This document shows, piece by piece, positions 1-64,000 of a stretch of DNA of 64,000 nt. Both the position numbers and the translations under genes were made by a program. Below the pieces are notes generated by a model that saw nothing but the letters and a program-made list of their open reading frames with translations, had not been told where the DNA came from and made no database searches. Source of the stretch: Phycicoccus sp. HDW14 (GTDB lineage: Bacteria > Actinomycetota > Actinomycetes > Actinomycetales > Dermatophilaceae); assembly GCF_011383005.1 (NCBI RefSeq), contig NZ_CP049935.1:3472001-3536000 (forward strand), read 5' to 3'. Position 1 is the stretch's first letter. Each line of letters starts with the position of its first letter.

Positions 1-1479
1 CTGTCCCGCTTCTACGACCAGGTCGACCGGCCCGAGCAGCTGCCGGCCGCCCTCCTCGGCGCCTGCCGCGTGCTCACCGACCCGGCCGAGACCGGCGCCG
101 CGACCATCTCCCTCCCGCAGGACGTCCAGGCCGAGGCCTTCGACTGGCCGGTCGAGCTCTTCGCCGAGCGAGTGTGGCACGTGGCGCGCCCGCCGGCCGA
201 GCCGTCGCGGCTGGGCGACGTCGCCGACGCCGTCCGGGCGTCCGAGCGCCCGCTGGTCGTCGCCGGCGGAGGCGTCCACTACTCCGGCGCCGAGGCGGCG
301 CTCGCGGCGTTCGCCGAGGCCACCGGCATCCCGGTCGCCGAGACCCAGGCCGGGAAGGGCTCTCTGCCGCACGGCCACCCTCAGCTCGTCGGGGCGGTCG
401 GCTCGACCGGGACGACGGCGGCCAACGCCCTCGCGGCCGAGGCCGACCTCGTCATCGGCATCGGCACGCGCTGGTCCGACTTCGCGACCGCGTCCCGGAC
501 CGCGTTCCGCGAGAACGGGGTCCGCTTCGCCAGCCTCAACGTCGCCTCCTTCGACGCCGGCAAGCACAGCGGGCTGGCCCTCGTCGCCGACGCCCGCTCC
601 GGCCTCGACGCGCTGACCGAGGCCCTCGACGGATGGCACGTCGGCACCGCTCACGCCGAGCGCACCGCCGACCTCTGGCAGCAGTGGGACGCCCGGGTCG
701 AGGCCACCTACGACCCGCCCGCCGAGGTCACCGACGCGCTCGCCGAGGGCCTGCTCACCCAGGGCCAGGTGCTCGGGGTCGTCAACGAGCACACCGACCC
801 GCGCGACGTCGTCCTCTGTGCCGCCGGCTCGATGCCCGGCGACCTGCACAAGCTGTGGCGGGTGCGCGACCGGAAGGGGTACCACGTCGAGTACGGGTAC
901 TCGTGCATGGGCTACGAGATCCCCGGCGCCCTCGGCGTCGCGCTGGCCGACGACACCCGCGACGTGTTCGCGATGGTCGGCGACGGCGGCTACCTCATGA
1001 TGCCGACCGAGCTCGTCGTCGCCGTCCAGGAGCGGGTCAAGCTCGTCGTCGTCCTCGTCCAGAACCACGGCTTCCACTCGATCGGCTCGCTCTCCGAGGG
1101 TCTCGGCTCGCAGCGCTTCGGCACGAGCTACGAGTACCGCGGGGGTGACGGGCGGCTCGACGGCGGCCACCTGCCCGTCGACCTGGCCGCCAACGCCCGC
1201 AGCCTCGGTGCCCACGTCGTCGAGGTGCACTCGCGCGACGAGCTCGTCGCCGCGGTGGCCGACGCCCGGGCCTGGCCGCGCGACGGCGGGCCGTTCGTCA
1301 TCCACGTCGAGACCGACCCGCGCGTCCACTCGCCCTCGAGCGACTCGTGGTGGGACGTCCCGGTCGCGCAGACCTCGACGCTCGAGTCCACCCGCGCCGC
1401 GTCCGACGCCTACCGGGCGGCCAAGGCCGACCAGCGCCCCCACCTCGCACCCACCACCCCGAAGGAGACCACCCGGTGA
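1..1479 (+). CDS. iolD: 3D-(3,5/4)-trihydroxycyclohexane-1,2-dione hydrolase, 5' truncated
   Basis: The reading frame is open from base 1, so the N-terminal part lies outside the window; 492 codons are visible, against about 640 for the family. The visible part is the central and C-terminal half of a thiamine-diphosphate enzyme, with the GDGGYLMM cofactor motif near base 980 and the downstream NHGFHSIGS segment. IolD opens the ring of the diketone intermediate in cytosolic myo-inositol breakdown. The stop overlaps the start of an inositol-dehydrogenase-like gene and mmsA/iolA follows, which supports the assignment over other ThDP enzymes such as acetolactate synthase. Confidence 0.9.
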   Translation: MSRFYDQVDRPEQLPAALLGACRVLTDPAETGAATISLPQDVQAEAFDWPVELFAERVWHVARPPAEPSRLGDVADAVRASERPLVVAGGGVHYSGAEAALAAFAEATGIPVAETQAGKGSLPHGHPQLVGAVGSTGTTAANALAAEADLVIGIGTRWSDFATASRTAFRENGVRFASLNVASFDAGKHSGLALVADARSGLDALTEALDGWHVGTAHAERTADLWQQWDARVEATYDPPAEVTDALAEGLLTQGQVLGVVNEHTDPRDVVLCAAGSMPGDLHKLWRVRDRKGYHVEYGYSCMGYEIPGALGVALADDTRDVFAMVGDGGYLMMPTELVVAVQERVKLVVVLVQNHGFHSIGSLSEGLGSQRFGTSYEYRGGDGRLDGGHLPVDLAANARSLGAHVVEVHSRDELVAAVADARAWPRDGGPFVIHVETDPRVHSPSSDSWWDVPVAQTSTLESTRAASDAYRAAKADQRPHLAPTTPKETTR

Positions 1480-2537
1480 GCCACCCCACCGTGCGCGTCG
1501 GCGCCGTCGGCGTCGGCCTCATGGGCACCGACCACGCCGAGCGGCTGGCCACCCGGGTCGCCGGCGCCTCGCTCGTCGCCGTCAGCGACCCCGACACCGC
1601 GCGGGCCGGCGCGCTCGCGGACCGGCTCGGCGTGCGCGCGGTCGACGACCCGCTCGAGCTCGTCGCCTCCCCGGACGTCGACGCCGTCGTCATCGCCTCG
1701 CCCGGGTTCGTCCACGAGGAGCAGGTCCTCGCCTGCCTCGCCGCGGGCACCCCGGTGCTCTGCGAGAAGCCGCTGACGATGGACGACGCGTCGTCCCTGC
1801 GGCTCGTCGAGGCCGAGGCGGCGCTCGGGCGCCGACTCGTCACCGTCGGGTTCATGCGCCGCTTCGACCCCGAGTACGCGCAGGCCAGGGCGGCGCTGGC
1901 CGGTGGTGCGCACGGCCGGCTGCTCGTCCTGCACAACGTGCACCGCAACCGGTCGGTCCCCAACGCGGACTTCCGCTCGGAGATGATCGTGCGCGACAGC
2001 CTCGTCCACGAGGTCGACTCCTCGCGCTTCCTCTTCGACGACGAGGTCGTCGAGGTCACCGTCCTGGCGCCGGCCCCGACGTCGCACGCCGCCGAGGGGG
2101 TGCTCGACCCGCAGGTCGCGCTCTTCCGGATGGCCGGCGGCGGCCTCGTCACCAGCGAGGTCTTCGTCAACAGCCAGGTCGGCTACGAGGTGCGCTTCGA
2201 GGCGGTGGCCGAGCGCGGGACCCTGACCGCCGGGCTGCACACCACCGGCCTGCTGACCACCGGGGTCGGGAGCGACGCCGGGCGCTGGGGCGGCCCGGTG
2301 CCGGACGACTACCGCGTCCGGTTCGCCCGGGCCTACGACGCCGAGGTGCAGGCCTGGGTCGACGGCATCCGGTCCGGAACCGGCGCGGTCGGTGCCTCGG
2401 CCTGGGACGGCTACGCGGCCACCGCCGTCAGCACCGCCGGGATGGCCTCGCTGGCCTCCGGCACGCCCGTCGCCGTCGACCTCGCCGACCGCCCACCGCT
2501 GTACGCCGCGACCGCTGATCCCGTCGCCGGTCCGTGA
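1476..2537 (+). CDS. iolG: Gfo/Idh/MocA oxidoreductase, probable inositol 2-dehydrogenase
   Basis: This 353-aa protein has an N-terminal Rossmann fold (VGAVGVGLMG, residues about 8-17) and the CEKPLTMD motif near residue 95 that marks the family's catalytic lysine. Such enzymes use NAD(P) to oxidise polyols; inositol 2-dehydrogenase catalyses the first step of the pathway served by iolD. The GTG start lies inside the iolD stop (GTGA overlap), so the two are translationally coupled. The family is broad, and a scyllo-inositol or other sugar-alcohol substrate is possible. Confidence 0.78.
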   Translation: MSHPTVRVGAVGVGLMGTDHAERLATRVAGASLVAVSDPDTARAGALADRLGVRAVDDPLELVASPDVDAVVIASPGFVHEEQVLACLAAGTPVLCEKPLTMDDASSLRLVEAEAALGRRLVTVGFMRRFDPEYAQARAALAGGAHGRLLVLHNVHRNRSVPNADFRSEMIVRDSLVHEVDSSRFLFDDEVVEVTVLAPAPTSHAAEGVLDPQVALFRMAGGGLVTSEVFVNSQVGYEVRFEAVAERGTLTAGLHTTGLLTTGVGSDAGRWGGPVPDDYRVRFARAYDAEVQAWVDGIRSGTGAVGASAWDGYAATAVSTAGMASLASGTPVAVDLADRPPLYAATADPVAGP

Positions 2538-2614
2538 ACCGACCACGGACTCCACACGGCCCGGCCGACCTGACACACTGAATCCACCACCCGCACGGAC
2601 AAGGACCGATACCC

Positions 2615-4120
<1,506 letters not shown>

Positions 4121-4124
4121 GCGG

Positions 4125-4164
4125 CCCGGGCGTCACGCATCGTTGTGGGTTCGTGACGCCCGGG
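4125..4164 (+). terminator. Hairpin terminator after mmsA
   Basis: Perfect 13-bp inverted repeat with arms 4125-4137 and 4152-4164 and a 14-nt loop, four bases after the mmsA stop. There is no clear U tract, as is usual in high-GC actinobacteria. It should end the inositol transcript. Confidence 0.7.
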
Positions 4165-4261
4165 ATGCGGTCCCGATGTGGTCGTGACGGGGTTTCTGGC
4201 TCATCATGGGTCGGTGTGCCGGACGGGACGGCGCCGCAGGTCAGGAAGGTGGACCGGTTCC

Positions 4262-5680
4262 ATGGGGTCACGCAGGAAGGCGCTGGTCGGCGCTGCCGTC
4301 GCGGTGCCGCTGGCGCTCACGGGGGTTGGCACGGCCTACGCGTCGCACTACTCGGACCTCGCGCTGCCGGGCAGTGCCGTCGGCGGGACGTCGGTCGCGG
4401 GCCTGACGCGCGACGAGGTCGCCGCCTCGGTGCGCCAGCGGGCCGAGGCCCTCACGGTCACCGTCCACAACGGCTCGTCCACCCGGTCGGCGCACCTGCG
4501 TGACCTCGGGTACGCGGTCGACGTCGACGCCACCGTCGAGGCGGTCTTCGCCGCCAACCGCAGCTGGTCGAGGTACGCCACCTCCCTCGTCTCGGTCCAC
4601 GACGTCGACGCCGTCGTCACCACCGACGCCGCCGCCGTGGCCGCCGCCGTCGACACCCTCGTCGAGGAGGCCGGCGAGTCCGGGCGCGACGCCACGGTCG
4701 CCCTGGCGAAGAACCGGAAGTCCTTCGTGGTCACGCCCGCCGTCGCCGGTCGCACCGTCGACCCCGCCAGCCTCCAGGACGTCGTGGCCGAGGCGGCCCG
4801 CGACCTCGTGCCCGCCGAGGCCGAGGTCGCCTTCGTCGCCGGCACGCCGGACGTCACGACGGCGGCCGCGCAGGCCTTCGCCGACGCCGCCAACGCGGTC
4901 GTCAAGGCGCCCGTCGTGCTCGACACGGGCGAGAAGAAGTACTCGGCCAAGGCCGTCACCAAGGCCGCCTGGGTGACGCTCCCCGCGGCCGGCACTCCCC
5001 TGGGCAGGCCCGTCGTCGACCGCGCGAAGGTCAAGGCGTGGGTCGACGGGGTCGCCGAGAAGGCCGAGCGCGACCCGCACAAGGGCCTGCGCTACCTCGA
5101 CAGCTCGGGCAAGGTCCGCAAGGTCGCCAGCGAGAAGGTCGACGGCCGCACGGTGAAGAACGGCGACGCCCTCGTCGGCGCCACCGTCGCGGCCCTGGCG
5201 TCGGGCACGAAGTACTCCGGGACGCTGGCCTACTCGACGACCAAGGCCACCTGGGAGGAGCGACGGATCGCTCCGGGTGCCGAGAACCTCGCCTACCCGG
5301 CGGGCGTCGGCGAGAAGTGGATCGACGTCAACCTCAGCCGGCACACGATGACGGCCTACGTCGGCGCCGACGTCGTCTACGGCCCGGTCGCGATGGTCAA
5401 CGGCTCGGCGCAGAAGCCGACCGTCACCGGCACGTTCTCCGTGTACTACAAGAACCCGCTGATGACGATGCGCGGCAGCAACGCCGACGGCACGAACTAC
5501 GAGACGCCCGACGTCCCGTGGTCCTCGTTCTTCCACCGCGGGTTCGCCCTGCACGGTGCGCCGTGGCGCAAGACCTTCGGCTACTCGGCCTCGCACGGCT
5601 GCGTCAACCTCCCGGTGCCGGTCGCCAAGTGGGTCTACGACTTCGCGACCATCGGCACGTCGGTCACCAGCCACTACTGA
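4262..5680 (+). CDS. Secreted L,D-transpeptidase (YkuD) with N-terminal wall-binding region
   Basis: This 472-aa protein starts with an Arg/Lys-rich N-terminus and a hydrophobic signal segment (residues about 5-25). A long alpha/beta region of the PG_binding_4 type comes next. The C-terminal YkuD domain has the catalytic signature SHGCVNLP, with the nucleophilic Cys near residue 447 and a preceding LHGAPW motif. L,D-transpeptidases make 3-3 peptidoglycan crosslinks outside the membrane. The ATG at 4262 was chosen because it has an AGGAAGG-type ribosome site and opens the signal peptide; an in-frame GTG at 4178 would add an unlikely basic extension. Confidence 0.88.
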   Translation: MGSRRKALVGAAVAVPLALTGVGTAYASHYSDLALPGSAVGGTSVAGLTRDEVAASVRQRAEALTVTVHNGSSTRSAHLRDLGYAVDVDATVEAVFAANRSWSRYATSLVSVHDVDAVVTTDAAAVAAAVDTLVEEAGESGRDATVALAKNRKSFVVTPAVAGRTVDPASLQDVVAEAARDLVPAEAEVAFVAGTPDVTTAAAQAFADAANAVVKAPVVLDTGEKKYSAKAVTKAAWVTLPAAGTPLGRPVVDRAKVKAWVDGVAEKAERDPHKGLRYLDSSGKVRKVASEKVDGRTVKNGDALVGATVAALASGTKYSGTLAYSTTKATWEERRIAPGAENLAYPAGVGEKWIDVNLSRHTMTAYVGADVVYGPVAMVNGSAQKPTVTGTFSVYYKNPLMTMRGSNADGTNYETPDVPWSSFFHRGFALHGAPWRKTFGYSASHGCVNLPVPVAKWVYDFATIGTSVTSHY

Positions 5681-5690
5681 CCGGGCCGCC

Positions 5691-6443
5691 TCAGCCGAGC
5701 AGGAGGGCGGCGGCGGCGACGGCCGAGGCGAGGAGCACGGCGACGTCGAACCCGCGCTGGCTGATCCGCCGCACCGTCGCGTACCCGAGCACGCCGCCGA
5801 GGAGCACGAGCGGGGCGAGCAGCCCGGCGCGGCCCGCGTCGCGCCAGTGCAGCAGCCCGAGGCCGACCGAGAACGGCACCTTGACGAGGTTGACGATGAG
5901 GAAGAACCACGCGTTGGTGCCGACGAACCGGCGCTTGTCGATGCCCGAGGCCGAGAGGTAGAGCGTCATCACGGCGCCGGCGGCGTTGGCCGTCATCGTC
6001 GCGAAGCCCGCCGCCGTGCCCGCGGCCCACGACGCCGCCCGCCGCTCGTGCACCGTGGAGGCCTCCTCACCCGAGCGCCACTTCACCCACAGCTGGAGCA
6101 GCACGAGGGCCAGCAGGATGCCGCCGATGCTGCGCCGCAGGACGGTGTCGTCGACGAGGCCGAGGAAGACCGAGCCGAGGACCAGGCCGGGCAGGACGGC
6201 CGGGAGGAGCCGCCGGACGATGGCCCAGTCGGCGTCGCGCCGGTAGTGCCACACCGCGACGAGGTCGCCGACGATGAGCACCGCGAGGATGGCCCCGGTC
6301 GACTGCCGGGCGGGCAGGACCGAGGCGAAGATCGCCACCGACACGACGGCGAGCCCGCCGAGCGCGGTCTTGGAGTAGCCGATGACGAGCGCCGCGACGC
6401 CCATCGACAGCGCCGCGAGAGCGGTGCCGCCGAGCAGCTCCAC
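5691..6443 (-). CDS. TauE/SafE-family anion exporter
   Basis: This is a 250-aa integral membrane protein with about eight hydrophobic segments. The N-terminal GYSKTALGG motif is typical of TauE/SafE (DUF81) proteins, which are proposed to export sulfite, sulfoacetate or other organic anions. It converges on the L,D-transpeptidase gene with only 10 bp between the stops. No partner gene points to a substrate. Confidence 0.8.
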   Translation of the reverse strand: MELLGGTALAALSMGVAALVIGYSKTALGGLAVVSVAIFASVLPARQSTGAILAVLIVGDLVAVWHYRRDADWAIVRRLLPAVLPGLVLGSVFLGLVDDTVLRRSIGGILLALVLLQLWVKWRSGEEASTVHERRAASWAAGTAAGFATMTANAAGAVMTLYLSASGIDKRRFVGTNAWFFLIVNLVKVPFSVGLGLLHWRDAGRAGLLAPLVLLGGVLGYATVRRISQRGFDVAVLLASAVAAAALLLG

Positions 6444-6499
6444 TCCGCCTCCGATCGCCCGACCCCGTCAGGCTCGACGATAGCCGGGACGGACGCGGC

Positions 6500-6991
6500 T
6501 CAGCGGGTGCCGAAGTCCTGGGTCCAGTAGATCCAGTACGTGCCGGAGCCCTTCGAGACACCGACGCCGACGGCCTTGTTCTTGCAGTTGAGGATGTTCT
6601 TGCGGTGGCCGGTGCTCTTCATCCAGGCGTCGACGACGGCCTTGGCGGTGCGCTGGCCGGCGGCGATGTTCTCGGCCGAGCCGTAGGGGTACTTCTGCGC
6701 CTTGATCCGGTCCCAGGGGCTGCGGCCGTCCTTGGAGGTGTGGCTGAAGTAGTTCTTCGTCCGCATGTCGACGCTGTGCAGGACCGCGGCGTTGCGCAGG
6801 GCGGTGCTCGTGCGCAGCGGGGCGCAGCCGACCTTCTTGCGCTGGGCGTTGACGAGGGTGATGACGTCCTTCTGCATCTGGCTGTTCGTCGCGGCGCTCG
6901 CGGGCTCGGCGGCGACGAAGCCGACCGGGGCCAGCAACGCGGTGCAGGCGAGGGCGCGCAGGGCGGTGGAGCGCAGGGTGGGGTGGGTCAC
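6500..6991 (-). CDS. Secreted CAP/SCP-domain protein
   Basis: The 163-aa product begins with a signal peptide ending near AEPASA. A CAP domain follows, recognisable from LVNAQRKKVGCAPL, HSVDMRTKNYFSHTS, the AENIAAG motif and WMKSTGHRKNILN. Bacterial CAP proteins are extracellular, and most have no known substrate. The GTG at 6991 has a GAGGT ribosome site and gives a good signal peptide; a longer frame to 7066 has neither. Confidence 0.85.
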   Translation of the reverse strand: MTHPTLRSTALRALACTALLAPVGFVAAEPASAATNSQMQKDVITLVNAQRKKVGCAPLRTSTALRNAAVLHSVDMRTKNYFSHTSKDGRSPWDRIKAQKYPYGSAENIAAGQRTAKAVVDAWMKSTGHRKNILNCKNKAVGVGVSKGSGTYWIYWTQDFGTR

Positions 6992-7154
6992 GGCGGTACC
7001 TCGGGGTCGGGGGCAGGGGGTCCGGGGCGCGGCCACGGTAACCCGTCGGGGTGGGGTCGCGCACACCCGTCGGGCCCGGCACGGACCGAACGGGGGATGC
7101 CGACCGCCCCGGCCGTGCGGGGCCGGGGGCGGTCGGTGCGGGGCGCGGGGGCCG

Positions 7155-8455
7155 TCAGTAGCGGCGGCCGAGCTTCTTCTTGCGCCAGGCCTTGGTCAGC
7201 TCGAGCTTGACGATGTCGCGGCGCCGACGGCCCTCGACCTTGTTCGGCAGCGAGAGCTGGACGACCTTCCAGTACACCGACGCGGCCTGCTTGCCGAGCG
7301 ACCCGGTGACGTAGGGCAGGTCGTTGCGCTCCATGAGGTCGCGGATGCGGGGGCGATCTCGGCGTACCGGTTGCTCGGCATGTCCGGGAAGAGGTGGTGC
7401 TCGATCTGGTGGCTGAGGTTGCCGCTCATCACGTGCATCGCCTTCGACCCCGAGATGTTGCCGGAGCCGAGCATCTGGCGCAGGTACCACTCGCCACGGG
7501 TCTCGCCGTCGATCGAGGTCTTCTCGAAGGTCGCGATCCCGGGCGGGAAGTGTCCGCAGATGATGACCGTGTTGGTCCACACGTTGCGCACGAGGTTGGC
7601 GACGACGTTGGCCGTCAGCGTCGTGCGGGCCGAGCCGGTGGCCGCCGAGAGCGCCGGGTGGACGAGGTAGTCCTTCGTCGCCTGGCGCTTGATCTTCTGG
7701 ACGACCTCGTCGCGGTCGGCGCGGAACTTCGCCTTGTCCTCCTCGCTCATCCGGTTCTTCTTCGCGAGGTAGCCGCCGAGCTCGAGGTCGTAGGCCGCGA
7801 TGGAGTACTCGAAGAGCAGGGCGTTGCCGACGTGCCAGATCGGCTGGAAGAGGTAGAAGGGGCTCCACTTCTGGTCCTCGTCGACGCGCAGGATCCCGTA
7901 GCCGAGGTCGTTGTCGCGCCCGAGCACGTTGGTGAAGGTGTGGTGGATCTCGTTGTGGCTGTGCTTCCACTGCGAGGCCGGCGAGGCGTTGTCCCACTCC
8001 CACGCGGTCGAGTGGATCTTCGGGTCACGCATCCAGTCCCACTGGCCGTGCATGACGTTGTGGCCGATCTCCATGTTCTCGAGGATCTTGGCCACCGACA
8101 GGCCGGCCGTGCCGATCCACCAGGCCGGGCGAAAGCCCTTGACCTTGACGTTGCTGAAGAGCAGGGCTGCGCGAGAACCCATCTCGAGGTATCGCTGGAC
8201 CTTGATGACCTTGCGGATGTAAGCCGCGTCGGCCGCGCCACGGCTGTCCATGACCTCCTTGCGGAGGGCGTCGAGCTCGACGCCGATGGCCTCGATCTGG
8301 TCGGGGGTCAGGTGCGCCGCGGGGTTGGGCCGGCCCGACTTCTTGAGGGCCGGGCGCTGCGGGCGCGGGGTGTCGCTCTGGACGCGCAGGCGGGGGTTGA
8401 TGCCCTGGGGCTTGGTCGAGCCGTGGCTCGGGGTGCGCTCGGGTGCGAGGGTCAT
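7155..8455 (-). CDS. Membrane fatty-acid desaturase (DesA3-like), frame broken by one missing base
   Basis: About 433 aa when repaired. Three histidine boxes bind the di-iron centre: HNVMH (residues 132-136), HSHNEIHH (165-172) and HQIEHH (near 350). Family members desaturate acyl-CoA or phospholipid chains at the membrane. The frame shifts at the G5 run 7349-7353; one added base joins SNRYAEIAP to RIRDLMERNDLPY and the normal C-terminus. The reductase gene 41 bp upstream on the same strand is the expected electron donor, as in the mycobacterial desA3-Rv3230c pair. The break looks like a sequencing deletion, since every motif is intact. Confidence 0.88.
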
Positions 8456-8496
8456 GAGGGGTCCTTCCGTGAGGTGTGCGGGAGGGCGGTCGGTGG

Positions 8497-9657
8497 TCAG
8501 AGGTCGAGCTCGCAGGAGCCCGCGACGGCGTTGACGCAGGTCTGGACGGGCAGTGGCTCGTCGGACTCGTGCACGGTGACCTCGCCGGTGCGCAGGTCAC
8601 GGATCGCGCCGGAGCGCAGGGGCACGACGCAGCCGAAGCAGATGCCCATCCGGCACCCGCTCGGCATGAGGACGCCGGCGTCCTCGCCGGCGTCGAGGAT
8701 GGCGGTCGAGCCGTCGGCCTCGACGACCCGGCTGCTCTTGGCGAAGGTGACGGTGCCGCCCTCGCCGGGCTCGACGACGCTGGGCCGGAAGCGCTCGACG
8801 TGGAGGCGCTCGGGCAGGCCGGCGTCGGCCCAGTGCTGCTCGGCGGCGTCGAGCAGGGCGGTCGGGCCGCAGAGCCAGGTCTCGCGCTCGCGCCAGTCGG
8901 GGACGAGGGCGTCGAGGCGGGCGAGGTCGAGGACCCCGTGCACGTCGTCGAGGTTGAGGCTGAGGGCGAGGCGCCCGGCGTCGTGGTGGCCGGCGAGCTC
9001 GGTGGCGAAGATGACGTCGCGCTCGCTCGGGGCGCAGTGCACGTGGGCGACGTCGTCGAGCTCGCCGAGGTGGTTGCGCAGCATCCCCATGACCGGCGTG
9101 ATGCCGCTGCCGGCGGTGAGGAAGAGGACCTTGGCCGGGGCCGGGGTGGGGAGGGTGAAGTCGCCGGTGGCCTGGTCGAGCATCACGAGGGTGCCGGGGG
9201 CGGCGTGCCGCACGAGGTGGGTGGAGACCCGGCCCTCGGGGATCGCCTTGGTCGTGATGGCGACGCAGCCGGCCGGGATGCCCGCGGCCGCCGAGCCGTC
9301 GGCGCGGTGGGTCAGGCTGTAGGCCCGCCAGTGCCGCACGCCGTCGATGTCGACGCCGATGCGGATGTACTGGCCGGGGACGTGCCCGCGCCAGCCACGA
9401 CCGGGCCGGATGACGACGGTGGCGGCGTCGGCGGTCTCGGGGCGGACCTCGACGATGCGTCCGCGCAGGTCGGCGCCGGTGCGCATCGGGTCGAGCAGGT
9501 CGAGGTAGTCGTCGGGGACGAGGGGTGTGGCGAGGGCCTCGGCCACCTTGCGCGCTCCTCGCACCAGGCCGCCGAGCGGGCCGGGGGCGTGGGCGCCGAG
9601 GCGCGGCCGGAGGGCCCCCGGGGTGGGGGTCGGTCGGTCGACGGTGGATGCGCTCAC
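8497..9657 (-). CDS. Ferredoxin-type NAD(P)H reductase, electron donor to the desaturase (Rv3230c-like)
   Basis: This 386-aa protein has an FAD-binding domain (RAYS, residues 111-114), an NAD(P) domain with GSGITPVMGM, and a C-terminal plant-type 2Fe-2S domain with Cys-X4-Cys-X2-Cys (about 331-339) plus a fourth Cys near 371. It passes electrons from NAD(P)H to the adjacent desaturase. The GTG at 9657 starts about 10 bp downstream of a cluster of CGTAA half-sites, so the pair is probably under repressor control. Confidence 0.88.
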   Translation of the reverse strand: MSASTVDRPTPTPGALRPRLGAHAPGPLGGLVRGARKVAEALATPLVPDDYLDLLDPMRTGADLRGRIVEVRPETADAATVVIRPGRGWRGHVPGQYIRIGVDIDGVRHWRAYSLTHRADGSAAAGIPAGCVAITTKAIPEGRVSTHLVRHAAPGTLVMLDQATGDFTLPTPAPAKVLFLTAGSGITPVMGMLRNHLGELDDVAHVHCAPSERDVIFATELAGHHDAGRLALSLNLDDVHGVLDLARLDALVPDWRERETWLCGPTALLDAAEQHWADAGLPERLHVERFRPSVVEPGEGGTVTFAKSSRVVEADGSTAILDAGEDAGVLMPSGCRMGICFGCVVPLRSGAIRDLRTGEVTVHESDEPLPVQTCVNAVAGSCELDL

Positions 9658-9665
9658 TACCCCAG

Positions 9666-9702
9666 CGTAACCTACGTTCGCGTAACTTACGATTCCGTAA
9701 CC
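9666..9702. promoter_or_regulatory. Operator-like cluster upstream of the reductase-desaturase operon
   Basis: Three CGTAAC half-sites recur every 15 bp, starting at 9666, 9681 and 9696. They form overlapping palindromes: CGTAACTTACG at 9681-9691, and TTACG-N4-CGTAA at 9687-9700. A near copy with one mismatch is CTACG-N4-CGTAA at 9672-9685. The cluster lies immediately upstream of the GTG start. The arrangement suggests cooperative binding of a TetR-type regulator, but no such gene is adjacent and the regulator is unknown. Confidence 0.55.
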
Positions 9703-9763
9703 AAGGATTCACTCAGGGGCGCACCCGACGCCCGAGGGGGCGCAACGGTTCCGGGCCCCCACT

Positions 9764-10037
9764 GGGACGCCAGGAAGGCTTCCTGGTGGCGGATGCGGGT
9801 GGTCACCCCTGTTGGGGCGCCAGGACGGCTTCCCGGTGGCGGAAGTGGGGTGGTCACCCCTGGTGGGGCGTCAGGAGGGCTTCCTGGTGGCGGAAGTGGG
9901 GTGGTCACCCCTGCTGGGGCGCCAGGACGGCTTCCCGGTGGCGGATGCGGGGTGGTCGCCCCTGGTGGGGCGCCAGGACGGCTTCCCGGTGGCGGAAGTG
10001 GGGTGGTTACCCCTGCTGGGGCGTCAGGAGGGCTTCC
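9764..10037. repeat. 51-bp tandem repeat array, five units plus a partial
   Basis: Units begin at 9764 (50 bp), 9814, 9865, 9916 and 9967 (51 bp each), with a truncated unit from 10018. Each unit contains a GGGGTG-N2-CACCCC palindrome and a CAGGA-N3-CTTCC(C/T)GG inverted element; in unit 1 the latter is a perfect 8-bp palindrome. The units differ at a few positions. The array fills the space between the selD stop and the operator cluster. The 51-bp unit is a multiple of three, so frames stay open on both strands, but nothing indicates translation. Confidence 0.85.
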
Positions 10038-10046
10038 AGGAACCGC

Positions 10047-11060
10047 TCAGCGGGCCACGGCGCGGGGCGCCCGTCCCCGGAGGACGACGAGGGCGCCGTC
10101 GGCCCGCCGGGGCACGACCTCGCCGATGACCGGGGCGCCCGCGACCTCGCCGCCGAGCAGCAGCCCGCCGGAGGTCTGGGCGTCGGCGAGCACCAGGAGG
10201 GCGTCCTCACCGGCGTCGCCCGCGTCGAGGTCCGGGCGCACCCAGTCGAGGTTGCGGCGCGAGCCGCCGGGCACGTAGCCCTCGGCGAGCGAGCGGAGCG
10301 CCGCCTCCAGCACGGGGACGGCGTCGACGTCGAGGACGGCCGTCGTGCCGGAGGCGCGCATCATCGCCGTGAGGTGGCCGAGCAGGCCGAACCCGGTGAC
10401 GTCGGTGGCGGCCCGCAGCCCGGCGGCCAGGGCGGCCCGGGAGGCGTCGCGGTTGGGGCTCGTCATCACGTCGACCGCCTCGGGGAAGACCTCGCCGGTG
10501 GTCTTGTGACGGTTGTTGAGGATGCCGAGGCCGAGCGGCTTGGTGAGCGAGAGGGCGGCGCCGGGGACGGCGGAGTCGTTGCGCAGCAACCAGTCCGGGT
10601 CGGCGAGGCCGGTGACGGCGAGACCGTAGACCGGCTCCGGGCCGTCGATGCTGTGCCCACCGGCCAGCGGCACCCCGACCTCGGCGCAGGCCCGGGCGCC
10701 GCCGCGGAGGGCCTCGGCGAGGAGGTCCATCGGCAGGGTCGCCCGCGGCCAGGTGACGAGGTTGACGGCCAGGAGCGGCTCCCCGCCCATCGCCCAGACG
10801 TCGGACATCGCGTTCGTGGCGGCGATCCGGCCCCAGTCGTGCGGGTCGTCGACGACGGGGGTGAAGAAGTCGACCGTCGAGACCACCGCCCGGCCGCCGT
10901 CGAGGCGCACCACCGCCGCGTCGTCGCCGGTGTCGGCGCCGACGAGGAGGGCGTCGGACCCCGGGAGGTCGACGCCGGCGAGCAGGGCGCGCAGCTCGCC
11001 GGGAGGGATCTTGCAGGCGCACCCGCCTCCGGACGCGGTCTGGGTCAGGCGGGGGAGCAT
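10047..11060 (-). CDS. selD: Selenide, water dikinase (selenophosphate synthetase)
   Basis: This 337-aa enzyme makes selenophosphate, the selenium donor for Sec-tRNA synthesis, from selenide and ATP. The N-terminal GGGCACK motif supplies Cys14 and Lys17, matching E. coli Cys17 and Lys20, so this SelD uses cysteine and is not itself a selenoprotein. The AIR-synthase-type ATP fold follows, including DDAAV and GGHSIDG. ATG 11060 is preferred; an in-frame GTG at 11078 is possible. It lies on the opposite strand from selC-selA-selB, about 4.5 kb from selC. Confidence 0.95.
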   Translation of the reverse strand: MLPRLTQTASGGGCACKIPPGELRALLAGVDLPGSDALLVGADTGDDAAVVRLDGGRAVVSTVDFFTPVVDDPHDWGRIAATNAMSDVWAMGGEPLLAVNLVTWPRATLPMDLLAEALRGGARACAEVGVPLAGGHSIDGPEPVYGLAVTGLADPDWLLRNDSAVPGAALSLTKPLGLGILNNRHKTTGEVFPEAVDVMTSPNRDASRAALAAGLRAATDVTGFGLLGHLTAMMRASGTTAVLDVDAVPVLEAALRSLAEGYVPGGSRRNLDWVRPDLDAGDAGEDALLVLADAQTSGGLLLGGEVAGAPVIGEVVPRRADGALVVLRGRAPRAVAR

Positions 11061-11157
11061 GCAGCCGACCCTAGCCACGCGGGGTCGGCCCGGGGTCGGC
11101 CCGGCGCGGTCCCGCGGCCGTGGGCGTGCCGCGCCGTCCGGGTGCCCTGGTCGGCGG

Positions 11158-11481
11158 TCAGCAGCGGCCGAGGTTGCCGTTGAAGTCGACGTAGGTCGAG
11201 ATCGAGTACCCGGAGACGCCGGTCGAGTTGTCGCGCAGGCGGTACCAGATGTTCGTCCCGGCGGCCCATCCGCCCTGGACGTAGCAGGACAGCGTCACCG
11301 AGTGCGACGGGTAGCCCTGGCCGTCCGCGACGCAGGTGGTGTTCGCGCACCGCCGGATGTAGACGCCACTGGCCGTGAACTTGCCGGCGACGGCGGCCGC
11401 GGCGGGGGCGGCGGTCGTCAGGGCGGCCAGGCCGGTGACCAGCGCGAGTGCGCCGGCCCGGCGGAGCTGGTGCATGGTCAT
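11158..11481 (-). CDS. Small secreted SH3-like protein
   Basis: The 107-aa product has a signal peptide (about 30 residues, ending in PAAAAV) and a short mature domain. The mature part contains VYIRRCANTTC and WYRLRDNSTG, which resemble bacterial SH3-type wall-binding domains. It has four cysteines, probably disulfide-bonded outside the cell. A perfect CRP-type palindrome lies about 46 bp upstream of the start. Its role is unknown; it may act in the envelope. Confidence 0.65.
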   Translation of the reverse strand: MTMHQLRRAGALALVTGLAALTTAAPAAAAVAGKFTASGVYIRRCANTTCVADGQGYPSHSVTLSCYVQGGWAAGTNIWYRLRDNSTGVSGYSISTYVDFNGNLGRC

Positions 11482-11526
11482 CGGGTACCCCTTCCCGGCC
11501 CCGGGTCCTCCGCGGGGCCGCCTCAC

Positions 11527-11542
11527 TGTGACACGCGTCACA
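11527..11542. promoter_or_regulatory. CRP-type site upstream of the secreted SH3-like gene
   Basis: TGTGA-N6-TCACA, a perfect match to the classical CRP/FNR-family palindrome, lying between the anti-sigma-like gene and the secreted SH3-like gene. The same motif recurs at 12921-12936 before the selenoprotein operon, which suggests shared control. Confidence 0.55.
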
Positions 11543-11557
11543 GCGGCGTGACAAGGG

Positions 11558-12285
11558 TCAGCCGGTGCGCCGGAGGCTGTCGACGAGGGGGTCGATCCGC
11601 GCCGGGTCGCCGCCGGCGACGTGGACGGCGAACACGCCCCACGCGGGGTCGGGGACGGTGGCCCGCACGGCGTTGCCCTCGCTCGTGACGCGGGTGCGCA
11701 GCCGCGACAGCGCGGCGTCGGGGTGTCCGGGGTCGACGGTGATGGCCGCGACGGCGCGCACCACCGAGGTGCGGGACGTCGGCGTCCCGAGCGGCGAGAG
11801 GCCTGCGCCCCCCGGCACGGGGAGCGGGTCGATCCGGGTCACCGACAGGATGCTCCCGGAGCACTCGTACGAGAAGCCGCTGAGCCGGACGCGCAGCTCG
11901 TCCGCCGTGGGGGCCACGCCACTGCTGTCGAGGCCCTGCGGTCCGAAGTTCACCGTGCTCGAGGACTCCGAGTCCAGGGCCCGGCACCCGGCGGGTGGGG
12001 TGAACGTCCACCCGTCGAGGTCGACCCCCGGCGCCCCGGGAGGGGACGCCGCGACCGCCACCGGCCCGTCCGGGGGGCCGGGTCGCGGACGAGGGCCCAG
12101 GTGCCCGTGCCGGCGACGAGGGCCGCGACCGCCGCGGTGGCGGCCAACGCCCCCCGTCGGCGACGGCGGGCCCTGTCGACCCCGATGACGACCCGCTCGG
12201 CGAGGCCCGGGGGGACGTCGAGGTCCCACGTCTGCGGGTCGAGGGCGCGCTCGAGGTCGGCGGGGGGGCGCGGTGTCGGTGTCAT
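11558..12285 (-). CDS. Membrane-anchored ECF-sigma partner (anti-sigma-like), frame broken once
   Basis: About 242 aa when repaired. An N-terminal cytoplasmic stretch (about 50 residues) comes before one transmembrane helix and an unrecognised extracytoplasmic domain. The start overlaps the stop of the ECF sigma gene (ATGA), the usual layout for a sigma/anti-sigma pair. The frame shifts at the G6 run 12072-12077; one added base restores it. No zinc-binding anti-sigma motif is visible, so the role rests on position and topology. Confidence 0.6.
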
Positions 12286-12818
12286 GACGACTCCTCGAGC
12301 GGGAGGGGGTGGTGTGGGGCCGAGGCCCGCAGGGTGGCGAGCCCTCGCGAGACGTGGGAGCGCACGCTGCCCTCGGTGCAGCCGAGCTCGGCGGCGATGG
12401 TGGCGTCGTCGAGGTCGAGCAGGTAGCGCAGGGCCACGGCGGCGCGCTGCTTGGGTGGCAGCCGGTCGAGGAGGGTGCGCGCCCCGGCGAGACCGTCGGG
12501 ATCGGCCTCAGGTGTGTGGTTCACGTCCTCACGGAGGCGGGGTGCGACGCTGTGCCACAACCGGTTCCGCCGCCGCCCGTTGAGGAAGAGGTTGACCATC
12601 GTCCGGCGTGCGTAGGGGTAGGGCTCCTCGCCCTGGCGGAGGCGGTGCCACGCCAGCCCCACCTTGACGAGGGTGTCCTGGGTGAGGTCCTCGGCGTCGG
12701 CACGCGAGCCGGTCAGGGCATGGGCGAGGCGCAGGAGCCGCCCCGCGGTGGCCTCGGCCCACCGCGCGAAGTCCTCGTCGGCCAGGGGCTGGACCGACCG
12801 CTCCTCGATCGCCTTCAC
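12282..12818 (-). CDS. ECF-family RNA polymerase sigma factor (SigE/SCO-type)
   Basis: This 178-aa protein has sigma region 2 (LTGSRADAEDLTQDTLVK, near residues 37-54) and region 4 with the helix-turn-helix (LGCTEGSVRSHVSRGLATL). It directs RNA polymerase to stress or envelope promoters and is probably held by the co-translated membrane protein downstream. The GTG at 12818 has an AGAGGGTGTG ribosome site. It is transcribed divergently from the redox-like operon, with a CRP-type palindrome between them. Confidence 0.85.
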   Translation of the reverse strand: MKAIEERSVQPLADEDFARWAEATAGRLLRLAHALTGSRADAEDLTQDTLVKVGLAWHRLRQGEEPYPYARRTMVNLFLNGRRRNRLWHSVAPRLREDVNHTPEADPDGLAGARTLLDRLPPKQRAAVALRYLLDLDDATIAAELGCTEGSVRSHVSRGLATLRASAPHHPLPLEESS

Positions 12819-12920
12819 ACCCTCTAGTACACGCCAGGGGGCCCGGATGTTGCACGCCCCGGCCGTGGGTTCCCTTCCCCGGGGTGACGGCGGCGGCCCA
12901 CGGGCGTAGGCTGCCCGGCG

Positions 12921-12936
12921 TGTGACGGGGGTCACA
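12921..12936. promoter_or_regulatory. CRP-type site in front of the candidate selenoprotein operon
   Basis: TGTGA-N6-TCACA, a perfect 16-bp CRP-consensus palindrome whose arms extend to 7 bp (12920-12937). It lies 19 bp upstream of ATG 12955 and just before a GAGGAGG ribosome site (12943-12949). This close to the gene it could repress or act as a hairpin. Compare 11527-11542. Confidence 0.55.
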
Positions 12937-12954
12937 CACGTCGAGGAGGCCGCC

Positions 12955-13706
12955 ATGGTCCGTTCCGCCCGAGCATCGGCAGACACGCCCTGGAAGGGTG
13001 TCGGGGAAAGGACGTGGTGCTGCCGGACGGCAGCGTGCTGAGAGTCGACGGCGTCGACCAGCGGTTGACCGAGCCGTGGTTCGTCTCGGCCCGCTTCACG
13101 GTCGGCGTCCTCGCCGGGGCCACCTCGAACCGCGAGACGCGCGGCCTGATGGTCGCCCCGGTCGGCGTGACCGACCACAACGTGCGCGTCCTGCTCGACG
13201 GCGACTACGTCGGCGAGTACACGCGTCAGGGCGGAACGGTGCTCGTCGCGGCGCGGGCCGACCGCACGCAGTCGCTCGTCGCCTGGCAGGGGCGGTGGCA
13301 CGAGGCGTGGTCGTGGGTCAACGTCGAGGGGGCGAGCCAGGCGCAGTGCCTCGCGCTGCTCGACGGGCTGACCTTCAGCGACTCGCCCCGGGGGCTGCGG
13401 GTGGGCCTGGGCCGGGGGATGGCCTGGGAGCGCATCGACGTGCTGAAGAACGTCCCCGGGGTCGGCGAGCTGCGCTTCGAGCGTCCCGAGCTGCGCGTCG
13501 ACGACATCCCCCGCTGGGCCGGGGCCAGGGTGCGCGGTGGGGAAGCCTGGCGCCAGTCGCTGCCCGACGACGTCATGGGGGCCGGCCTCAGCCGCATCGT
13601 CCTCGTCGGGCCGCAGGCCTGGGTCACCGTCCTCAACACCGCGCAGGTCGCCGATGACGCCGGCCTCGAGCTCGTCTCGGCCATCGAGGCCGTGTCATGG
13701 GCGTGA
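12955..13706 (+). CDS. Uncharacterised protein, first gene of the redox/selenoprotein operon, frame broken once
   Basis: I do not recognise the family. About 250 aa when repaired; no signal peptide or transmembrane helix is obvious. ATG 12955 has the best ribosome site in the region (GAGGAGG, 6 nt spacing), but its frame stops at 13039. The long downstream frame is open from GTG 13014. One base added in the G4 run 13003-13006 joins WKGVG to GKDVVLPDGSVLRVDG and gives a single ORF. Without that repair the gene is 13014-13706 (230 aa). A MauD-like thioredoxin protein follows 25 bp later. Confidence 0.7.
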
Positions 13707-13731
13707 CGTCACGCGACGGGGTGGTGGCCCG

Positions 13732-14211
13732 GTGAGCGCCACCACCGCGGCGCTGGTCCTCAGCTGGGTCGCCATCGTCGTGATGTTCCTCGGGATGACC
13801 GGGATGCTCCGGATGATCCGCGAGCTGCAGAAGGAGGTCATGCCCGACGCCCGGCAGTTCGCCGACCGGTCGGGGCTCGCCGTGCGCTTCGCCCCGACCC
13901 GCGCGGCGTTCGCGATGGTCCTGCTCCACGAGAAGGGCTGCTCGTCGTGCACCGCGCTCGAGCCCGACCTCGCCCGGTTCGTCCTCGAGCACCCCGAGGT
14001 CGAGTTCCACTCGCTCACCCCGTCGTCCGCGGCCCCGTACGCGGGGCTGCCCACCGTCGTCGACGCGCCGGCGTTCCGGGCCCTCCAGCCGGGCTACACA
14101 CCGGCCGTCGCGGTCATCGACCGCGACGGTGCCGTCGTCGACATCGGTCCCGCGGCGGACCTCGCGACCCTGTCCGACTTCGTGGCCCGGCACGGGTCAC
14201 CCACGACCTGA
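13732..14211 (+). CDS. Membrane-anchored thioredoxin-like protein (MauD-like)
   Basis: The 159-aa product has an N-terminal membrane anchor (residues about 5-28). A thioredoxin-fold domain follows with the redox motif GCSSC (Cys70, Cys73). The layout resembles MauD, the disulfide-handling accessory protein of methylamine dehydrogenase, and other envelope thiol oxidoreductases. It is predicted to face outside the cell. The next gene encodes an exported protein with six cysteines, a plausible substrate, and the operon ends in a membrane protein with an in-frame TGA. Confidence 0.7.
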   Translation: MSATTAALVLSWVAIVVMFLGMTGMLRMIRELQKEVMPDARQFADRSGLAVRFAPTRAAFAMVLLHEKGCSSCTALEPDLARFVLEHPEVEFHSLTPSSAAPYAGLPTVVDAPAFRALQPGYTPAVAVIDRDGAVVDIGPAADLATLSDFVARHGSPTT

Positions 14212-14220
14212 GGACCCGCC

Positions 14221-14754
14221 ATGACCGTCACCGACCCCGTCCCCACACGGCGGCTCGCCCTCGCGGACCTGCCGGACCTCGACCGCGAGCCCCCCGGCGC
14301 GTCGGCGAGCGCCGTCCGCGAGATCGTGGCCCGTCGGGTCTCGACCCGTCGCACCGTCTTCCAGCTCGTCTCGGGCGCTGCCGTCGCGCTCGGTGTCGCG
14401 GCCCTCGAGCTGCGCCCGACGCGCGCCTCTGCCGTGACGCTCAGCGTGTGGCCGGACTGCCACGGGTTCATCAACCCCTCGACCGTCTGCACCCCGCCGT
14501 CGTGGTACATCAGCGGGACCCTCCCGTGCAACGGCACCTGGCACCGGTGGGACTCCTACAACGACAGCTTCGTCAGCTACTCCTTCCAGTTCTACGACAC
14601 CAGCTGCGGCACCAAGAACGCGTGGAAGTGGTACGGCGCCACCGGTGCCGGCCACTCGACGCTCAAGCGCAAGTGCTCGGACGGCCACACGTCCTACGCG
14701 GATGTGGGCGGGACGCGGATCTACAACAGCTCGATCTGCCGGACGGCCCTGTGA
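14221..14754 (+). CDS. Exported cysteine-rich protein, probable Tat substrate
   Basis: This 177-aa protein has a long N-terminal leader with RRVSTRRTVFQLVSGAAV (near residues 40-57), an Arg-Arg plus hydrophobic core that resembles a Tat signal. The mature part, about 106 residues, has six cysteines and many Trp/Tyr. The long Tat-type leader, small Cys-rich body and MauD-like neighbour recall the methylamine dehydrogenase light chain, but no heavy chain is present, so this is an analogy only. Its stop overlaps the start of the next gene (GTGA). Confidence 0.6.
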   Translation: MTVTDPVPTRRLALADLPDLDREPPGASASAVREIVARRVSTRRTVFQLVSGAAVALGVAALELRPTRASAVTLSVWPDCHGFINPSTVCTPPSWYISGTLPCNGTWHRWDSYNDSFVSYSFQFYDTSCGTKNAWKWYGATGAGHSTLKRKCSDGHTSYADVGGTRIYNSSICRTAL

Positions 14755-15485
14755 GCGTTGTCGTCCCGGTCACACGCCGGCTGTTCGGGCCGCTGCCCAC
14801 GGCCGTCGCGATCGCCCTCCTCGTCGCGGCCGGGGCGGTCATCGTCCTGTCCGGCGCGTCCTCGACCCCGTGGTGGGCCCTCGCCGGGCTCGCGGGCGGG
14901 TACGCCATCTCGGGCTCGGTCTGAAGCTTCAACTCGGCAGACCTGCTGAGCTCGTCCGTGTGGCGGGGACACGCGATGTGGTGGTTCTCCCTCGGGGAGG
15001 TGGTCGGAGGCCTGGTCACGGGTGCGCTGCTGGCCCTCCTCGGGGCGGTCGTCGTCGGTGTGGTGCCCGCCGTTCCGGCCGTGACGATCTGGGCGGTGCT
15101 CGCGCTCGTGCTCGTGGCGCACGAGATCGGCCTCGTGCGGGTCCCGCTGCCGCAGAACGCCCGGCAGGTCCCTCCCGAGGTGGTCGACGACGGCGGACAG
15201 GTCGGCGCGGTGCGCTTTGGCTTCGAGATGGGCACCGGCCTGCGCACCTACATGACCAGCGCGCTGCCACACGTCGTCGCGCTCGCGGTGCTCCTCGTCG
15301 GCGGCTTCCCCGCGGGGGTTCTCGCCGGGCTCGGCTTCGGGGTGGGGCGCGCGCTCATGCCGCTGGGGCGGATGGCGATGCCCGAGGGAACGTGGGACGC
15401 CGCGCTCGACCGCCGCGACCGGGTCGTGCGGGCCGTGCTGTGGGTCGCCACCCTGTCCCTCCTCGCGGCGCTCGCCCGCCCCTGA
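14751..15485 (+). CDS. Candidate selenoprotein: polytopic membrane protein with in-frame TGA (Sec58)
   Basis: The GTG at 14751 overlaps the preceding stop. The frame runs through TGA at 14922-14924 and on to the stop at 15483-15485 without any indel, giving 244 aa with selenocysteine at position 58. About five hydrophobic segments are predicted; the Sec would sit at the end of the second (GGYAISGSV-U-SFNSADLL). Codons on both sides of the TGA have strong GC third-position bias, and membrane-protein character continues across it. A SECIS-like hairpin follows the TGA, and tRNA-Sec, selA and selB lie immediately downstream. If the TGA were a stop, the products would be a 57-aa fragment and a 175-aa fragment without a good ribosome site. 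The family is not one I recognise; redox neighbours suggest membrane thiol/selenol electron transfer. Confidence 0.75.
14922..14950 (+). promoter_or_regulatory. TGA-Sec codon with bacterial SECIS-like hairpin
   Basis: TGA (14922-14924) is followed by a 7-bp stem, CTCGGCA (14933-14939) with TGCTGAG (14944-14950), containing one G-T wobble. The loop is GACC. The loop begins 16 nt after the TGA and its first base is G. This fits published descriptions of bacterial SECIS elements: an apical loop about 16-37 nt downstream, with a G in its first two positions. SelB, encoded nearby, is the expected reader. Confidence 0.65.
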
Positions 15486-15537
15486 CCGGTGCTTCCGGGC
15501 GCGGGCGCTCTCGCCGAGGATCGGCTAGGTTCGGCGC

Positions 15538-15633
15538 GGAGGTGTCAGGGCTCCTGGTGGTCCCCGCGGTCTTCAACACCGACGAGCCCGAGTCGCTCGG
15601 GCTGGCGGGTTCGATTCCCGTCCACCTCCGCCA
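15538..15633 (+). tRNA. selC: tRNA-Sec, anticodon TCA
   Basis: The 96-nt gene includes an encoded CCA (15631-15633). The acceptor arms are GGAGGTG (15538-15544) and CACCTCC (15623-15629); the eighth acceptor pair of bacterial tRNA-Sec appears here as a T-C mismatch. The anticodon loop CTTCAAC carries TCA at 15573-15575. The very long variable arm, AGCCCGAG-TCG-CTCGGGCT, is a perfect 8-bp stem, and the T arm is GCGGGTTCGATTCCCGT. Anticodon and variable arm together identify the tRNA that reads UGA as selenocysteine. It lies 52 bp after the candidate selenoprotein and 27 bp before selA. Confidence 0.96.
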
Positions 15634-15660
15634 GACCTGCCGGCGGCGGAAGGAGCAGCG

Positions 15661-16952
15661 GTGTCCGACACCGACGCCCGTGCCGCCCTGCCCCGCACCG
15701 ACGACCTCCTGGCCGATGCCGGGGTGCTCGCGGCCGGCTCCGGCCTCGGGCCGGGGGAGGTGCGCCGGGTGGTCCGCTCGGTGCTCGCCCGGGCCCGCGC
15801 CGGGGAGGTGCCGGTCGACGGTGTGCGCGCCGCGGTGCTCGCGGCCCTGGCCACCCCGCCGTCCTCGCTGGCGCCCGTCCTCAACGCCACCGGCGTCGTC
15901 GTACACACCAACCTCGGTCGCGCACCGCTCTCGACGGCCGCGGTGGAGGCCGTCGTGCGGGCCGCCGGGCACACCGATGTCGAGCTCGACCTCGCCACCG
16001 GCCGCCGCGGACGTCGGGGGCGGGCGCCGTCGCCGCCCTCCTCGCGGCCGTGCCGGAGGCCGAGGCGGCGCTGGTCGTCAACAACGCCGCCGCCGCGCTG
16101 CTCCTCGCGACCACGGCGCTCGCGGGCGGCCGGGAGGTGCTCGTCAGCCGGGGCGAGATGGTCGAGATCGGCGACGGCTTCCGGCTGCCGCCCCTCGTCG
16201 AGAGCGCCGGCGCGCGCATCCGCGAGGTCGGGATGACCAACCGGACGTCGCTGCGGGACTACGAGGACGCCCTCGGCCCGGGGACCGGCGCGGTGCTCAA
16301 GGTGCACCCGAGCAACTACCGGGTCACGGGGTTCACGAGCAGCGTGTCGGTGCGCGAGCTCGCCGGGCTGCAGGTACCGCTCGTCGTCGACGCCGGATCC
16401 GGTCTGCTGCACCCCGACCCGCTCCTCCCCGACGAGCTCGACGCCGCGACGGCGCTCGCCGACGGCGCCGACGTCGTCCTGTTCAGCGGCGACAAGCTGC
16501 TCGGCGGGCCGCAGGCCGGCATCCTCCTCGGGCGGGCCGAGGTGATCGAGCGGCTGCGGCGGCACCCGATGGCCCGGGCCCTGCGGGTCGACAAGCTGAC
16601 CCTCGCCGCCCTCGAGGCCACGCTGCGGGGGCCGGTCGCGCCGGTGCCCGCCAGCCTCCACCTGGACCCCTCCGAGCACGCGCGGCGCACCGGGGTGCTG
16701 CGCGACGAGGTCGGTGCGGGTGAGGTCGTGCCGTGCGTCGGGCGGGTCGGCGGTGGCGGCGGCGCCGGGGTCGAGCTGCCCGGGGTGGCGCTGGCCCTGC
16801 CCGAGGCGGTCGCCGCACGGCTGCGCACGGGCCGCCCACCGGTGCTCGCCCGGGTCGAGGGCGGACGCTGCCTCGTCGACCTCCGGTGCGTGCCCGAGGC
16901 CGACGACGAGGAGCTGGCCGCGGCCGTGCGGGCGGCCCTGGCCGGGGCCTGA
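15661..16952 (+). CDS. selA: L-seryl-tRNA(Sec) selenium transferase, frame broken once
   Basis: About 430 aa when repaired. SelA is the PLP enzyme that converts Ser-tRNA-Sec to Sec-tRNA-Sec using selenophosphate. The N-terminal domain contains [16 protein letters not shown]. The PLP lysine is in [13 protein letters not shown] (about residue 279). The frame shifts in the G5 run 16016-16020; one added base joins ATGRRGRRG to [13 protein letters not shown]. The gene sits in selC-selA-selB order with one base between it and selB. Confidence 0.93.
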
Positions 16953-16953
16953 C

Positions 16954-18717
16954 GTGCTCGTCGTCGCGACCGCAGGGCACGTCGACCACGGCAAGTCGGC
17001 GCTGGTCCGGGCGCTCACGGGCACCGAGCCCGACCGCCTCGCGGAGGAGCGTCGGCGCGGGCTGACCATCGAGCTCGGGCACGTCTGGACGACCCTGCCG
17101 TCCGGCCGGCGGCTGGCCGTCGTCGACGTCCCGGGGCACGCCGACTACGTCCGGACGATGCTCGCCGGCGTCGTGCCCTTGCGCACCGTCCTGCTCGTCG
17201 TCGCCGCGGACGAGGGCTGGTCGGCCCAGACCGCCGAGCACGTCGCGGCGCTCGACGCCCTGGGCATCCGGCAGGGGCTCGTCATCGTGACCAAGGTCGA
17301 CCTGGCGGGTCCGGGGCCGGTGGCGGACGACGTCCGGGAGCGGCTGGTGGGGACCTCGCTCGCGGGGCTGCCGGTGCTGCCCGTGTCGGCGCGCACCGGG
17401 GAGGGGATGGGGGCCCTCGTCGCCGCGCTCGACGGGCTCGGGGTCCCCGAGGAGCCCGACGACCGCACCCGGCTGTGGGTCGACCGGGTGTTCACTGTGC
17501 GCGGGGCCGGGACGGTGGTGACGGGCACGCTGGCGTCCGGGCGGCTCGCGGCCGGGGACGCCGTGCTCGTCGGCGGCCGGCCGGGGCGCGTGCGGCGGCT
17601 GGAGTCGCTCGGTTCGGTGGTGGAGGAGGCGGTCGCGCCGGCCCGCGTCGCCGTCAACCTGCGCGACCTCGACGCCGACGTGCTACGCCGGGGCGAGGCA
17701 CTGGTCCGTCCGGGTGACTGGTGGTCGACCCGCCTCGTCGACGTCGGCACCGACCGCGACCTCGACCCGCCGACCCACGCCGTGCTGCACGTCGGGTCCG
17801 GGGCGCCGCCGGTGCGGGTCCGCCCGCTCGGTCCGCGGCTGCTGCGGCTGGCCCTCGACGCCGACGTCCCGCTCTCGGTGGGCGACCGGGCCGTCCTGCG
17901 CGACCCCGGGCTGCGGCAGGTGGTCGCCGGCGTCACCGTCCTCGACCCCGACCCACCGGAGCTGCGGGGACGAGGGGCCGCCGCCCGCCGGGCCACCGCG
18001 CTGGCCGACGACCCGACGGGGCTCGCCGGGGCGGTGCGGCGCCGCGGGGTGCTGGCCGCCGACCACGCGCGGCGGCTCGGCCTGCCCGCGGCCGCCGTGG
18101 CTGCCGCGGCCGGCGAGGACGCCGCGGCCATCGACGGTGTCGAGGCGGTGGGTGCCCACCTCGTCGACCCCGCCCTGCTCGCCGACCTGGCCGCCACCCT
18201 GCGCGACCGGGCGACCGCGGCCCGTCGGGCGGACCCCACCGACGCCGGCCCACCCGCGGCCGCCGTCGCCCACGAGCACGGCGTCCCGCTCGCGGTGGTG
18301 CTCGAGGCCGCGGCGCGGGCGGGCCTGCACACCTCGGGCGGACGCGTCGCCCTCCCGGCCGCGCGCGACCTCGGGCCGCACGAGGAGGCGGTCGCCACCC
18401 TCGAGCGACGCCTGGCCGCCGACCCCTACGATGCCCCGACCCGTCCCGAGCTCGCCGGCCTCGGCCTCGACGACCGGGTCCTGGCCGCGGCCGAACGCGC
18501 CGGCCGGCTGGTGCGCCTCGCGCCCGACGTCGTCCTCCTGCCCGGCGCCCTCGACGAGGCCGGCGACCGGCTGGCCGCCCTCGACCCCCCGTGGTCCCTC
18601 GCCGAGGCCCGGGTCGCGCTCGGCACCTCGCGCCGGGTCGCACTGGCCGTCTGCACCGACCTCGACCGCCGCCGGGTCACCCGGCACCTCCCCGACGGCC
18701 GCCGCGAGCCGCGCTGA
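16954..18717 (+). CDS. selB: Selenocysteine-specific elongation factor SelB
   Basis: This 587-aa GTPase has GHVDHGKS (G1, residues 8-15), DVPGHADY (G3, 58-65) and TKVD (G4, 113-116). Beta-barrel domains II and III come next, then a C-terminal series of winged helices that bind the SECIS RNA. It delivers Sec-tRNA to ribosomes at UGA codons that carry a SECIS element. GTG 16954 follows the selA stop by one base. An intact SelB implies that at least one functional selenoprotein gene exists in this genome. Confidence 0.95.
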   Translation: MLVVATAGHVDHGKSALVRALTGTEPDRLAEERRRGLTIELGHVWTTLPSGRRLAVVDVPGHADYVRTMLAGVVPLRTVLLVVAADEGWSAQTAEHVAALDALGIRQGLVIVTKVDLAGPGPVADDVRERLVGTSLAGLPVLPVSARTGEGMGALVAALDGLGVPEEPDDRTRLWVDRVFTVRGAGTVVTGTLASGRLAAGDAVLVGGRPGRVRRLESLGSVVEEAVAPARVAVNLRDLDADVLRRGEALVRPGDWWSTRLVDVGTDRDLDPPTHAVLHVGSGAPPVRVRPLGPRLLRLALDADVPLSVGDRAVLRDPGLRQVVAGVTVLDPDPPELRGRGAAARRATALADDPTGLAGAVRRRGVLAADHARRLGLPAAAVAAAAGEDAAAIDGVEAVGAHLVDPALLADLAATLRDRATAARRADPTDAGPPAAAVAHEHGVPLAVVLEAAARAGLHTSGGRVALPAARDLGPHEEAVATLERRLAADPYDAPTRPELAGLGLDDRVLAAAERAGRLVRLAPDVVLLPGALDEAGDRLAALDPPWSLAEARVALGTSRRVALAVCTDLDRRRVTRHLPDGRREPR

Positions 18718-18722
18718 CGCCC

Positions 18723-18791
18723 ACTGATTGCCCAGAACCCACCTCCGAGGGCCGTTTCCGGGGGCCTCGAGGTGGGTTCTGGGCAATCAGT
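18723..18791. terminator. Long perfect inverted repeat between convergent genes
   Basis: Perfect 23-bp arms (18723-18745 and 18769-18791) surround a 23-nt loop that itself can fold (GAGG...CCTC). It lies 5 bp after the selB stop and 15 bp from the stop of the convergent ABC ATPase gene, so it can terminate both. The arms are longer and more perfect than usual for a terminator. Confidence 0.75.
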
Positions 18792-18806
18792 CGGGGACGG
18801 AGCGGG

Positions 18807-20477
18807 TCAGTGGTCGCCCGCCATCAGCCGGCCGATCTCGGTGCGGTCGGCGTCCTTGGCGTCCATCTCGGCGACGACGGCGCCACCGTGCACGACGGCG
18901 ATGCGGTCCGACAGCGAGAGGATCTCGTCGAGCTCGGCCGACACGAGCAGCACCGCGGCGCCCTCGTCGCGGGCCTCGACGATGCGCCGGTGGATGAACT
19001 CGATCGAGCCGACGTCGACGCCGCGGGTGGGCTGGGCGGCCATGAGCAGCTTGGGCTTGAAGGACATCTCGCGCGCGACGACGACCTTCTGCTTGTTGCC
19101 GCCCGAGAGCGACCCCGCCGACTGCATGACGCCCGAGGACCGGATGTCGAACTCGTCGCGCAGCTTCTCGGCGTTCGCCCGCACCGCATCGAACTGTCGC
19201 ACACCGGACTTGGCGTACGGCGCCTGGTCGAACTCGTTGAGCACGAGGTTGTCGGCGATGGAGTAGGCACCGACCAGCCCGTGCTTCTCGCGGTCCTCGG
19301 GCACGTGCCCGACACCCGCGTGGTGGGTCTGGTGCGGGTTGGCCCGGGTGAGGTCGAGCGACCCGAGGGCCATCCGGCCGGACTCCACCTTGCGCATCCC
19401 GGCGAGGGCCTCGACGAGCTCGCGCTGGCCGTTGCCCTCGACACCGGCGACGCCGACGATCTCGCCCGCGCGCACCGACAGCGAGAAGCCGTTGACGGCC
19501 TGGAGGCCGCGGTCGTCGCGCACGTGCAGGTCCTCGACCTCGAGCACGGTCTCACCCGGCGTGGCCGCGGTCTTGTCGATGGACAGGACGACCTCGCGGC
19601 CGACCATCATCGTCGCCAGCCCGCGCGCGTCGGTGTCCCTGGTCGCGACCTCGCCGACCACGCCGCCCTGGCGCAGCACGTACACCCGGTCGGCGACGGC
19701 GAGCACCTCGCGCAGCTTGTGCGTGATGAAGACGATGGAGGTGCCCGAGTTCGCGAGCTCCTTCATGACGGCGAGCAGCTCGTCGGTCTCCTGCGGCGTC
19801 AGCACGGCGGTCGGCTCGTCGAGGATGAGCAGGTCGACCTTGCGGGAGAGCGCCTTGAGGATCTCGACCCGTTGCTGGGTGCCGACGGGCAGGTCCTCGA
19901 CCTCGGTGTCGGGGTCGACGGCCAGGCCGTGCTTGGCCGACAGCTCGCGGACCATCCGGCGGGCGGCGTCGAGGTCGAGGATGCCGGCACCGCGGGTCGT
20001 CTCGTGGCCGAGCACCATGTTCTCGGCGACGGTCATCACCGGCACGAGCTGGAAGTGCTGGTGCACCATGCCGATGCCGCGGGCGATGGCGTCGCGGGGG
20101 TCCTTGATGGCCGTCGCGTCGCCCTTGATCGTCACCGTGCCGGAGTCGGGGGTGATGAGGCCGAAGATCTGGTTGACCAGCGTCGACTTGCCGGCGCCGT
20201 TCTCGCCGAGCAGCGCGACGATCTCGCCGCGCCGCACGGTGAGGGAGATGTCGCGGTTGGCCTTGACCGGACCGAACGCCTTGGAGAGCCCCTCGATGTC
20301 GAGCAGCACCTCGCCGACGTTGCCCGCGCCGAAGCCGGATTGCTCGGGCGGCAGCTCGAGGATGGCCTCGTTGGTGACGAGCGCGGCGAGGTGCTCCTCG
20401 CTCGTGTCGAGGTGGGCGTCGACCGCGGCCTGCGGGTCGGCGTGGACGTCCGGGACCCCGGGGGTCTGCTCGCTCAT
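18807..20477 (-). CDS. Nucleoside ABC importer, double ATPase subunit
   Basis: This 556-aa protein has two ABC domains, as in RbsA/YufO. The first has Walker A GENGAGKST and the signature VGTQQRVEI. The second has a degenerate Walker A (GVEGNGQREL) and SLSGGNKQKVV, typical of this class. About 55 N-terminal residues before the first domain are extra. It energises the two permeases encoded just upstream (ATGA overlap) and works with the BMP lipoprotein gene at 22854-23939. Confidence 0.9.
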   Translation of the reverse strand: MSEQTPGVPDVHADPQAAVDAHLDTSEEHLAALVTNEAILELPPEQSGFGAGNVGEVLLDIEGLSKAFGPVKANRDISLTVRRGEIVALLGENGAGKSTLVNQIFGLITPDSGTVTIKGDATAIKDPRDAIARGIGMVHQHFQLVPVMTVAENMVLGHETTRGAGILDLDAARRMVRELSAKHGLAVDPDTEVEDLPVGTQQRVEILKALSRKVDLLILDEPTAVLTPQETDELLAVMKELANSGTSIVFITHKLREVLAVADRVYVLRQGGVVGEVATRDTDARGLATMMVGREVVLSIDKTAATPGETVLEVEDLHVRDDRGLQAVNGFSLSVRAGEIVGVAGVEGNGQRELVEALAGMRKVESGRMALGSLDLTRANPHQTHHAGVGHVPEDREKHGLVGAYSIADNLVLNEFDQAPYAKSGVRQFDAVRANAEKLRDEFDIRSSGVMQSAGSLSGGNKQKVVVAREMSFKPKLLMAAQPTRGVDVGSIEFIHRRIVEARDEGAAVLLVSAELDEILSLSDRIAVVHGGAVVAEMDAKDADRTEIGRLMAGDH

Positions 20478-21475
20478 CACTGGTCCTTCTTGACGTAGGG
20501 CTGCCCGGCCGCCGCCGGTCCTCGGACCCGGCCCGCGGCCACCGCGAGGACGATGAGCGTCGCGACGTACGGCAGCGTCCCCGTGAGCTGCGGCGGCACG
20601 TTGAACCCACCGGTCTGCTGCAGCTGCGAGGCGACGGCGTTGATGAACCCGAAGAACAGCGCCATGACCAGGGCCCGCAGCGGACGCCAGGCGCCCATGA
20701 TCATGATGGCCAGCGCGAGGAAGCCGCGCCCGGCGGTGATGCCGCGCTCGAAGGAGGCCGAGGCGTCCATCGACAGGTAGAGCCCGGCGAGGCCGGCGAG
20801 CGACCCGGCGATCGTGACGTTGACGATGCGCAGCCGCTCGACGTTGATGCCGGCGGTGTCGGCGGCCGACGGGTACTCGCCGGCGGCGCGGGTGCGCAGG
20901 CCCCAGCGGGTGTGGAACAGCGCGAGGTGCACGATCACCGCCGCCGCGATGGCCACGAGGGCGATGGCGCTGCGGCCACCGAAGAAGGTCTCGCCGAGGA
21001 GCGGGATCTCCGAGAGGTACGGCACGTCGACGTTGGGGATGACACCCGGAAGGATCTCGCCGGACTTGAGGTAGAAGGACGTGATGCCGGTGGCGATGAT
21101 GTTGAGCACGACACCGGCGATGATCTGGTCCATCCGCCAGCGCACCGTGGTGAGGGCGAGGAACCCGCCGGCGATGAGGCCGGTGCCGACGCCCGCGAGG
21201 ATGCCGACGATCATCGACCCGCTGTAGGCGGCGCCGAAGAAGCCGGCGAACGCGGCGAGGAGCATCTGCCCCTCGATGCCGATGTTCACCACGCCCGAGC
21301 GCTCGCCGATGACGCCGACGAGGGCGGCGAGGACGAGGGGGATGGCGTAGCCCCACGCGGCGCCGTACATGGACGGGGCGATGTCGTGCTTCGCGTAGTA
21401 GAAGACGTATGCCGCGACGAGGACGGCGAGGCCGATGGCCAGCGTCGTGCGGTTCTTCGTGAACCAGGCCGCCAT
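20477..21475 (-). CDS. Nucleoside ABC importer permease (YufQ-like)
   Basis: This 332-aa BPD_transp_2-type permease has eight or more hydrophobic segments and the characteristic sequence ERSGVVNIGIEGQMLL near residue 58. It forms the membrane channel together with the adjacent permease. Its stop overlaps the ATPase start, and only one base separates its ATG from the preceding permease's stop. Confidence 0.9.
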   Translation of the reverse strand: MAAWFTKNRTTLAIGLAVLVAAYVFYYAKHDIAPSMYGAAWGYAIPLVLAALVGVIGERSGVVNIGIEGQMLLAAFAGFFGAAYSGSMIVGILAGVGTGLIAGGFLALTTVRWRMDQIIAGVVLNIIATGITSFYLKSGEILPGVIPNVDVPYLSEIPLLGETFFGGRSAIALVAIAAAVIVHLALFHTRWGLRTRAAGEYPSAADTAGINVERLRIVNVTIAGSLAGLAGLYLSMDASASFERGITAGRGFLALAIMIMGAWRPLRALVMALFFGFINAVASQLQQTGGFNVPPQLTGTLPYVATLIVLAVAAGRVRGPAAAGQPYVKKDQ

Positions 21476-21476
21476 G

Positions 21477-22642
21477 TCAGTTCCCCCAGCTCGTCGAGGC
21501 CACGCTCACCTTGTCGGCGCGGCTGCGGAAGAGCCACTTGCCGAGCACGGGGATCGAGACCATGAGGAGGATCGTCGCGAGGAGCACGTCGACGATCTCC
21601 GGCGTGATGCCGCTCGGCAGCTCGGGGTCTGCGTCGCGAACTGCAGGCCGGCGGCGCCGGTGCGCAGCATCCCGACGAGGAACGCGGCCGGGATGGTGGC
21701 CAGCGGGTTGGCCCGGGCGAGGAGCGCGATGGTGATGCCGTCGAAGCCGAGCGTGCCCACGATGGCCGGTTCGAAGCGGTGCAGCGTGCCCGCGGCCTCC
21801 AGGGCCCCGCCGAGCCCGGCGAGCCCGGCGCCGATGGCCAGCGACAGGACGGTGATGACCGAGATGGAGATGCCGGCGTAGCCCGCGGCGCTCTTGTTGG
21901 CCCCGACGGTGTTGAACTTGAACCCGAGGGTCGTGCGGGTGAGCATCCACCAGCAGGCGACGGCGAGCACGACCGCGACGATGAACCCGATGGGCACGCC
22001 ACCGACGGCGCCGAGCTGGGCGGACTCGGGGATCTCCTCGGTCTGCGGGATGCCGCTGGTCTTCGAGGACTCGGCCTGCAGCGGGCCGACGACGAGCCAG
22101 AACGTCACGCCCGCGACGATGTAGTTGAGCATGATCGTCGAGATGACCTCGTGGACCCCGCGCCAGGTCTTGAGGATGCCGACGAGGATGCCGACGGCGG
22201 CGCCGCAGACCAGCCCGACGACCATCCCGAGCAGCGCCCCGAGGAAGCCGGAACCCCCGGTGGCGTAGGCCACCCAGGCGCCGAAGATCGCGCCGGTGGC
22301 GAACTGCCCCTGGCCGCCGATGTTGAACAGGCCCACGCGCAGCGGGAGCACGACGGCCAGCCCGGTGAGCACCAGCGGCGCCGTCTTCTGCAGGGTGCGG
22401 GTGAAGGACCCGTCGACGAAGAGCGCCTCGCGCACCAGCGTCTCGTACGCGTAGGGCGCGTTGACCCCCTGCGACAGGATGATGACCCACCCGATCGCGA
22501 GCGAGATGAGCAGCGCGACGATGATCGTCACGCCGCTCTGGTGGCCGATGAGGTAGGCGAGCAGCCCGCCGCGGTCACGCGGCTCCTGGGGCTCGGGCTC
22601 CGCGGGCGGCGCCGGCTGCGCTGCCGTGCTGGTCTCGGACAT
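21477..22642 (-). CDS. Nucleoside ABC importer permease (YufP-like), frame broken once
   Basis: About 388 aa when repaired. The polytopic protein has RVGLFNIGGQGQFATGAIFG, the hallmark of this permease class. The frame shifts at the G4 run 21624-21627; one added base joins GLQFATQTP to ELPSGITPEIVDVLLA and the final membrane helix. It starts at ATG 22642, after a 211-bp gap that contains a hairpin downstream of the binding-protein gene. Confidence 0.88.
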
Positions 22643-22775
22643 GGGTCTCCAATGGCTCGGGTGCCCACAGTCTGGCGTGCGGTCCGCGTGGGCGAAAGTG
22701 CGGGGGTGCCCGATCGTGACCGGTGGCGTGGGCACGTTCTGCCAGTCCGGTCCGCCCGGCCGCGGCCGGACGTGC

Positions 22776-22810
22776 GAGGGGGCGGGCACCCGGAGGATGC
22801 CCGCCCCCTC
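22776..22810 (-). terminator. Hairpin between the BMP lipoprotein and permease genes
   Basis: Perfect 13-bp arms (22776-22788 and 22798-22810) with a 9-nt loop, 44 bp after the binding-protein stop. It probably causes partial termination or protects the upstream mRNA, so that binding protein exceeds transporter. Confidence 0.65.
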
Positions 22811-22853
22811 GTCGACGGGGTCGGTCACACGAGGTGACCGGTGATCGCCTGCG

Positions 22854-23939
22854 TCAGAGGGTCACGCCGGTCTTCAGCGTGCCCGCCTCCATCTGCTTGA
22901 CGATGTCGGCGACCTTGGTCTTGACGTCGGCCGGGATGGTCGCGTCGAAGTCGTGGTAGTCCGACAGGCCGGCCTGGCCGAGGGTCTGCAGACCCTCGAA
23001 GGCGCCCTTGCTCGCGGTGGTGATCGTGTCGGTCACACCCTTGGAGATGAGCTTCTCGGCCGAGGTGATGAGGCACGGCTGGGCGGCCGGGACGGTGTCC
23101 CACTGGTCGGTGTCGACACCGATGCAGAACACGCTCTTGCCGGCGCCGGAGTTCTTGGCGACCTCCTGGAGCGCACCGTTGCCGGTGTTGCCGCCGGCGC
23201 CGAAGATGATGTCGGCCTTCTGGGCGAGCATCTTGCGGGCCTCGCCGGCGCCCCACACCGGGTCGTTGAACGCGTTGTCACCGGCGGGGTGGTAGACGGT
23301 GCTGACCTTGACCGAGGGGTTGGCGGCCTTGGCGCCCGCCTCGAAGCCCTTGGCGTACTTCTGCACCGGCGGGATCTCGAGGCCGAGGACCTGGCCGAGC
23401 TGGTTGGTCTTGGTCATCAGGCCCGCGAGGTAGCCGGCGCCGTAGCCCGCCTGGTCCTCGGGGAAGACGAGGCCGGTGATGTTCTTCTCGGTGACCTTGG
23501 TGGCGTCGTAGCCCTGGTCGACACCGATGAACTTGGTGTCGGGGCTGGCCTTGGCAGCCGCGGCCGTGGCGTCGGTCATGAGGAAGCCGACCGTGACGAC
23601 GACGTCGTACTTCTTGTTGGTGAACTGCTGCATGTTCGCCGCGTAGTCCTTGGCGTCCTGCGTCTCGATGTACTTGTAGTAGCCCTTGAGCTGCTCGGCG
23701 GCGGCCTTCGCGCCCTCGTGCGCCGACTGGTTGAACGACTTGTCGTCGACCTTGCCGGTGTCGGTCACCAGACCGATGCAGAGGACCGCGGCGTCGGCGC
23801 ACTTCGAGTCGTCGGTCGGGGCGCCCGCGGCGGCCGAGCCGGTGTCGGTGCTGCCGCCGCTGGTGCCGGTGGAGCCGCCACAGCCCGCGAGGGCCAGGGC
23901 GAGCGCCGCGGGGACCGCGACGAGGTAACGAGACTTCAT
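22854..23939 (-). CDS. BMP-family nucleoside-binding lipoprotein
   Basis: This 361-aa protein has a lipoprotein signal with lipobox LAGC (about residues 16-19) and a BMP (PnrA-like) domain. The domain includes DTGKVDDKSFNQSAHEG and IFGAGGNTGNGALQ. It captures purine nucleosides outside the cell for the adjacent permeases and ATPase. ATG 23939 has an AGGAGA ribosome site; an in-frame upstream start at 23954 is less likely. Confidence 0.9.
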   Translation of the reverse strand: MKSRYLVAVPAALALALAGCGGSTGTSGGSTDTGSAAAGAPTDDSKCADAAVLCIGLVTDTGKVDDKSFNQSAHEGAKAAAEQLKGYYKYIETQDAKDYAANMQQFTNKKYDVVVTVGFLMTDATAAAAKASPDTKFIGVDQGYDATKVTEKNITGLVFPEDQAGYGAGYLAGLMTKTNQLGQVLGLEIPPVQKYAKGFEAGAKAANPSVKVSTVYHPAGDNAFNDPVWGAGEARKMLAQKADIIFGAGGNTGNGALQEVAKNSGAGKSVFCIGVDTDQWDTVPAAQPCLITSAEKLISKGVTDTITTASKGAFEGLQTLGQAGLSDYHDFDATIPADVKTKVADIVKQMEAGTLKTGVTL

Positions 23940-24051
23940 GGAGGATCTCCTCAAGAGGACGGGTCAGACGAGCAGATGCTACGGGCAGAACAGCCCCCCA
24001 CCGCATGCGCCACGGCTTCGTTGTGGGGTCGTTACCGACCGGGCGGCCGGG

Positions 24052-24804
24052 TCACCAGGCGGGGTTCGCGGACCACCCGGCATCGACGGTGACGGTGGTG
24101 CCGGTGATGCCCGAGGCACCTCCTGAGGCGAGGAAGGCGACGGTGGCCGCGACCTCGTCGGCCGTGACCGGCCGGCCGAGCGCGGAGGCCTCCCGCCACC
24201 GGGCCACGCCGTCCGGCCAGGCCTCCTCGAGGCCCTCGCGCGCGACGAGCCCGGGCGCGGCGCCGACCACCCGGACGCCGCGGCGCCCGAGGACGTGGGC
24301 CGAGGTCGCGACGAGGTGGTGCAGCGCCGCCTTCGTCGCCCCGTACGCGGCGCCCGCGCCCGTGGCCCGGACGCCCTCGACGGACCCGACGACCACGACG
24401 ACACCACCGGCGGACATCCGGGCGGCGGCCCGCCTCAGCAGGGCGGCGGTCGGTCGCAGCCCGCCGACCAGGTGGGCGTCCCAGCCGGCGGTGTCGAGGT
24501 CGTCCCACGGCAGGTGGTCCTGCGGGGCGGCGTTGAGCACGACGACGTCGGGGGTGCCGACCGCCGCGCCGCACGCGTCGAGGAGGTCCTCGACCGCCCG
24601 GTCGAGGGCGGCGGCGTCGACCACGGCGAGGTCGGCGTGGAGGGTGGCGGCCCGTCGTCCGGCCGCGACCACCCGTGCCGCCGTCCCGTCCGCCCCCTCG
24701 GCGTCGCCGCGGAAGTGCACCCCCACGTCGTGGCCGGCGACGGCCAGCGCCACCGCGGCGGCCCGGCCGAGGCCGCCGCTCGCCCCGGTGACGAGCGCGG
24801 TCAC
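24052..24804 (-). CDS. Short-chain dehydrogenase/reductase
   Basis: This 250-aa protein has the Rossmann motif TGASGGLG at its N-terminus, the catalytic YGATK (Tyr-X3-Lys) near residue 150, and the C-terminal SGITGTTVTVDAGW typical of FabG-like SDRs. It uses NAD(P)H to interconvert ketone and alcohol groups; the substrate is unknown. The GTG start overlaps the cupin stop. The four genes from here to 27424 are coupled by overlaps. Confidence 0.82.
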   Translation of the reverse strand: MTALVTGASGGLGRAAAVALAVAGHDVGVHFRGDAEGADGTAARVVAAGRRAATLHADLAVVDAAALDRAVEDLLDACGAAVGTPDVVVLNAAPQDHLPWDDLDTAGWDAHLVGGLRPTAALLRRAAARMSAGGVVVVVGSVEGVRATGAGAAYGATKAALHHLVATSAHVLGRRGVRVVGAAPGLVAREGLEEAWPDGVARWREASALGRPVTADEVAATVAFLASGGASGITGTTVTVDAGWSANPAW

Positions 24805-25292
24805 CGCATCCGCCCGACCGGCTCGTCGCGGGTCAGGGTCGAGATCTCGGCGGTGAAGGTGGGGTACTCGTCGACGAGCGCCTCGCGCCGGCCGAGCTCG
24901 AAGTGCTCGGGGCGGAACGCCGGGGCGCACCAGCAGGACAGGAGCGTCCAGTACCCGAGGGTCGTCGCGCCCATCCACGTGTTCTTGCGGACGAGGACCT
25001 GCGCGTGCTCCTCGCCGACGTAGTTGAGGACCCCCGAGCCACCCGGCCGCAGGCGCAGGAGCGCGGCCGGGGCACCGGCCAGCCACTGCCAGCCCTCGTC
25101 GATGGTCAGCCGGTGCATCGCCGAGAAGCCGTCGGGCCGGTTGGTGAGCAGGACGGTGATCGCGTTGAGGCCCTGGGTCCGCGGACCGGCGACGTACCAG
25201 GCGCCCTCCTCGGGGATGGGGACCATCCCGAGCCGCTCGATGACCTCCTCGGCGCTCTCGGCGGGGGGCTCGACCATCGGCAGGCTGCTCAC
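24801..25292 (-). CDS. Cupin-domain protein (DUF985 type)
   Basis: This 163-aa single-domain cupin contains IPEEGAWYVAGPRT, FSAMHRLTIDEGW and a C-terminal VAPAF-like strand (WCAPAFRPEHFEL), as in Cupin_5/DUF985 proteins. The family is sugar-epimerase-like in fold and has no established function. It is translationally coupled to the deaminase upstream and the SDR downstream. Confidence 0.78.
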   Translation of the reverse strand: MSSLPMVEPPAESAEEVIERLGMVPIPEEGAWYVAGPRTQGLNAITVLLTNRPDGFSAMHRLTIDEGWQWLAGAPAALLRLRPGGSGVLNYVGEEHAQVLVRKNTWMGATTLGYWTLLSCWCAPAFRPEHFELGRREALVDEYPTFTAEISTLTRDEPVGRMR

Positions 25293-26640
25293 GTCGCCTC
25301 CGCGGCGGCCCGGGCGGCCGCGCCGGCGGTCGCGCCGCGCTCGCGGGCCCGGGCGAGCAGGTCGGCGGTGTCGAGCCGCGTGCTGCGCCCGTCACGGACG
25401 ACCACCTCGCCGTCGACGAGCACGTCGGTGACGTCGGAGCGGCCGGCGGCGAAGACGAGCAGGGCGTGGACGTCGTGGACGGGGGTCAGGTGCGGGCGCT
25501 CGAGGTCGAGCAGGACGAGATCGGCGCGCTTGCCGACCTCGACCGAGCCGACGAGGTCGCCGAGGCCCAGGGCCCGCGCGCCCTCGAGGGTGGCGGCGCG
25601 CAGCACCTCGCGGGCGCTCGCGACGTCGGGGCGTCCGCTGGTCAGCCGGGCGAGGAGGGCGGCCTGGCGCATCGCCTGCCACATGTCGAGGTCGTTGGAC
25701 GAGGAGCAGCCGTCGGTGCCGATGCCGAGCCGGACCCCGCCGTCGTGCACCTCCTCCCAGTGCAGTGCACCGCTGGCCAGCTTCTGGTTCGACCCGGCGC
25801 AGTGCGCGACCGCACCACCGGCGGTCGCGATGAGCTCGCGGTCACCGGGGGAGAGGTGCACGCCGTGGCCGGCGACGAACGGCAGGTCGCCGGCGAGCCA
25901 ACCGGCCTGTGCGAGAACCTCCGTGGGCGTCGCACCGTAGCGGCCCTGCACGTCGGTGTTCTCGAAGGCGTTCTCGGAGACGTGCGTCGTCAGCAGGCTG
26001 CGCCGGCCGGCACCGACCTCGCGCAGGACGCCGACGACCTCGGCGAGGTGCTCGGGCGAGCAGGTGTAGGTGGCGTGGGGCATCGCCGGGACGGGCACCT
26101 CGGGGCCGCCGAGCGCGTCCATCGCCGCCGGCCAGGCCCGCATCAGGGCGAGCCGCTCGTCCCACGCGAGCCCGTCGGGGCCCGGGCCGTCCATGAAGAC
26201 CGGGCCGATGACGTGGCGGCTGCCGGCGGCGACCGCCCCGCGGTGCGCGGCCTCGTGGTGGAAGTACATGTCGAGCTGGGTCGTGCAGCCGCCGAGCAGC
26301 GACTCCAGGGCCCCGAGCGACGCGCCGAGCTCGACGGTGGCGGGGTCCATCACCGCCCCTCGGCCGCCCAGACCCGGGTGAGGAAGCCCTGGAGGTCGAC
26401 GTCCTCGGCGAGGCCGCGCAGCAGGGTCATCGGCAGGTGGGTGTGGAGGTTGACCAGCCCCGGCATGAGCAGCCGGCCCCGCCCGTCGAGCACCGTGTCG
26501 CCGTCGACCGGGCCGTCGGACGCGGGACGCAGCGCCGTGACGACACCGTCCTCGACGACGACCGTCGTGCCCGTGAGCACGGTGTCGCCCTCGTCGACGG
26601 TGACGACGTACGACGCGTCCTCGATGACGACCCGGGTCAT
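25289..26640 (-). CDS. Amidohydrolase, probable methylthioadenosine/SAH deaminase, frame broken once
   Basis: About 450 aa when repaired. The metal-binding HTHLPMTLLRG, HVSEN, AGHGVHLS and GTDGCSSSNDLDMWQ segments match the MtaD/SsnA deaminase family. The predicted reaction is deamination of 5'-methylthioadenosine or S-adenosylhomocysteine. The frame shifts at the C4 run 26356-26359; one added base joins RVWAAEG to AVMDPATVELGA. The start overlaps the stop of a nucleoside phosphorylase gene whose active site suggests a 6-oxopurine substrate, the product of this deaminase. Confidence 0.8.
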
Positions 26641-27424
26641 CCGGTGTCCTCCTCGTCGTCGGGCCCCGCGAAGGTGGCCCGGGTGTGCACGAGCTCGTCG
26701 AGCACGGCGAGCACCGCCTCGCGGCTGCGGGCCAGGACGGCCTCGATCTCGGCCATGGTGATGGGCTCGTCGGCGTCGCCGACCCCGGTGCACGGGTTGA
26801 CGACGAGCGCGACGGCCGCGTACCGGAGCCCGGCCTCGCGGGCCAGGACGACCTCGGGCACCCCGGTCATCCCGGCGACGTCGCCCCCGCGAGCCGGGCC
26901 AGCCGGATCTCGGCGGCGGTCTCGAAGCGCGGGCCCTCGAACGCGGCGTACACCCCGCCGTCGCGCAGCGGGTGCCCGGCCGCGGCGCCGGCCTCGAGCA
27001 GCTCGCGGCGGACCTCGGGGTGGTAGGGCCGGCCGACGTCGACGTGCACGACGCCCTCCGGGCCGCTGCCGTCGAAGAAGGTCAGCGGGCGCTGGCGGGT
27101 CAGGTCGAGGAAGTCGTCGAGGCAGAGCAGGTCGCCGGGCACGAGCTCGGGGTCGATCGAGCCGGTGACGTTGACGGCGACGACGTCCTCGCAGCCGAGG
27201 TCGGCCAGGGCGCGGATGTTCGCGCGGTAGTTCACGAGGTGCGGGGGCACCGTGTGGCCGGGTCCGTGCCGGGTGAGGAAGACGACGGGCAGGCCGTGCC
27301 AGCGGCCGCGGGTGACCCGGGCCGGGCCCCAGCGGGTGTCGACGGTCTCCTCGACGCGGTCCTCGAGCGCCTCGAGGTCGTAGAACCCGGTGCCGGCGAC
27401 GATGGCGAGGGGCGGGCGGGTCAT
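26637..27424 (-). CDS. MTAP-family nucleoside phosphorylase, probable methylthioinosine phosphorylase, frame broken once
   Basis: About 262 aa when repaired. The phosphate-binding RHGPGHTVPPHLVNYRANI and FEGPRFET motifs place it in the MTA-phosphorylase/PNP family. Where human MTAP has the adenine-recognising Asp pair (TDYD), this protein has VNPC, and an Asn there is typical of 6-oxopurine enzymes. The frame shifts at the C5 run 26884-26888; one added base restores LARLAGGDVAGMTGVPEV. The neighbouring deaminase would supply methylthioinosine. Confidence 0.78.
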
Positions 27425-27496
27425 GCCCCCGAACGCTACCGCCCGCCTGCGGGCCGCCGCGACGGGACGGGACCGGGCGGTGGCAGGATCACGGTC

Positions 27497-29026
27497 ATGG
27501 CGGAGGTGGCGCTCGCGGCGACCGGACCGGTCTCGCTCGCGGCGGGCCGGGAGGTGGCGCGCGCCGGCGGCAACGCGGTCGACGTGGCCGTGGCCGCCGC
27601 GCTCGCCGCGATGGCCACCGAGCCCGGCATCGTCTCGCTCGGCGGCGGCGCCTTCGTGTCCGTCTGGGCGCCGGGCGAGGACCCGGTCGTCGTCGACGGC
27701 AACGTCGAGATGCCCGGACGCGGCCTGCCCCGCGAGGCCTTCGGGCGCGGGGTGCGCGAGGTGTACACCGAGTACGGCGGCGGCGTGACGATGTTCGCCG
27801 GCCACGGCTCGGTCGCCACGCCCCTGGCGGCCGCCGCCTGCGAGGACGCCGTGCGCCGCTTCGGGGCCGCCCCGTGGGCCGACGTCGTCGCCCCGGCGGT
27901 CACGGCCTGCCGCTCCGGCTACCCGATGGGCGGCGCCGCCGCCCGCTACCTCGGCTTCGTGGCCGGCTCCCTCTTCGGCCCCGACCCCGAGGCTCACCGC
28001 GTCGTCACCCGCCCCGACGGCACCCCGCTGCGGGTCGGCGACGTCGCGACCAACCCGATGCTCGCCGACGTGCTGGCCCTCGTCGGGGCGCGCGGCGCCT
28101 CGGTGCTCACCACGGGCGAGGTCGGCCGGGCGATGGCCGCCGACATGGCGGCGCACGACGGCCTCGTCACGGCCGCCGACCTCGAGGCGGTCGCGCCGGT
28201 CGAGCGGACCCCGCTGCGGCGCCGGGTGGGCGACTGGGACCTCGCGGTCAACCCACCCCCGTCGGTCGGTGGCCCGATGCTCGCGGTGATGCTCGGCGAG
28301 CTGGCCCGGCACGGCGACTACGACTGGGCCGACGTCCTCACCGTGCAGCAGGCCGTGCTGCGCTACCGGCTCGAGGTGCACGACGTCGCCACCGACCTCG
28401 ACGCCGCGGGTCACGCGCTGCTCGCCGCCGTCGACCGGCACGGCCTCGCGGGCCTGCCGACCTCGGCGTCGACCGCGCACGTCTCGACGGTCGACGCCGA
28501 CGGCCTGGCCTGCGCGGTGACGATGTCGGCCGGCTACGGCGCGGGGATCACCGTGCCCGGCACCGGGATGCTCCTCAACAACGCGCTCGGCGAGCCCGAG
28601 CTCAACCGGCTCGGGCTGCACTCGCTGGCGCCGGGCACCCGGCTGGCCTCCAACATGGCACCGACGACCGGGCGCACCGACGACGGCCGGGTCCTCGCCG
28701 TCGGGTCGCCCGGCGCCGACCGCATCACGACCGCGCTCATGCAGGTGCTCGGCCAGGGCTGCCTGCACGGTGCCGACCTGCGGACCGCCATCGAGGCGCC
28801 CCGGGTGCACGTGCGCTTCGACGACGACGGCCGCCCGGTCGTCGAGCACGAGTCCCACCCCGCCATCACCGCGGCCGTCCACGCCGCCGGCCTGCGGGCG
28901 ACGGACCACGGCGCCCTCTCGATGTACTTCGGCGGGGTCGGCGCGGCCTACCGCGACGCGGACGGGAGCCTCTCCGCGGCGGGCGACCCACGGCGCGCGG
29001 CAGCCGTCGAGGTCGTCGGCGGCTGA
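27497..29026 (+). CDS. ggt: Gamma-glutamyltransferase-family protein
   Basis: The 509-aa Ntn-hydrolase has an N-terminal large-subunit region (ARAGGNAVDVAVAAALA). The probable autoprocessing threonine is in STAHVSTVDADG (near residue 330), followed by the small-subunit motif GLACAVTMS. GGTs cleave gamma-glutamyl bonds, for example in glutathione. No signal peptide is evident, so it may be cytosolic, like some actinobacterial members. A polyamine or peptide gamma-glutamyl substrate is possible. Confidence 0.8.
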   Translation: MAEVALAATGPVSLAAGREVARAGGNAVDVAVAAALAAMATEPGIVSLGGGAFVSVWAPGEDPVVVDGNVEMPGRGLPREAFGRGVREVYTEYGGGVTMFAGHGSVATPLAAAACEDAVRRFGAAPWADVVAPAVTACRSGYPMGGAAARYLGFVAGSLFGPDPEAHRVVTRPDGTPLRVGDVATNPMLADVLALVGARGASVLTTGEVGRAMAADMAAHDGLVTAADLEAVAPVERTPLRRRVGDWDLAVNPPPSVGGPMLAVMLGELARHGDYDWADVLTVQQAVLRYRLEVHDVATDLDAAGHALLAAVDRHGLAGLPTSASTAHVSTVDADGLACAVTMSAGYGAGITVPGTGMLLNNALGEPELNRLGLHSLAPGTRLASNMAPTTGRTDDGRVLAVGSPGADRITTALMQVLGQGCLHGADLRTAIEAPRVHVRFDDDGRPVVEHESHPAITAAVHAAGLRATDHGALSMYFGGVGAAYRDADGSLSAAGDPRRAAAVEVVGG

Positions 29027-29140
29027 GGACGCCGAAAATTTCGTCGCCCGACACCTGTTCCCCGGAGGCCATCTCGTGGTTGCCTGTGCGCACCGATGTC
29101 AGACGCAGGCAGAGTGCGTCGCGGGAGGAACAGGACACCG

Positions 29141-32100
29141 ATGAAGCATCCCCTTCACGGAAGGTCGGCGCGCGTACTGCTCGCCGGCCTCGCCGCAGCC
29201 GCACTCACCACGACCTCGTTCGGCACGGCCACGGCCGCCGTCGGAGGGGCCGGTGACCCGGTCGCACCGGTCGAGAAGGCCCCCGAGGCCACCGTCCAGA
29301 CGGGGGAGGTGAAGACCCCCTCGACCACCGCCGAGGACAAGCTCGGCCAGCACGACGTCGAGCTGCTCGACAAGGCGCGTGCCGCCGGCACCAAGCGGGT
29401 CACCCTCATCCTCGCCGTCGACAAGGGCACGACGCGCTCCGTCGCCGACGCCATCCGCGCACAGGGCGGCTGGGTCGGGATGACCAACGACAAGGTCGGC
29501 TACGTCCGGGCCAGCGTCCCCGTCAAGGCGGTCACGAAGGTCGCCGCCCTCTCCCGGGTCGACGCCGTCGACCTCGACGAGAAGGTCGCGCTGCCGACGC
29601 CGGGTCCCGAGGGCAAGGCCACCCGCTCGGCGGCCGCCGCCGGCCCCGGCGCGGGCACCTCGAACGACAACCCCTACATGCCGACCAACGAGACCGGGTC
29701 GGTCGCCTTCAAGAAGGCCAACCCCCGCTGGGACGGCCGCGGCGTGACCATCGGCATCCTCGACTCCGGCGTCGACCTCGACCACCCGGCGCTCCAGAAG
29801 ACCTCGACGGGCGAGAAGAAGATCGTCGACTGGGTCACCGCCACCGACCCGATCCTCGACAGCGACTTCACGTGGCGCCTCATGAACACCAGCGTCAACG
29901 CGACGCCGACGTTCACCGTCCCGAACGTCGCCGGCACCTGGACGGCCCCGGACTCGGGGTCCTACCGCTTCAGCCGGTTCAGCGAGTCGATCACCGCGGG
30001 CAGCGAGCCCGACGGTGACGTCAACCGCGACGGCGACACCACCGACCGGTTCGGCGTCCTGTACGACAAGGACACCCACGACATCTGGGTCGACGCCAAC
30101 CAGGACCTCACGTTCTCCGACGACGAGCTGATGCGCCCGTACGGCGAGAGCGGCGACGTCGGCCACTTCGGCACCGACGACCCGTCGACCGAGGTCGTCG
30201 AGCGGATGCCGTTCACCGTCGAGTACCGCGAGGACGTCAGCCTCGCGCCGTTCGGGCTCCCGGGCACCGAGGACTTCGTGAACATCGGCCTCGTCGAGGA
30301 CGCGCACGGCTCGCACGTCGCGGGCATCGCGGCCGGGCACAGCCTCTTCGGCGGGAAGATGGACGGTCAGGCCCCGGCGCGAAGATCGTCTCCTCGCGTG
30401 CCTGCACCTGGGGTGGCGGCTGCACCAACGCGGCCCTCACCGACGGCATGGTCGACCTCGTCGCCAACCGCGGCGTCGACGTCGTCAACATGTCGATCGG
30501 CGGCCTGCCGGCGCTCAACGACGCGAACAACGCCCGGTCCGAGCTCTACGACCGGCTCATCGACGTCTACGGCGTCCAGCTGTTCATCTCGGCCGGCAAC
30601 AGCGGCGCGGGCATCAACACCGTCGGCGACCCGTCCGTGGCCACCGACGTCGTGAGCGTCGCGTCCTCGGTCAGCAAGGCCACCTGGCTGGCCAACTACG
30701 GCTCGGTCGTGTCGAGCAAGCTCGCCCTGCACAACTACTCCTCGCGCGGCCCGCGCGAGGACGGCGGCTTCAAGCCGAACATCATGGCGCCCGGCTCGGC
30801 CATCTCCACCGTGCCGCTCTGGCTCAAGCAGCCCGACCTCGCCGAGGCCGGCTACACCCTGCCCATCGGGTACGCGATGTTCAACGGCACCTCGATGGCC
30901 TCGCCGCAGGCGGCCGGCTCCGCCGCGCTGCTGCTCTCGGCCGGGTTCCAGACCGGGACGCCGATCACGCCGAAGCAGCTGCGTGAGTCGATGTACACCG
31001 CGGCCGACTTCCAGAAGTCGCTCGCGGCCGTCGGCCAGGGCACCGGTCAGCTCGACGTGCCCGGTGCGTGGAACCTGCTGCGCAAGCGGCCGGTCACGCT
31101 CGACTACACGGCCACGGCCCCGGTCTGCACCGTGCTCTCCGACCTGCTCGCCACCCCCAACCGGGGCACCGGCGTGTACAACGACTGCGCCGCCGGCAAG
31201 GGCGGCCAGAAGGTCGGCCAGAGCCGCACCTACCCGGTCAAGGTCACCCGCCTGACGGGTGCCTCGGGCTCGGTGAACCACAAGGTCCGCATCGTCGGCA
31301 ACGACGGCACGTTCTCGGCGCCGTCCTCGGTCGCGCTGCGCTCGGGCCGTGCGGTCGACGTGGCGGTCAAGGCCAAGCCGAAGACGGGTGGCCTGCACTC
31401 GGCCATCCTCGAGATCGACGACCCGAAGACCCCGCTCGTCGACCACCGGCTGCTGCTGACCGTCGTCGTCAGCACCGACCTGCCGAAGCCGTCGTACGCG
31501 ACGTCGACGTCGGGCACGGTGCAGCGCAACCTCTTCAAGCGGGTGTTCGTCACGGTGCCCGAGGGCGCCAAGGCCCTCCAGGTCAACCTGTCGGGCATCG
31601 CCACGAAGAGCCAGGTCCGCTGGATCGCGTTCAACCCGTACGGGGTCCCGGTCGACAACACCTCGACGCCGTTCTGCTACACGAACTACAGCGACCCGGC
31701 GACGTGCAAGCCGAGCTCGCGGGCCTACGCCAACCCGATCCCGGGCGTGTGGGAGCTGCTCGTGGAGTCGCGGCGGACCTCGCCGTTCCTGGACAACCCG
31801 TTCAAGCTGACGGCGGCGGTCCAGGGCGTCACGGTCGACCCGGCCACCCAGACCGTGCCGGGCAGCACCGGCGAGGCCTCCCCCGTCTCGTGGACCGTCA
31901 AGAACGACTTCGGTCCGGTGACGGTCACACCCCGCGGCGGCCCGCTCGGCTCGGCGCACACCGAGCGCCCGAGCATCGGCACGGGTGACCGGCTGGAGTA
32001 CACGGTCGAGGTGCCGGCCGGGGCCTCGCGCCTCGACGCGGTGATCGGCAACACCTCCGACCTCGGGGCCGACCTCGACCTGACGGTCCTCGGACCCGAC

Positions 32101-32454
32101 GGCGAGCAGGCCGGCCAGTCGGCCGACGGTGACTCCGAGGAGGCCGTGTCGATCCTCGACCCGGAGCCCGGCACGTACACCGTGCAGGTCGACGGGTTCG
32201 ACGTGCCGGCCGGGACGACGACGTTCGACTACCGCGACGTCTTCTTCTCGGGCAGCCTCGGCAGCCTCGACGTGCCGTCCGGTGCGATCTCCCTCAAGGG
32301 CGGCCAGACGGTCTCCATCGGCGGGACGATCACCCCGGAGGCCGCCGCGGCCGAGGGTCGTGAGCTGTTCGGCCAGATGGACGTCGTCTCGTCCGAGGGC
32401 GCGGTCCTCGGGTCGGGTGCGGTGCTCCTCTCGGAGCCGGCCACGACCCGGTGA
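29141..32454 (+). CDS. Large secreted subtilisin-like (S8) protease, frame broken once
   Basis: About 1104 aa when repaired. A signal peptide (residues 1-35) is followed by a propeptide, then catalytic Asp208 (GILDSGVDLDHP), His389 (DAHGSHVAG) and Ser585 (NGTSMASP). The Asp-to-His gap of about 180 residues is unusually long and holds an Asp-rich, calcium-loop-like segment (DVNRDGDTTD). Beta-rich C-terminal domains may include a pre-peptidase type. The frame shifts around 30372-30377; one added G joins GQAPG to AKIVSSRACTW. The start has a GGGAGGA-type site. Confidence 0.88.
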
Positions 32455-32467
32455 CCCACCGGTGAGC

Positions 32468-32502
32468 GAGGGCCCCGTCGGCAGCACGCCGGCGGGGCCC
32501 TC
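32468..32502 (+). terminator. Hairpin terminator after the S8 protease
   Basis: Perfect 10-bp outer arms (32468-32477 and 32493-32502) with further inner pairing (CGGC with GCCG), 14 bp after the protease stop. Confidence 0.7.
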
Positions 32503-32613
32503 CGCCGTCCCGTCCCCGGATCGACCTGCCGGTCGGGCGGAGTCATCCCGCCACGTCTCGCGGACGGGGGTCGCGCCCGGCCTGACCGGCCCGGTCGTGC
32601 GAGAGTGCGGACC

Positions 32614-33968
32614 GTGAGCGCACCGGCGGAGGGCCAGCACCGCGAGGTCCTGCGCCTGGCCCTGCCCGCCTTCCTCGCCCTCGTCGCCGAGCCGCTCTTC
32701 CTCCTCGTCGACTCGGCGATCGTCGGGCGGCTGGGGGTCGGGCCGCTGGCCGGCCTCGGGGTCGCGAGCGCAGTGCTGCTGACCGCCGCCAACGTCTTCG
32801 TCTTCCTCGCCTACGGCACGACGAGCATCGTCGCCCGCCAGCTGGGTTCCGGCTCGCGCGCCGGTGCGGTGGCGGCGGGCATCGACGGCACGTGGCTGGC
32901 CGTCGGGCTCGGGGCCGCGACCACGGCCCTCGTCGCGCTCGCCGCCCGACCGCTGGCCGGCCTGTTCGGTGCCTCCGCCGCGGTCGCCGACCAGGCCACG
33001 ACCTACCTGCGTGTCTCGGCCTTCGGGCTGCCCGCGATGCTCGTCGTGCTCGCGACGACGGGTGTGCTGCGCGGCCTGCAGGACACCCGGACCCCGCTCG
33101 TCGCGGCCCTCGGCGGGTTCACCGCGAACGCCGTGCTCAACCTCTGGTTCGTCCACGGCCTCGGCTGGGGCATCGCCGGCTCCGCGTGGGGCACGGTGAT
33201 CGCGCAGAACGGGATGGCCGCCGCGCTCGTCGTCGTGCTGGTGCGCGAGGCCCGCCGCAGCCGGGTGCCGTTGCGGGCCCACCCCGGCCGGGTCCTCGCC
33301 GCCGCGCGCGGGGGCGTGCCGCTCCTCGTGCGCACCCTGGCCCTGCGGGGGTCCTCGTGGTCACGACGTGGGTGGCCGCCGGGCTCGGTGACGTGCCGCT
33401 CGCGTCGTACCAGGTCACCGCGACCATCTGGTCCTTCCTCACCTTCGCCCTCGACGCGCTGGCCATCGCCGCCCAGGCCATCACCGGGCGGGCCCTCGGC
33501 GCCGGCGACCTCGCGACGACCCGGGCCGCCACCCGCCTCATGGTGCGCTGGGGCGTCCTCGGCGGGGTGGTGCTCGGGCTGGCGCTCCTCGTGGCCCGCC
33601 CGTGGGTGGGACCGCTCTTCACGCCCGACGAGGGGGTGCAGGCGGCCGTCGCGGCCGGGCTGCTCGTCGTCGCGCTCGGCCAGCCGCTGTCGGGCTTCGT
33701 CTTCGTCGTCGACGGCGTGCTCATCGGGGCGGGCGACGGTCGCTGGCTCGCCGGGGCCATGCTCGCGACCCTCGCGGCCTACCTGCCCGTGGTGCTCGCG
33801 GTGCACCTCGCGGGCGACTGGTTGCTCCAGGGCGGCTCGGCGCGCGGCACGTCCGACGCGGTCACCTGGCTGTGGGTGGCGTTCACCGTCTTCATGTCCG
33901 TGCGCGGCACGCTCATGTGGATGCGCGTGCGCACCGACCGCTGGATGGTCGTCGGCGCGACCCGCTGA
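32614..33968 (+). CDS. MATE-family multidrug/efflux transporter (DinF-like), frame broken once
   Basis: About 451 aa with some 12 membrane helices when repaired. The first MatE half contains LALPAFLALVAEPLFLLVD and ATTGVLRGLQDTRTPL. It should export organic cations using an ion gradient. The frame shifts at the G5 run 33347-33351; one added base joins RTLALR to GVLVVTTWVAAGLG. The GTG at 32614 was chosen because it directly precedes the MATE domain; GTG 32605 is also in frame. Confidence 0.87.
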
Positions 33969-34004
33969 CCACCGTCCCGTCGACCCGACGGGCTGCTGGG
34001 CCGC

Positions 34005-35231
34005 TCAGGCGAGCCCGAGCGCCCGGGCCTCCTCCCACAGCTCGTCGCGCACCCTCGGGTGGGCGGCGTCGCGGATGATGTGCCGGCACTGGCCGCGCTG
34101 GTCGTACCCGTACAGCTCGGCGACGCCCTGCTCGGTGACGACCGCGCTCTGCTGCACGCTCGTGACCGGCTCGTCGAGGAGCGGGACGACGGTGGAGCAG
34201 TCGGCCTTGGGGTGCCACGAGCGCAGGGCGATGTAGGACTGCCCGCCGGGGGAGTGCAGCGCGCCGACGACGAAGTCGGTCTGGCCGCCGAAGCCGGAGT
34301 GGATGCGCGCGTTGATGCGCGAGGCGTTGGCCTGCCCGAAGAGGTCGACCTCGAGCGCGGAGTTGACCGAGGTCATGGCCCGCTGCCGGGCGATGAGGCC
34401 GGGGTCGTTCGTCGTCTCCGTGCGGGTCATCCGGACGCGCGGGTTGCCGTCGACCCAGTCGTAGAGGTCCTGGGAGCCGAAGAGGAACGACGTGGTCAGC
34501 GGGTGGTCGGGGTCGAGGGCGCCGGCCCGGTCGAGGGCGACGACGCCGTCGGAGAACATCTCGGTCCACACCCGCAGGCCGCGCCGGTCGGTGAGCGCGG
34601 CGATCGTGGCGTCGGGGATGCCGCCGATGCCGGCCTGGATGGTCGCGCCGTCGGGCACCCGGTCGGCGATGCGCTCGCCGATCAGCTGGCTGTCGGCGTC
34701 CGGGGTCAGCGGGTCGTGCGAGGGGACCGGGACGGAGACCTCGACGGCGAGGTCGACGGCGCTCTCGTCGAGCAGGGCGTCGCCGCCGGTGTACGGCATC
34801 CGGTCGTTGACGACGGCGACGACGAGGCCCGAGCGGGCGCGGCAGGCCTCGATGGCCGCCGGCAGCACGTTGACCTCGATGCCGAGGGAGAGCATCCCGT
34901 CGCGCGAGGGGGCGCACTGGACGATGACGACGTCCGGGGCGAGCGGGCCGCCGTAGAGCACCGGCACGAGGGAGAGCCGGCTCGGGACGTAGGAGAGGTT
35001 CGAGTGCCGGCGCATCCCACCCCCGACGAAGCAGGTCTCGGCGGTGACGCCCGGCCGGTCGGGGATGCCCGGCGGCGCGTTGAGCGCGTGGATGACGTAC
35101 TCCTCGCGGCACGCGTCGAGGGTCCGGACGGCCTCCCAGGGGACGGCGACGTTGCCGGAGACGACGACCCGGGGCCTGCCCGGGAGTGCGGCGAGGTGGC
35201 GGCCCAGCTGGTCGAGACTCACGGTCCTCAT
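34005..35231 (-). CDS. Acetyl-CoA hydrolase/CoA-transferase family protein (Cat1/4-hydroxybutyrate type)
   Basis: This 408-aa protein has the two CoA-transferase halves. IQAGIGGIPDATIAAL lies near the middle, and the likely catalytic glutamate is in SALEVDLFGQANA, followed by GFGGQTDFVVGA. Members transfer CoA between acetate and other acids or hydrolyse acyl-CoA. ATG 35231 has a GATGGAGG ribosome site; in-frame ATGs at 35240 and 35249 are alternatives. It is transcribed divergently from the DUF2277 gene. Confidence 0.83.
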   Translation of the reverse strand: MRTVSLDQLGRHLAALPGRPRVVVSGNVAVPWEAVRTLDACREEYVIHALNAPPGIPDRPGVTAETCFVGGGMRRHSNLSYVPSRLSLVPVLYGGPLAPDVVIVQCAPSRDGMLSLGIEVNVLPAAIEACRARSGLVVAVVNDRMPYTGGDALLDESAVDLAVEVSVPVPSHDPLTPDADSQLIGERIADRVPDGATIQAGIGGIPDATIAALTDRRGLRVWTEMFSDGVVALDRAGALDPDHPLTTSFLFGSQDLYDWVDGNPRVRMTRTETTNDPGLIARQRAMTSVNSALEVDLFGQANASRINARIHSGFGGQTDFVVGALHSPGGQSYIALRSWHPKADCSTVVPLLDEPVTSVQQSAVVTEQGVAELYGYDQRGQCRHIIRDAAHPRVRDELWEEARALGLA

Positions 35232-35325
35232 GGCCTCCATCATCCTCACCCGGGGGTGGGTCGCACCACAGGTGAGGCTGTCCTGACCCCTGCCGGCGCG
35301 GGCCCGCGCGGCCTACCGTGGGGGC

Positions 35326-35601
35326 ATGTGCCGCAACATCCGCCAGCTCCACAACTTCGAGCCCCCCGCGACGACGGACGAGGTGCACGCCGCGGCCCTC
35401 CAGTACGTCCGCAAGGTCAGCGGGTCGACCCGTCCGTCGCAGGCCAACGAGGAGGCCTTCGCCCGGGCCGTCGAGGAGGTGGCCCACGCGACCCGGCACC
35501 TGCTCGACGCCCTCGTCACCGGGGCGCCCCCGAAGGACCGCGAGGTCGAGGCCGCCAAGGCCCGCGCCCGGTCCGCGGAGCGCTACGGCCGCACCGGCTG
35601 A
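35326..35601 (+). CDS. DUF2277 protein
   Basis: This 91-aa protein has the conserved DUF2277 start MCRNIRQLHNFEPPAT and a helical remainder. Function is unknown across the family, which is common in actinobacteria and proteobacteria. A short GC hairpin (CCGGAG-GG-CTCCGG, 35607-35620) follows the stop. Confidence 0.85.
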   Translation: MCRNIRQLHNFEPPATTDEVHAAALQYVRKVSGSTRPSQANEEAFARAVEEVAHATRHLLDALVTGAPPKDREVEAAKARARSAERYGRTG

Positions 35602-36031
35602 GGGCCCCGGAGGGCTCCGGCGGACGGGTCGTCCCCGCTCCCCGAACGGCCTCCGCACGGCGTGTCGGCGACGCCGGGCGCGCGACCCGCTGTGGACCGT
35701 GACACGCCCGAAACTTTCTCCGGCGCACAGGCAGTGGACGACGTCGTCGCAGGTCAGCGGCCTGCTGGGAGGTCGCTGGGTGCCGTGTCCACAGGGTTCT
35801 CCACCGACGGTGCACAACCCCACCCGGCGTTTTCCCCAGGTTGTCCACACCTCGTCCCCAGCCGTTCGGCCGATGTGCCCGGCCCGGCTTGGAGGGCCCG
35901 TGGGTGAGGTCCTACGGTGACTCGAGCGCGGCGGTGTCGGTGGTCTCTGGTGGTCTTGACCCGGGTCCGGTGGCGCCGGGGCGAACCGCCTCGAGCAGGG
36001 GCCTGGACGAGACGGTGAAAGGGGTCGGTGG
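35602..36031. promoter_or_regulatory. Intergenic region before dnaB with DnaA-box-like sites
   Basis: A 430-bp stretch with no convincing gene. It holds a perfect actinobacterial DnaA box TTGTCCACA (35841-35849), a close copy GTGTCCACA (35785-35793) and an inverted weaker copy TGTGGACCG (35691-35699). TTTTCCCC precedes the perfect box. The dnaB promoter must be in its right part, but no -10/-35 pair is clear. Confidence 0.5.
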
Positions 36032-37401
36032 GTGACCATCGCGCAGCTGAGCGAGGCCTTCTCGGGCCCGTCGGAGCGACCGGACGAGCGGGTCCCCCGC
36101 AGGACCTCCACGCCGAGCAGTCCGTCCTCGGGTCGATGCTCCTCGACAAGGACGCCATCGCCGACTGCCTCGAGGAGGTCAAGGCCCACGACTTCTACCG
36201 GCCGGCCCACGAGGCGATCTTCGACGCCGTCCTCGACCTCTTCGGGCGCGGCGAGCCGGCCGACGCCATCACCGTCGCCGACGAGCTCACCAAGCGGGGT
36301 GACCTCGCACGGGTCGGCGGGCAGGCCTACCTCCACCAGCTCATCCAGTCCGTGCCCACGGCCGCCAACGCCGGGTACTACGCCGAGATCGTCCACGAGC
36401 GCGCGGTGCTGCGCCGGCTCGTCGAGGCCGGCACCCGCATCGTCCAGATGGGCTACGGGCAGGGTGAGGGCGACATCGACGAGATCGTCAACCGCGCGCA
36501 GGCCGAGGTGTACTCGGTCGCCGAGAAGCGTGGCGGCGAGGACTACCACGCGCTCGGCGAGCTGCTCAACGAGACGATGGAGGAGATCGAGGCCGCGTCG
36601 GGGCGCACCGACGACCTCATCGGGGTGCCCACCGGCTTCCTCGAGCTCGACGCGCTGACCCACGGCCTGCACCCGGGGCAGATGATCGTCGTCGCGGCCC
36701 GTCCGGCGGTCGGCAAGTCGACCCTGGGCATCGACATCGTGCGGGCCGCGGCCATCAAGCACGACATGGCCGCGGCGGTCTTCTCCCTCGAGATGAGCCG
36801 CACCGAGATCACGATGCGCATCCTGTCCGCCGAGGCCACCATCCAGCTCCAGGACCTGCGCCGCGGCCTGAAGAACCAGGACCAGTGGACCAAGCTGGCG
36901 CGGATCATGGGCAAGATCTCCAACGCGCCGCTGTTCATCGACGACAGCCCGAACATGTCGCTCATGGAGATCCGGGCCAAGGCCCGCCGGCTCAAGCAGC
37001 AGCACAACCTCAAGCTCATCGTCATCGACTACCTGCAGCTGATGACCAGCGGCAAGAAGGTCGAGTCGCGCCAGCAGGAGGTCGCCGAGTTCTCCCGGGC
37101 CCTGAAGCTGCTCGCCAAGGAGATCGAGGTGCCGGTCATCGCGATCAGCCAGCTGAACCGTGGTCCCGAGCAGCGCACCGACAAGCGCCCGCAGATGTCG
37201 GACCTGCGTGAGTCGGGCTCGATCGAGCAGGACGCCGACGTCGTCATCCTCCTGCACCGCGACCGTTCCGACCCCGAGCGCGAGGGGGAGGCCGACGTCA
37301 TCGTCGCCAAGCACCGCAACGGCCCGACCGCTGACCTCGTGCTGGCCTTCCAGGGGCACTACTCCCGCTTCAACAACATGGCCCGCGACGGCGGCTTCTG
37401 A
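36032..37401 (+). CDS. dnaB: Replicative DNA helicase DnaB, frame broken once
   Basis: About 456 aa when repaired. The N-terminal DnaB domain begins at HAEQSVLGSMLLDKDAI. The RecA-like helicase domain has Walker A RPAVGKST and Walker B VIDYLQLM, with DLRESGSIEQDADVV near the end. It unwinds DNA at replication forks and is essential. The GTG at 36032 opens the canonical start; the C5 run 36094-36098 lacks one base, which would otherwise join ERVP to PQDLHAEQS. Disruption of an essential gene argues that this break is a sequence error. Confidence 0.94.
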
Positions 37402-37602
37402 CCGGTCCCGCTCCCGCGGCCAGTCGTGGCGGCCGGGGCATGCGGACGTCGTTCGCAGCGGTTTCGAAGTGCCCCGCAGCGGGGTCGGCGAGGGTCGCAG
37501 ACGTGCCGGGGTGACGGCACGGATCGACCAGGACACGGGGCCGGGGGGCCTGAGCGTCAGCGCCTCCCCGGCCCGACGACCACGAGACTCGGGAGAGCTG
37601 TC

Positions 37603-38124
37603 ATGACCTACCACCAGGAACCCACGAGGACGCCCAGCCGACGCTTGGTCCTCGGCGGAGGCGCATCGGTCGCCGGGCTCGCCGTCATCGGCATCGCCGG
37701 TGCGCCGGCCGCCGAGGCCGCCTCGTACGTGCGGCCCATCAAGAACCCCAGCGCCCACCCGATCACCGCGGCGTACGGCATCCCCGGCGACTGGCAGGCC
37801 GGCCACCACACCGGTGTCGACATCGGCTGCCCGGTCGGCACCCCGGTGTACGCCACGATCGGCGGCGACGTCCGCACCGGCCGCGCCGACTGGGGCCCGG
37901 CCTACGGGACGATGATCCTCATCAACGACAACGTCGACGGCTCGGACTGGGGCTACTGCCACCTGTCGAAGCGGTCCGTCAGCGACGGCCAGCGCGTCAA
38001 GACCGGCCAGCTCATCGGGTACTCGGGCAAGACCGGCCGCGTCACGGGCCCGCACCTGCACCTCGAGCGCCGCCCGCGGTACGGGAAGTACGGCTCGGAC
38101 AAGAACCCCAACCTCTGGCCCTGA
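37603..38124 (+). CDS. Secreted M23-family metallopeptidase
   Basis: This 173-aa protein has a Tat-like leader (SRRLVLGGGASVAGLAVIG, residues about 11-29) and a short M23 (LytM) domain with HHTGVDIG and GPHLHLE zinc ligands. M23 enzymes cut peptidoglycan crossbridges. ATG 37603 has a GGGAGAG ribosome site. The preceding 201 bp are rich in perfect GC hairpins, which may form a structured leader. Confidence 0.87.
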   Translation: MTYHQEPTRTPSRRLVLGGGASVAGLAVIGIAGAPAAEAASYVRPIKNPSAHPITAAYGIPGDWQAGHHTGVDIGCPVGTPVYATIGGDVRTGRADWGPAYGTMILINDNVDGSDWGYCHLSKRSVSDGQRVKTGQLIGYSGKTGRVTGPHLHLERRPRYGKYGSDKNPNLWP

Positions 38125-38194
38125 GCCGCGGAGGGTCCGGGACGGGTGGGTGTACGGTGTACGCCCACCCGTTCCGTCGTCCCCGGGAGCACGC

Positions 38195-39023
38195 ATGAGC
38201 CTGGCCCCTCCTCGACCCGTCGCTGCGCGTCCGCTCGCGCGCCCGGCCCTGCTCGCCCTGCTGCTCATCGCGGCGGTGCTCCTCCTGCCCTTCCGCCTGG
38301 CCGGGGCGTGGGGCGGGCGCGGGTACCCCGACGTCGGGGCCTGCGGACGGCCGTGGGCGACGGGCTCGTCGGGTCGTGGGCGGCCGGTGGTCCGCAGCTG
38401 GACGCGCGGCTCGTCGAGGCCGCCGACTTCTGGGCGCGCTTCCACGTCGTCAAGGCGGCACTGGCGCTCGTGCTCCTCGTCGCCGCGGCGGTCCTCGCCC
38501 GCCGGGCCGGGCAGCGGGCGCTCACCGCCCCCACCCGGGCCCGCCGCTGGGGGGCCGGGGTCGGCGCGACGGGCGCACTGGGCCTCGCGGGCCTCGCGCT
38601 GCTCGTCGTCGTCGCCAACGTGCAGGGGGCGCTCGCCCCGCTGTCGTCGGTGCTCGGGCTGCTGCCCACCGGCGCCGCGACCGGCCCGCTCGCCGAGACC
38701 CTCGAGGCCATGCGCCGGGGGTCCTCGGTGGGCCCGACGGCGCGACCACCCTGGTCCTGCTCGAGGACTTCCGCGCCTACCACCGGGTGATGGCGGTGCT
38801 CGGGGCCCTCGTGGTCGTCGGGCTGCTGGCCCTCGGCGTGCGGATGCTGCGCACCCGGCGTCGTGTCGAACGAGCCGACCGCGGCCGGCGCCGCCTCCTG
38901 CTCGCGGTCACCGTCGTGATCGCCTGTGCTGCAACCTTCTTCGCGATCGTCACGGCGGCCAACGCCAGCACCGCTGCGCACCCCGAGCAGGCCTTCGTCG
39001 GGTTCCTCGAGGGCGGCTCCTGA
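38195..39023 (+). CDS. Uncharacterised four-helix membrane protein, frame broken twice
   Basis: About 276 aa when repaired, with four strong hydrophobic segments. I do not recognise the family; it resembles actinobacterial membrane proteins annotated as hypothetical. The first break is at the G4 run 38336-38339 (joining GYPDVG to GLRTAVGDG). The second is near GGGCCC 38730-38735 (joining RRGSSVGP to DGATTLVLLEDF). Both are repaired by adding one base. ATG 38195 directly precedes the first helix. Membrane topology continues through all three pieces, so this is one gene. Confidence 0.7.
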
Positions 39024-39035
39024 CGCTGGCCACCC

Positions 39036-39395
39036 TCAGCCGGGGCCGTCGGGGTGCGTGAGGTCGTAGGCGCGCACGAGCTTCTTCGGCACGACCATGC
39101 ACCACGCGGACACGACGAGCTCGCGGGCCTCGGTGGGGTCGAGCTGGGCGAGGTCGGCGTGCGCCCAGTGGAAGCGCAGGTCCGACTCCGAGGGCAGCGA
39201 GAAGGTGCCGGGGTCGCTCGCGACGAGGCCGGCGCGCTCGTCCTTCGGGAAGGCGAACCCCATCACCGACTCGTCGCGCGAGAACGCCACGTAGACGATC
39301 CGGCCGACACGGAACTTCAGCCGCCCCCGGACGTACACCTCGTACGAGCGCTCGAGCTGGGACGCGAGCGGGCGCACGTCGTCGACCACCGCCAT
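39036..39395 (-). CDS. MmcQ/YjbR-like protein
   Basis: The 119-aa product contains VGRIVYVAFSRDESVMGFAF and SDLRFHWAHADLAQLD, as in the MmcQ/YjbR (CyaY-like fold) family of small, possibly DNA-binding proteins of unknown function. ATG 39395 was chosen because it starts the domain directly; the frame extends further upstream without domain support. Confidence 0.7.
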   Translation of the reverse strand: MAVVDDVRPLASQLERSYEVYVRGRLKFRVGRIVYVAFSRDESVMGFAFPKDERAGLVASDPGTFSLPSESDLRFHWAHADLAQLDPTEARELVVSAWCMVVPKKLVRAYDLTHPDGPG

Positions 39396-39485
39396 CGCGC
39401 CACCTCCTCGGCCCCATGATGGCGCTGCGGGCCGCCGTCGCGCCCGGTGCCGACGTCCCGGGCCCGGGCGTGGGACAGTGACGCC

Positions 39486-40466
39486 ATGTCCCTGCGCCAC
39501 GTCGACCGCGCCGTGGCCGCCTACACGGCCCTGCGACCGCGGCTCGTCCCCGCGACCGAGCGCTTCGTCGAGGACGTCACCGGCACCATCGACGACGCGG
39601 GCATCAACTACCTGAGCGTCACCGGTCGCACCAAGTCGGTCGAGTCCTTCGCCGGCAAGGTCCGCGGCGTGCTCGGCGAGAGCCCCGGGGCCGACCCGAT
39701 GCTCGCCGTCACCGACCAGGTCGGCGTGCGGGTCATCACCTACGTCCAGCGCGACATCGACGCCGTCGCGGGCCTGCTCGCCGAGCAGTTCACCGTGCTC
39801 GACGACCGCGACCTCGGCGTCGAGACCGCCGCGGCCGGACGCTTCGGCTACGCGAGCCGCCACCTGCTCGTCTCGCGCTCACCGCTGCGGGACGCGACGT
39901 ACGAGCCACTCGAGTGCGCGTCGATCCAGCTGCGCACGGTGCTGCAGCACGCGTGGGCCGAGTTCGAGCACGACATCCGCTACAAGGGGACGGTGCCGCC
40001 CGAGCAGGTCCCCGACCTCGACCGCCGCTTCACCCTGGCCGCCGGGCTCCTCGAGCTCGCCGACCGCGAGTTCCAGACCATCCGCGACCGCCTGCAGGCC
40101 GGCTTCGGCACGACCGAGCCCGACACCGTCGACGAGCTCGACCCGCGCATCAGCGCCCCCGAGCTGGCCACCTTCCTCGCCGGGCGGTACTCGAGCGCCG
40201 GGTGGTCGCGCACCGACCACTACCAGTGGATCTCCGGCCTGCTCCTCGAGCTGGGCATCGCCTCGCTCGACGAGCTGAGCGAGACGCTGCGCGACCTCGA
40301 CAGCGCCGCGGTGACGGCGGCGATGGACTACCGGTACCCCCCGGGTGCCGTCCGACGCCTCGACGACGACCTGCTCTCCCGCTTCGGCGAGGCCTACGTG
40401 GGGCTGCACGGCAACGCCCACCGCCGCGAGGCGCTGCAGGCCCGGCGGGCCCGCCTCACCGGCTGA
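39486..40466 (+). CDS. RelA/SpoT-domain protein, probable small alarmone synthetase
   Basis: This 326-aa protein has the RelA/SpoT nucleotidyltransferase signature in order: INYLSVTGRTKSVESFAGKV (near residue 40), DQVGVRVITYV (near 78), GYASRHLLV and the IQLRTVLQHAWAEFEHD motif (near 145). Such proteins transfer pyrophosphate from ATP to GTP/GDP to make (p)ppGpp. No HD hydrolase, TGS or ACT domain is present, so it is a synthetase-only type with an extra C-terminal region of about 130 residues. Confidence 0.85.
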   Translation: MSLRHVDRAVAAYTALRPRLVPATERFVEDVTGTIDDAGINYLSVTGRTKSVESFAGKVRGVLGESPGADPMLAVTDQVGVRVITYVQRDIDAVAGLLAEQFTVLDDRDLGVETAAAGRFGYASRHLLVSRSPLRDATYEPLECASIQLRTVLQHAWAEFEHDIRYKGTVPPEQVPDLDRRFTLAAGLLELADREFQTIRDRLQAGFGTTEPDTVDELDPRISAPELATFLAGRYSSAGWSRTDHYQWISGLLLELGIASLDELSETLRDLDSAAVTAAMDYRYPPGAVRRLDDDLLSRFGEAYVGLHGNAHRREALQARRARLTG

Positions 40467-40496
40467 GCCGACGCCGACCCTCGGGGCGGTCGGGCG

Positions 40497-41171
40497 TCAC
40501 CCCGAGACCGGTGACTCCCATCCGTCGGAGCGCAGCCGGTCGAGGGCGTCGAGCAGGAGGTCGAGGGCGAAGGTGAACTCGAAGTCCTCGTCGCACCCCG
40601 TCGCGTCGGGGCGCCGGCGGCGGGCCTCGACCGAGACGGCGATGATGGAGGGGTAGTCCGCGGGGTTCGGCTGCGGGGTGGTACGGGCCCGGGGCGCGCC
40701 ACGGGCGTCCTCGTCGAACAGCTCCGGGCTGAACCCCCAGATGCGGTTGCCGAGCGCGTGCATCGCGTGGTGCGCCAGGTCGGGGGTGAAGCCGGCGTCG
40801 AGCAGCAGCCGGGTGACGGCCTCCATGTGCCCGAGCACCGCCGGGGTGCGGACCGTCCGGGTCTCGATGGCCCGTCGCGCCCACGGGTGGCGCTGCACGG
40901 CGGCCCGGGCGGACAGGAGGGTGGCGCGCACGGCTGCCCGCCAGTCGCCGTCGGCCGGCCGGGCGGCGACGACCTCGCCGAGCACCGCGTCGACCATCCC
41001 GTCGACGAGGTCGTCCTTGCCGCCGACGTGCTTGTACAGGGCCATCGGGACGACGCCGAGCCGGTCGGCCAGGCGCCGCATGCTCACCGCGTCGGCGCCC
41101 TCGCCGTCGGCCAGCGCGACGGCGTCGGCGAGCACGCGGGAACGGTTCAGCGGCACGCGGGGCGTGGGCAT
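40497..41171 (-). CDS. TetR-family transcriptional regulator
   Basis: This 224-aa protein has an N-terminal helix-turn-helix (MRRLADRLGVVPMALYKHV, residues about 30-48) and a TetR_C-type ligand domain. ATG 41171 begins the domain; the longer frame upstream is Arg/Pro-rich and unlikely. It follows the alpha/beta hydrolase gene on the same strand with 90 bp between them. Confidence 0.85.
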   Translation of the reverse strand: MPTPRVPLNRSRVLADAVALADGEGADAVSMRRLADRLGVVPMALYKHVGGKDDLVDGMVDAVLGEVVAARPADGDWRAAVRATLLSARAAVQRHPWARRAIETRTVRTPAVLGHMEAVTRLLLDAGFTPDLAHHAMHALGNRIWGFSPELFDEDARGAPRARTTPQPNPADYPSIIAVSVEARRRRPDATGCDEDFEFTFALDLLLDALDRLRSDGWESPVSG

Positions 41172-41261
41172 CCGACCTCCGGGGCGTCGATGGGGTGTAC
41201 AGCGTATTCGCCGACGCGGTCCGCCGCTCTCGTGGCCCCCGGGCACCCGGGCCCGGCTGCG

Positions 41262-42071
41262 TCAGTCGGTCTGCTGCCCGAGCCAGTCGAGGAGGAGGTC
41301 GGTGAAGCGCTCCGGGTGCTCCATCGACGGCAGGTGGGCGGCGTCCTCCCAGTCGACGCGGCGGACGTCGGGCAGGCCGGCGACGAGGCGCTCGGTGGCG
41401 TCGCGCGTGGTCTCGAGGTCGAAGCCCCCGAGCAGGACGAGCACCGGCGCGCGGACCTCGGCGAGCCGGTCGAGGGCGGGCGGGTCGAGCTCGTCCTCCT
41501 CGACGTCGTCGAACGCGGCACCGACCTCGAAGGCCCGCCGCTGCATCCGGGCGACCGCGTCGCGGACCTCGGGGTCGACCGCGTCGGCGTCGCGGCGAGG
41601 GCCGACGACCCAGGTGTCGACGTTGACCGCGACCGCGGCGTCGAGGTTACCGGCGGCGAGCGCGGCGTCCTCCGCCTGTCCGAAGGCGGCGAGGTCGGGG
41701 GTCCGCACGGCCAACAGGCTCCCGCCGGGAGGGGCGAGCACGAGCGACCGGACGCGGTCGGGCGCGGTGAGGGCCACCTCGACGGCGACGCCGGACCCCA
41801 TCGAGGCGGCGACGACGTGGCACCGGTCGACTCCGAGCTCGTCGAGGAGGCCGAGGACGTCGGCCCGGTGGGACACGGGGCCGTCGGGCAGGCGGTCGGA
41901 CCCACCGAAACCGCGCAGGTCGAGTCGGATGACGTCGTGCGTGCGGATGAGGCTGTCCCACAGGGAGTCCCACATCCCGCGGTCTGCCACGCCGGCGTGT
42001 ACGAGCAGCACGCTCGACGCTCCTCGTGGTCCTGCTCGGTCGTACGCGATCCCGTTGTCGGCCAGCGTCAC
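41262..42071 (-). CDS. Alpha/beta hydrolase
   Basis: The 269-aa product has the alpha/beta-hydrolase fold order: LLVHAGVADRGMWD, DLRGFGGSDRL, a nucleophile elbow ASMGSG and a C-terminal DAAHLPSMEHPERF with the catalytic His. The elbow reads A-A-S-M-G where G-X-S-X-G is usual; Ala at the first Gly is tolerated in some members. The substrate is unknown. Confidence 0.82.
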   Translation of the reverse strand: MTLADNGIAYDRAGPRGASSVLLVHAGVADRGMWDSLWDSLIRTHDVIRLDLRGFGGSDRLPDGPVSHRADVLGLLDELGVDRCHVVAASMGSGVAVEVALTAPDRVRSLVLAPPGGSLLAVRTPDLAAFGQAEDAALAAGNLDAAVAVNVDTWVVGPRRDADAVDPEVRDAVARMQRRAFEVGAAFDDVEEDELDPPALDRLAEVRAPVLVLLGGFDLETTRDATERLVAGLPDVRRVDWEDAAHLPSMEHPERFTDLLLDWLGQQTD

Positions 42072-42242
42072 TCGGTCCTCGTCCCGTCGTCCATCCCGCC
42101 AGTCAACGCCCCGGGCGGCTGGGCGGCAACCGGATTGCCGGGAGTGACGGGTGCGCTGACCGGCCGACGGGGGATCGTCCGAACGGCCCGGAACCCATCG
42201 ACACGATCACCCCCGACTTGAGGGCCATCCCATGATTCGGAC

Positions 42243-42899
42243 ATGCAGGGTGACGAGACGCAGGTGATGACCAGGGCCGAGCGCCGCCGAGCCGTCGAGG
42301 AGCAGTCGCGCTCGTCGCGCTCCCGACGCCGTCAGAAGGCAGCGGCCCCTCCGCGACCCCGGGTCACGGTGTGCACCCCCGTCGAGACACCCGACACCGT
42401 CCGGCCGGTCGGGCCCGGCACCGTCGCCGTCCTCGAGCGCCCCCCTGTCGTGCTCGAGCCGGAGCCCACGGAGGGTCGCGCCTCGCGCACCGGTCGTCGC
42501 GCGGCGGACCGGGTCCAGCGGGGTCGGCGTCGCCGCACCGTGGGCGCCGTCGCCGTCGTGGCGGTCCTCGGGCTCGGGGGCACCGCCGCCGTCGCCTGGG
42601 CCGGCCTGCTGCCCGGCGACGTCGAGCAGCTCGTCCTCCGGGTGGCCGGGAGCCCGGCGGAGGCGGCACCGACCGCCGCCGACCCGGCGCCCGTCGTCTC
42701 CGCCACGCCCTCGGCGTCGCTGACGGAGTCGGCCGACGAGCGCCTCCTCTCGACCGTCGACCTGTGCCGCTCCCTGTCGCGCGGTGAGCTCGACCCCGCG
42801 TCGGCCTCCTACCGCACGCTGGTCAACGCCGCCGGTGCCGCCGACCTCGACGCGTGGTGCGCCGACCTCACCGGCGACGCGGCCCGCGCCGACTCCTGA
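42243..42899 (+). CDS. Uncharacterised single-span membrane protein
   Basis: The 218-aa product has a charged Arg/Lys/Glu-rich N-terminus (residues 1-30), a proline-rich linker and one transmembrane helix (VGAVAVVAVLGLGGTAAVAW, near 100-119). A small extracytoplasmic part contains two cysteines (LCRSLS and WCADLT). It resembles actinobacterial anti-sigma or wall-associated proteins only in layout. The function is unknown. Confidence 0.6.
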   Translation: MQGDETQVMTRAERRRAVEEQSRSSRSRRRQKAAAPPRPRVTVCTPVETPDTVRPVGPGTVAVLERPPVVLEPEPTEGRASRTGRRAADRVQRGRRRRTVGAVAVVAVLGLGGTAAVAWAGLLPGDVEQLVLRVAGSPAEAAPTAADPAPVVSATPSASLTESADERLLSTVDLCRSLSRGELDPASASYRTLVNAAGAADLDAWCADLTGDAARADS

Positions 42900-42980
42900 C
42901 CGGACGTCGGACCCGTTCCGACCCTCGCGCCCCCACCGAACCCGCTCGCGCCGCGCCGGCGCGCGTGGTGGGGTGGGGTG

Positions 42981-43382
42981 ATGGCTCCCGACCCGTCCCG
43001 CGACCCCGACGTCCTCGTCGTCGACGCGGCCAACGTCGCCGGCTCGCGCCCGGACGGCTGGTGGCGCGACCGCCCCGGCGCCGCCGCCCGCTTGCACACA
43101 GAGCTGACCGGCGCCGGACTCGGTGCCGTCGTGCTCGTCCTCGAGGGCCGGGCCCGCCGCGGGGTGCCGGAAGGTGACCGCGACGGTGTGCGCGTCGTCC
43201 ACGCCGAGGGCTCCGGCGACGACCGCGTCGTCGAGGAGGTGACCGCCCTCGTGCACAACGGTCGAGCGGTCACGGTGGTCACCGCCGACCGCGGGCTCGT
43301 CGCGCGCGTCACCGACCTCGGCGCCGCCGTCGTCGGCCCCTGCACCCTCCGCGACCGCCTGGCGGACCCGCTCTCCTCCTGA
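42981..43382 (+). CDS. NYN/PIN-like domain protein
   Basis: This 133-aa protein has the pattern VLVVDAANVAGSRPDGWW near its start, with acidic residues at DAAN, EGSGDDRVVEEV and TADRGL spaced as in NYN/PIN-type RNase folds. It may be a small RNase. ATG 42981 is preferred over GTG 42978. The gene converges with the DUF1918 gene (14 bp between stops). Confidence 0.65.
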   Translation: MAPDPSRDPDVLVVDAANVAGSRPDGWWRDRPGAAARLHTELTGAGLGAVVLVLEGRARRGVPEGDRDGVRVVHAEGSGDDRVVEEVTALVHNGRAVTVVTADRGLVARVTDLGAAVVGPCTLRDRLADPLSS

Positions 43383-43395
43383 CGCCGACGACCCG

Positions 43396-43893
43396 TCAGC
43401 GGGTGCGCACGTGCACGTCGTGCTCGCCGGTCGTGCCCTCGATGTCGGACTCGGCCGAGGCGACGAGCCGGTCGGCGAGGCGGCGCAGCGCGCGGGCCAC
43501 GGCCACCTCGTCCCCGATGTGGGGGCTCGCGACGTCGGCCGCGCTGCGGTGGCTCGTGCCCCGGGCGGTGAGGGCCTCGGGGGCGTCGGCGAGCAGGGCA
43601 ACGGTGGCCGTCGTGTCGTCGCCCTGCTCGAACAGGGTCACCCGGACCGTCCACTGCCGCATGGTCCCGAGCTCGGGCCGGGCGACGACGGCCTCGTGCT
43701 CCGACGGGTTCCCCTCGTCGACGCGGAGCACCGACCCCGGTCCGGGGTAGATGCTGCTCGTGCGCCCGTCGTCCCACCGCACCGTGTACGGCGGGCCGTC
43801 CTCCGTCGCGGCGGACACGACGATGCCGGCCCGCACGGGCTGGTCGACCTGTTCCCCGGCGAGGACGATGTGGTCTCCTGGTCGCGCTCTCAC
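43396..43893 (-). CDS. DUF1918-DUF1876 fusion protein
   Basis: The 165-aa product has an N-terminal DUF1918 domain (MRARPGDHIVLAGEQVDQP, VRWDDGRTSSIYPGP). A DUF1876-like, dsRBD-fold domain follows (WTVRVTLFEQGDDTTATVAL, IGDEVAVARALRRLADRL). Both domains usually occur as separate small actinobacterial proteins; their function is unknown. Confidence 0.75.
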   Translation of the reverse strand: MRARPGDHIVLAGEQVDQPVRAGIVVSAATEDGPPYTVRWDDGRTSSIYPGPGSVLRVDEGNPSEHEAVVARPELGTMRQWTVRVTLFEQGDDTTATVALLADAPEALTARGTSHRSAADVASPHIGDEVAVARALRRLADRLVASAESDIEGTTGEHDVHVRTR

Positions 43894-44046
43894 GGCCGCC
43901 TCCCTCGGTGGCTCGTCACCACTCTCGTGGAGCGCCGGGGTGGTGGCGACGGTCCCCGGCGCCCACCTCGATCATCCCCCGTCGACGGCTCCGGCGACAG
44001 GGGTGCGCGACGTGCGTTGCGTCGCGTCGCGCACCACGGGGAGGGG

Positions 44047-45933
44047 TCAGGGGAGGTCGAGCCCGTCGCCGAACCGGAAGAGCGCGTCCCCGCCGAAGCC
44101 GGGGACGTCCTCGGGGTGGCGACGCACGGCCTCCATCGAGACCGGGACGTCGAACGGCAGCCGCCCGGTCGGCGGGATGCCGCCGGTCAGCGCCGCGAGC
44201 AGGGCCGCGTCGCTGCTGCCGTAGGTCGCCGTGAGCGCCGCGCAGAGCGGCACCAGCGGGGTGAGCACGGCCGGCCGGTCGAGCGAGACGTCGACGACCA
44301 ACGGCACCGTCGCCGCCAGCCGCTGGAGCCGCGCGACCCGTCCGGGCGGGAAGTCGAGCGAACCCTGGTGGAACCACGCCTCGAGGAACAGGTCGTCGCG
44401 GTGCTCGAACGGCGCACCGAGGCGGACGACGGCGACGTCGGCCTCCTCCGGCGTGGCGGCCGGGACGAGCCCGGCGACGACCAGGGCCTCCGCGGCGACA
44501 CCGTCGGCGAACACCCGCGTCCCCGGCGCCAGGGGCAGTACCGCAGGGGCGCCCTCCACCGCGGACTCGTTGCGCAGCACCGTGACCGACCGGGCCTGGG
44601 CCTCGAACCCGGCCCGCCGGAAGTCCTCGCAGCCGAGCACCTCGAGGGCGGCGTCCTCGTCGACGTACGGGTCGTCGAAGAGCCCCAGCCGGAACTTCAC
44701 CCGCAGCAGCCGGCGCGCGGACTCGTCGATGCGCTCCTCGGTGACCCGACCCGACCGGACGAGGTCGAGCAGCAGCTCGACGCACTCCTCGCCGCCGAAC
44801 TGGTCGGCCCCGGCGTGGAGGATCAGCTCCATCCGGCCGGAGGGGTCGAGGTGCTCGACCCCCCACGCCCGGGCCGGCAGGACCTGGTCGCCGACGTGGT
44901 TGTCGTTGACCAGCTCCCAGTCGGTGAGCACGACGCCGTCGAAGCCGAGGCGCTCGCGCAGCAGCCCGGTGACGACCTGTCGGTTGTAGCCGAAGCCGAC
45001 CTCCTCGACCGGCTCGCCGTCGACCTCGAGCCCGACGGGCATCCCGTAGTAGGGCATGACGGCCGCGGTGCCGGCCTCGATGGCGCGGGGGAACGGCGCG
45101 AGGTGGTCGTCGAACCGCCCTCCGCCGTAGACCTGTTCGCGACCGTAGGGGAAGTGCGCGTCCTCGCCGTCCTTCTGCGGGCCGCCACCGGGGAAGTGCT
45201 TCGTGACGCAGGCGACCGTGTCCGGGCCGAGCTCGGGACCACCCTGGAACCCCTCGAGGTACGCGACCCCGAGGTCGCCGGCGAGCTGGGGGTCCTGCCC
45301 GAAGGTGCCCGCCTGCCGGGCCCATCGCGGCTCGGTGGCGAGGTCGAGGGTCGGGTGCAGCGCCTCGCGGATGCCGACCGCCACGTACTCGCGCCGGGCG
45401 ATGTCGGCGAACCGCCGCACCGCCTCGACGTCCCGCAGCGCGGCCAGCCCCAGCGGCTCCGGCCACTGCGAGAACGACCCGGCGGCGAAGGACACCCCGG
45501 AGTTCTCGATGAACGCGTGCCGCGGGTCGGTGCTCACCGTCACCGGGATGCCGTGCGGTGTGCGCTCGGCGAGCCGCTGCAGGGCGTTGCTCCAGCGGGC
45601 CGCCTGGCGCGCGTCCCGGAGGGCGTGGACGTTGAAGTGTGAGAGGTGCTTGCGCAGCACGACATCGCTCGTCGGCGACTTGCTGATGTGCCCCGGCTCC
45701 TCGAGCAGCGCGCCGTCCTCGCCGGCCTCGATGACCGTGTGGAACATCAGGCCGGCCTTCTCCTCGAGGGAGAGGCGGCCGAGCAGGTCCTCGACGCGCT
45801 CGTCGACCGGCAGCCGCGGGTCCTCGTAGGGGTCCATGACCCCGTTGCCGTTGAGGTCGCGCCAGGCGGGGGTGTCCCCGGTCGCCGGGTGGGCGGTCAC
45901 CGGGGGTGCGGAGACGCTGGTGTCGGCCGTCAC
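44047..45933 (-). CDS. Glycoside hydrolase family 3 beta-glucosidase
   Basis: This 628-aa GH3 enzyme has KHFPGGGPQ and the catalytic aspartate motif VVLTDWELVND near residue 330, then a C-terminal (alpha/beta) domain. No signal peptide is present, so it should act in the cytosol on imported oligosaccharides. The GTG start overlaps the stop of the glycoamylase/GH144-like gene. With that neighbour, hydrolysis of sophorooligosaccharides (beta-1,2-glucosides) is the best inference; xylosidase or general beta-glucosidase activity is possible. Confidence 0.85.
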   Translation of the reverse strand: MTADTSVSAPPVTAHPATGDTPAWRDLNGNGVMDPYEDPRLPVDERVEDLLGRLSLEEKAGLMFHTVIEAGEDGALLEEPGHISKSPTSDVVLRKHLSHFNVHALRDARQAARWSNALQRLAERTPHGIPVTVSTDPRHAFIENSGVSFAAGSFSQWPEPLGLAALRDVEAVRRFADIARREYVAVGIREALHPTLDLATEPRWARQAGTFGQDPQLAGDLGVAYLEGFQGGPELGPDTVACVTKHFPGGGPQKDGEDAHFPYGREQVYGGGRFDDHLAPFPRAIEAGTAAVMPYYGMPVGLEVDGEPVEEVGFGYNRQVVTGLLRERLGFDGVVLTDWELVNDNHVGDQVLPARAWGVEHLDPSGRMELILHAGADQFGGEECVELLLDLVRSGRVTEERIDESARRLLRVKFRLGLFDDPYVDEDAALEVLGCEDFRRAGFEAQARSVTVLRNESAVEGAPAVLPLAPGTRVFADGVAAEALVVAGLVPAATPEEADVAVVRLGAPFEHRDDLFLEAWFHQGSLDFPPGRVARLQRLAATVPLVVDVSLDRPAVLTPLVPLCAALTATYGSSDAALLAALTGGIPPTGRLPFDVPVSMEAVRRHPEDVPGFGGDALFRFGDGLDLP

Positions 45934-47546
45934 GCGAGACCCGCCCCGAACTCCTCCATCGCGAGGACCGGACGCAGCCGCTTCTCGACGGCCCTCGTGG
46001 AGAACGCCTTGCGCAGGACGTCCTTGGCCAGCACGTTGCCGACCGCCCCGAGGACCATCGCCTGGTCGAGCGAGAGGTAGCGGCGCGCGATGGTGCCCGA
46101 GTGGACGGCGACGGCGTCGAAGAACCCGCCGCGCCCGTACGCGTGGAGGTCGTGCTCGATGCGGGCGAGGTTGGCGAAGGACTCGCGCGGCTCGTGCATC
46201 ATCGCGAGGAACGACGCGTGCGGGGTGACGACGCCGTCGCCGAAGGTCGGGGTCGCGTTCGTCGCCGGCCGGCAGTCGCCGAAGCCGGGGTCGTAGTTCG
46301 TCTTCTCCTGGTCGCTGAAGTAGCCGTCCGGGTTGAGCCCGAGCGCGTCGACGCCGTACTCGCGGTAGCCGCCGGCCGGGTTCGACGAGGGCGAGAAGCC
46401 CCAGAACCCGTACTTCGCCTCGACGAGGCCGTGCTCGCGCTGGGCGCGCACGTGCAGCGGGTGGTTGCGGCCCCACGAGCGCGGCGCCCACCGGGCCTCG
46501 TCGACGAAGACGTCGGGCATGAGCTCCTCGAACATCGACCCGCCCCACCCGGGGACGATGTGCATCCCGCGGTAGGTGTACGCGCCCTCGAACACCTCGA
46601 GCCCGAGGTAGGTACGGGTCCTGCCGACGGGCTTCATCTCCGGCCACGACCAGTCGCAGGTGTCGGGGAAGGTGCGCCACGACGCGAACCAGTGCTTCGC
46701 GGGCACCTGGCCCTGCGAGATGCCGAGGTAGCTCGTGATGCGGGTCTCGGACACCGCGGTGTCGTAGTGGTGGTTCGTGTACCAGACGTCGTCGCCGACG
46801 CCGATGTGGTTGCCCTCGGTCACCCCGGAGGTGTCAGCCGGGGCGGTGACGTAGAAGCCGCCGTGCATCAGGCCGCCCGGGCGCGGGCCCGCGGCGTCGT
46901 AGAACATGTCCCAGCGCATCCGGGAGAAGAGCCGGTCGGCCTCGCGGCGGGCGCCGGGGACGGCCTCGCGCACGACGAGCAGGGCAGCGCCGAGCCAGCC
47001 GCTGTCGACGCTGGAGACGAACGGCTGCACCGGGTCGCCCGAGTCCGGCCAGGTCGTGATGACGTCGCCGGTCGCCTCGTCGTACCAGTTGAAGTACATG
47101 CCGCTCGGCTCGTGGTGCTCCATCCGCAGCAGCGTCGAGAGGGTGCGGCGCACGCGTCGGGTCGCCTCCCCGGGGGTGATGAGCCCCAGCTCGCGGGCCA
47201 CGACGGTGCTCCACAGGTAGCCGCCGATGTTCGTCGGCGAGGTGTAGCCGCTGCGGTCGCCCGCGGCGAGCGACTCCGGCATGTTGTCGGCCGGGAGGCC
47301 GGTGCGCTCGTCGGTCATCGCGACGAGCGAGCGCCAGGTGTCGGCGGCCCAGCGACGCACGGTGCGGGTGCTCCAGGCGGCGTGGTGGGCGTCGCCGCGC
47401 ACGAAGGCCGGTGCGGCAGAGCGGGTCAGGGCGCTCGCCGGTTGCGCGGCGGCACCGCTGACGACGAGCCCACCGAGCGCGGCGGCGCCGCCGACGAGGA
47501 GCTGGCGGCGCGAGGCCGCGGGGACGTGGAGGGTGCGGGGGGTCAT
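45930..47546 (-). CDS. Tat-exported glycoamylase-domain hydrolase (GH144-like)
   Basis: This 538-aa protein has a Tat-like leader (SRRQLLVGGAAALGGLVVSG, residues 12-31) and an alpha/alpha-barrel domain of the glycoamylase (PF10091) type, recognisable by SPTNIGGYLWSTVVA, YNWYD-like GMYFNWYDEATG, FSSVDSGWL-like FVSSVDSGWLG, and WGRNHPLHV. Characterised relatives include GH144 endo-beta-1,2-glucanases. It would cut beta-1,2-glucan outside the cell and feed the ABC importer encoded upstream. A different glucan substrate is not excluded. Confidence 0.75.
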   Translation of the reverse strand: MTPRTLHVPAASRRQLLVGGAAALGGLVVSGAAAQPASALTRSAAPAFVRGDAHHAAWSTRTVRRWAADTWRSLVAMTDERTGLPADNMPESLAAGDRSGYTSPTNIGGYLWSTVVARELGLITPGEATRRVRRTLSTLLRMEHHEPSGMYFNWYDEATGDVITTWPDSGDPVQPFVSSVDSGWLGAALLVVREAVPGARREADRLFSRMRWDMFYDAAGPRPGGLMHGGFYVTAPADTSGVTEGNHIGVGDDVWYTNHHYDTAVSETRITSYLGISQGQVPAKHWFASWRTFPDTCDWSWPEMKPVGRTRTYLGLEVFEGAYTYRGMHIVPGWGGSMFEELMPDVFVDEARWAPRSWGRNHPLHVRAQREHGLVEAKYGFWGFSPSSNPAGGYREYGVDALGLNPDGYFSDQEKTNYDPGFGDCRPATNATPTFGDGVVTPHASFLAMMHEPRESFANLARIEHDLHAYGRGGFFDAVAVHSGTIARRYLSLDQAMVLGAVGNVLAKDVLRKAFSTRAVEKRLRPVLAMEEFGAGLA

Positions 47547-47595
47547 GAGGATGTCTCCTGACGGGGGTGGAGGGTGGGTCCGGGGTGACCGGGCC

Positions 47596-48420
47596 TCACT
47601 TGATGCCGGTCGTCGCGATGCCCTCGATGAAGCGTCGCTGGAAGACCATGAACACGATGAGCACGGGCAGGACGACGACGGTGGCGCCGGCCAGGAGCAG
47701 CCCGTACTGCGTGCTGTTCTGGCCGGTGCTGTAGAGCGCGAGCGCCACCGGCAGGGTGTAGGTGTCCTCCGTCTGGGCCACGACGAGCGGCCAGAGGAAG
47801 TTGTTCCAGCTCCCGAGGAAGGTGAGGATGCCGAGCGTCGCGAGGGCCGGCCCGCACAGGGGCAGGATGATCCGCGCGAAGATCCGCAGCTCGCCGGCCC
47901 CGTCGACGCGCCCGGCGTCGATGAGGTCCTTCGGCAGCCCGAGGATGAACTGGCGCATGAGGAAGACGCCGAACGGGCTGACGAGGAACGGCAGGAACAG
48001 GCCCGGGAGGGTGTTGACCAGCCCCGCGTTCGCCACGAGCACGAACAGGGGGACGAAGGTGACGACCCCGGGGATCATCAGCGTGGTCATGACGACGACG
48101 AACAGCGCCTTCTTGCCGCGGAAGTCGAGCATCGCCAGGGCGTAGCCGAGCGCCGAGCAGAAGAGCAGGTTGCCGGCCGTCACGACGACCGCGACCACCA
48201 CGGAGTTCGTGAAGTAGCCGCCGAAGTCGAGCCGGCTGAACAGCTGCGTGTAGTTGTCGAGCGAGGCCGACTGGGGCCACCACGTGGGGGGCGCCTGGCG
48301 CAGCTCGCCCTCGGACTTCAGCGAGCCGAGGACCATCCACGCGAACGGGGCGACGACGGCGACGAGGGCGACGGTGAGGACGCCGTAGAGCCACCAGGTG
48401 CCCTTGCGCGAGCCGAGCAT
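47596..48420 (-). CDS. Carbohydrate ABC transporter permease (MalG-like)
   Basis: The 274-aa product has six hydrophobic segments and the cytoplasmic EAA loop (LPKDLIDAGRVDGAGELRIF, near residue 185). It pairs with the MalF-like permease; its ATG overlaps the latter's stop. No ATPase is encoded here, so a shared MsiK-type ATPase elsewhere is likely, as is common in actinobacteria. Confidence 0.9.
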   Translation of the reverse strand: MLGSRKGTWWLYGVLTVALVAVVAPFAWMVLGSLKSEGELRQAPPTWWPQSASLDNYTQLFSRLDFGGYFTNSVVVAVVVTAGNLLFCSALGYALAMLDFRGKKALFVVVMTTLMIPGVVTFVPLFVLVANAGLVNTLPGLFLPFLVSPFGVFLMRQFILGLPKDLIDAGRVDGAGELRIFARIILPLCGPALATLGILTFLGSWNNFLWPLVVAQTEDTYTLPVALALYSTGQNSTQYGLLLAGATVVVLPVLIVFMVFQRRFIEGIATTGIK

Positions 48421-49366
48421 CACTTCTCCTCTCGCAGGAGGCGGAACTGGATGGCGGTGACGACCGCGACGAGGACGAAGATGATGTAGCTGATCGACGC
48501 CGCGTACCCGTAGTTGCCGAAGCCGAACTGCTCGTACGTGTACATGGACATCGACTTCGTCGAGTTGAGCGGCCCGCCGTTGGTGAGGACGAACGGCTCC
48601 TCGAAGAACTGCAGGTAGCCGATGCCCGTGGTCACCGAGACGAAGAGGATCGTCGGGCGCATCAGCGGCAGGGTGATGTGGCGGAACCGCTGCCACGCCG
48701 ACGCACCGTCGATGGCCGCGGCCTCGTGGAGGTTCCACGGCACCGCCTGCAGCCCGGCGAGGAAGATGATCATCCCGGTGCCGAAGTTGCGCCACGTCGC
48801 CATGAGGATCAGCGAGGGCATCGACCAGCTCGGGTCGCCGAGCCAGTTCGGCCCGTCGACGCCGACCCACCCGAGCACGGTGTTGATCAGCCCGTAGTCG
48901 GTCTCCAGGAGGAAGCGCCACACGACGGCCACCGCGACGATCGAGGTGATGACGGGTGTGTAGAAGCCGAGCCGGAAGACGCCGCGCAGCCGGGTGATGC
49001 CCCTGTCGAGCGCGACGGCCGCGGCGAGCGCGACGAGGAGGGTCAGCGGCACGCCGACGACGACGAAGTACGCCGTGTTGAGCATCGCCTTGCGGAAGAC
49101 CGGGTCGCCGAGGGCCCGGGTGTAGTTCTCGAGGCCGACGACGTCGACGGAGAAGGGGGTCCGCAGGTCGCGCGACCGGGTGTCGGTGAAGCTCATGAAG
49201 AGCGACTGGAGCACCGGCCAGAGCGTGAAGGTGAGGAAGAGCAGGCAGAACGGCAGGGCGAGGATCCACGCCGCCCGCCCCTCCGCCCGGGCGGAGGCGC
49301 GGCGGCGCCGCCCGCCCGGGACGGTGGTCTCGCCGGCGGGGCCGGCGGGGCGGTCGTCGTGGTCAT
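48420..49366 (-). CDS. Carbohydrate ABC transporter permease (MalF-like), frame broken once
   Basis: About 315 aa when repaired. The polytopic permease has an EAA loop (IPWNLHEAAAIDGASAWQ-like sequence near residue 210). ATG 49366 follows the binding-protein stop by one base and encodes a Pro/Arg-rich cytoplasmic N-terminus. The frame shifts at the C4 run 49278-49281; one added base joins PGRRG to RAAWILALPFCLLFL, the first helix. Without the repair, the gene would begin mid-helix at 49214. Confidence 0.87.
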
Positions 49367-49367
49367 G

Positions 49368-50639
49368 TCACTGACCGGTGCCGATGGAGTCGGCCTGCTG
49401 CTGGACGGTCTCCAGCGCCTTCTTCGGGTCGGCGCCGGTCTTGGTGACCTTCTCCATCTCGGTGTCGAGGTTCGCGACCACCTGCTCCCACGTCGGGAAC
49501 GACGGCGGGGCCTTGGCGGTCTGGAGCTGCTCGCCGAAGACCTTGAGCTTGTCGTCGGCCGAGAGCGAGGGGTCGTCCCAGGCGGACTGCACGGAGGGCA
49601 GGTCGGTGGACATGCCGTACCACTTGGCCTGGGTCTTGGGGTCGGCGAGGAACTGGACGAACTTCCACGCGGTGTCGCGCTGCTTGGAGCTCTTGAAGAC
49701 GACGAAGTCCGAGCCGCCCACGAACGAGGAGGACTGCTTGTCGGCGGGGATCTTCGCGACGGAGTACTTGTCCTTGAAGCCGGCGCCGCCGACCTTCTCG
49801 ACCGCGGACATCATCCACGGGCCGGAGATGAACATCGGGACCTTGCCGCTCGCGAAGTCGGGCTCGGTCGTCGGCTGCACCGGGGCGGCCTTGTCGGAGA
49901 TGCCGTCGGTGAAGAACGACTGGTAGTACTGCGCGGCCTTGAGCAGCTCGGGGCTGTCGAAGGAGTACTTGCCGTCCTTCTCGAGCGAGGCACCGGCCGA
50001 CCAGGCGAACGGCATGAGGGTCTGCCACGACCCGGTGCCGCCGGCCTGCAGGCCGATGCCGTACTTGGCGCCGGCCTTGTCCTGCATCGCCTTGGCCATG
50101 TCCTTCAGGCCCTGCCAGGTCGTCGGCGCGGCGTCGTAGCCGGCCTTCTTCGCGAGGTCGGTGCGGTAGTAGAGCAGCCGGGTCTCGACGTACCAGGGGA
50201 TGCCGTACGAGGTGTCGCCGACCTTCGTGGTCTCCTGCGCGCCGGGGAAGAACCCGCTCGCGTCGATGTTGCCGGGCAGCGGGTCGAGCGCGTCGAGGCC
50301 GGCGAACTCACCCATCCAGGTGGTGCCGACCATCGCGGCGTCCGGGGTGCTGTTCGCGGTGATCGCCGTCGTGAACTTGTCGTGCGCCGCGTCCCACGGG
50401 ATCGCCGTGACGTTGACCTTGGCCCCGGGGTTCTGGGCCTCGAAGTCCTTGGCGAGGTCGGGCAGCTTCTCGCCCTCGGCGCCCATCGCCCAGACGGTGA
50501 TGGTGCCCGTGGCCTTGCCGCCGGAGACGTCCGTGGCCTGCGCGCCGGCGCCGCCGGTGTCCTCGGCGCGTCCGCAGGCGCTGAGGGTCAGGGCGGCGGT
50601 GGCCAGGAGGGCCAGGACCGTCGTCGGGGTGCGTCTCAT
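49368..50639 (-). CDS. Sugar-binding lipoprotein of the ABC transporter
   Basis: This 423-aa extracellular solute-binding protein (family 1) has a lipoprotein signal with lipobox LSAC (about residues 18-21). The mature part has the usual two-lobed pattern, including GIPWYVETRLLYYRTDLAKK. It delivers oligosaccharides to the permeases encoded immediately downstream. Its gene follows lacI by 39 bp. Confidence 0.9.
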   Translation of the reverse strand: MRRTPTTVLALLATAALTLSACGRAEDTGGAGAQATDVSGGKATGTITVWAMGAEGEKLPDLAKDFEAQNPGAKVNVTAIPWDAAHDKFTTAITANSTPDAAMVGTTWMGEFAGLDALDPLPGNIDASGFFPGAQETTKVGDTSYGIPWYVETRLLYYRTDLAKKAGYDAAPTTWQGLKDMAKAMQDKAGAKYGIGLQAGGTGSWQTLMPFAWSAGASLEKDGKYSFDSPELLKAAQYYQSFFTDGISDKAAPVQPTTEPDFASGKVPMFISGPWMMSAVEKVGGAGFKDKYSVAKIPADKQSSSFVGGSDFVVFKSSKQRDTAWKFVQFLADPKTQAKWYGMSTDLPSVQSAWDDPSLSADDKLKVFGEQLQTAKAPPSFPTWEQVVANLDTEMEKVTKTGADPKKALETVQQQADSIGTGQ

Positions 50640-50678
50640 GTCGTGCTCACTTCCTTGTGGGGTGGGGCGGGAGGGTGG

Positions 50679-51722
50679 TCAGGCGGTGGGGGCGGAGCGG
50701 GCCGGCTCGGGGCAGCCGCACGAGCCGCGCAGGACGACCCGGGTCGCGAGGACCCCGTGGTCGACCGGGTCGGCGCCGGTGACCCGCTCGTGGAGGCGGT
50801 GGGCGGCGAGGGCGCCGAGGTCGCGGACGGGCTGGCGCACCGTCGTCAGGCCCGGGCGCAGGTAGCGGGCGGCCATGACGTCGTCCCAGCCGGTGACGGC
50901 GAGGTCGTCCGGGACGCGGACGCCGGCGGTCACGAGGCGCTCGACGAGGGCGAGGGCGACCTCGTCGTTGGCGCAGACGACGGCGTCGGCGGGCAGGCCG
51001 TCGGCGAGGAGGCGTTCGGCGGCGGCGGTGCCGTCGGCCTCGCGCAGCCCGCCACCCATCGGCGCCGGGACCTCGAGCCCGCGCTCGCGCAGGGCGTGGG
51101 TGAAGCCCTCGAGGCGCTGGCGCACGTCGGGGGCGACGTCGGGGTCGCCGACGAACACCGGGCGGGTGCGGCCGTGGACGTCGAGGAGGTGGGTGGTCAG
51201 GGCCGCGGCGCTCGTGGTGTTCTCGGCGGCGAGGTGCTCGAACCCGACGGTGTCACCGCCGGCCACGACGAGCAGCGGCCGCTGGCGGGTGGCCCGGCGC
51301 AGGACGTCGTCGGGCAGCAGGCCACCGAGGACGGCGACGCCGTCGACGCCGGCGACCAGCCGGGTGAAGCGGGCGGCGTCGAGGGGGCGGTCCCGCTCGA
51401 CGAGGGTGAGGACGACGCTGAGGTCGAGCTCGGCGGCGGCCTCCTCGAAGCCCATGAGCAGCTCGGAGAAGTACGGGCCGGCGAGCTCGGGGAGGACCAG
51501 GCCGAGGGCCTCGTGGTGGCGCACGGCGAGGGAGCGGGCGGCGGCGAGCGGCATGTAGTCGAGCCGGTCGATGGCCTCGAGGACCTTGCCCCGGGTGGCG
51601 GCCGAGACGGCGCCGGTGCCCTGGACGACCCGGGAGACGGTGGCGATCGAGACACCGGCGGCCTCGGCGACCGAGTAGATCGTCGGGCCCGAGGGCTCGC
51701 GGGCCGGGGTACGGACCGCCAT
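50679..51722 (-). CDS. LacI-family repressor of the sugar operon
   Basis: This 347-aa protein has an N-terminal LacI helix-turn-helix (TIYSVAEAAGVSIATVSRVV, residues 14-33) and the LDYMPLAAARSLA hinge. A periplasmic-binding-protein-like sensor domain follows. Two GTAAGCGCTTAC-type palindromes lie directly upstream of its start, so it probably represses its own transcript and the transport and hydrolase genes downstream. Confidence 0.92.
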   Translation of the reverse strand: MAVRTPAREPSGPTIYSVAEAAGVSIATVSRVVQGTGAVSAATRGKVLEAIDRLDYMPLAAARSLAVRHHEALGLVLPELAGPYFSELLMGFEEAAAELDLSVVLTLVERDRPLDAARFTRLVAGVDGVAVLGGLLPDDVLRRATRQRPLLVVAGGDTVGFEHLAAENTTSAAALTTHLLDVHGRTRPVFVGDPDVAPDVRQRLEGFTHALRERGLEVPAPMGGGLREADGTAAAERLLADGLPADAVVCANDEVALALVERLVTAGVRVPDDLAVTGWDDVMAARYLRPGLTTVRQPVRDLGALAAHRLHERVTGADPVDHGVLATRVVLRGSCGCPEPARSAPTA

Positions 51723-51734
51723 GCGCACACCTCC

Positions 51735-51772
51735 TTGTAAGCGCTTACAACTTGCGTTGTGAGCGCTTACAC
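51735..51772. promoter_or_regulatory. Two LacI-type operators upstream of the sugar operon
   Basis: TTGTAAGCGCTTACAA at 51735-51750 is a perfect 16-bp palindrome. TTGTGAGCGCTTACAC at 51757-51772 is a near-perfect copy. Their centres are 22 bp apart, about two helical turns, and the first ends 13 bp before the lacI ATG. Both carry the AAGCGCTT-like core of LacI-family operators. Confidence 0.82.
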
Positions 51773-51852
51773 TGCCACGGCGTCCGCGAGGTGTGGGGTT
51801 TGGCGGCAGAGAATCTTCGGGAGCCGGGGTGCTCCCGCGCTGGTCGAGTTCG

Positions 51853-51947
51853 CGGGCTCTGGTGCGGTTCGCGGGCTCTGGTCCGGATCGTCGGCTCTGG
51901 TCCGGATCGTCCGCTCTGGTCCGGTTCGTGGGCTCTGGTCCGATGTG
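51853..51947. repeat. 19-bp tandem repeat array, five units
   Basis: Units start at 51853, 51872, 51891, 51910 and 51929, each with the core GCTCTGGT(C/G)CGG. The period is exactly 19 bp, so no reading frame is kept. The array runs into the nested hairpin at 51931-51996, which contains an inverted copy of the core. Confidence 0.85.
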
Positions 51948-51996
51948 CCGGATGGCGGTGACTTCTCGCCGCCATCCGGGATTCCGGACCAGAGCC
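51931..51996. repeat. Nested inverted repeat at the end of the 19-bp array
   Basis: Inner perfect 11-bp arms CCGGATGGCGG (51948-51958) and CCGCCATCCGG (51969-51979) enclose a 10-nt loop. Outer perfect 12-bp arms GGCTCTGGTCCG (51931-51942) and CGGACCAGAGCC (51985-51996) come from the last tandem unit and an inverted copy. The 5-nt spacers between inner and outer arms do not pair. It could be a terminator or a REP-type element. Confidence 0.8.
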
Positions 51997-52059
51997 GGGG
52001 TGGGTCGGGCGGCCGGCCAGCACTTCCCCGCGGACCTCCGGCTCGCCACACTGTGCGTC

Positions 52060-52526
52060 ATGGGCACCCCGTACACCGTCAGCCGCTCCACGACCGTCGC
52101 CGCTGCGCCGGAGGCCGTCCGGGCGCTGCTGCGCGACTTCCGGCAGTGGCCGCGGTGGTCGCCGTGGGAGGACCTCGACCCGGCGATGCGCCGCACGTAC
52201 TCCGGTGCCGAGGCCGGGGTGGGGGCGCGCTACGCCTGGGCCGGGAACCGCAGGGCCGGCCGGGGGACCATGGAGGTCGTCGGCGACGCACCGCACGAGG
52301 TCGATGTCGCCCTGTCCTTCGAGAAGCCGTTCCCGTCCCGCTCGCGCGTCGAGTTCGTCCTCACCCCCAGGACGGCACGACCGGGGTCGAGTGGCGGATG
52401 GTCGGCGAGCTGACCGCGATGATGCGCCTCTTCTCGGTCGTGAAGTCGATGGACTCCCTCGTCGGACCCGACATGGAGAAGGGCCTGACCCGGCTGCGCG
52501 CGGCCGCCGAGGGCGCGACCGCCTGA
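52060..52526 (+). CDS. SRPBCC-family protein, frame broken once
   Basis: About 155 aa when repaired. It resembles polyketide-cyclase/dehydrase-type SRPBCC proteins, with WPRWSPWEDLDPAM near residue 30, SFEKPFPSRSRVEF and a C-terminal helix (MEKGLTRLRAAAEG). The frame shifts at the C5 run 52364-52368; one added base joins EFVLTP to QDGTTGVEWRM. The family binds hydrophobic ligands; its role here is unknown. Confidence 0.78.
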
Positions 52527-52529
52527 GGG

Positions 52530-53243
52530 TCAGCGGGCCGGCGCGGGGCGGACGGTCCGGCCGCCGAGGGCGGTGCGCGCGAGGAGCAGGACGAGCAGCA
52601 GCTCCCCGACGACGACAGGGGCCAGGACCATCGGCAGGGTCACGCCGTCGAGGGGCAGCAGCGTGGCGGCCAGGGCGGTCGTCCCGCTGAGCGAGAGCGC
52701 GAGCGGGCCGAGCCGGGCGGCCAGCCCCGAGGGGGCCGAGCGCCAGAACGCGACCCCGGTCGCCACCAGGTGCAGCCCGAGGACGCCGAGCGCGTTGGCC
52801 CAGTGGTCGCGGAAGGCCGGGGCGGCGGACGGGCCGGTCCACAGCAGGACGAGCGCGCCGACGACGAGCAGCAGGGCGTAGCCGGTCCGCGCGAGCAGGG
52901 CGGCGTACGCGGCCGGGTGCGCGTGCTCCCGGGTCACCCGCCAGACGCCGCGCGCCACCGCCACCTCGAGGACCGCCACGATGAGGAAGGTGCTGACGAC
53001 GTCGAGGCTCGACGCGCGCGGGCCCACCCCGTCGAGCAGCGCGACGGCGGGGACCGAGAGGGCCAGCGTGGCGAGGAGCCCGAGCACGGAGAGCCGGGCG
53101 GTCCGGCCCACGGCCACCGACCGGCTGGCGGCACGGGTCCGCAGCGCGGGCCGGGCCCGCAGCTGCTGGGGGGTGCGCAGCTGCGGGTGGGCCAGCACGG
53201 GAGCGTGGGTCCGGACGGTGGCCCGGGTCGCGGTCGTCGTCAT
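52530..53243 (-). CDS. Uncharacterised polytopic membrane protein (DUF4386-like)
   Basis: The 237-aa product has about six hydrophobic segments after an Arg/Thr-rich N-terminus. Segments such as LDVVSTFLIVAVLEVAVARGV and YALLLVVGALVLLW recall DUF4386 proteins; I am not certain of the family. It converges on the SRPBCC gene with 3 bp between the stops. ATG 53243 was chosen as the start of the compact frame. Confidence 0.6.
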   Translation of the reverse strand: MTTTATRATVRTHAPVLAHPQLRTPQQLRARPALRTRAASRSVAVGRTARLSVLGLLATLALSVPAVALLDGVGPRASSLDVVSTFLIVAVLEVAVARGVWRVTREHAHPAAYAALLARTGYALLLVVGALVLLWTGPSAAPAFRDHWANALGVLGLHLVATGVAFWRSAPSGLAARLGPLALSLSGTTALAATLLPLDGVTLPMVLAPVVVGELLLVLLLARTALGGRTVRPAPAR

Positions 53244-53387
53244 GGCTCGAGACTGGTGCCGGCGGGGCCCCGGTGTCTGTCGGGGGGAGCCCTGAGACGA
53301 CCCCGAACCACCCCCGGGAGGCGCTGCTAGGGTCCACGAGCGTGACGAGCCGCCTGCCCGCCGCCCGACCCGCGGCCCCCTGACGAC

Positions 53388-54629
53388 GTGGGCCACCACC
53401 ACGGGGCACCGGCCCACACCGGCCACCGGGCCGCACCGTTCGCACCGACCCCGCTCGCGACCCGGGTCGTCGTGCTCGTGCTCGTCGCCCTGACCGCCGC
53501 CGCCACCGTCGTCGGGCTCGTCACCCTCTGGCCGCGCGGCGAGGTGCCGAAGAACCCCGACCTCGACTACGCCGTGAGCGGTGCGACCTTCCCGCGGGCC
53601 ACCGTCGTCTCGCTCACCGAGCCCTGCCCGGCCGTGGCCCCGGACTCGACCGACGGCGGCCCGACGGGTGCGCCCGACTGCGGTCAGCTGACGGCGCGGC
53701 TCGAGGACGGCACGACGCAGACGGTGCGCATCCAGCCCGAGGTCAGCCGCTCGGGCCTGCGCGCCGGCGACACGGTCACCCTGCTCCGGCTGCCCGACGA
53801 CGCGGTCGCGGACGCCACCGAGCAGGGCGCGGTGCTCGACGACGTCTACTCCTTCGCCGGGGTGGACCGCCATCCACCGCTGCTCGTCCTCAGTGCCGTC
53901 TTCGTCGTGCTCGTGCTCGTCGTCGCCCGGTGGCGTGGGCTCGCGGCGCTCGTCAGCCTGGGCATCGGCGGGTACATCCTGCTGTCCTTCGTGGCCCCGG
54001 CGCTGCTCCAGGGTGCGGACCCGGTCGCCGTGGGGCTCACCGCCTCCGGCGCGACGATGCTCGTCGTCCTCTACCTGACGCACGGACCGAGCCTGCGCAC
54101 CTCGACCGCCCTCCTCGGCACCGTCGTCGGGCTGGCCCTGACCGCCGTGGCCGGCACGCTGGGCGCCGACGCCGCTCGGCTCACGGGCGTCGGGGACGAG
54201 AACGGCGGTCTCCTCCAGGCGCTCGCGGGTGAGGTCCGGCTGCACGACCTCGTCGCCTGCGGGGTCCTCATCGCCGCGTTCGGCGTGCTCAACGACGTGA
54301 CGATCAGCCAGACCTCGGCGGTGTGGGAGCTGCGGGCCGCCGACCCCGGGCGCAGCCGCGCGGTGCTCTTCGCCTCGGCCATGCGGATCGGCCGCGACCA
54401 CCTCGCCTCGACCGTCTACACGATCGTCTTCGCGTATGCCGGTGCGGCGCTGCCGATCCTCCTGCTCATCGCGCTGTCCGGCCAGAGCCTCGACACCCTC
54501 TTCCTCTCCGAGGACATCACCGCCGAGGTGGTGCGCACGCTCGCCAGCGCCATCGGGCTGGTGCTCGCGATCCCGGCGACGACGGCGGTGGCCGTCCTCG
54601 TCGCACCGCCGCCGACCCGTCCGGAGTGA
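53388..54629 (+). CDS. YibE/F-like membrane protein
   Basis: The 413-aa product has one N-terminal membrane helix and an extracytoplasmic domain (residues about 60-155), with seven or eight further helices after it. Segments include GGYILLSFVAPALLQG, LYLTHGPSLRTSTALLGT and FGVLNDVTISQTSAVWEL, which are characteristic of YibE/F proteins. Function is unknown in the family. The His-rich start MGHHHG could bind metal but may be incidental. Confidence 0.85.
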   Translation: MGHHHGAPAHTGHRAAPFAPTPLATRVVVLVLVALTAAATVVGLVTLWPRGEVPKNPDLDYAVSGATFPRATVVSLTEPCPAVAPDSTDGGPTGAPDCGQLTARLEDGTTQTVRIQPEVSRSGLRAGDTVTLLRLPDDAVADATEQGAVLDDVYSFAGVDRHPPLLVLSAVFVVLVLVVARWRGLAALVSLGIGGYILLSFVAPALLQGADPVAVGLTASGATMLVVLYLTHGPSLRTSTALLGTVVGLALTAVAGTLGADAARLTGVGDENGGLLQALAGEVRLHDLVACGVLIAAFGVLNDVTISQTSAVWELRAADPGRSRAVLFASAMRIGRDHLASTVYTIVFAYAGAALPILLLIALSGQSLDTLFLSEDITAEVVRTLASAIGLVLAIPATTAVAVLVAPPPTRPE

Positions 54630-54717
54630 CCGGCGGCTGGTGCGGCCCACCCGGCTGTGATGGGATCGGGTGCACCAGCGGGACGTCCGTCGTGCTGGTC
54701 GTCGACCGGAGGCCCGC

Positions 54718-55971
54718 ATGCCCGACCCGCGACCCGCGACGTACGGCGTCCACTCCGAGGTGGGCCGGCTGCGCAAGGTGCTCGTCTGCCGGCCCGGCCT
54801 GGCGCACCGGCGGCTCACCCCGACGAACTCCGCGGACCTGCTCTTCGACGACGTCATGTGGGTCGGGCAGGCCGAACGCGACCACGCCGACTTCGTCACC
54901 GAGCTGGCGGCCCGCGGGGTCGAGGTCCTCGAGCTGCACGACGTCCTCGCCGAGACGATGGCCGTGCCGGGCGCCCGCGACTGGCTGCTCGACCGCAAGA
55001 TCGTGCCGAACCACGTGGGGCTCGGCCTCGTCGAGTCGACCCGGGCCTTCCTCGAGACCCTCGACCCGGTGCGCCTCGCCGAGTTCCTCATCGGCGGGCT
55101 GGCCATCGTCGACCTGCCGGAGGAGTTCCGCACGCCGTGGGTCATGCTGGCCCGCGAGCAGACCGGCAGCCGCGAGTACCTGCTGCCGCCGCTGCCGAAC
55201 ACCCTCTACACGCGCGACACCACGTGCTGGATCTACGGCGGCCTGACCCTCAACCCGCTCTACTGGCCGGCCCGCCAGAACGAGACGATCATCTACAAGG
55301 CGATCTACTCCTTCCACCCCGACTTCACGGGGGCGCCGATCTGGTGGGGCGACCCCGAGACCGACTGGGGCGAGGCGACGCTCGAGGGCGGTGACGTCAT
55401 GCCCGTCGGCAACGGCGTCGTGCTCATGGGGATGAGCGAGCGCACCTCGCGCCAGGCCATCACCCAGGTCGCCTCGAGGCTCTTCGCGCAGGGGGCCGCC
55501 GAGAAGGTCGTCGTCGCGGGGATGCCGCGGCTGCGCGCCGCGATGCACCTCGACACCGTCTTCACGTTCGCCGACCGCGACGTCGTCACGCTCTACCCGA
55601 CGATCATGGACGGGGTCCACACGTTCATGCTGCACCCCTCGGACGCGGCGCCCGGGGTGGAGATCGAGGACCGGGGCGAGGGGTCGTTCACCAAGGTGAC
55701 GGCCGAGGCGCTGGGCCTCGACGGGCTGCGCGTCATCGAGACCGGTGGGGACGCCTACACCTCGGAGCGCCAGCAGTGGGACAGCGGCAACAACGCGGTC
55801 GCCGTCGAGCCCGGGGTGGTCTTCACCTACGACCGCAACACGACGACCAACGCCCTGCTGCGCGGGGCGGGCATCGAGGTCGTCGAGATCCGCGGCGCCG
55901 AGCTCGGCCGCGGGCGGGGCGGTGGCCACTGCATGACCTGTCCGCTGGTGCGCGACCCCGTCGACTACTGA
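54718..55971 (+). CDS. arcA: Arginine deiminase
   Basis: This 417-aa member of the guanidino-modifying family has [18 protein letters not shown] at the N-terminus, the catalytic His in AMHLDTVFT and the nucleophilic Cys in [10 protein letters not shown] near the C-terminus. The predicted reaction is arginine to citrulline plus ammonia. No arcB, arcC or arcD is adjacent, so the full ADI pathway is not encoded here. ATG 54718 has an ACCGGAGG ribosome site. The next gene starts 9 bp after the stop. Confidence 0.9.
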
Positions 55972-55979
55972 GGAGCCGG

Positions 55980-57134
55980 ATGAGCCCCGACCGCACCTTC
56001 CGGCCCTCCGCCGGCCGGACCCTCGGCGTCGAGTGGGAGCTCGGCCTCGTCGACCCCGACACCCTCGACCTCGTCTCGCGCGCCCCCGAGCTCATCGAGG
56101 CCCTCGGCGGTGATGCCGCACCGGCCGCCGACCACGGCGGGGCCCGGGGGGCGGCCCGTTCGCTGGTCACCAAGGAGCTGCTGCTCAACACCGTCGAGAT
56201 CGTCACCGGGGTGTGCGAGAACGCCGGTGGGGCGGCGGCCGACCTCGAGGAGGGGCTGGCCCGGGTGCGTACGGCGGCCGACGCGCTCGGCGTGCAGCTG
56301 TTCGCCGGTGGCGCGCACCCCTTCACCCGGTGGGAGGACCAGGAGGTCTCGCCGGGCGAGCGCTACGAGACGCTCATCGACCGCACCCAGTGGTGGGGCC
56401 GGCAGATGGTCATCTACGGGGTGCACGTGCACGTCGGGGTGACCTCGGCGGCCAAGGTCTGGCCGCTCGTCAACGCCCTGCTGACCTACCACCCGCACCT
56501 CACGGCCCTCTCGGCCTCCTCGCCGTTCACCGGCGGGGTCGACACCGGGTATGCGAGCAACCGGACGATGCTCTTCCAGCAGCTGCCGACCGCCGGCCTG
56601 CCGTTCCAGTTCGAGACCTGGGCCCAGTACCGCGCCTACCTCCACGACGTCTTCACGACCGGGGTCGTCGACGACGCGAGCGAGCTGCGCTGGGACATCC
56701 GGCCGTCGCTGCGCCTCGGCACCATCGAGGTGCGGGCGTGTGACGGGCTGACGACCGTCGCCGACGTCACGGCCATCGCCGCCTTCGTCCACTGCCTCCT
56801 CGTGCACCTCGAGGAGCGCCTCGACGTCGGGCGCCTACCCGAGCCGCTGCCGCCCTGGCACGTGCAGGAGAACAAGTGGCGCGCAGCGCGGTACGGCCTC
56901 GACGCCATCGTCATCGCCGATGCCGGCAGCCGGGAGGTCGGGGTCGTCGACGACGTGCTCGCGCTCCTCGACCGGCTGGAGCCGACCGCGCAGCGGCTGG
57001 GCTGCCGCGACGAGCTGGCCGGCATCGAGGGGTTGGCGCGCGGCGGGGCGGGCTACGTCCGGATGCGGGCGGCGGCCGAGGAGGCCGGCGGCGACCTGCG
57101 GGCCGCGGTGCGGGCGGCCCTCGTCCCGGAGTGA
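55980..57134 (+). CDS. YbdK-type carboxylate-amine ligase (glutamate-cysteine ligase family 2)
   Basis: This 384-aa protein has the GCS2 signature TLGVEWELGLVDPDTLD near residue 15, HVHVGV in the middle and WDIRPSLRLGTIEVRACD near residue 235. Family enzymes ligate glutamate to cysteine or other amines using ATP. The ATG has a GAGGAG site immediately upstream and the gene is coupled to arcA. The substrate is uncertain, since actinobacteria use mycothiol rather than glutathione. Confidence 0.85.
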   Translation: MSPDRTFRPSAGRTLGVEWELGLVDPDTLDLVSRAPELIEALGGDAAPAADHGGARGAARSLVTKELLLNTVEIVTGVCENAGGAAADLEEGLARVRTAADALGVQLFAGGAHPFTRWEDQEVSPGERYETLIDRTQWWGRQMVIYGVHVHVGVTSAAKVWPLVNALLTYHPHLTALSASSPFTGGVDTGYASNRTMLFQQLPTAGLPFQFETWAQYRAYLHDVFTTGVVDDASELRWDIRPSLRLGTIEVRACDGLTTVADVTAIAAFVHCLLVHLEERLDVGRLPEPLPPWHVQENKWRAARYGLDAIVIADAGSREVGVVDDVLALLDRLEPTAQRLGCRDELAGIEGLARGGAGYVRMRAAAEEAGGDLRAAVRAALVPE

Positions 57135-57192
57135 CGGCCGGGGCCGGGGGAACTCACGAGCGTGTCGGCGCCCGGTCTCCTACGGTGGCCGG

Positions 57193-57875
57193 GTGCAGAC
57201 CCCGCCCGACGACCTGACCGCCGACCGGCTGCTCACGGCCGTGCGCCGGGGCTGGCTCCCGGAGGCGGTGACGGCCGACTACCTGCCGGTCGGGTTCGGG
57301 AACCACCACTGGCGGGTCGAGGACCGTTCGGGCACAACGTGGTTCGCGTCCGCGGATGCCGTCGACGACGATGACGCGCTCCACCGGCTGGCCGCCGCGT
57401 TCGGGGTGGCGGCCGAGGCCCGGGCGGCAGGGGTGGTCGGCGCCCACGGCCCCTGCCCTCGCGCGAGGGGTCGACCGTCCTGCGGCTCGGCGCCGTCCGC
57501 CGCGGGCTGGACGCGCTCGACGCCTCGGGCTCCGGGGACGCCGGGCGGCTGGTCGTCACGCACGGCGAGCCCCATCCGGGCAACGCCGTGCGCACCGCGA
57601 CCGGACTCGTGCTCGTCGACTGGGACACCGCCCGCAGGGCCGAGCCGGAGCGCGACCTGTGGCTCGTCGCGGCCCGCGCCGACCTCGACGTGGTCGCGCG
57701 CTACGAGGACCTGACGGCCGGGGCCGTCGAGCGGTCCCGGCTGCGGGCGCGGGAACGGCGCTGGGGCCTGGCCGACGTCGCGTCCTTCGTGCCGGACCTG
57801 CTCGCCGCCGAGCACGCCGGTGCCGACACGGCCTGGCAGCTGGAGGCGCTGGCCCGGACCATCGACACGCTCTGA
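57193..57875 (+). pseudogene. Aminoglycoside-phosphotransferase-like gene, internally deleted and frameshifted
   Basis: Even when the frame is repaired, only about 227 aa remain, against roughly 330 for related actinobacterial phosphotransferases. The N-lobe start (VGFGNHHWRVED) is followed, after some 110 missing residues, by the catalytic loop THGEPHPGN and the metal-site region LVDWDTARRAEPERDLW. The N-terminal substrate lobe and the hinge are therefore not connected properly. The C4 run 57450-57453 also lacks a base. The deletion makes loss of function likely regardless of the indel. Confidence 0.72.
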
Positions 57876-57885
57876 GGGGGAGGGG

Positions 57886-58581
57886 TCAGGCGGTGCCGTC
57901 GGCCGCCGTCGACCCGGCCGACCCGGCTGCCTCGACCGCGTCGAGCTCGTCGGCGACCGGGGTGGCGCCACCGTTGAACTCGATGACGGCACCGGCGGTG
58001 CCGGGCCGCTCGAGCACCTCGGCCGCGACCAGGGCCACGTCGTCGCGCGACACCGACCCCTTACCGGCGCCCGTGCGGGCGGTCTCGACGCCGCCGGTGC
58101 CGGGGTCGTCGGTGAGCCGGCTGGGGCGCAGCAGCGTCCAGTCGAGTGTCGAGCCCTGCAGGTGCGCGTCGGCGGCGGTCTTGGCCTCGGCGTAGGCGAA
58201 GAACGGGTCGTTCTGCGGCACACCGTGGTCCGGCCCGGCACCGTAGTACGACACCATGACGTAGCGGCGGGCGCCGGCGCGGTCGGCGGCGTCCATCGAG
58301 CGGATGGCGGCGTCCCGGTCGACGGCGTAGGTGCGCTCCGGGGTGCCGCCGCCGGCGCCCGCGGACCACACCACGGCGTCGTGGCCGGCGAACAGGTCGG
58401 CCAGCTCGTCGGTCGTCAGGGACTGGACGTCGGCGACCAGGGCGCTCGCCCCGTCGGCCTCGACGTCGGCCGCGTGGTCCGGGTTGCGGACCACCGCCGT
58501 GACGTCGTGCGAGCGGGCGGTGAGGAGGGGGGTCAGGCGGCGGGCCACCTTGCCGTGGCCGCCGATCACGAGGATGCGCAT
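57886..58581 (-). CDS. NAD(P)-binding SDR-like protein (NAD(P)H-binding family)
   Basis: This 231-aa protein starts with the Rossmann motif VIGGHGKVARRLTPLL and has VSYYGAGPDHG and WTLLRPSRLTDDPGTG, as in atypical SDRs of the YwnB/NmrA-like group. They act as reductases or redox sensors. It is the last gene of a minus-strand group with the two genes at 58643-59809. Confidence 0.82.
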   Translation of the reverse strand: MRILVIGGHGKVARRLTPLLTARSHDVTAVVRNPDHAADVEADGASALVADVQSLTTDELADLFAGHDAVVWSAGAGGGTPERTYAVDRDAAIRSMDAADRAGARRYVMVSYYGAGPDHGVPQNDPFFAYAEAKTAADAHLQGSTLDWTLLRPSRLTDDPGTGGVETARTGAGKGSVSRDDVALVAAEVLERPGTAGAVIEFNGGATPVADELDAVEAAGSAGSTAADGTA

Positions 58582-58642
58582 GTCCGGGCCAACCAGCGGC
58601 GGCGGCGTGGTGTTCCTCGCGGAGCGCCGAGGGTGCCCCTCG

Positions 58643-59061
58643 TCACCCGACCGCGACGGCCACGAGGGCCGCGACCAGCCCCACGACGGCCGCCCCGGCG
58701 CGTACCCGGTCCGCGGTGAGCAGCCGCCGGAGGAGCGGCGGGTGGGCCCGTCCCGCCCGAGGGCACCGTGTGCCGGGGCGGCGACGGCCGCGGTCGTCAG
58801 CAGGACGACGGCCTGGGCGCCGAGCGCGACGAGGACGGCCGGGCCGAGCGGCGCGGCGACGACCACCCACGCACCGACCGCGAGGACGGCGAGGTACAGC
58901 GGCCCCACGAGCCGCACGGTGCGACGCGAGTGGTCGGTGTGCGCCGCCGCGAAGTCCGGCCCGGTCCGGTCGGCGAGCACCGGGTAGACCACCGCGGACA
59001 CCGTGACCTGGAAGCCGGCGTGCACCGCGGCGACGACGGCGAGGGCGACGAGCGGTGTCAC
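58643..59061 (-). CDS. Small four-helix membrane protein (DUF1772-like), frame broken once
   Basis: About 139 aa when repaired, with four hydrophobic segments and the segment HTDHSRRTVRLVGPLYLAVL. The layout fits DUF1772/DUF4149-type proteins. The frame shifts near GGGCCC 58744-58749; one added base joins GALGRDG to AHPPLLRRLLTADRV. The GTG start overlaps the stop of the DUF2071 gene. Confidence 0.65.
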
Positions 59062-59809
59062 AGGGCCCGCGGCATGCCGAACTCGGTCGCGGTGCCGCGC
59101 GAGTGCAGGACGCTGTCCGGTGGGGTGCCCGCCAGCTCCGGGAACCCGGCGGCCGCGAGCAGCTCGTCGTCGAGCTCGAGGAGGGTGGCCCGGCGCAGTG
59201 GCCACGGCTCGTGCCGGTTCGGCACCCACCGCGTCCGTCCGGCCATCCGGGTGTGCAGGCCGTAGCGGGCGGTGAGGAAGTGCTCGAGCGGGCCGGGCTC
59301 GGTGACCGGGGCACCGACGTCGACGACCATCCGGCTGCGCGCCCCGCGGGGGCGGGCCAGCGGCGCGTCGCCGTGTACTCGACGCGGTCGGCGTCGCGCG
59401 CGTACCGCATCCGGGCCCAGGTGTACGGGGTGCCGAACACGGCCCGGGCCGCGAGCGAGACGAGGAGGCGAGAGGCCTCGAGCGAGCCGAAGACCACGCC
59501 ACGGCGCCCCGCGTCGTCGACCGAGTAGAAGCGCACGTTGGTCTCGAGGAAGGTGCCCAGCCACGGCACCGGCGGTCCGGCGCCGAACCCGGCGCCGAGC
59601 ATCCGGAAGGGGATGAGCCCGACGTAGGTGGCGCCGCCGAGGGTGTCCGGCCGCGTCCCCGCGGGGAGCAGGGGGGCGACGAGCGCGGGCTCGACGGCCC
59701 AGTGCACGAAGGTGATGTCGAGCCACTGATGGCGCATCGAGCGCGGGCCGGCCAGCGGCGGTGCCGAGGGGTCGAGCGCGACGTCGGCGGGGGTGCGCGG
59801 GTCGGTCAC
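59058..59809 (-). CDS. DUF2071 (YqjF-like) protein, frame broken once
   Basis: About 250 aa when repaired. The conserved start MRHQWLDITFVHWAVEP and the WLGTFLETNVRFYSVDDAGR segment identify DUF2071, a family with an acetoacetate-decarboxylase-like fold and unknown function. The frame shifts at the C4 run 59342-59345; one added base joins RRWPAPAG to ARSRMVVDVG. The likely start is GTG 59809. Confidence 0.8.
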
Positions 59810-59898
59810 GACCCGAGTGTCAGCACCCGTGGGGCCCCGGCGCCGGACAGGTGACCCGTCTCACGCGGGACTGTCGAACCCTCGGGGCGGGAAGGGGT

Positions 59899-60090
59899 TC
59901 AGCGCGGGCCCGGGGACCGGCGGCGCAGCTCGCGCACGATCCGCGCCTGGCGCCGGACCACGCCCGACCGGTGGGCCAGGGAGGCGTCCGCCCGCGCCTC
60001 GCGGAGGTCGTCCTCCGTCCCGGCGAGCTCGGCGATGAGCTCGCGGACCGATCGTCCGTGGGCGGGTCGGTCCTCGGTCGTCGTCGTCAT
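59899..60090 (-). CDS. Small basic hypothetical protein
   Basis: The 63-aa product, rich in Arg, Glu and Ala, is probably one or two helices (VRELIAELAGTEDDLREAR). I do not recognise it. ATG 60090 was chosen because it opens a compact frame with a typical MTTTT start; coding capacity is plausible but not certain. Confidence 0.45.
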   Translation of the reverse strand: MTTTTEDRPAHGRSVRELIAELAGTEDDLREARADASLAHRSGVVRRQARIVRELRRRSPGPR

Positions 60091-60148
60091 GGCCCAACCC
60101 TGTCGAGCGGGCCTCTGAGGCCCCTTCGTGCTCCCTGTGAGGTGCCTG

Positions 60149-61819
60149 TCAGGACGCCGGGTCGGGGGCGGGCTCGCGCTCGCTCCCATGGTGGGGCGGC
60201 CGGTGCTTCTGCGCGTGGTAGTCGGCGAGGCGCCGGTCGGCGTCGGCACCGAAGAGGATGCGGGCCACCTCGCGCAGGCCGTCGGAGTCGTCGATGTCCT
60301 CGTCGCGCACGACGAGGTCGATCTTGCTGCGCCGGCGCATGAAGTCGTCGAGGGTCACGACCATCTCGTGCTCGGCGGCGGTGTACAGCTCGGCGCGCAG
60401 GTAGTCGGCCGAGCCCATGACGTCCTCGCCCATGGCCGGGTCGGCGCGGATGGCCTCGAGCAGGTCGAAGGCCCGGCGGCCGTAGCGGCGCCAGAGCCGG
60501 TCGCTCAGCGGCTCGGTGTCGGGCTTGGTGCGCAGGGCGTCGAGGCGCATCAGCCGGGCCTGGCGGAAGAACTCGGCGCGGGTCTGGGCGGCGGGCTCGC
60601 CGTACCAGTTGGCGAGGTCCTTCTCGAGCGGGATGCCGAGGTGCTCGACCTCGGCCGCGACCTCCTCGCCGACGTTGAGGCAGTCGGTGAGCTTGCCGCC
60701 GAGGACGGTGACGACGGCCCGCTGGTCGTCGCGCTCGATCTCGTGCTTGCGGGACAACGAGGTCCAGTCGGCGTCGACCTGGTCGCCTCCGCCGCGCCTG
60801 ACCACCAGCGGTCGCACGCCGCAGCGCTCGGCGATGACGTCGTCGGGGGTCAGCGGGGTGGGCAGGTCGAGCCGGGCGTTGATCTGGTCGAGGAGGAAGT
60901 GCCGGTCCTCGTCGGTGACCTCGGTGTACGGGGAGTCGACGCGGGTGTCGGTGGTGCCGATGACCGAGCGGCGGCCCATCGGGATGACGTAGAAGAGGCG
61001 CTGGGTGTCGTCGAAGAAGGCGAGCACGCGGTCGTGGTGCGTCGTGGTGAGGCGGGGGACGACGAGGTGGATGCCCTTGGAGCAGACGATGCGGTGCTCG
61101 GTGCGCAGGTCCCACGAGCTGTTGAGGTCGTCGACGAACGGTCCGGCCGCGTTGACGACCACCCGTGCGGCTGTGGTGATCTCGGCCCCGGTGTCGGTGT
61201 CGCGCAGGTGGCACACCCAGCGGTCGCCGATGCGCTTGGCCGAGGTCAGCTCGACGTAGTTCGCGACGGCGGCCCCGGCCTCGACCGCCGAGCGGACGAA
61301 GGAGAAGACGAACCGGCTGTCGTTGTCGACGAGGTAGGCGTCGCGGTACTCGATGGCGCCGCGGACGTCGCTCGTGTCGATGACCGGCTCCTGCGCCTTG
61401 ACCTCCTCCGCGTCGTAGAGGTGCGGACGCTCGGTGCCGAACAGGCCGATGCCCCAGTAGGCGGTGGCGCCGAGGCCGGCGAACCACGGCTTGTACGGCG
61501 AGGAGTGGTCGAGCGCCGCGAGGAAGCCGATCTCCTTGATGTTGTCCGCGTAGGCCTTCATCAGGCGGTTGCGGCTGCGGCACAGGCCGAAGACGAGGGG
61601 CAGCTCGTAGTTCTCGAGGTACTTGAAGCCGCCCCAGACGAGGTTGCTCGACTCCTGGCTCGTGAAGCCGCCGAAGTCGCCGCGGTCGATGAGGGCGACG
61701 GAGGCCCCGCGGCCGGCGAGGGCCGCGGCCGAGACCGCGCCGTTGATGCCGGCCCCGACGACGAGGACGTCGAACAGGCCGCCGTCGATGCGCTCGATGT
61801 TCGCCGACCTCAGGCTCAT
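60149..61819 (-). CDS. glpD: Glycerol-3-phosphate dehydrogenase, FAD-dependent
   Basis: This 556-aa membrane-associated flavoenzyme has the N-terminal FAD motif VLVVGAGINGAVSAAALAGR, GFTSQESSNLVWGGFKYLEN and the DAO-type fold. A C-terminal GlpD domain ends near residue 530. It oxidises glycerol-3-phosphate to dihydroxyacetone phosphate and passes electrons to quinone. No glpK or glpF is adjacent. The length is normal and the frame intact. Confidence 0.93.
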   Translation of the reverse strand: MSLRSANIERIDGGLFDVLVVGAGINGAVSAAALAGRGASVALIDRGDFGGFTSQESSNLVWGGFKYLENYELPLVFGLCRSRNRLMKAYADNIKEIGFLAALDHSSPYKPWFAGLGATAYWGIGLFGTERPHLYDAEEVKAQEPVIDTSDVRGAIEYRDAYLVDNDSRFVFSFVRSAVEAGAAVANYVELTSAKRIGDRWVCHLRDTDTGAEITTAARVVVNAAGPFVDDLNSSWDLRTEHRIVCSKGIHLVVPRLTTTHHDRVLAFFDDTQRLFYVIPMGRRSVIGTTDTRVDSPYTEVTDEDRHFLLDQINARLDLPTPLTPDDVIAERCGVRPLVVRRGGGDQVDADWTSLSRKHEIERDDQRAVVTVLGGKLTDCLNVGEEVAAEVEHLGIPLEKDLANWYGEPAAQTRAEFFRQARLMRLDALRTKPDTEPLSDRLWRRYGRRAFDLLEAIRADPAMGEDVMGSADYLRAELYTAAEHEMVVTLDDFMRRRSKIDLVVRDEDIDDSDGLREVARILFGADADRRLADYHAQKHRPPHHGSEREPAPDPAS

Positions 61820-61924
61820 GCACCCAGCCTAGGCGTGCGGCCGGTGCCGGCGGTCGGCGCTGCCGATTTGCCGGAACGGCACGCAAGGTTGTCGCCCGCG
61901 GGCGGGCGGCGTCAGGCTCGGTCC

Positions 61925-62599
61925 GTGACGACGCACGATGCCGGCCACACCTCCGGCCACCGGCACCACCACCCCGACGCCTCGCAGGACCCCGCGACCT
62001 TCTGGGAGGCCCACTACGCCGACCGCGAGCAGGTCTGGAGCGGGCGGGTCAACGGGATCCTCGAGGGGGTCCTCGCCGGGCTCGCGCCGGGGCGGGCGCT
62101 GGACCTCGGGTGCGGCGAGGGCGGGGACGCGGTGCACCTCGCGCGGCTCGGGTGGTCGGTGACGGCGGTCGACATCTCGGCGACGGCCGTCGAGCGGACG
62201 CGTGCGGCGGCGGAGGCGGCCGGGGTCGGGGACCGGGTGCTCGTCGAGCGGCACGACCTCGCCGCGTCCGTGCCCGCCGGCCCGTTCGACCTGGTCAGCG
62301 CCCAGTACCTCCAGAGCCCGGTGTCGTTGCCGCGCTCGTCGGTGTTGCAGCGGGCGGCCGAGTCGCTGGTCGTCGGCGGCCTGCTCGTCGTCGTCGACCA
62401 CGGGGAGGTGCCGCCGTGGGGGCAGCCGCCCGAGGGTCACGTGTTCGCCTCCCCGGAGGAGCTGCTCGCCGACCTCGGCCCCGATCCCGCGCGGTTCGTA
62501 CCGGAGGTCGTGGGGGCCGCCGCGCGTGAGGTCGTGGGCCCCGACGGGGAGCGAGCCACCCTCTCCGACGCGCTCGTCGTGCTGCGCCGGGTGGGCTGA
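61925..62599 (+). CDS. Class I SAM-dependent methyltransferase
   Basis: This 224-aa protein has a His-rich N-terminus (HTSGHRHHHPD), then FWEAHYADREQVWSG and motif I LDLGCGEGGDAVHLA, with VTAVDISATAVERT as motif II. It is TehB/UbiE-like; the methyl acceptor is unknown. It starts at GTG 61925. It lies divergent from glpD with about 105 bp between the starts. Confidence 0.83.
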   Translation: MTTHDAGHTSGHRHHHPDASQDPATFWEAHYADREQVWSGRVNGILEGVLAGLAPGRALDLGCGEGGDAVHLARLGWSVTAVDISATAVERTRAAAEAAGVGDRVLVERHDLAASVPAGPFDLVSAQYLQSPVSLPRSSVLQRAAESLVVGGLLVVVDHGEVPPWGQPPEGHVFASPEELLADLGPDPARFVPEVVGAAAREVVGPDGERATLSDALVVLRRVG

Positions 62600-62637
62600 C
62601 CCGCCGGGGCGGTCGCAGGTCGGCGGCGTCCATGCCC

Positions 62638-62666
62638 TTGCACATATATACGTCGTGGCATACCTT
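62638..62666 (+). promoter_or_regulatory. Sigma-70-type promoter of the ArsR operon
   Basis: TTGCAC (62638-62643) and TACCTT (62661-62666) are separated by exactly 17 bp in an AT-rich patch (ATATATA) that stands out in this GC-rich window. The GTG at 62673 lies at the expected transcription start, so the mRNA may be leaderless. Confidence 0.55.
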
Positions 62667-62672
62667 GGGGTG

Positions 62673-63017
62673 GTGACCGGTGCCCTGGACGTCCTCGAGG
62701 TGATCGCCGAGCCGACCCGTCGCCGGATCCTCGATGCGGTGCGGGGCGGCGAGCGGTCGGTCTCCGAGCTCGTCGAGATCGTCGGGATGCACCAGCCCGG
62801 GGTGTCCCGACACCTGCGGGTGCTGCGCGACGCCGGCCTCGTCGAGGTCCGTCGCGACGCCCAGCGCCGCCTCTACCGCCTGCGCGCCGAGCCCCTGCGT
62901 GAGCTCGACGAGTGGCTCGAGCCCTACCGCGCCGAGCTGTCGGGGCGCCTCGACTCCCTCGAGCGCCACCTCGCGCGCACGTCCCGACCCATCCCCCCGA
63001 AGGAGCGATCCTCGTGA
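62673..63017 (+). CDS. ArsR-family transcriptional regulator
   Basis: This 114-aa winged-helix protein contains VIAEPTRRRILDAVRGGE and the recognition helix MHQPGVSRHLRVLRDAGLV. No metal-binding cysteines are present, so it is probably a non-metal member of the kind that pairs with SRPBCC genes. The GTG at 62673 was chosen because it lies 6 bp after the -10 element. Its stop overlaps the SRPBCC start. Confidence 0.87.
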   Translation: MTGALDVLEVIAEPTRRRILDAVRGGERSVSELVEIVGMHQPGVSRHLRVLRDAGLVEVRRDAQRRLYRLRAEPLRELDEWLEPYRAELSGRLDSLERHLARTSRPIPPKERSS

Positions 63018-63553
63018 CCGACGACCTGACCACCCGCTACGACGGCGTGCTCGAACGCACCACCGACGGCGGGGTCATCCGCTTCGAGCGACACCTCGCC
63101 CACGACGTGCGGGACGTGTGGGAGGCCATCACCTCGCCCGAGCGGCTCGCCGACTGGTGGCTGCCGTTCGATGCCGACGTGACCGTCGACCTGCGCGAGG
63201 GCGGCGAGATGGTCTTCGCGGGCCGCGCGACCGAGGAGCCGGTGACGATGACGTGCACGATCCTGCGGGTCGACCCGCCCGTGCTGTTCGAGCACACGCA
63301 CCCCGCGCCGGGGTCGACGATGCGCTGGGAGCTCGAGCCGCACGACACCGGCTGCGTCCTCCGCCTCAGCCACACCGTCCCCGACGTCACCGAGGCCGTC
63401 GACAACCTCTACCTCGTCGGCCTCCAGACCTCCCTCGACCGTCTCGAGCCGTGCCTCGCCGGTCGGCCGGTGCCGTGGGACTGGGATGCCTTCGCCGCCG
63501 GCCGGGCCCACTACGCCGGTCTCGGCCTGGCGACTGCGGCGGACGCGTCGTGA
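63014..63553 (+). CDS. SRPBCC/AHSA1-domain protein
   Basis: The 179-aa product has a START-like fold typical of AHSA1 proteins, with the segments LAHDVRDVWEAITSPERLADWW, LREGGEMVFAG and FEHTHPAPGSTMRWEL. It is co-translated with the ArsR regulator (GTGA overlap), a common pairing in which the SRPBCC protein is thought to bind a small ligand. Its stop overlaps the next gene's start. Confidence 0.85.
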   Translation: MTDDLTTRYDGVLERTTDGGVIRFERHLAHDVRDVWEAITSPERLADWWLPFDADVTVDLREGGEMVFAGRATEEPVTMTCTILRVDPPVLFEHTHPAPGSTMRWELEPHDTGCVLRLSHTVPDVTEAVDNLYLVGLQTSLDRLEPCLAGRPVPWDWDAFAAGRAHYAGLGLATAADAS

Positions 63554-64000
63554 GCGCCCCGCGGGAGCAGCTGCTCCGGGTGCAGAACTTCATGCTGTCG
63601 ACCGACGGCTTCGGCACCGGTGAGGGCCAGAGCATCGAGCGGCCCTTCGGGCACGCCGACCCGTCGCGGCTGGCCGCGTGGGCGGGGGCGACGGCGAGCT
63701 GGCCGAACCGCGCCGAGCCCGGCGGCACCCGCGGCCTCGACGACTACTTCACGCGGGACTTCAGCCACGGCATCGGCGCCGAGATCATGGGCCGCGGCAA
63801 GTTCGGTCCGCAGCAGGGGCCGTGGGAGTCGTACGAGTGGGAGGGGTGGTGGGGGGACGAGCCGCCGTTCCACACGCCGGTGTTCGTGCTGACGCACCAC
63901 CCGCGGCCGTCGATCTCGCTGTCGGACACCACGTTCCACTTCATAGATGCCTCGCCGGCGGAGGCCCTGCGGCAGGCGAAGGCCGCTGCCGGCGGGCTGG
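63550..64000 (+). CDS. RibD-C/dihydrofolate-reductase-like protein, 3' truncated
   Basis: The first 150 residues are visible; the gene runs off the window. QNFMLSTDGFGTGEGQ at the start, DFSHGIGAEIMGRGKFGP and TPVFVLTHHPRPSISL match the RibD C-terminal/DHFR-like reductase family often paired with ArsR-SRPBCC genes. It would reduce a pterin- or flavin-like substrate with NADPH. The GTG overlaps the preceding stop, making a three-gene operon. Confidence 0.82.
   Translation, partial: MSAPREQLLRVQNFMLSTDGFGTGEGQSIERPFGHADPSRLAAWAGATASWPNRAEPGGTRGLDDYFTRDFSHGIGAEIMGRGKFGPQQGPWESYEWEGWWGDEPPFHTPVFVLTHHPRPSISLSDTTFHFIDASPAEALRQAKAAAGGL

Follow-up and report, generated by a model that had tools for sequence, protein, structure and literature searches.

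MauD, MauE and MauF are thought to help form or repair the disulfides of the methylamine dehydrogenase (MADH) light chain and are needed for the enzyme; we know of no account of the chemistry of MauF itself. Two conserved membrane Cys residues are present in CcdA and DsbD, and SelB, which serves selenocysteine (Sec) insertion, needs a hairpin following the UGA. A 2026 review of selenoproteins tabulates 119 families, none of which is named MauF; its nearest entry is TsoB (NF045694), a rhodanese/DsbD fusion-like selenoprotein with a DsbD-like part, and YeeE/YedE (PF04143) is listed there as a Sec-containing thiosulfate/membrane transporter family (PMC13188914).

The window analysed here is a stretch of 64,000 nucleotides from Phycicoccus sp. 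HDW14, in which a gene on the forward strand (14751-15485) encodes, when read with TGA as Sec, a MauF-like polytopic membrane protein of 244 residues whose putative Sec is residue 58. From its GTG start at 14751 to its TGA stop at 15483-15485, the frame is interrupted solely by the TGA at 14922-14924 (forward strand), as had been claimed in the first-pass annotation and as reading of the sequence confirmed. The GTG overlaps the stop codon of the preceding gene (14221-14754), which suggests translational coupling. The same frame is also open upstream, to ~13704, and the list of open reading frames contains many overlaps; an open frame alone is little proof in GC-rich DNA, and the case for the gene rests on its homologues, in which the same site holds TGA or Cys. 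Conservation of that site, together with purifying selection on both sides of it, indicates that the frame is more than a chance opening. From these comparisons of sequence, the mid-gene stop is very probably read as Sec, and the first-pass proposal of a new selenoprotein now has strong support in a single site occupied by TGA or Cys, in co-occurrence with tRNA-Sec, and in hairpins shared across the family. We consider it highly probable that the gene encodes a MauF-family selenoprotein, with UGA decoded as Sec58 by means of tRNA-Sec, SelB and a hairpin; we propose for it a redox role alongside a MauD-like partner.

An initial search of 98 genomes (that of the window strain and relatives) returned 10 genes in 9 genomes, the source genome included, with TGA at the aligned site in 10/10; five belong to subfamily A, the window type, with the motif SGS[TV]U, and five to subfamily B, with TWSPUGESMLSSI or nearly so. 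With a profile built from these ten genes, a sample of 396 genomes from the order yielded 26 genes in 24 genomes, partly overlapping the first set, each containing one TGA, which lies at the Sec site in 26/26; these include a second family copy in the window genome (G000:C1:2179568-2180236), again with TGA at the site. A scan of named genomes employed a subfamily B query and one pattern containing the Cys, so that its ratio of TGA to Cys is biased, and produced 35 loci with TGA at 28 and Cys at 7. The TGA loci are from Pedococcus, Phycicoccus, Knoellia, Janibacter, Piscicoccus, Kineococcus and several actinobacterial metagenome-assembled genomes (MAGs); all seven Cys loci are from MAGs. With the window protein itself as the query, the named-genome scan gave no loci, and alignment A1, which holds the window protein, offered no conserved stretch from which a scan pattern could be drawn. 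Across a phylum sample, the family is present in 66 of 396 genomes and 54 of 237 genera; the search identified 71 places, of which those short of the Sec site were dropped (6 genomes had only such places), leaving a TGA gene in 52 genomes and a Cys gene in 8, with the site read in all 60. Every site read in the named scan and the phylum sample is TGA or Cys, with no third letter, and among the homologues met in these searches, which were not aimed at truncated forms, none terminates at the TGA. One divergent member (L140, G607:C210:4345-4893) carries a TAG besides the TGA and is perhaps a decayed copy.

Neither the window protein nor Paracoccus MauF matched any family in Pfam or NCBIfam. Comparison of profiles was made with one MauF sequence, that of Paracoccus denitrificans (WP_011750949.1), the plasmid with its annotated mau genes having been located via a MADH light chain. 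Family profile A1 aligned with this MauF across 186 columns (hhalign 98.7%, E 3e-16), and a second alignment, A2, did so at E 1.7e-14. The Cys of the STWSPCG motif of MauF falls on the position of the Sec, and a PQxxxQVP stretch is common to both; the window protein differs in having Sec for Cys and in its actinobacterial host. The alignments point to the window protein as a divergent MauF-family protein. We agree with the earlier placement of the protein outside FdhA, GrdA/B, SelD, Prx, Trx and the other families listed at that time, and would now describe it as a MauF relative; its MauF kinship, the adjoining mauD-like gene and the paralogue elsewhere in the genome had not been recorded in the first-pass annotation.

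The genes preceding the selenoprotein gene form a run on the same strand. The first (13017-13706, called by a GC3-based picker) encodes protein X, of unassigned family, the region 13014-13706 having no match in Pfam or NCBIfam; genes similar in size and place lie near four other A-type loci. It is followed by a gene for a MauD-like, membrane-anchored thioredoxin-like protein with a CSSC motif (13732-14211, forward strand), for which alignment A5 matched Paracoccus MauD (96.6%, E 5.1e-10); neither Cys70 nor Cys73 varies across its 8 rows. The position of mauA is taken by a gene for a Tat-type, Cys-rich exported protein (14221-14754, forward strand), which is the probable partner of the selenoprotein; when aligned with its counterparts at 4 other A-type loci, three Cys and two Trp columns are invariant. 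Its identification as a homologue of MauA, the MADH light chain, was considered and is unsupported (31% and 8.7%, with mostly the Tat region aligned). The window also differs from the mau system in that neither mauE nor mauB was seen in it: of the MauD-like and MauE-like genes only the former is present, and the two MauE matches of the genome lie elsewhere, one adjoining the second family copy. That copy (L036, L076) stands beside MauE-like and MauD-like genes and a gene for a Tat-type Cys-rich protein with LGFP repeats. A PADLOC search gave no match.

The association with mauD-like genes extends across the family and is a further likeness to MauF. Profiles built in this analysis, applied to loci with enough flanking sequence, placed a MauD-like gene no more than 3.5 kb away at 60 of the 61 distinct loci of the non-Cys group (or at 53 of 54 when the loci that served as profile sources are set aside) and at 7 of 14 Cys loci. 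A MauE-like gene was scored at 44 of the 61 non-Cys loci and, as a separate reading frame, at 3 of 14 Cys loci, counts that are loose, the match falling in the same reading frame as the MauD-like one at 3 of 6 Cys loci. Here 'non-Cys' denotes all loci not known to have Cys, including L139, whose residue was not read; 6 loci with a short upstream flank and L068, which had no match, were left out, and L148 was dropped as a duplicate of L057 (the count having been 61 of 62 before). At a locus in another genome of the sample (G187, L077, 6530-10725), the TGA gene adjoins a MADH light chain gene (PF02975, E 2.9e-29), MauD (TIGR02661, 172 bits, just under the cut-off of 188.6) and MauE. An unassigned protein of 441 residues is also encoded there and may stand where the heavy chain would be.

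A resemblance to CcdA and DsbD (PF02683, PF13386) was also found, mainly in subfamily B. Pfam DsbD_2 scored above its cut-off for 3 of 6 members scanned, all three of subfamily B, and reached E 0.01 or better for 12 of 21 subfamily B members. In the predicted model of a subfamily B protein (pLDDT 91.4), one helix (3-23) ends and another (26-34) starts so that Sec27 lies in the first turn, placing the S-P-Cys/Sec motif at a helix break as in CcdA/DsbD; the model of the window protein has low confidence around the Sec. These similarities would fit a selenoprotein of the CcdA/DsbD superfamily engaged in general electron transfer and not specially linked with a MauD-like protein or an exported partner, and CcdA is indeed among the fold matches. 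We regard that description as possible, yet rather doubtful, since 94 members share one conserved Sec/Cys, against the two of CcdA and DsbD: 56 of the 94 have no other Cys, and the next-best column holds Cys in 9. The family thus does not show the pair of conserved membrane Cys of CcdA/DsbD. The near-constant presence of a MauD-like gene at non-Cys loci also speaks against it, as does the weakness of the fold match, in which CcdA (5vkv) stood at ranks 4 and 9 with TM about 0.35 and nothing reached E 0.001. The window protein itself has no Pfam match, unlike many subfamily B members. Fold kinship to CcdA, as judged from predicted models, amounts to a hint at most. The best hit of a sequence search against solved structures (E 0.057) was taken as chance.

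The remaining described families are more distant. TsoB differs in that it is listed with two Sec in a UxxxxU motif (PMC13188914), and in its rhodanese domain, which was not found in the window protein; NF045694 was not among the NCBIfam matches of six members (E <=10) or of the window protein (E <=1). From YeeE/YedE the window protein is set apart by having no Pfam match. A MauF-like selenoprotein is absent from the accessible parts of PMC12013277 and PMC5029168, and literature searches on selenoproteins together with CcdA, DsbD, TsoB, MADH, mau genes and actinobacteria, the scope of which excluded most subscription papers, gave none among the matches listed.

The first-pass annotation had proposed that Sec would be supported by homologues having Cys at residue 58 in hosts that lack sel genes and TGA in hosts that carry them, and both expectations are borne out in large part. 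Cys occupies the site at 7 of the 35 named-scan loci and in 8 genomes of the phylum sample, within which the distribution of tRNA-Sec was followed; tRNA-Sec was chosen as the marker in preference to SelB because EF-Tu-like genes also match the SelB search. At E 1e-10 or better, tRNA-Sec was detected in 203 of 396 phylum-sample genomes, comprising 46 of the 52 TGA genomes and 1 of the 8 Cys genomes (Fisher p 3e-5 for TGA versus Cys genomes, and p 2e-9 for TGA genomes versus all others, both ignoring shared descent). In the order sample, all 24 TGA genomes fall within the 130 of 396 having tRNA-Sec at >=62 bits. For 15 genomes of the named scan, judged at a line of 58 bits, tRNA-Sec was found in 7 of 8 with TGA, the exception being a MAG (L054), and in 3 of 7 with Cys; two further Cys genomes scored 54.2 and 51.6 bits, which were taken for other tRNAs. 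Within the flanks of the family loci themselves, ARAGORN located tRNA-Sec at 4 of 16 scanned. When the residue is mapped on a 94-member tree, the Cys form requires only 3 changes, at least 2 of them forced by well-supported branches, and genome counts are therefore not independent of descent.

The six TGA genomes without tRNA-Sec at E 1e-10 count against the Sec reading. A laxer search returned matches above the Rfam cut-off in two of them, G504 (56.5 bits), which is likely to be tRNA-Sec, and G599 (51 bits), which was not accepted as such; in the other four, nothing rose above that cut-off. The occurrence of Cys in other members would be compatible with insertion of another amino acid at the TGA, either Cys delivered by a dedicated tRNA or else Trp. 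That reading is scarcely credible given the partition of tRNA-Sec between TGA and Cys genomes, the position of selC, selA and selB directly downstream of the window gene, and the hairpin after the UGA, of the kind that SelB needs.

In the window, the minimum free energy fold places a hairpin at 14933-14950 (forward strand), with a 7 bp stem (14933-14939/14944-14950) and a loop at 14940-14943, which is likely to be the SECIS element and which the first-pass annotation did not mention. Taken alone, it is not significant (dinucleotide z -0.25, codon z -1.49); it sits two bases out of register with the family stem, and a second hairpin of the window is likewise out of the family register. Across the family, two hairpins recur at fixed spacing downstream of the TGA. 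In 33 diverse sequences picked from 80 TGA genes, 84.4% of the cells of the two-hairpin structure are paired (91.4% for hairpin 1 and 79.2% for hairpin 2), and the covariation score is 0.478, against <=0.129 when the structure is slid and a mean of 0.170 when sequences are shuffled; hairpin 1 by itself scores 0.445, its family stem (12-17/22-27) covarying in the 33 homologues. Codon-preserving shuffles of the 80 TGA genes gave a mean z of -2.62, with 60 genes below -1.5, and the same procedure on 15 Cys genes, including Paracoccus MauF, a mean z of -0.06, with 1 below -1.5. This set was gathered with four motif patterns, which miss some divergent TGA genes (L077 and L135-L141 among them), and was reduced from 85 TGA genes to 80 once near-copies were removed.

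Eight homologue pairs, picked at 75-99% protein identity and not including the window gene, display purifying selection both upstream and downstream of the TGA; median dS is 0.18 within the first 54 bases past the TGA, against 0.66 before it and 0.68 further on. Selection on both sides bears on whether the TGA is simply a true stop, with the upstream half a short leader and the downstream half a separate gene that starts near 14958 or 14976, as standard gene calling would have it when it yields 14958-15485 by itself. Such an arrangement is very improbable: homologues continue through the site with Cys, the conserved motif spans it, no third letter was read there, and hairpins and tRNA-Sec alike track TGA genes and not Cys genes.

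The genes for Sec synthesis and insertion lie mostly next to the selenoprotein gene. tRNA-Sec (selC) occupies 15538-15633 by ARAGORN, or 15538-15629 by Rfam RF01852 (65.4 bits), and is followed by selA (15661-16952, TIGR00474) and selB (16954-18717, TIGR00475, 247.7 bits, above the cut-off), all on the forward strand; selD (10047-11060, reverse strand, TIGR00476, 370 bits) is of the Cys form, with Cys in GGGCACKIPP where Sec can stand. The adjacency of tRNA-Sec, selA and selB, and the nearness of selD, thus hold as first annotated, with the qualification that selA is split between two reading frames, TIGR00474 positions 3-124 lying in one and 120-454 in another, with a junction at about 16008-16020; the claim of intact machinery is not borne out for selA, and Sec synthesis in the window strain is putative. 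No second selA copy was found in the genome. The split could mean that the family is one of selenoproteins while the pathway is dead in this strain, where the TGA would now stop translation. We think this unlikely. The junction abuts a run of G and the genome, assembled as one contig, is only 92.7% complete, both of which point to assembly indels as the likely source of the frameshift; selB, selC, selD and two TGA genes are moreover retained. No in-frame stop interrupts the best FdhA match of the genome (863 bits), so that FdhA is not an obvious client of SelB. The gene at 14751-15485 had been named the only candidate client in the window; at the level of the genome it is not the only likely one, a second TGA copy being present elsewhere.

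If tRNA-Sec and SelB, aided by the hairpin a few bases downstream, insert Sec58 at UGA 14922-14924, the protein would place one chalcogen, Cys in Paracoccus MauF and Sec here, at a predicted break in a conserved membrane helix. Thiol or selenenylsulfide exchange might then take place between Sec58 and the CxxC motif of the MauD-like protein, and a single Sec that has no partner Cys would favour such a mixed bond over an internal one. The MauD-like protein would in turn act on the exported Cys-rich partner, whose disulfides would be formed or repaired, by analogy with the mau system. We infer this redox role, in the maturation of an exported Cys-rich partner, because a MauD-like gene is found near almost all non-Cys loci.

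With a TGA form in 52 of 396 sampled phylum genomes, the family would add a selenoprotein of wide reach, and would mark MauF out as a redox protein that has a single key residue, Cys or Sec. None of the NCBIfam models matched the family members scanned, on which account the genes are probably annotated as cut fragments. They may also provide a client for SelB in those actinobacteria whose FdhA contains no Sec. More tentatively, and at somewhat less than even odds in our estimation, MauF-like proteins could be membrane redox relays based on a single chalcogen and, in Actinomycetota, a major user of Sec that has been overlooked; the two genes of the window genome may then explain its retained Sec machinery, through the maturation of exported Cys-rich proteins, perhaps including a new kind of quinoprotein. 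Elsewhere in the window, a tandem array with a 51-base unit (9762-10037; 5.4 copies, 88% matches) lies between a reductase gene and selD.
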